DNA from: Anaerolineae bacterium
GTDB taxonomy: Bacteria; Chloroflexota; Anaerolineae; 4572-78; J111
Assembly: GCA_023151115.1 (NCBI GenBank)
Contig: JAKLJP010000084.1
Coordinates: forward strand, 1 to 18,749
Length of the DNA: 18,749 nucleotides
Reading direction: 5' to 3'
Shown here: piece by piece, positions 1-18,749 of the stretch
Position numbering within the stretch: position 1 is the first letter of the stretch
How the letters are laid out: the number at the start of each line of letters is the position of its first letter
Translations under genes and position numbers: made by a program
The notes under the pieces: model-generated
What the model was told of the DNA's origin: nothing
The model's input: the letters and a program-made list of their open reading frames with translations, nothing else
Database searches by the model: none

Positions 1-91
1 CCGCAGCGGGGGAGGGTTGGGGAGGGGGTCTGTCTACGCTATCCACCGAATTCGCCCCCAAATCTGAACACACCCGTTTTTCCTTTATCTA

Positions 92-120
92 CAGACAACT
101 CGGTGGGGCAGAATTATAAT
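92..120 (+). promoter_or_regulatory. Putative sigma70-type promoter of the toxin-antitoxin pair
   Basis: A perfect -10 hexamer TATAAT lies at 115-120, with CAGACA (4 of 6 matches to TTGACA) at 92-97 and a 17-bp spacer. Transcription would start near 127, giving a leader of about 100 nt before the antitoxin ATG at 231. A second, weaker candidate is TTGACT at 177-182, which lacks a good -10. The rest of 1-227 holds no recognisable gene. Confidence 0.4.
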
Positions 121-230
121 CCAGTCTGGTAAATATGACAATCAGGGGAGAGGTGAAGAAAGATAGCTACTTTTTATTGACTCCCGCTTTGTTTGTGATA
201 GCATGACATTGAAAAAGAAAGGAATAATTG

Positions 231-497
231 ATGACAATCGAAACAACGCCTGCTTACATTACCACGGTCGGTCCAGATCATACCATTGTGTTACCGGATG
301 ACATCGCTGTTGGCGCAACTGTGGCCGTGGTGTTGATGTCAAACGTGCCTGGAGATGATGAGGGGCGTCAGGCTCGCTTTGCCGCTACTTTGGCAGCCAT
401 TCGAGCGGCTTCTATAGGCGAAGGGCCGCTTCCTTCTATTGCTGATGAAGATTTAGAGGTGCTAGTAAAAAAAGCACGTCGAGAGTTAAAATCATAA
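231..497 (+). CDS. Putative antitoxin of a PIN-type toxin-antitoxin pair
   Basis: This is a small acidic protein of 88 residues. It has a short N-terminal beta-rich part (about residues 1-40, with the segment TIVLPDDIAVGATVAVVLM) and a charged, helical C-terminus ending in KKARRELKS. The layout resembles VapB/AbrB-like antitoxins, in which an N-terminal DNA-binding fold is followed by a tail that blocks the toxin. I do not recognise a specific family. The role is inferred mainly from position: it ends 3 nt before a PIN toxin gene, in the usual antitoxin-first order. The ATG at 231 is preferred over an in-frame TTG at 228 because AAAGGAA lies about 7 nt upstream of the ATG. Such proteins usually repress their own promoter, and the candidate at 92-120 would be the target. 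Confidence 0.6.
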   Translation: MTIETTPAYITTVGPDHTIVLPDDIAVGATVAVVLMSNVPGDDEGRQARFAATLAAIRAASIGEGPLPSIADEDLEVLVKKARRELKS

Positions 498-500
498 CTT

Positions 501-923
501 ATGCGCATCACTCTGGATACCAATCAACTGGTGAAGGCATTGATGCACCCGCCTCAATTAGCAACCTTTGTAATGGCATGGGAGTCAAGACGTTTCAGGG
601 TTATCTGTTCACCAGCCTTGAGGCATGAGTATGATTTGGTTCTGGCTTATCCAGATATTACCCGGCTCATTTATCCAGAGTTGTTACGTACTTTTCGGAG
701 CCATCTGGTCCATGACCTCGAAATGGTTGAATTGCCAGAAATTGCGCCAATTTGTCGTGATCCTGATGATGACAAAGTGATTGCCACTGCTGTTTATGGA
801 CAGGTGGATTATCTGGTGACAGAAGATCGTGATTTACGGGCACCGGCAGTGATCAAAGTTTTAAGTGACGCAGGCATCACTCTTATAACAATGGAGGCGT
901 TGGTTAAGTTACTTGATGGATAA
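501..923 (+). CDS. PIN-domain toxin, putative endoribonuclease (COG1569/TIGR00305-like)
   Basis: This 140-residue protein covers a whole PIN domain, normally a Mg-dependent RNase. It starts with the hallmark MRITLDTN, which supplies the first acidic residue (D6) and N8. E43 lies in the helix after the second strand. The RDPDDDK motif (residues 86-92) is typical of this subfamily, and the final acidic pair sits in VTEDRDL (D109, D111). All four expected acidic positions are present, so it should be active. It is separated by 3 nt from the upstream antitoxin-like gene, which suggests one transcript and possibly translational coupling. Family members are usually toxins of type II systems, but the RNA target cannot be read from sequence. 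The pair is more AT-rich than the neighbouring metabolic genes, consistent with an accessory origin. Confidence 0.82.
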   Translation: MRITLDTNQLVKALMHPPQLATFVMAWESRRFRVICSPALRHEYDLVLAYPDITRLIYPELLRTFRSHLVHDLEMVELPEIAPICRDPDDDKVIATAVYGQVDYLVTEDRDLRAPAVIKVLSDAGITLITMEALVKLLDG

Positions 924-931
924 ATAGTTAG

Positions 932-991
932 GCCGGGATTAGGAGATTTGGGGATTAAATGAAGCCTTAATGTCTTTCCCCCAATCCCGGC
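932..991. terminator. Bidirectional hairpin between convergent genes; copy 1 of a palindromic repeat
   Basis: A perfect 9-bp inverted repeat, GCCGGGATT (932-940) and AATCCCGGC (983-991), encloses a further pairing of TGGGG with CCCCC. It occupies the gap between the stop of the PIN toxin (923, +) and the stop of the gene on the opposite strand (1023, -), so it probably terminates both. A related copy lies at 12605-12664 on the minus strand; both share the pattern GGATTAGGAG followed by GGGGATT. It is therefore also a dispersed repeat. Confidence 0.55.
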
Positions 992-1022
992 GCGAGGATC
1001 GGTCAGGAGTTAAAGTCCAATA

Positions 1023-1562
1023 TCACTTGGCTTCAAGTGCCGCCACGCGAGCTTCGAGGCTGGCGATCCGGTCCATCAAAGGCGTCACACCGTTGCGGCG
1101 GAGTTGGAAGGTCAAGTGCAGGCCGGTGTGGTCGGCCAGCATGCCGAGGCCGGTCACGACATCGCTGGAATATTCCGGCGCAAATAGATAAACGGTGATG
1201 CCACCCGGCTGTCCCTGCTTGACGCCGCTGCCCTGAATCTGGTCAATTTGCCCGCTGCCGGCGGTTGGGACAATGAAGGCGCGGGGAGGAGGCGGCGGAG
1301 TCCATAGAAAATCGGGGGTGAGGACATATTGATCGGCGGTGCTGTAGGAGAAAGCAACCGGAACATTGGGGATGGGAAAGCCGTTCTCGTCAACCACCAG
1401 CACAATCACCCGCTGTTCCTCAAAACTTTTGGGCTTGGTGCGGCGGATGTTGACCAGATAAAAATGGCCCTCGGCTTGCTGGCTCACCTGCCGCTGTAAT
1501 CCGGCCATCCAGTCTTGCTGAATATCTGTTGGCAAAACATTCAGCGGTGCATAATTCATCAT
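1023..1562 (-). CDS. Hypothetical protein with Ig/transthyretin-like strand pattern and C-terminal coiled coil
   Basis: This 179-residue protein has no signal peptide. Residues about 50-75 contain VVDENGFPIPNVPVAFSYS, the D-x-N-G-x-P-(V/I)-x-x-V pattern of Ig-like (Big_1) or carboxypeptidase-regulatory beta-sandwich domains. A proline-rich linker follows (WTPPPPPRAF), then a second beta-rich segment. The last 20 residues form a short heptad-type coiled coil (MDRIASLEARVAALEAK), which suggests trimerisation or docking. AAAGG at 1573-1577 lies 10 nt upstream of the first of two adjacent ATGs (1562 and 1559). It is the last gene of the minus-strand series and is separated from the MtdA-like gene by a palindrome. 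I do not recognise a defined family and assign no function. Confidence 0.7.
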   Translation of the reverse strand: MMNYAPLNVLPTDIQQDWMAGLQRQVSQQAEGHFYLVNIRRTKPKSFEEQRVIVLVVDENGFPIPNVPVAFSYSTADQYVLTPDFLWTPPPPPRAFIVPTAGSGQIDQIQGSGVKQGQPGGITVYLFAPEYSSDVVTGLGMLADHTGLHLTFQLRRNGVTPLMDRIASLEARVAALEAK

Positions 1563-1618
1563 GTTGGGTTTTCCTTTCTCTGTTATAAATAAAAGATTGG
1601 CAACTACTCATCTAGCTC

Positions 1619-1668
1619 AAGGCTAAGGCTAAGGACGTAAGATCAATCTTAGCCTCAGCCTTAGCCTT
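1619..1668. repeat. Intergenic palindrome, possible terminator of the mtdA-like gene
   Basis: A perfect 12-bp inverted repeat pairs AAGGCTAAGGCT (1619-1630) with AGCCTTAGCCTT (1657-1668). The arms are themselves a 6-nt direct repeat (AAGGCT), and a small TAAGAT/ATCTTA palindrome sits in the loop. It lies 17 bp past the stop codon of the minus-strand MtdA-like gene. There is no T tract, so it may be a repeat element or an mRNA 3'-end stabiliser rather than a classical intrinsic terminator. Confidence 0.5.
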
Positions 1669-1684
1669 CGCCTTTGATACCATT

Positions 1685-2542
1685 TTAAACCAGCTCTTTG
1701 GCTAGAGCATAAATAGCCCCGGCGTCAAAAACCTGGTTATTGGCTTCAAATAGGCGGGCAATGGCGGCGCGGTGAACCTTCATCTTGAGGCTGCCGATCC
1801 CCAGGCCGCCCAGGCACTTCTTACCGTAGCGAACTTCTCCTTTATCCATCATCTCCAAGCCACCCACGCCCAGCGGCGGGACCGTGTTGATGTCGGCCAA
1901 AATTTCCAGGGTTGGGCTGTCCTGCCACATGGCTTCCGGCAGCAGTTCGATGCCGGCCGCGCCGGCGGCAAGCACAATTTGCGCCCCCTCAAGCGCCGCC
2001 TGGGTCGAGGCGGGGTCGGATACTTGCATAGGCGTCAGCGAGACGCCAAAGCGTTGGCCCATGGCCTGGCATGCCGCTTCGGCCCGATCCAGCTTGCGCG
2101 AGGTCAGAATGACTTCCGCCCCTTCCTGAGCCAGCAACACCGCCCCCCGCTGGCCCACTGGGCCGGTCCCGGCAAACACCACCACCTTTTTGCCGGCAAT
2201 GCTGCCCAGGCTGGTAATTCTGGCTACAGCGGCGGCGGCGGTAGTGTTGCAGCCATTGCTGTCCAGCATCACCGAAACCCGGAAGCCGGAGAAGAAAATC
2301 TTTTGGATCGCATCGAACAGGCTTTCGCCTTGAGCCAGATTGCTGCCGCCGACAAAAATGGCCGTATTCTGCTTATCTTTACCACCCCGGGTAAAGATAG
2401 CGCCATGCACAATACCTTCGACGTTGTCGGGGTTCATGTTGGGAAAGGTGAGAAGATGGTCAGCCCCGCCATCATAAGCGGCGACGCCATCAAACGAACT
2501 GGGAATGGGGTCGGTATCCAATTGAAACAGTAATTTCTTCAT
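1685..2542 (-). CDS. mtdA: MtdA/MtdB-family NADP-dependent methylene-tetrahydropterin dehydrogenase
   Basis: The 285-residue protein follows methylotroph MtdA along its whole length: KKLLFQLDTDPIPSSFD at the N-terminus, YDGGADH (23-29), TRGGKDKQNTAIFVGG (51-66), LDSNGCNTTAAA (93-104) and the nucleotide-binding loop GTGPVG (125-130). The segment TSRKLDRA (147-154) after the second strand has no acidic residue but carries R149 and K150, which fits NADP. In the family, MtdA oxidises methylene-H4MPT and methylene-H4F and MtdB uses H4MPT only; sequence alone does not settle the pterin used here. The ATG at 2542 is chosen because it matches the family N-terminus (MKKLLFQ) and has AGGAG upstream; the frame stays open 19 codons further to 2599. 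Serine metabolism (next gene upstream) produces methylene-H4F, so a shared one-carbon role is plausible. Confidence 0.88.
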   Translation of the reverse strand: MKKLLFQLDTDPIPSSFDGVAAYDGGADHLLTFPNMNPDNVEGIVHGAIFTRGGKDKQNTAIFVGGSNLAQGESLFDAIQKIFFSGFRVSVMLDSNGCNTTAAAAVARITSLGSIAGKKVVVFAGTGPVGQRGAVLLAQEGAEVILTSRKLDRAEAACQAMGQRFGVSLTPMQVSDPASTQAALEGAQIVLAAGAAGIELLPEAMWQDSPTLEILADINTVPPLGVGGLEMMDKGEVRYGKKCLGGLGIGSLKMKVHRAAIARLFEANNQVFDAGAIYALAKELV

Positions 2543-2671
2543 GCGGGCCTTTTCTCCTGAGATTGATTCCATTTTAACATTAGATAGAGGCAAATGCAAC
2601 AGGTTTTCATAAAAATGACCGGCGCTTAATCAATTTTGGGCGCAGTTCAAGTTAGATTGACACTTTTTATC

Positions 2672-2760
2672 AGGTAAAACATAAAACGTAAAGCGTGATG
2701 GCTGTTTATCGGGCAAATCATTACGTTTTACCCGCAGGGCTATCAGTTTGCGTTTTACGA
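2672..2760. repeat. Imperfect palindromic repeat in a 274-bp intergenic region
   Basis: Between the serA fusion and the mtdA-like gene there is no ORF of interest but there are nested inverted repeats. GGTAAAAC (2673-2680) pairs with GTTTTACC (2725-2732), and ACGTAAAGCG pairs imperfectly with CGTTTTACG further on. The run CGTAAAGCGTGATGGCTG closely resembles CGTGAAACGTGATGCCTG in the palindrome beside cmk (13863-13921, minus strand), so the two are probably members of one repeat family. Confidence 0.4.
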
Positions 2761-2816
2761 ATGTCAATGGGATTGATCGTCAAAAATCATTAAGCCCGGT
2801 CTTGACCTTTTTCCGG

Positions 2817-4565
2817 CTATTCATCCAGCAGGTATACCGGCTCCTGGTAATAGCGAATCTTATTTTTATCCAGTTTATCCAGCAGTAGTTGGTGCAGCCA
2901 TTCGTTCTTTTCGCTCAAGGATTGGTCAGATTTTAAGTGGCGCAGTTCGGCGTTGAGGCGGAGCACCCGGCCCGGAATGATGAAGCGGGTAATGCCGGCG
3001 GGCAGCACATGGCCCATCTGGGCAATCTGTAGAACCTGATCCACCGTAAATTCGGGAAACACCACCAGCGCGGTTAAATCGGGATATTCATGGTGCAGGC
3101 TCAGCACATCGCCGTTGAGGGTGCGCGTTACCGGGAAAGCCTTGATGTAAGCTTCGGTTAGCTGGTTCAAAGCATCGAGGCGATTAGCCCCTTGCTTTTG
3201 TTGGATGAGAAACAGTTTGCCTTCGATGGTTTGCAGGTGGCATAAACCGCCAAATTCGACCATCTCATCCAGCACCTTATCTTTGCTGGTTTCCACCAAC
3301 GAGATGGTGGGCAGGGTCTTGAGCAACTTGATCAGGTCGGCCGGCTTGGCCTGGCGAATGGCGTGCAGCCAGGTTCGCAGGCCCAACTGCTCTTTGGCAG
3401 CGGCTATTTGGACCACAATGTGGGGATAATCCAACGCTTTGAGGGCCGCCGCGCGGGTCGCCCCGTCGAGCACCACGTAACGATCCCCGGCCTGAGCCAC
3501 GACCGGCGGGTTCGACAGTCGGCCCTCGACCTCGAAGCGGCGGACCAGTTTTTCTACCCGGCGCTGGTCCACCTGCTCGTGGGGAAAAACTTTGTCCAGC
3601 GGGACCACCTGCAAGCCGAGCAAACTCTCACTGCGAACCTCGCGGATCAACGCGATGATTTTTTCGGCGACGGTAATGGAGGCTGCTCGCTGGGCGTCCT
3701 CGGTGCTGGCGGCAATGTGGGGGGTGGCAATGACCCGTTCGTGCTGGGCCAGGGCGTTATTAATGGCCGGCTCTTCGGCAAACACGTCCAGCGCGGCCCC
3801 GGCCAGCCGGTCTTCGTTCAAAGCCGCCAACAGCGCCGCTTCGTCCACCACCGTGCCGCGGGCGGTGTTGATCAGATAAGCCGTCGGCTTCATCACCGCC
3901 AACTGCTCGGCCCCAATGAGGTTTTTGGTTTCAGCTTTGGAGGGCACGTGCAGGGTGACAAAATCGGCCTTTTTGAGCAGTTCCAACAGGTCCATGGATT
4001 CAACCCCGGCCTCCAAATTCAACTCCGGGGTGGGCCGGCGCTGGTTGACGATGACCTTCATACCAAAGGCCTGGGCGCGGGCGGCCACCTCACGGCCAAT
4101 CCGGCCAAAGCCAATAATGCCCAGGGTTTTGCCGGCCAGGCCGGTGCCCATAAATTTACTCTTTTCCCACTGGCCTTTTTTCAGGCTCAAATCGGCCCGG
4201 GGCAAGCCGCGGGCCAGGGCCAGCAGCAGGGCCATGGTATGCTCGGCCACAGCCAGGGTATTGGCGTCGGGGCAGTTGACCACTTTGATTTCGCGGTTTT
4301 GGGCGGCTACCACATCTATGTTATCCAGCCCCGCCCCCGCCCGGCCGATCACCTTCAACCGCAGCCCGTGCTCGATCACCTCCGCCGTAATCTTGGTGGC
4401 GCTGCGCGTGACCACGGCCTCGTAGTCGCCAATCACCGCCAGCAGCTCGTCTAATTTTAGACCTGTTTTTACCTCAACATCAGCATGCTCGCGCAGCATC
4501 TCGATGCCCACCTCGGCAATCGAATCACAGATCAAGACCCGGGGACGCCGGCTTTCAGACTTCAT
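2817..4565 (-). CDS. serA: D-3-phosphoglycerate dehydrogenase fused to a SerK/SbnI-like (ParB-fold) domain
   Basis: This 582-residue protein has two parts. Residues 1-315 form a complete D-2-hydroxyacid dehydrogenase of the phosphoglycerate dehydrogenase type (first step of serine synthesis). It has GRAGAGLDNID (74-84), the dinucleotide loop GFGRIG (152-157) and the catalytic Arg236 (NTARG), Glu265 (AEEP) and His283 (TPHIA). Residues about 318-582 replace the usual ACT/ASB regulatory part with a ParB/sulfiredoxin-fold domain like archaeal serine kinase SerK and staphylococcal SbnI. It has PHEQVDQRRV with E330 and VVLDGATR with D367, spaced 37 residues apart, close to the catalytic Glu/Asp spacing I recall for SerK. 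The usual acidic residue after the second dinucleotide-fold strand is replaced by N174-Q175-R176-R177, suggesting NADP. AAGGAGG precedes the ATG. The kinase activity is inferred and the domain could instead be a serine sensor. Confidence 0.9.
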   Translation of the reverse strand: MKSESRRPRVLICDSIAEVGIEMLREHADVEVKTGLKLDELLAVIGDYEAVVTRSATKITAEVIEHGLRLKVIGRAGAGLDNIDVVAAQNREIKVVNCPDANTLAVAEHTMALLLALARGLPRADLSLKKGQWEKSKFMGTGLAGKTLGIIGFGRIGREVAARAQAFGMKVIVNQRRPTPELNLEAGVESMDLLELLKKADFVTLHVPSKAETKNLIGAEQLAVMKPTAYLINTARGTVVDEAALLAALNEDRLAGAALDVFAEEPAINNALAQHERVIATPHIAASTEDAQRAASITVAEKIIALIREVRSESLLGLQVVPLDKVFPHEQVDQRRVEKLVRRFEVEGRLSNPPVVAQAGDRYVVLDGATRAAALKALDYPHIVVQIAAAKEQLGLRTWLHAIRQAKPADLIKLLKTLPTISLVETSKDKVLDEMVEFGGLCHLQTIEGKLFLIQQKQGANRLDALNQLTEAYIKAFPVTRTLNGDVLSLHHEYPDLTALVVFPEFTVDQVLQIAQMGHVLPAGITRFIIPGRVLRLNAELRHLKSDQSLSEKNEWLHQLLLDKLDKNKIRYYQEPVYLLDE

Positions 4566-4763
4566 GGGCTAAAAACCTCCTTAAAACAGTAATCAGTTAC
4601 TTGTTTTTATTACGGCAGAGTGGATCATAAATTCAGCAACGACTCCTATGACCTTTACCCCCAAACCCTCTGCCCCCTGATTATACTCTATTTGACCCTG
4701 TTTTGCACCTGAAACGTGTTGCGTGTGGCGTAAGATACAAGGATTTATACGGTTGAAGATAAA

Positions 4764-4821
4764 GAGCAGAATTTTCGGAATAAAAGAATAAAGATTCCAA
4801 AATTCTGTAGATTCTGCTCTA
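4764..4821 (-). terminator. Long hairpin terminating the selenoprotein gene
   Basis: CAGAATTTTCGGAAT (4767-4781) pairs with ATTCCAAAATTCTG (4794-4807), 14 bp with one bulged C around a 12-nt AT-rich loop. An alternative register pairs AGAGCAGAAT with ATTCTGCTCT and reaches into the UAG stop codon at 4819-4821. On the minus strand it directly follows the selenoprotein stop and is trailed by CTCTTTATCTT. No gene was found in the remaining 4566-4763. Confidence 0.6.
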
Positions 4822-5424
4822 ACCCACATCCCACAGAATCGCCGCTAGCAACCGTTCCTCACTCACGCGCCCTTGCACAGCGTGGGTCTCATTCAACACA
4901 ATATGAGGCGTACTCATGACCTTATAGTGTTGAGCCAGTTCGGTCATCACTACGGCGGAGACAGCCTCGGCCTTGATTTGAGGAGTTTCAAAGGCGAACT
5001 TGTGAGCCAGGCTGACCGCCTGGGCGCAGTGGGGTCAGGTGGGGGTGGTAAAGATTTCCAGCTTCAGCGGCGTATGCAACTGCGCCAGCGCTTGCCGTGT
5101 TTGAGGCAGCAGCCCTGAGTCTCCCCGCCCACTGACGATGATGGCCGAGACCAGAGCGGCCAATTCCAGGCCCAGCGGCGCGCCGACGAACACCAGCTCC
5201 CGCCCGCTGTGACTGCGGACTACCAGCCGGTCGGCGGGCGCATTTGCTTCGGCGGCCTGGGTGGTCACAGAGAGGTGTTTGGTCAAGGCCATCAGTTCGG
5301 ACAGGGCGGCCAGGGTATCCGGCTCCGGCTGCTCCAGGGCGAAATAGCTCACCGCCACCGGCTGCTTGATTTCCTTTAGTGCCTGCCGCAGCGCCTGTCC
5401 CCGATAGATTTTCAGAATTGACAT
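4819..5424 (-). CDS. Selenoprotein: stand-alone AhpF N-terminal-domain-like disulfide reductase with UxxC
   Basis: Reading through an in-frame UGA at 5037-5035 gives a 201-residue protein with Sec at 130 in TTPT-U-PHC, the place of the first Cys of a CxxC redox motif. The frame stays open for 71 more codons to UAG. Residues about 1-115 form a degenerate thioredoxin fold (ALRQALKEIKQPVAV; RELVFVGAPLGLELAALVSA) and residues about 120-201 an active one (LEIFTTPTUPHC; VMSTPHIVL with the cis-Pro; VQGRVSEERLL). This is the double fold of the AhpF N-terminal domain and glutaredoxin-like PDOs: E. coli AhpF has CHNC, SPLG and GQGRM at matching places. No FAD/NAD domain follows. A bSECIS-like hairpin lies just past the UGA. 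The ATG at 5424 has no clear ribosome site, and TTG at 5439 is an alternative. Gene callers would stop at the UGA and lose the active site. Confidence 0.9.
5005..5037 (-). promoter_or_regulatory. Bacterial SECIS element directing Sec insertion at UGA
   Basis: On the minus strand, UGA (5037-5035) is followed after 11 nt by CCAGGC-GGTCA-GCCTGG, a perfect 6-bp stem (5023-5018 and 5012-5007) with a 5-nt loop. The loop begins with GGUC, 18 nt past the UGA. Bacterial SECIS hairpins sit immediately 3' of the UGA and present a G-rich apical loop to SelB; the E. coli fdhF loop also contains GGUC at a similar distance. The element lies wholly within coding sequence, as expected in bacteria. Confidence 0.82.
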
Positions 5425-5439
5425 TGTTTTGGATGCCAA

Positions 5440-5530
5440 GCTAATAAAGCAAAATGCCCGGCCTCAAAGGTATCGCCGCAATGAGGGAGCCGGGCATCGT
5501 AATCAGTCAGGATTAAAAAATTTGTATAAT
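5440..5530 (-). promoter_or_regulatory. Leader hairpin with U-rich tail upstream of the selenoprotein gene
   Basis: ATGCCCGGC (5454-5462) pairs perfectly with GCCGGGCAT (5489-5497), with an inner CTCA/TGAG pairing. On the minus strand the stem is followed by TTTTGCTTTATT, as in an intrinsic terminator, and ends about 25 nt before the selenoprotein ATG. A weak -10 (TATACA, 5528-5523) lies upstream of it, so the hairpin could be an attenuator in that gene's leader. It could equally be the terminator of the dpp genes that end at 5719. Confidence 0.5.
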
Positions 5531-5608
5531 TCGTGGAATTCGTTGCAATAATCTTTTGAACTGCGTAACTCCTAACCTGGCCGAGCCAGAGCCAAAAAGG
5601 AACACTAA

Positions 5609-5702
5609 GTTACGCAGAGATTCTACAGACGCGAAGCGCGCAGAGAAGTTCTAAAAATTGCTCTGTGAAGCTCTGTGACTTCTCTGTGCTCCTCTGTGTA
5701 AC
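5609..5702. repeat. Nested palindromic repeat of the CTCTGTG type
   Basis: GTTACGCAGAG (5609-5619) pairs with CTCTGTGTAAC (5692-5702), and GCGCAGAGAAGT (5638-5649) pairs with ACTTCTCTGTGC (5678-5689). The result is a roughly 94-nt long-armed palindrome just downstream of the dppC-like stop at 5719. It resembles the CACAGAG-type palindrome at 14726-14793. No coding sequence was seen in 5531-5718. Confidence 0.6.
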
Positions 5703-5718
5703 AACTTCTTGCTCACCG

Positions 5719-6663
5719 TCAGCGACGGTTGAGGCGCGGATTGAGCGCATCCTGGAGGCCGTCGCCGAGCAAATTAAAGCCCAAGACCACCAGGGCAATA
5801 GCCACGCCGGGGATGAAGACCAGGTGCGGGGCGGTAAAAATCTGGTTGCGCTCGGCGCTGACCATCAAGCCCCATTCGGGGGTGGGCGGCTGCGCGCCTA
5901 AGCCCAGAAACGAGAGCGCGGCCACCTCGACAATGGCCGTGCCAATGCCCAGCGTTCCCTGGACAATCAACGGGGTGATCGAGTTGGGCAAGATATCCCG
6001 GAACAAAATGCGGGGCGGGGGCACACCCAGGGCGCGGTCGGCCAGGATAAAATCCTGCTCTTTGACCGACAGCACGCTGGAACGAATTACCCGCGCATAG
6101 GCCGGAATGGTCACAATGCCAATAGCAATCAGGGCATTAATCAGGCCCGGCCCCAGCACCGTCACAATGGCAATCGCCAGAATCAAAGCCGGAAAGGCCA
6201 GCAGTACGTCCATCAGGCGCATAATCACGTTATCCAGCCAGCCGCCCACAAAGCCGGCCACCGCGCCCAGCAGCGTGCCGACGACAATGGCAAATGTCAC
6301 CGAGGCAAAGCCGACTTGCAGCGACAGCCGCGACCCATAAACCACCCGGCTGAAAAAATCTCGAAAGTTGGCATCTACGCCAAAGATGTGTTGGGGCCGG
6401 TCGGTGGAACAGCCCAGCAGGTGAATACAGGGGGCAGAGCGTTTTTTGATGCCTGGTTCAATCCCAATCAACTGTTGTTCAGGGTCATAGGGGGCAATCA
6501 GCGGGGCAAAGACAGCAATCAGGGTCAGGGCCAGCAAAATGAGCATCCCCACAACCGCCGAGCGTTTTTGTAGCAGATGGCGAATGGCATCTCGATAGAG
6601 ACTGGTGGGTTCTTTGGTTCTAACAATCGGCGGGACGGTCAAAGGGATTGACTCGGCGGCCAT
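5719..6663 (-). CDS. dppC: ABC transporter permease, DppC/OppC family
   Basis: This 314-residue inner-membrane permease belongs to the dipeptide/oligopeptide/nickel class. A short cytoplasmic N-terminus precedes the first membrane helix (SAVVGMLILLALTLIAVFAPLIAPYDP, about residues 33-60). A periplasmic segment with a pair of cysteines (APCIHLLGC) and HIFGVDANFRDFFSRVVYG follows. Then come the core BPD_transp_1 helices with the EAA-type loop (RALGVPPPRILFRDILPNSITPL region) and ALSFLGLGAQPPTPEWG, a signature of DppC proteins. It ends in LGDGLQDALNPR, also typical. GAGGA lies about 8 nt upstream of the ATG. It is 43 bp downstream of dppB in the same orientation, so the two should form the heterodimeric channel. 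No ATPase or substrate-binding protein is in the window, so the substrate is unknown. Confidence 0.9.
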   Translation of the reverse strand: MAAESIPLTVPPIVRTKEPTSLYRDAIRHLLQKRSAVVGMLILLALTLIAVFAPLIAPYDPEQQLIGIEPGIKKRSAPCIHLLGCSTDRPQHIFGVDANFRDFFSRVVYGSRLSLQVGFASVTFAIVVGTLLGAVAGFVGGWLDNVIMRLMDVLLAFPALILAIAIVTVLGPGLINALIAIGIVTIPAYARVIRSSVLSVKEQDFILADRALGVPPPRILFRDILPNSITPLIVQGTLGIGTAIVEVAALSFLGLGAQPPTPEWGLMVSAERNQIFTAPHLVFIPGVAIALVVLGFNLLGDGLQDALNPRLNRR

Positions 6664-6706
6664 GATAATTATTCCTCTCTTTTGATAGGGACGTCCTACC
6701 GACGGC

Positions 6707-7789
6707 TCAACTCAAACGAATACGCGGGTCAAGAAAAGCGTAAGAAATATCAACAATCAAATTGATGACTACAAAACCAACTGCCACAATCAAGGTAACG
6801 CCTTGCACAATAATATAATCACGGGCGGTAATAGCCTCAAAGAGGGTGCGGCCCAGACCGGCCAGGTTAAAAATAGTCTCGGTCAGCACCGCCCCGCTGA
6901 GCAAAGAGCCTAATTGCAGGCCCAAAATTGTGACCACCGGCAGCATGGCATTGCTCAAGCCATGCCCAAAGACCACCCCCATTTCGGCCAGCCCCTTGGC
7001 CCGGGCGGTACGGATGTAATCGAGGCTTAAAACTTCGAGTAAACTGGAACGGGTGATGCGGGCCACAATGGCCAGGGGAATAGTGCCAACGGCGATAGCC
7101 GGCAAAAGCATGTGTTTAAAGGCGTCGCCCAAAGCAGTCCAGTTGCCGGTCAGCAGCGCATTGATAAAGTTAAGATTGGCAATTAAGCTAAAAAAGAAAA
7201 ACCCGGCTGATTCGGGTGATAGGTCCCAGCCCCAAACCTCGAAAAAGGGAGGGTTGGTCACCCCGGAGGTTAACCGGCCCGATGGTGGCAGTTGCAGAAA
7301 AGAGTCTTTTAAAACAAGGGCAAAGACATATTGTAGCAGCAAGCCCAACACAAAAATGGGCAGCGAAACGCCGATGTTAGCCCCCACCATGACCAGCACA
7401 TCAACGGTTGAATTGTGCCAGTAAGCCGAAATAACACCGAATAAAATGCCGAGAATAGTGGCAAAAATCATGGCCGCCAGGGCCAGTTCAATGGTTACCG
7501 GCAGGCGCTCGACGATAATTTCGCTCACCGGGCGGCCAAAGCGGAAAGACACGCCCAAATCATGCTCGATGACAATTTGTTTGAAATAGATCCAAAATTG
7601 CCAGAGGATGGGTTGGTCCAGGCCATTTCGTCTTATAAATTCGTCACAAATTATATCGGTCGCTCGTTCGCCCAGCACGGCGCGGCAGGGGTCGCCGGGA
7701 AGCTTACGGGCTAGGGCAAAGGTGACAAATAAAATTCCAACCAGCACGGGGACAGCCAGCGTCACCCGGCGAGCAATATATTGAAACAT
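6707..7789 (-). CDS. dppB: ABC transporter permease, DppB/OppB family
   Basis: This 360-residue partner permease starts with the characteristic MFQYIARRVTLAVPVLVGILFVTF, an N-terminal membrane helix after a short basic segment. ARKLPGDPCRAVLGERAT is the periplasmic segment seen in DppB proteins. The BPD_transp_1 core follows, with the EAA-like loop YIRTARAKGLAEMGVVFGHGLSNAMLPVVT and LLSGAVLTETIFNLAGLGRTLFEAITARDY. The C-terminus has SYAFLDPRIRLS, typical of the family. A long extracytoplasmic insertion with an FFFFSL run lies around residues 165-220. GGAGGA sits 5 nt upstream of the ATG. The gene begins its transcription unit and is divergent from the btaAB region across about 270 bp. Whether the Pho-box-like array in that gap also affects dppBC is unknown. 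Confidence 0.9.
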   Translation of the reverse strand: MFQYIARRVTLAVPVLVGILFVTFALARKLPGDPCRAVLGERATDIICDEFIRRNGLDQPILWQFWIYFKQIVIEHDLGVSFRFGRPVSEIIVERLPVTIELALAAMIFATILGILFGVISAYWHNSTVDVLVMVGANIGVSLPIFVLGLLLQYVFALVLKDSFLQLPPSGRLTSGVTNPPFFEVWGWDLSPESAGFFFFSLIANLNFINALLTGNWTALGDAFKHMLLPAIAVGTIPLAIVARITRSSLLEVLSLDYIRTARAKGLAEMGVVFGHGLSNAMLPVVTILGLQLGSLLSGAVLTETIFNLAGLGRTLFEAITARDYIIVQGVTLIVAVGFVVINLIVDISYAFLDPRIRLS

Positions 7790-7960
7790 CCAAATCCTCC
7801 CCTTCTCCGATGAAGTAGGCGGAATTTTACCTCACATGGTAAATGACAATATGGGTACCTCGTCATCCTAACAGCCCACTTTAGCCTCAGATGATAACCC
7901 AAACTAACCGAAATGGCAAAAGGCTGGCGTTAAAGGTCAAGTTTTATCAGCCAGAAATGG

Positions 7961-8035
7961 TTAAATAAGATTTACCGAAGATTAACCGGCCCTTAACCCA
8001 ACCTTAAATACCTCTTAACCTCCACCTTTTAGACT
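7961..8035 (+). promoter_or_regulatory. Pho-box-like array: TTAACC repeats at 11-bp spacing, with -10
   Basis: TTTACC (7971), TTAACC (7982), TTAACC (7993), TTAAAT (8004) and TTAACC (8015) recur at exactly 11-bp intervals, and a further TTAAAT lies at 7961, 10 bp before the first. The candidate -10 TAGACT (8030-8035) starts 10 bp after the last unit. This layout, 11-bp direct repeats substituting for the -35, is that of PhoB/PhoP/SphR operators; the cyanobacterial Pho box has CTTAACCT units with 3-bp spacers. The array points toward the betaine lipid genes. The match is by pattern only, and no PhoR/PhoB genes are in the window. Confidence 0.7.
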
Positions 8036-8061
8036 CCCTGTAAACGTTAAAAAATATCACC

Positions 8062-8310
8062 ATGCTTACCAAAAGACACAAAATTATCAAAGGCACCATT
8101 TATCTTCAGGGCCATCAGAGTAGTTTTCACAATTCGATTACGCAAGCCCTCAATGTGAGACCCAGCGAAGATCAGTTGACCTACGAGATATCTACAGACT
8201 TAATCCGAACTATGAGAAACAAGGCCTTGGTCTTTCGAGTGGATTATCTTTTGGCTCTTGATGTGCTTCAAGGAGTTGGTAAAAGATTGCTCACGGATGA
8301 ACACAGATAA
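8062..8310 (+). CDS. Small hypothetical protein in the btaAB leader
   Basis: This 82-codon ORF begins about 20 nt after the transcription start predicted from the Pho-box-like promoter. Its composition looks protein-like (a mix of charged and hydrophobic residues, with VFRVDYLLALDVLQGVGKRL near the end), but no family is recognised. There is no convincing ribosome-binding site before ATG 8062. The last codons (LLTDEHR) run into a palindromic repeat starting at 8289, so the native C-terminus may have been altered by repeat insertion. It could be a real phosphate-regulated small protein, a leader ORF, a remnant, or chance. Confidence 0.3.
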   Translation: MLTKRHKIIKGTIYLQGHQSSFHNSITQALNVRPSEDQLTYEISTDLIRTMRNKALVFRVDYLLALDVLQGVGKRLLTDEHR

Positions 8311-8349
8311 ACACAGCTTAAAGCAAATTTTTAATCGGAATCCGTGAGC
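8289..8349. repeat. Inverted repeat with GCTCACGGAT arms
   Basis: A perfect 10-bp inverted repeat, GCTCACGGAT (8289-8298) and ATCCGTGAGC (8340-8349), flanks an AT-rich loop of 41 nt containing the ACACAGATAAACACAG pattern common in dispersed intergenic repeats. It overlaps the end of the small ORF at 8062-8310. Confidence 0.6.
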
Positions 8350-8387
8350 CATTTCCTTATCTTGTTGCCTATCCCGAACTGAGGTTC

Positions 8388-8438
8388 GTAGTGACGACTT
8401 CAGTCGTCCGGGTTGTCAGCGACTGAAGTCGCTACTAC
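8388..8438. repeat. Palindromic element GTAGTG..CGACTTCAGTCG
   Basis: The arm at 8388-8407 (GTAGTGACGACTTCAGTCGT) and the arm at 8419-8438 (GCGACTGAAGTCGCTACTAC) are near-perfect inverted copies with an 11-nt loop. The element lies 28 bp before the btaA start codon and its ribosome site. The preceding GAACTGAGGTT also occurs at about 12735-12747 next to an ACTACTACGAG run, suggesting a partial second copy. This is a MITE-like or REP-like repeat. Confidence 0.6.
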
Positions 8439-8466
8439 AAACAAGCTATTTTCAAAGGAGACCCGG

Positions 8467-9642
8467 ATGAAAAAACCAGGCTCACTAAACCTGGCCCAGA
8501 GCGCTCACAATCAAATCTTCAAGAGTATCCACTCCAACCATCTCATCTATAACGCTTGTTGGGAAGACCCCCGGATTGACCGGCAACTGCTCAAGCTGGA
8601 TGGTGACAGCCGCGTGGTCATGATTACCAGCGCCGGCTGCAATGCCCTGGATTATCTGCTCGACTCGCCGGCGGAAATTCACGCGGTGGATGTCAATCCA
8701 CGTCAAAATGCCTTGCTCCAGCTCAAACTAAAACTCATCGAGCAGGGCAGCTTTGCCGATTTGTTTGCCGTGTTCGGCCTCGGCGCTCATCAGAACTTTA
8801 AGGCGTTATACCATACTTTACTCAAAAGATATCTGCCGGCTTATGCCAGGGAGTTTTGGGAGGCCAACCTTCACTACTTTAGCCCTTCCGGTCTGAAAAA
8901 GTCATTTTATTATTACGGCGCCGCCGGCAATGTGGCCTGGATCATTAGCCAATATTTCCGCTCCCACAAAAAGCTCAAAACGTATGTGTCCCAACTCCTC
9001 GAAGCGGAGAGTCTGGCCGAGCAAAAAGAAATTTATGCCAAAATCGAGCCTGAACTGTGGAACAGCTTCAGCCAGTGGTTGTTGAAGCACCCGGTGGTGA
9101 TGGCCATGTTGGGCGTCCCCCGGCCGCAAATGCAACTGATTGATAAACAGTACCCCGGTGGTTTGAGCAGCTACATTCGGGATAATTTGCGCCGCGTCAC
9201 CACCGAGGTCCTTATCCGCGATAATTACTTTTGGCGTGTCTACTTAACCGGCGCCTACACCCCCACCTGCTGCCCCAATTATCTCAAGGCAGAACATTTT
9301 GAGTTGCTCAGAGCCAATACGTTCAAAATCCAGACCTATACCAGCACCATCACCGAGTTTTTGCAGCAGCATCCCGGTCCCTACACTCATTTTGTGCTGT
9401 TGGACCACCAGGATTGGATGGCTCGTCATCATCCGCAAGCCCTCCATGAAGAGTGGCAACTTATTTTGAAGAATAGCTGCCGGGGCAGTAAAGTTCTGCT
9501 GCGCTCTGCCGGGACAGAAATCAACTACTTTCCGCCGCTGGTCAAATCTGCCGTGCGTTTCTACCCCGAAATTACGGCCAAGCTGCATCCAACCGACCGG
9601 GTTGGCACTTATGGCAGCCTTTATTGGGGCGAGATTTTGTAA
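8467..9642 (+). CDS. btaA: BtaA-like S-adenosylmethionine:diacylglycerol 3-amino-3-carboxypropyltransferase (DUF3419)
   Basis: This 391-residue protein belongs to the DUF3419/BtaA family, which moves the 3-amino-3-carboxypropyl group of S-adenosylmethionine onto diacylglycerol. That is the first step toward the betaine lipid DGTS. Visible hallmarks are LIYNACWEDPRIDR (26-39), the SAM-binding stretch VVMITSAGCNALDYLL (50-65) and the second-strand acid region HAVDVNPRQNALLQLK (72-87). Later come NYFWRVYLTGAY and the C-terminal LLDHQDWM. No membrane helix is obvious, so it is likely peripheral. The frame is open from 8413, but ATG 8467 is clearly the start, with AAAGGAG 6 nt upstream. btaB follows 25 bp later. 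The likely regulator is the Pho-box-like array about 430 bp upstream, with two palindromes between. Confidence 0.9.
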   Translation: MKKPGSLNLAQSAHNQIFKSIHSNHLIYNACWEDPRIDRQLLKLDGDSRVVMITSAGCNALDYLLDSPAEIHAVDVNPRQNALLQLKLKLIEQGSFADLFAVFGLGAHQNFKALYHTLLKRYLPAYAREFWEANLHYFSPSGLKKSFYYYGAAGNVAWIISQYFRSHKKLKTYVSQLLEAESLAEQKEIYAKIEPELWNSFSQWLLKHPVVMAMLGVPRPQMQLIDKQYPGGLSSYIRDNLRRVTTEVLIRDNYFWRVYLTGAYTPTCCPNYLKAEHFELLRANTFKIQTYTSTITEFLQQHPGPYTHFVLLDHQDWMARHHPQALHEEWQLILKNSCRGSKVLLRSAGTEINYFPPLVKSAVRFYPEITAKLHPTDRVGTYGSLYWGEIL

Positions 9643-9667
9643 TATTTGGAAAGTAAACTGAGGTTTT

Positions 9668-10339
9668 ATGGAAGAGATGAGTTCGGCCGGAGTGGTGTTA
9701 GACCAGTCAGCCCGCATGGAACGATATTATCGGCTTCACGCCAAAATTTACGATGCCACCCGCTGGAGCTTTCTCTTTGGACGAAAAACAATTATCCAAC
9801 AAGTTGCGGCCATAACCCAACCGGCCAACATCCTTGAAATCGGCTGTGGGACCGGCAAAAACTTGCTCACGCTGGCCCAGACATTTCCCCAGGCAAAACT
9901 GTCCGGTCTCGACATTTCCGAGTCCATGCTCAAGGTAGCCGCAAAAAATTTGGGCGCACGGCTGGGTTCGGTTGAGTTGTTACACCGGGTCTATGATCGC
10001 CCCCTGCACCCGGCGCCGCACTTTGACCTGATTTTATGCTCCTACAGTTTATCTATGATGAACCCCGATTGGCAGAAGGTCATCCAGTACGCCAAAGCTG
10101 ACCTCAATCCAGGCGGCTTCATCGCTGTCGTTGATTTTCACGACTCGGCTGTGCCACTTTTTAAACAATGGATGGGGGTTAATCATGTGCGCATGGACGG
10201 ACACCTTTTGCCGGCTCTGGCCGGCGATTTTCAGCCTCAGTACCTTGCGACTCCCCCGGCTTATGGCGGGTTGTGGCAATACTTTTTGTTTGTGGGTCTA
10301 AAAAAACCACCTTCACCTGGCAAAACAGCTATGAGCTGA
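9668..10339 (+). CDS. btaB: BtaB-like SAM-dependent N-methyltransferase of betaine lipid synthesis
   Basis: This 223-residue class I methyltransferase would trimethylate diacylglyceryl-homoserine, the BtaA product, to DGTS. Motif I is ILEIGCGTGKNLL (55-67), followed by LSGLDISESML (78-88) with the acidic residue that holds the SAM ribose. FDLILCSYSLSMMNPDW and LNPGGFIAVVDFHDS are motifs II-III. The start of the domain, YYRLHAKIYDATRWSFLFGR, matches the conserved N-terminal stretch of bacterial BtaB. ATG 9668 has GAGG 4 nt upstream. It sits 25 bp after btaA in the same operon, which is the best argument for the BtaB assignment over a generic methyltransferase. Confidence 0.85.
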   Translation: MEEMSSAGVVLDQSARMERYYRLHAKIYDATRWSFLFGRKTIIQQVAAITQPANILEIGCGTGKNLLTLAQTFPQAKLSGLDISESMLKVAAKNLGARLGSVELLHRVYDRPLHPAPHFDLILCSYSLSMMNPDWQKVIQYAKADLNPGGFIAVVDFHDSAVPLFKQWMGVNHVRMDGHLLPALAGDFQPQYLATPPAYGGLWQYFLFVGLKKPPSPGKTAMS

Positions 10340-10435
10340 GGGGGGTCTCTAGCTTACACAAGCTGATCCATCCGGCGCAGCCGATCGTGAATCATGATGT
10401 CCACCCCGCTGAAAAGGTCGCTACATCTGTTTCAG

Positions 10436-10535
10436 GTTTAAAAGCAATACTTTTCAAATAACGTAGTTTAGCCCCTTGTGGGCGGGCGCGAGGCCCTATG
10501 CTACGGCCTTATTTGAAATGTATTGAGCTTAAAAG
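10436..10535. repeat. ~100-bp palindromic element between btaB and glmS
   Basis: AATACTTTTCAAATAACGTAG (10446-10466) pairs with CTACGGCCTTATTTGAAATGTATT (10501-10524), with few mismatches, and similarity of the arms continues outward (TTTAAAAGC and GCTTAAAAG). A GC-rich centre (GGGCGGGCGCGAGGCCC) forms the apex. It lies in the 327-bp gap between the convergent ends of btaB and glmS and may terminate both, or may be a MITE-like repeat. I see no gene or RNA in the rest of 10340-10666. Confidence 0.6.
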
Positions 10536-10666
10536 TATTTACAGTCGGCATTATAATGCTTTTCGTCCCAACACGATATAAAGACCGGCTAAAAACTCGG
10601 TTAACAATGACAGTAAATCTTTCACCTCAAAACTACTACAAATTTTTTAAATTTCAAGCCCCTTTT

Positions 10667-12508
10667 CTACTCCACGGTGACACTTTTCGCCAGATTCCTG
10701 GGCTGATCCACGTCGGCCCCGCGCCAAATGGCGGTGTGGTAGGCCAGCAATTGCAATGGGATGACCGATAGAATGGGCGTTAGCAGCGGATGAGCGGCGG
10801 GGATTTTCAGCACATGGTCGGCTTTGGCCGCTACCTCGTCATCGCCCTCGTTGATCAGGGCAATCACAATGCCTTTGCGGGCGCGCACTTGCTCAATCTG
10901 GCTGATCATCTTATCGTAGACGTGGTCCTGGGTGGCAATGCAGACCACCGGCATATTGTCATCAATCAGGGCAATCGGACCGTGCTTCATCTCGCCGGCC
11001 GGGTAGCCTTCGGCGTGGATATAGCTGATCTCCTTCAGCTTCAGCGCCCCTTCCAGGGCAATGGGGTAGTTCAGCCCCCGGCCCAAAAACAGAAAGTGCT
11101 CACAGTGCTGGTACAGCTTGGCCAGAGTGTGGTAGTCATTGTACCCTTCGGCCAGAATTTCGCCGGCCAGTTCGGGTAGGTGGGCCAGGGCGGTGGCCAG
11201 GGCAAAGCTCTCTTCCGCTCCCAGCACCCCCCGCTGCTGGCCCAGATACATGCCCAGCAAAAACAGATCGGTCAGGGTGGCGGTAAAGGCTTTGGTGCTG
11301 GCCACGCCAATCTCCGGCCCGGCTTGCATCAAAATGACGCCGTCGCTCATACGGTGGGCCATGCTGCCGTGGGCGTTTACAATGCTCCACAGCCTGGCCC
11401 CCTTACGCTGGCCTTCCTCCATCGAGGCCAGGGTGTCGGCAGTTTCACCGGATTGGGTAATGGCCAGCACCACCGTTTTGTCGTCCAGCAGCGGGTCGCG
11501 GTAGCGAAACTCTGAGGCGTAATCTACCGAGACGTGAACCTGGGCCAGCTTTTCAAGCATAAATTTACCCACCTGCCCGGCATAGGCCGAGGTGCCGCAG
11601 GCGACAATAATGATCCGCTCGATAGCTTTGGCCTCAGCCGGCGTCAGCGACAGGTGTTCCAGGTGGACCCGGCCGCTGGTAAAATCAATCCGCCCGCGGA
11701 TGGTGCTCTGGATAGATTGGGGCTGCTCGTAAATCTCTTTCTGCATAAAGTGGCGGTACTGGCCTTTAACCGCGCTGATAGGGTCCCAGGTGATCTGGTG
11801 GGTTTCTTTGTGCAGCGGCTGGCCGTCGAGCCGGTAAAAGTTGACCTGCCCGGCCGTAATTACCGCCATCTCTTTATCTTCCAGGTAAACCACCCGCTGG
11901 GTGTGGTCCAGAATGGCCGGAATGTCGGAGGCCAGGTAGTTTTCGTCCTGACCCAGGCCGACAATCACCCCGCCGGCATTGCCCAGGCGCACAGTCACAA
12001 TCTTATCCGGCTCCTGCTTGCTGACCACCGCAATAGCGTGCGCTCCGTGCAGTTGGCGAAAAGCGCGGCGGCAGGCCTCCACCAGGCCGTCGCCCTGGGC
12101 CAGGTATTTATCAATCAGGTGGGTAATCACTTCCGTATCGGTATCGGAAACAAAGGTGTGGCCCTCCTGCTGCAACTGGACGCGCAGGGCCATAAAATTT
12201 TCAACAATGCCGTTTTGCACAACAGCAATCACCCGGGACTCATCGGCGTGCGGGTGGGCATTGCGTTCAATCGGCGCGCCGTGGGTGGCCCAGCGGGTAT
12301 GGCCGATGGCCAGATGACCGTCCAGCGGCGCTTCTCGCAGCCGATTTTCCAGGTTAACCAGTTTGCCTTCGGCCCGGCGAATGGCCAGGTCGCCGTTTAC
12401 TGCCGCAATCCCGGCCGAGTCATAGCCGCGATATTCCAGCTTTTTCAGCCCTTCCAAAACGATGCGCGACGCATCCTTGCTGCCTACATAGCCGACGATA
12501 CCACACAT
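10667..12508 (-). CDS. glmS: Glutamine-fructose-6-phosphate aminotransferase (isomerizing), GlmS
   Basis: This 613-residue enzyme, close to the usual ~610, makes glucosamine-6-phosphate from fructose-6-phosphate and glutamine for cell wall precursors. The N-terminal glutaminase domain begins MCGIVGYVG, with Cys2 as nucleophile after Met removal, and includes GHTRWATHG and the NGIVENF segment. Two SIS (sugar isomerase) domains follow, with ACGTSAYAG, AITQSGETADT, ASTKAFTA and the AEGYPAGEMKHGPIAL segment. The C-terminus PRNLAKSVTVE is canonical. AAAGGAAC lies about 11 nt before the ATG. The gene is preceded by an unusually long leader of several hundred nt containing a glmS ribozyme on the same strand, so expression should fall when the product accumulates. 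Confidence 0.97.
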   Translation of the reverse strand: MCGIVGYVGSKDASRIVLEGLKKLEYRGYDSAGIAAVNGDLAIRRAEGKLVNLENRLREAPLDGHLAIGHTRWATHGAPIERNAHPHADESRVIAVVQNGIVENFMALRVQLQQEGHTFVSDTDTEVITHLIDKYLAQGDGLVEACRRAFRQLHGAHAIAVVSKQEPDKIVTVRLGNAGGVIVGLGQDENYLASDIPAILDHTQRVVYLEDKEMAVITAGQVNFYRLDGQPLHKETHQITWDPISAVKGQYRHFMQKEIYEQPQSIQSTIRGRIDFTSGRVHLEHLSLTPAEAKAIERIIIVACGTSAYAGQVGKFMLEKLAQVHVSVDYASEFRYRDPLLDDKTVVLAITQSGETADTLASMEEGQRKGARLWSIVNAHGSMAHRMSDGVILMQAGPEIGVASTKAFTATLTDLFLLGMYLGQQRGVLGAEESFALATALAHLPELAGEILAEGYNDYHTLAKLYQHCEHFLFLGRGLNYPIALEGALKLKEISYIHAEGYPAGEMKHGPIALIDDNMPVVCIATQDHVYDKMISQIEQVRARKGIVIALINEGDDEVAAKADHVLKIPAAHPLLTPILSVIPLQLLAYHTAIWRGADVDQPRNLAKSVTVE

Positions 12509-12604
12509 GAGCGTAAGTTCCTTTCAAGAGTTGAGATTTAAATGGATAAGGCAGTTCCAAGATTTAAATCGTCCAATGATATAACTCTCCAGAAAAATTT
12601 TCGC

Positions 12605-12664
12605 CGAGATTAGAGGATTTTGAAAAATAAAGGGAAAAATCCCCCCACCTCCTAATCCTGGCCC
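12605..12664. repeat. Palindromic repeat in the glmS leader; copy 2 of the 932-991 family
   Basis: GATTAG (12608-12613) and CTAATC form outer arms, and GGATTTT pairs with AAAATCC inside. On the minus strand it reads GGCCAGGATTAGGAGGTG..., aligning with GGCCGGGATTAGGAGATT... at 931-948, and both copies end in a TCCCGGCGCGA or TCTCGGCGA run. It lies within the glmS 5' leader, about 100 nt before the start codon. Confidence 0.55.
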
Positions 12665-12798
12665 AAAATCGTTGGAAAAAACTTTTCCGGATAGCTATAT
12701 AGTGCGTGGCACATTTAGGTTACGCACTACTACGAGAACTGAGGTTTTATTTCTTGGAGTTACCTAATATTCAGTTTAGAATCAATAGGGATATTGCC

Positions 12799-12886
12799 GC
12801 TATCTGGCATGAGCGAGGGCAGCCGGAATGACCCAACTCGGGTCACCCCCGGCAGAGCAAAGCAGCCGTCGTGGCTGGCTGATAGC
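12799..12886 (-). ncRNA. Unassigned structured RNA domain between the ribozyme and glmS
   Basis: GCTATC (12799-12804) pairs with GATAGC (12881-12886) and closes a multibranch structure. One branch is CAGCC-gtcgt-GGCTG (12863-12877). The other is a strong hairpin, GCCGG (12822-12826) with CCGGC (12849-12853), enclosing TGACCC/GGGTCA. It lies just downstream of the ribozyme core in the glmS transcript. I do not recognise it as a known riboswitch; it could also be a repeat insertion. Confidence 0.35.
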
Positions 12887-12899
12887 TTTAAATAGACCA

Positions 12900-13066
12900 C
12901 TGCCTTCTCTTTTGGGCCGCCGATTACTCCGCGGGTTTGTGAAAAGGCTTTAGTGTGTCCCCGGGGTTGGGGACTGGGCGGGCTGTGGCATCCCGGCAGG
13001 TCATCCGCCGATAATCTCGATAAACCTGCTCCTCGTCACCCGGCTATTGCCGGGTCAGGCGCTATT
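12900..13066 (-). ncRNA. glmS self-cleaving ribozyme/riboswitch
   Basis: Reading the minus strand from 13066: AATA then GCGCC, the conserved cleavage context, with the scissile bond expected between A at 13063 and G at 13062. A hairpin CCCGGC-aata-GCCGGG follows, then GACGAGGAG (13037-13029) and the core TTTATCGAGATTATCGGCGG and GATG, nearly identical to Bacillus glmS ribozymes. A P3-like arm has the apex GTCCCC/GGGGAC (12957-12962 and 12969-12974). P4 is formed by GAAAAGG (12941-12947) and CCTTCTC (12903-12909), with the purine-rich AAAAGAGAAGG as 3' end. In the family, glucosamine-6-phosphate acts as catalytic cofactor, and cleavage leads to mRNA decay. It lies upstream of glmS on the same strand. 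Confidence 0.95.
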
Positions 13067-13126
13067 AACCCCGTCAGCTCCTTTCGTTAGATTTCGCTCA
13101 AATATCACCCTATTATCATCTTAAGA

Positions 13127-13156
13127 ATTATAGCTTAGAAAGAAATGAGAAGAAAA
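13127..13156 (-). promoter_or_regulatory. Putative glmS promoter
   Basis: On the minus strand a perfect -10 TATAAT (13132-13127) lies about 60 nt before the ribozyme cleavage site, in the gap after the cmk stop. The -35 region is only a T/C-rich stretch (TTTTCT type), so the element is weak or activator dependent. Confidence 0.45.
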
Positions 13157-13167
13157 TAGGAAAATAG

Positions 13168-13848
13168 TTAGACTTCCCTGATCAGGTGTTCCAGGCGATC
13201 CAGCACGGCTTCAAGGCTCAGATGGTCCGTTTCAATGATAACCGCGTCGGCGGCGGGGATCATGGGGGAGATGGGCTTTTCCTGGTCCTGCCTGTCGCGC
13301 TCACGCATGGCGGCCAGGATTTCATCATAGTTGGCCGCTTTGCCCTGGGCGGCCATTTCACGGCAGCGCCGCCGCGCTCGTTCTTCGGCAGAAGCGTGCA
13401 TAAAAACCTTTAAATCGGCCTCCGGCAGCACCACCGTGCCGATGTCTCGCCCGACCATAACAATGGAGCCGGCGGCGGCAATCCGGCGCTGTTGGGCGGT
13501 CAGCGCGGCTCGCACGCGGGGGTAAGAGGAAACCAGTGAGACATAAGTTTCCACCTCCGGGCTGCGGATGGGCCAGGTAATGTCCCGTCCGTCGGCCAGC
13601 ACAGTATAAAGGCGGCCATCGTCGGGGCCATCAGGCTTCACCTCAATGGTCAAGGTTTCGGCCAGGTGCGAGACTACTTCCACGTCGGCGGGGTCAAGCC
13701 GGTGGTCAAGCACAGCCCAGGTCACGGCGCGATACATTACACCCGTATCAAAATAAAGGTAGCCCAAGCGTTGGGCCAGCAGCGCCCCCAGTGTGCTTTT
13801 ACCCGAAGCCGCCGAGCCGTCAATGGCGATAGTTGAAGGTTTGGTCAA
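13168..13848 (-). CDS. cmk: Cytidylate kinase
   Basis: This 226-residue enzyme phosphorylates CMP and dCMP to the diphosphates for nucleotide supply. The P-loop is GSAASGKST near the N-terminus, followed by YLYFDTGVMYRAVTW (the CMP-binding segment), the insert with DGRDITWPIRSPEVE, and VMVGRDIGTVVLP. ERDRQDQEKPISP and the C-terminal helix with LDRLEHLIREV complete the fold. The frame is open to 13899, but those codons lie in a palindromic repeat. The TTG at 13848 has AGGAG 5 nt upstream and gives the length of E. coli Cmk, so I use it as start. It is third in the scpB-rluB-cmk series, a common bacterial gene order. Confidence 0.95.
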   Translation of the reverse strand: MTKPSTIAIDGSAASGKSTLGALLAQRLGYLYFDTGVMYRAVTWAVLDHRLDPADVEVVSHLAETLTIEVKPDGPDDGRLYTVLADGRDITWPIRSPEVETYVSLVSSYPRVRAALTAQQRRIAAAGSIVMVGRDIGTVVLPEADLKVFMHASAEERARRRCREMAAQGKAANYDEILAAMRERDRQDQEKPISPMIPAADAVIIETDHLSLEAVLDRLEHLIREV

Positions 13849-13862
13849 GGGTTCTCCTGAAA

Positions 13863-13921
13863 TATGAAACATGACGCCTGACACGTGAAATTTTCTCACG
13901 CATCAGGCATCACGTTTCACG
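13863..13921. repeat. Palindromic repeat between rluB and cmk
   Basis: TGAAAC-TGA-GCCTGA-CGTGA on one arm pairs with TCACG-TCAGGC-TCA-GTTTCA on the other, an imperfect stem of about 25 bp filling nearly the whole 76-bp gap. On the minus strand, CGTGAAACGTGATGCCTG is similar to CGTAAAGCGTGATGGCTG at about 2687-2704. It ends a few bases before the cmk ribosome site, so it may affect cmk translation. Confidence 0.6.
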
Positions 13922-13924
13922 CTG

Positions 13925-14668
13925 TTAAAGTTTCACACTACGTTTCAACTGTTCCACTTCCACCGGGTTCAAATGCCGCCATTTGCCCGGCTTGAGGTGG
14001 CCCAGTTTAATGGGGCCAATCCGCACCCGTTCCAGCCGTTTGACCGGGTGGCCCAACGCTTTGGCCACATCACGGATCTGGCGTTTACGGCCTTCGGTCA
14101 GGATGATTTTAAGCCAGGTATTTTCGCCTTCAAGCTTCAACCGCTCCACGATGGCGGGAGCGGTGGGCCGGCCTTCGATTTCTACTTCACCACGCCGCCA
14201 ACGAATCAGAGTGGCGGTGGTGGGCCGGCCGGCCACCAATACCAGGTACTCTTTTTCTACGTGCGAGCGGGGATGGGTGAGCTTTTCGGCCAAGTCGCCG
14301 TCGTTGGTCAGCAGCACCAGCCCTTCGCTGCGTAAATCCAGCCGGCCCACCGGGTAAACCCGCTCCTCCACCTCGACCAGGTCCACCACCGTCCGGCGGC
14401 CGCGGTCATCGCTGGCGGCGGTCAATACATCGCGCGGCTTGTTGAGGATCAGGTAAACCGGCTTTTCCGAAGGCCGAGGCAGGCGCTGGCCGTCTACGGC
14501 AATCACATCGCGGCGTGGATCAACCTTAAAACCGAGGACGGTCACGGTCTGGCCGTTGACCGTCACCCGGCCCTGCTGGATCAGTTCTTCGCTGGCCCGG
14601 CGCGAGGCGACCCCGGCGTGAGCCAATACTTTTTGCAGGCGTTCTTCGACTTGAGGATTATTGGCCAT
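13925..14668 (-). CDS. rluB: RluB-type 23S rRNA pseudouridine synthase
   Basis: This 247-residue protein of the RsuA/RluB/E/F family isomerises a uridine in 23S rRNA (U2605 in E. coli RluB). The N-terminal S4 RNA-binding domain (about residues 8-55) has RLQKVLAHAGVASRRASEELI and GRVTVNG. The catalytic domain follows, with YLILNKPRDVLTA and the active-site loop PVGRLDLRSEGLVLLTNDG, whose Asp is the nucleophilic residue. ILTEGRKRQIRDVAKALGHPV is the conserved C-terminal motif. It lies in the classic scpB-rluB-cmk order. Sequence alone does not separate RluB from RsuA or RluF with certainty; length and context favour RluB. Confidence 0.92.
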   Translation of the reverse strand: MANNPQVEERLQKVLAHAGVASRRASEELIQQGRVTVNGQTVTVLGFKVDPRRDVIAVDGQRLPRPSEKPVYLILNKPRDVLTAASDDRGRRTVVDLVEVEERVYPVGRLDLRSEGLVLLTNDGDLAEKLTHPRSHVEKEYLVLVAGRPTTATLIRWRRGEVEIEGRPTAPAIVERLKLEGENTWLKIILTEGRKRQIRDVAKALGHPVKRLERVRIGPIKLGHLKPGKWRHLNPVEVEQLKRSVKL

Positions 14669-14725
14669 TCAAAGTGTCCTCTCCTCTCTAACCCGGACAA
14701 ACCCCTCATGGTCAAAAGGGATTAA

Positions 14726-14793
14726 ACCACAGAGACACAGAGGTACAGAGTTTTTAAAGCTTATTTTTCTCTGTGTCTCTATGTCTTTGTGGT
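14726..14793. repeat. Palindromic repeat of the ACCACAGAGACACAGAG type
   Basis: The 25-nt arm at 14726-14750 and the 25-nt arm at 14769-14793 are inverted copies with about four mismatches around an 18-nt AT-rich loop. It fills most of the gap between scpB and rluB and resembles the CTCTGTG palindrome at 5609-5702. Confidence 0.65.
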
Positions 14794-14831
14794 AAATTTC
14801 TTGCTCAGCGGGCAAAATTTTGCCTGGTAAG

Positions 14832-15392
14832 TTACTCATGTCCATTGGCCCCATAGTCTGGCTGCTCTAACTCCGGCAGCTCCAGTTCCGGCAAATCTTT
14901 CAAGTCTTCCAGGCCAAAATAACGCAAAAATTCAAAGGTGGTGCCAAAGAGCGAAGGATGGCCGACGGTGTCCAGCCGGCCCACTTCTTCGACCAGGCCC
15001 TTGCTGAGCAGGGTGCGCAGCACGCCGTCGCTGTTGACGCCGCGAATAGCCTCGATTTCGGGCCGGGTGATGGGCTGGCGGTAGGCGATAATGGTCAGGG
15101 TTTCCAGGGCCGGGGTCGAGAGCCGGGCCGAAGTGGTCAGGCCCAAAAAACGCTCGATATAGTCGGTCACTTCCGGGGCGCTGACAAGCTGCACCTTTTT
15201 ACCCTGGCGCTGCAAGCGGATACCGCGCTGGCGGCAGCTCTCTTTAAGCTGTTCCAGGGCCGCCTCGACCCGCTCAGGCGGGCAGACGATAACCGAGGCC
15301 AGGTGCTCTACTGTGACCGGCTCGGCGCTGACAAAAAGCAGGCCTTCGACGATAATGGTTAATTGTTGGTCGGTCAGGTGATCTGTTGTCAT
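14832..15392 (-). CDS. scpB: Segregation and condensation protein B
   Basis: This 186-residue protein has the two winged-helix domains of ScpB, which dimerises and binds ScpA-Smc in the bacterial condensin complex. TIIVEGLLFVSAEPVTVEHLA opens the first domain. ETLTIIAYRQPITRPEIEAIRGV is the strongest family motif and is followed by GLVEEVGRLDTVGHPSLFGTT and FLRYFGLEDLKDLPEL. The tail is acidic (ELELPELEQPDYG). scpA, usually adjacent, is absent here because the upstream side is occupied by a divergent lipoprotein gene. No strong ribosome site precedes ATG 15392; the start codon overlaps the -35 of the divergent promoter, so the two genes may influence each other. Confidence 0.95.
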   Translation of the reverse strand: MTTDHLTDQQLTIIVEGLLFVSAEPVTVEHLASVIVCPPERVEAALEQLKESCRQRGIRLQRQGKKVQLVSAPEVTDYIERFLGLTTSARLSTPALETLTIIAYRQPITRPEIEAIRGVNSDGVLRTLLSKGLVEEVGRLDTVGHPSLFGTTFEFLRYFGLEDLKDLPELELPELEQPDYGANGHE

Positions 15393-15414
15393 TGCGGCTC
15401 AATAATGCTATAAT
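15386..15414 (+). promoter_or_regulatory. Near-consensus sigma70 promoter of the lipoprotein gene
   Basis: TTGTCA (15386-15391) and TATAAT (15409-15414) are separated by exactly 17 bp. Transcription would start near 15421, about 30 nt before the GTG. The -35 overlaps the start codon of scpB on the other strand. Confidence 0.8.
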
Positions 15415-15451
15415 TTTGCTCGCTTTGGCAAAAGAGGAGTAATAAACACTG

Positions 15452-16036
15452 GTGCATCGTTTTTCTTTCCTGAAAAGTTTAGTCATTGTATTCAGTCTGC
15501 TGGTGTTGACCAGTCTGGCCTGCGGCCTGGGTGGGCAGCAGCAAGATGAAGTGACCGGCCCGCCAGGCGGCCCGATCCCGGTCAGCCAGGAAGCGGCAGA
15601 CCGGTTGAAACAAAATTTTTACCAATCGCTGCAAGAGGCCACCAGCACTCACGAGGCCAGCCTGCGGATTACCAACGAGGAAATCACCTCGCTGGTAGCC
15701 AACGAGTTAAGCTCGACCGGGCAAATTCCCCTGAGCAACCCCCAGGTCTGGTTTACCGCCGGGCGCATTTACATTACCGGCGAGGTTGACACCGTAGGTC
15801 CGGTCAACTTTAACTCACTCATTGTGGCGACGGCGGTGGTGGACGAAGGCCGCATGGTGGTCAGGGTGGAAGAAGCCCAGATGGGGCCGTTTGATTTTCC
15901 TGCCTCCCTGGTGGAGTCGATGACTCAAACCGTCAACGAAGTGCTGACCGGGGTGATCGTTGACGCCGACCTGGACATTAGCCGCCTGGAAATCCTGGAA
16001 GGTGAGATGTTTGTGGTCGGCGCCCGCCGGACGTAA
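15452..16036 (+). CDS. Putative lipoprotein of unknown function
   Basis: This 194-residue protein has a lipoprotein-type signal: a short basic N-terminus (MHRFSFLK), a hydrophobic stretch (SLVIVFSLLVL) and a lipobox-like TSLAC with Cys at residue 24, followed by a Gly/Gln-rich linker. The mature part is soluble and acidic, with SQEAADRLKQNFYQSL and an alternating beta pattern (VWFTAGRIYITGEVD). The LRITNEEITSLVAN motif resembles small lipid- or envelope-associated Chloroflexota proteins, but no defined family is recognised. The start is GTG 15452; AGAGGAG lies about 12 nt upstream, longer than ideal. It has its own strong promoter and stands alone, convergent with ftsY. Confidence 0.75.
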   Translation: MHRFSFLKSLVIVFSLLVLTSLACGLGGQQQDEVTGPPGGPIPVSQEAADRLKQNFYQSLQEATSTHEASLRITNEEITSLVANELSSTGQIPLSNPQVWFTAGRIYITGEVDTVGPVNFNSLIVATAVVDEGRMVVRVEEAQMGPFDFPASLVESMTQTVNEVLTGVIVDADLDISRLEILEGEMFVVGARRT

Positions 16037-16038
16037 AC

Positions 16039-16060
16039 GTTAAACGTTCCAACGTTTAAC
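16039..16060. terminator. Bidirectional hairpin between the lipoprotein gene and ftsY
   Basis: GTTAAACGTT (16039-16048) pairs perfectly with AACGTTTAAC (16051-16060). It begins 2 bp past the lipoprotein stop and includes the ftsY stop codon (16056-16058). The symmetry serves both convergent genes. There is no T tract, and with a 2-nt centre the true loop must open further. Confidence 0.5.
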
Positions 16061-16970
16061 CGTCGAACAGCCCATTCACAAACGCTTCGGCGTCAAAGGG
16101 CATCAAATCCTCAACCTTTTCACCTACGCCGATGAAGCGAACCGGCACGCCCAGTTCTTTGCCAATAGCAAAGACCATGCCGCCTTTGGCCGTGCCGTCG
16201 AGCTTGGTTAAAACCACGCCGGTGATATTGACAACGTCTTTAAAGTGCTTGGCCTGGGCCAGGGCATTCTGGCCGGTGGTGGCATCGAGCACCAGCAAGG
16301 TTTCGTGCGGAGCGGCGTGAACTTGCTTGCGGGCAATCTCTTTTAATTTTTCCAACTCTCGCATCAGATTAAATTTGGTGTGCAGGCGGCCGGCGGTGTC
16401 AATAATCACCATGTCGGCTTTGCGGGCCAGGGCGCTTTTGATGGCGTCAAAGACTACCGCACCGGGGTCGGCGTTGGGTTGGTGGGAAATCACCTGCACT
16501 CCGGCCCGGTCGCCCCAAATTTTGAGCTGGTCAATGGCGGCGGCGCGGAAGGTATCGGCGGCGGCCAGGACCACTTTTTTACCCTGTTTCTGGTAATAGT
16601 TGGCCAATTTGGCAATGGTAGTGGTTTTGCCGGAGCCGTTAACGCCGACCACCAGGATCACGGTTAAGATTCGCTTCTGCTCTACCGCCGAAGAGGCGCT
16701 GCCATTAAGCAAAGCCTTCATCTCTTCTTTCAGAATTACCTGGGCCTGACTGGTTTGGGTAACACCCTCTTTTCTCACCCGTTCACGCACCCGTTCCACC
16801 AGGACGGTGGTGGTTTCTACGCCCACATCGGCCTGGATGAGCAGCGCTTCCAAATCGTCCCACAGATCATTGGTAATCTGGCTGGCCCCAAACAGGCCGG
16901 AAATTTGTCCAAAAACCGAATTGCGGGTGCGGGTCAAACTCTCTTTTAGCTTCGAACCAAAGTTAAACAC
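16056..16970 (-). CDS. ftsY: Signal recognition particle receptor FtsY
   Basis: This is the SRP receptor GTPase, which docks ribosome-SRP complexes at the membrane. The N-domain helices ([21 protein letters not shown]) are followed by the G-domain: P-loop [15 protein letters not shown], the insertion-box region [28 protein letters not shown] and [16 protein letters not shown], with [12 protein letters not shown] near the end. There is no long acidic A-domain, as in many Gram-positive and Chloroflexota proteins. GTG 16970 is preferred over ATG 17003 because AGAGG lies 7 nt upstream and the protein then begins (M)FNFGSKLK, as in relatives. It is 304 residues long. The stop lies inside the shared hairpin with the convergent lipoprotein gene. 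Confidence 0.95.
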
Positions 16971-17055
16971 AGCTATACCTCTTCTGCTCAGTAATGAGGT
17001 CAATTATACAATGCCTTGCGCCCTAATTCAAACCGGCTGGCGTGGGTTGGGGGGG

Positions 17056-17084
17056 TTGTATGTTAAGGTATTCTCTGCTATACT
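17056..17084 (+). promoter_or_regulatory. Putative promoter of the GAF gene pair
   Basis: TTGTAT (17056-17061) and TATACT (17079-17084) lie 17 bp apart, with transcription expected near 17091, about 20 nt before the first GAF gene. The -10 is good (5 of 6) and the -35 modest. Confidence 0.55.
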
Positions 17085-17112
17085 GAACAACATTGAGAAA
17101 GCAGAGGAGAAA

Positions 17113-17700
17113 ATGACCACCAGCCAACCGGCGTTGCGATTTTTGCAGCAGGAAAATGTTAGGTTGCAAGAAGAGAATAGAGTTTTGCAGGCCGAAAACG
17201 GCTCGCTGCAAAGTTATCTGCGAACTATGGGGGAACTATATGCAATAGCGCAACGTCTTGAAGAGGTAGACAGCCCCCTCGATCTGCTGGATGAACTGCT
17301 TTATAAAACGATGCGTGTTATTGGGGCGGTGGATGGCTCCATTTCGCGCCTTGATCGAGCGGCCGGGGAGTTGGAGTTTGTGTTAGTGCATGGCGACATC
17401 CGTCAGGAGCTGCGCGGTTACCGGATTCAAGCCGATGCTGGGGTTGCCGGTTGGGTGGTCAGCCAGGGCGAGCCGTTGATTGTCAACAACCCGCGCCAGG
17501 ACTGGCGCTTTTCTCTGGAGGTGGATCAGGAATTTAATTTTGTCACTCGCTCAATAGTCTGCGTGCCGATTATGACCCCGGCGGGGTTGGTGGGGGTGAT
17601 CGAACTGCTCAACAAACCGGGTGATACCTTTACCGAAACCGATGTGGCGGTGCTGTCTATGCTGAGTGGGGTAGCGGCCAAAGTTTTGGCCGCTGGATAG
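17113..17700 (+). CDS. Stand-alone GAF-domain protein with N-terminal coiled coil (paralogue 1)
   Basis: This 195-residue protein has a leading coiled coil (about residues 8-35, with LRFLQQENVRLQEENRVLQ and heptad Leu/Glu/Asn). A single GAF domain follows (about 50-190) with VHGDIRQELRGYRI, GVAGWVVSQGEPLIVNNPRQD, RFS, TRSIVCVPI and VGVIELLNKPGD. GAF domains bind small ligands or mediate dimerisation, and none of the usual outputs (kinase, cyclase, GGDEF) is attached. The frame is open from 16807, but ATG 17113 with AGAGGAG just upstream is the clear start, and everything before overlaps ftsY. Its paralogue starts 12 bp after the stop. The pair probably forms a heteromer or signals through a partner via the coiled coil. 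Confidence 0.88.
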   Translation: MTTSQPALRFLQQENVRLQEENRVLQAENGSLQSYLRTMGELYAIAQRLEEVDSPLDLLDELLYKTMRVIGAVDGSISRLDRAAGELEFVLVHGDIRQELRGYRIQADAGVAGWVVSQGEPLIVNNPRQDWRFSLEVDQEFNFVTRSIVCVPIMTPAGLVGVIELLNKPGDTFTETDVAVLSMLSGVAAKVLAAG

Positions 17701-17712
17701 GAGGAAATAATA

Positions 17713-18336
17713 ATGGAGAACACATCGGCTTTGCGATTTTTGCAGCAGGAAAATGCCCGCTTGCAGGAGGAAAATAAAGCCTTGCGCGAAGACAGCCTGG
17801 CTTTCCGGCGTTACATGGAGGCGTTAAAGGACCTGTATGGGGCAACCCAACAAATTACTTCTGAGGAAAATCTGTTTGCCCTGCTGGACCAGATTCTTTA
17901 CAATGCGCTGAGCGTGCTCAGAGCCGAAGATGGCTCATTGCTGTTGCTGGATGAAGAAACCAATGAACTGGCTTTTGTGCTGGTGCATGGGGATATCCGC
18001 AATGAACTGCGCGGCTATCGGATCAAGAGTGATACCGGCATTGCCGGCTGGGTAGCCCGCCACCGCGAGCCGCTGATTGTCAACAATCCGCGCCAGGATG
18101 GCCGCTTTTCGCTGGATATTGACGAGGAATTTAGTTTTGTCACCCGCTCCATCTTGTGTGTACCCATGATGGCCCGCGGTAAGCTCATCGGCGTGATTGA
18201 ACTGCTGAACAAACGGGATGACGAATTTACCGAGGCCGACGCGACCATGTTGTTAATTCTGGGCCAGGTAGCGGCCATTGCCCTGGAAGAGATGCAAACG
18301 CGGCTTGAAGCCGAAGAGGCGCAGACAGCGGCTTAA
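17713..18336 (+). CDS. Stand-alone GAF-domain protein with N-terminal coiled coil (paralogue 2)
   Basis: This 207-residue paralogue has the same architecture: coiled coil (ALRFLQQENARLQEENKALRE) and a GAF domain with VHGDIRNELRGYRI, GIAGWVARHREPLIVNNPRQD, RFSLDIDEEF and TRSILCVPM. IGVIELLNKRDDEFTEADA leads to a helix. It ends in an extra charged helix (EEMQTRLEAEEAQ). The two genes share DNA-level identity at their starts (GCGATTTTTGCAGCAGGAAAATG), which indicates tandem duplication. AGGAGG lies upstream of ATG 17713, and the 12-bp gap implies one transcript. The ligand is unknown; the GAF core retains the NNPRQDxRF motif in both copies. Confidence 0.88.
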   Translation: MENTSALRFLQQENARLQEENKALREDSLAFRRYMEALKDLYGATQQITSEENLFALLDQILYNALSVLRAEDGSLLLLDEETNELAFVLVHGDIRNELRGYRIKSDTGIAGWVARHREPLIVNNPRQDGRFSLDIDEEFSFVTRSILCVPMMARGKLIGVIELLNKRDDEFTEADATMLLILGQVAAIALEEMQTRLEAEEAQTAA

Positions 18337-18425
18337 CACGCTACGCTTCAGATGTACCCACGAAACTTTAAATAACAGTAGCCTCGAAGCGCCAAAGTTG
18401 AAATACACTCTGCTCTCAGGGTGAT

Positions 18426-18454
18426 TTGTCAATTGAAGCAATTTATGCTAAACT
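18426..18454 (+). promoter_or_regulatory. Promoter of the putative 6S RNA
   Basis: TTGTCA (18426-18431) and TAAACT (18449-18454) are separated by 17 bp. Transcription would start near 18461, just before the closing stem of the RNA. Confidence 0.6.
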
Positions 18455-18460
18455 ACGTAG

Positions 18461-18656
18461 CTGTCCCTGCTGTTCTCGTGATGCTCCACGCGTCTTGAGC
18501 CAACAGTACCTTGATTGGGAGCTTTTGTTTTAGAGGGGATGCGGTAGCCTTCGCCAAGGCAAGGCAACACCTTCTATCCGAGCACCCCCCTGCTTATTTA
18601 ATGAGCAGGTTCAAGGACAAATGGAATGCACACGGCTCGGCGGGGCGCTCTTTTTT
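18461..18656 (+). ncRNA. ssrS: Probable 6S RNA
   Basis: A transcript of about 190-195 nt, the usual 6S size, would fold into one long interrupted rod. The closing stem is CCCTGCTG (18465-18472) with CGGCGGGG (18638-18645). Then come CGTG/CACG, TGC/GCA and TCCA/TGGA, then CTTGAGCC (18494-18501) with GGTTCAAG (18608-18615). A large central bubble follows, with a small hairpin CCTGCT/AGCAGG on its 3' side, and an apical stem TAGAGGG/CCTTCTA topped by GCCTT-cgcc-AAGGC. This open-promoter mimic, a central bubble in a long duplex, is the signature of 6S RNA, which binds sigma70-RNA polymerase. The closing stem is followed by CGCTC and six Ts (18651-18656) as terminator. It has its own promoter. No SRP RNA, tmRNA or RNase P motif was found. 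Confidence 0.72.
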
Positions 18657-18749
18657 ATAAAAACGCGACTCTGGGCACTGGGTCCATGAGATGGGACTTT
18701 ACAAAATAATTGAATAAGGGTAAGTTGAAGGACTATCAACTCAAAAAGC
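18657..18749. other. Window end, no gene recognised
   Basis: After the 6S RNA there is no ORF. GTTGA-aggacta-TCAAC (18724-18740) can form a small hairpin. I cannot assign anything further. Confidence 0.5.

Follow-up and report, generated by a model that had tools for sequence, protein, structure and literature searches.

The key question raised by this locus is whether an in-frame UGA in a gene of an Anaerolineae bacterium marks the end of the protein or the position of a selenocysteine (Sec). The window, by which we mean the whole stretch of DNA that was analysed (18,749 nucleotides of contig JAKLJP010000084.1), carries on its minus strand a 201-codon frame, 5424..4819, that begins with an ATG at 5424, ends with a TAG at 4821-4819 and contains one in-frame UGA, while the opposite (plus) strand of the same stretch is interrupted by stops. 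When the UGA is translated as U the product reads FTTPT-U-PHC, which places UPHC at residues 130-133, where homologues show CPxC, and leaves 71 codons after the UGA that include STPHI and VQGRVSEERLL. An earlier note on this DNA had described a UGA at the first Cys of a CxxC motif, followed by 71 codons with these two landmarks, in a stand-alone protein. The translated frame agrees on each point, and the 201-residue chain runs to its TAG with no flavoprotein module. The coordinates given there, 4819..5424, were exact and the strand, which was left unstated, is the minus strand. The features of the gene are as follows.

4819..5424, minus strand: whole predicted selenoprotein gene, 201 residues with the UGA read as Sec, conserved in loci L001, L002, L010 and L011
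5119..5424, minus strand: first thioredoxin fold, residues ~1-102, vestigial, without CxxC and without a cis-Pro loop (from alignment and model)
4822..5118, minus strand: second thioredoxin fold, residues ~103-201, with UPHC and an STP motif taken as the cis-Pro loop (from Pfam and model)
5035..5037, minus strand: in-frame UGA, predicted Sec codon 130, opening the UPHC motif; P0001 and the two-site oxidoreductases have Cys at the aligned position
5026..5028, minus strand: codon of Cys133, second residue of the predicted selenenylsulfide pair and the only Cys in the protein
5007..5023, minus strand: predicted bacterial SECIS (bSECIS) hairpin CCAGGC-GGUCA-GCCUGG, 6 bp with a 5-nt loop starting GG, 17 nt from UGA to loop

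We consider it very probable that the gene product is a selenoprotein that stands alone and is related, as a one-site form, to the protein disulfide oxidoreductases (PDO). The hairpin likely helps the UGA at codon 130 to be decoded as Sec, and the protein would act as an electron shuttle. Sec insertion, catalytic direction and partners are what we infer for this protein.

The same UGA is present in all five loci that were read as DNA, which come from separate assemblies (the window, L001, L002 and one locus each in genomes G271 and G145). Protein identity to the window is 91% for L001, 75% for L002, 61% for G271 and 55% for G145. The closest named genome found was the MAG Anaerolineales bacterium H5_CFX5, which contains L001 and is 89-95% identical at the DNA level in aligned blocks; L002 lies in H5_CFX7, and these two genomes are referred to below as G001 and G002. 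A protein database search gave 65 proteins, of which P0001-P0053 were counted as the subfamily (n = 53). In this subfamily 51 proteins stop one residue short of the UGA position, 45 of them after FTTPT, 4 after FTTPI and 2 after FTAPT, and the truncated product has a database length of 128-129 residues. These 51 entries are protein records, for which we infer UGA as the next codon. The remaining two have Cys (P0001) and Trp (P0006) at this position. A search for homologues with Cys or UGA at the same site, as the earlier note had proposed, thus finds both, and its expectation that automatic annotation would truncate the protein before the active site describes an annotation fault that exists in practice, with 51 of 53 database members lacking their active site. 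Downstream of the UGA the values of dN and dS are 0.043 and 0.247 between the window and L001, 0.186 and 0.971 between the window and L002, and 0.186 and 1.131 between L001 and L002, giving a ratio of approximately 0.16-0.19 in these three close pairs; other pairs were saturated, or had a dN of 0.5 with L011. The sequence after the UGA is under purifying selection.

These data bear on whether the UGA could be a real stop in a decaying pseudogene, or a sequencing error, with the downstream frame as a remnant. The 128-129 residue product given by databases is in keeping with such a remnant, as is the faster change of the tail, since in 8 of 10 pairs amino-acid changes are more numerous in the 62 codons after the UGA than in the 66 that precede it (6 against 0 for the window and L001, 16 against 11 for the window and L002). 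The selB gene of G001 also lies in pieces in different frames, so draft genomes may hold frame errors. Against this, the codon recurs in five of five loci from separate assemblies, 51 of 53 clusters stop at one and the same residue, and dN is well under dS in the three close pairs. An unconserved region after the UGA had been named beforehand as the sign of a pseudogene or error, but the region is conserved in close relatives, which largely refutes a pseudogene, and we regard decay or error as highly improbable. There is equally little likelihood that a changed code or readthrough leads to the UGA being read as Trp or another ordinary residue. The Trp of P0006 would suit this explanation, though it may come from a gene call made under another code or from a real TGG; however, UGA ends 4 of the 17 window frames examined and is the stop codon of the L002 gene itself, and both P0001 and the two-site relatives have Cys there. 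As UGA is an ordinary stop in these window frames, we rejected a changed genetic code as the cause of the in-frame UGA. Read as Sec, the UGA aligns to the catalytic Cys of homologues and is followed by conserved coding sequence, as predicted for a bacterial selenoprotein.

The published model of the bacterial SECIS requires a G at one of the first two loop positions, a loop of 3-9 nt, a stem of 4-16 bp and a distance of 16-37 nt from the UGA (2026 review, PMC13188914), and the window hairpin, with its GGUCA loop, 6 bp stem and position 17 nt after the UGA, fits these bounds. All 40 of 40 distinct UGA sequences from Anaerolineae relatives satisfy this loose model, as do 16 of 28 Cys sequences, so the fit is not specific. 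A stem of at least five pairs with its loop at exactly the offset seen in the window is more discriminating, being found in 28 of the 40 UGA sequences against 3 of the 28 Cys sequences, one of which 28 is an unrelated glutaredoxin (counts uncorrected for kinship). Synonymous resampling of the first 31 UGA sequences gave a mean of 5.3 fixed-offset stems and a maximum of 13 in 2000 resamplings, against 21 observed, again uncorrected for kinship. Among the UGA relatives the stem sequences vary while pairing is retained, and the loop length varies from 3 to 6 nt. Taken alone, the window hairpin has an unexceptional folding energy (z -0.03) and is marginal against synonymous resampling (p 0.087), with less support for the hairpins of L010 (p 0.43) and of L011 (p 0.25), the latter having only 2 pairs at offset 20. 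The narrow motif used for the first SECIS set had dropped 10 of the 33 additional UGA loci and, among the Cys loci, 2 of 5; the count of 40 and 28 restored these except for L076, where a neighbouring glutaredoxin was taken instead, and L022 is in neither SECIS count.

The machinery for Sec was assessed in the genomes of the two close relatives, G001 and G002, and selA alone in G145 and G271. Both G001 and G002 contain selA, a UGA-bearing selD and a tRNA-Sec. A selB match over the cut-off in G002 completes the set of four sel genes there, while in G001 no selB match was over the cut-off and selB-like pieces were found in different frames (contig C4; L046, C4:30000-40000), which may be an assembly error or real damage. 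The check for selA, selB, selC and selD suggested in the earlier note thus finds selA, selD and tRNA-Sec in both close relatives, and an intact selB in G002 but not in G001. The best tRNA-Sec sites score 69.7 and 67.5 bits in G001 and G002, against 47; sites over the Rfam tRNA-Sec cut-off also occur in 5 of 14 control genomes, and each genome has a second one at 47.5 bits. Across the order selA is over the cut-off in 22 of 25 genomes, including all 4 that carry the one-site gene. The conserved UGA, the conserved tail and the machinery in close relatives support the claimed selenoenzyme as a predicted selenoprotein.

With the UGA read as Sec, a confident structural model predicts a double thioredoxin fold for the protein, of which only the second fold has an active site, as in proteins of the AhpF type. 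Pfam assigns Thioredoxin_3 to residues 121-197 (5.3e-14). The NCBIfam model TIGR02187, named PDO_seleno_TRX, matches with 144.3 bits against a cut-off of 185, with residues 10-197 homologous, and the AhpF model (TIGR03140) matches with 62 bits against a whole-protein cut-off of 502.9. In five other one-site members TIGR02187 gives 120.5-139.6 bits and AhpF at most 63. The five two-site Anaerolineae proteins that were scanned all exceed the TIGR02187 cut-off, at 237-295 bits. The first site is missing throughout the subfamily: none of the 53 proteins has a CxxC in its first 120 residues, and alignment and model place the first fold without either the CxxC or the cis-Pro loop of the two-site relatives. 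In 54 other sequences that were read, CxxC is present in the first fold of 53, the exception being a two-site row that starts at a contig end, and CPxC or UPxC is present in the second fold of all.

The solved structures closest to the protein carry the name protein disulfide oxidoreductase. Those of Pyrococcus, Aquifex and Aeropyrum have two CxxC sites, while the window protein has one, and where these enzymes (1a8l and 1j08, 2ayt, and 2hls respectively) have Cys at the second site the window protein would have Sec. It differs from the AhpF N-terminal domain (4o5q, 1zyn, 5h29) in being unfused to a flavoprotein, in having Sec for Cys and in matching that family weakly.

The kind of selenoprotein is already known, as a predicted family. 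A 'homolog of AhpF, amino-terminal domain' is listed among bacterial selenoprotein families with members in Carboxydothermus and Symbiobacterium (PMC1794560, 2006), TIGR02187 with UxxC is listed as a selenoprotein family (PMC9312934) and described as 'predicted with high confidence' (PMC13188914), and Asgard archaea are reported to have members of the AhpF-N-terminal-homolog family (PMC11227280). The window protein resembles the listed TIGR02187 selenoproteins in its double thioredoxin fold and in Sec as the first residue of a second-fold UxxC. It differs from them, as far as their published descriptions allow comparison, in a first fold without CxxC and cis-Pro loop, and it and the five other one-site members, at 120-144 bits, fall below the TIGR02187 cut-off. 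Among the titles and abstract openings of literature on Anaerolineae or Chloroflexi members, or on Sec protein disulfide oxidoreductases, we found no one-site clade. The suggestion that the family may have been overlooked thus stands for the one-site subfamily, not for the broader selenoprotein family, which is already listed. The one-site Anaerolineae clade is likely a separate, new branch beside the listed family, and adds to the neighbourhood of a selenoprotein family that reviews list as predicted.

In a tree of 68 rows, built without the loci dropped by the narrow SECIS motif, the members of the subfamily group together with 100/100 support and are set off by a long stem branch (the bootstrap not being fully settled). 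The Sec or Cys state changes 7 times over this tree, with at least 5 changes forced by starred branches, and the placing of all Sec forms in one clade is rejected (p-AU 1.3e-7). Anaerolineae members of the wider family have thus switched between Sec and Cys several times, and they offer natural material for testing why one site takes Sec in place of Cys. At least 4 of 396 genomes in the class sample hold the one-site form, judged by an E-value gap from 7e-76 to 8.5e-39, while at least 227 of 396 have a profile match with an E-value of 1e-6 or lower; the one-site form is found in 4 of 25 genomes in the order sample and in at least 1 of 400 in the phylum sample, that one being the centre genome G001. 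In the class and phylum samples up to 8 candidates per genome were scored, so that a copy could have been missed. A third match in genome contigs, L003 (Aminobacter), is 27% identical over residues 103-191, and among viral contigs 13 stretches match a pattern and none encodes a relative. G001 and G002 additionally carry an intact two-site Cys paralogue, which could be a functional stand-in for the one-site protein.

The gene lies between the following neighbours.

5719..7789, minus strand: two peptide/nickel-type ABC transporter permeases, directly upstream (from family search)
2817..4565, minus strand: phosphoglycerate-dehydrogenase-like gene, downstream, with residues 9-316 of that type and a C-terminal part matching SbnI/SerK-type models below the cut-off

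Counting the window, 4 of 5 loci have this permease pair ahead of the gene, the other three being L001, L002 and L043 (in G145); identity rests on family search for the window pair and one L043 gene, and on similarity for L001 and L002. In G145 the gene starts 7 nt after the stop codon of the permease. The phosphoglycerate-dehydrogenase-like gene is also downstream in L001 and L042 (in G271). The neighbouring genes read at the carrier loci include neither a reductase nor a peroxiredoxin, so the partners of the protein are a guess. The four carrier genomes (G001, G002, G145, G271) contain no AhpF over the cut-off. Matches to the flavoprotein part are strong in three (G001, G002 and G145) and weak in G271, one of those in G001 being a thioredoxin-disulfide reductase over the cut-off, and a peroxiredoxin with a UGA motif is present in all four.

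On this basis a mechanism can be proposed. The hairpin just 3' of the UGA would help Sec insertion at codon 130, and the second fold would carry electrons by way of a selenenylsulfide/selenolthiol pair made up of Sec130 and Cys133. The first fold, having lost its CxxC, would serve only as a scaffold or docking surface, as in the AhpF N-terminal domain. Electrons could pass from NAD(P)H to a separate thioredoxin-reductase-like flavoprotein, then to the window protein and on to peroxiredoxins or other disulfide substrates. In this proposal the shuttle would be reduced by a separate thioredoxin reductase and would probably serve peroxiredoxins.

Two other accounts of the protein differ in its origin or its role. 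It could be a true detached AhpF N-terminal domain, derived from an AhpF gene that lost its flavoprotein and not descended from a PDO. Tree tests leave room for a clade that unites the subfamily and E. coli AhpF (p 0.253), but the tree joins the subfamily to the two-site proteins of Anaerolineae by a starred branch (95/81) and gives E. coli AhpF a branch length of 8.06, and TIGR02187 outscores AhpF both in the window protein (144 against 62 bits) and in five other members (120-140 bits, with no more than 63 for AhpF), so we think this origin unlikely. The earlier description as an AhpF N-terminal domain accordingly holds for the type of double thioredoxin fold, while in sequence the protein is nearer to TIGR02187. 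The selenoprotein could also be as described here but work as a disulfide isomerase or oxidase, or in handling metal or selenium, and not as a peroxiredoxin reductant. The naming of the nearest solved structures, the peptide/nickel-type permeases upstream in 4 of 5 loci and the failure to see an adjacent peroxidase gene all point towards such a role; the loss of the first active site, which gives an electron-shuttle layout like that of the AhpF N-terminal domain, and the separate flavoproteins (strong in three of four carriers) and Sec-peroxiredoxins (four of four) point away from it, and we take it to be a possibility of the lesser kind. For the electron shuttle that we prefer, one version is a split selenium counterpart of AhpF/AhpC, with a free thioredoxin reductase passing electrons to the one-site seleno-shuttle and this to a Sec-peroxiredoxin, the first fold being for docking only. 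This we put forward tentatively, as a rather doubtful idea; if true, it would put selenium on both sides of an electron transfer.

Several further observations were made in the carrier genomes and relatives. The UGA peroxiredoxins have the motif TSGUT or TGGUT and occur once per carrier genome (L093, L094, L095 and L096, matches 1501-1881), and in G271 a further UGA-bearing peroxiredoxin is followed by an in-frame glutaredoxin-like part (L100). A thioredoxin-reductase-like flavoprotein of G001 (L088, 1249-2487) has an N-terminal part that matches mycoredoxin/glutaredoxin just below the cut-off. On the plus strand of L022 a second frame, approximately 700 bases behind a two-site Cys disulfide oxidoreductase, encodes a small glutaredoxin-like protein with FTTPTUPHC (U being UGA), which by eye resembles the Uxx-star type.

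Within the window, the C-terminal matches of the 2817-4565 fusion are to SbnI (O-phosphoserine synthase) and to the SerK serine kinase, both below the cut-off, and on sequence it is possibly an O-phosphoserine-making fusion. A scan for promoter and terminator consensus listed none. A strong hairpin, AUGCCCGGC...GCCGGGCAU, followed by a U-rich run, is located at 5453-5498 on the minus strand of the window (z -3.0) and at 7930-7979 on the plus strand of L002 (z -3.7), ending 28 nt and 21 nt respectively before the start codon; the folded stretch of L001 showed no counterpart. The hairpin may terminate the permease operon or serve as an attenuator. Elsewhere, a glmS ribozyme/riboswitch (12892-13074, minus strand, 80 bits) lies upstream of the frame 10667-12508 on the minus strand, which by eye resembles glmS, and a 6S RNA is found at 18461-18650 on the plus strand (60.5 bits).
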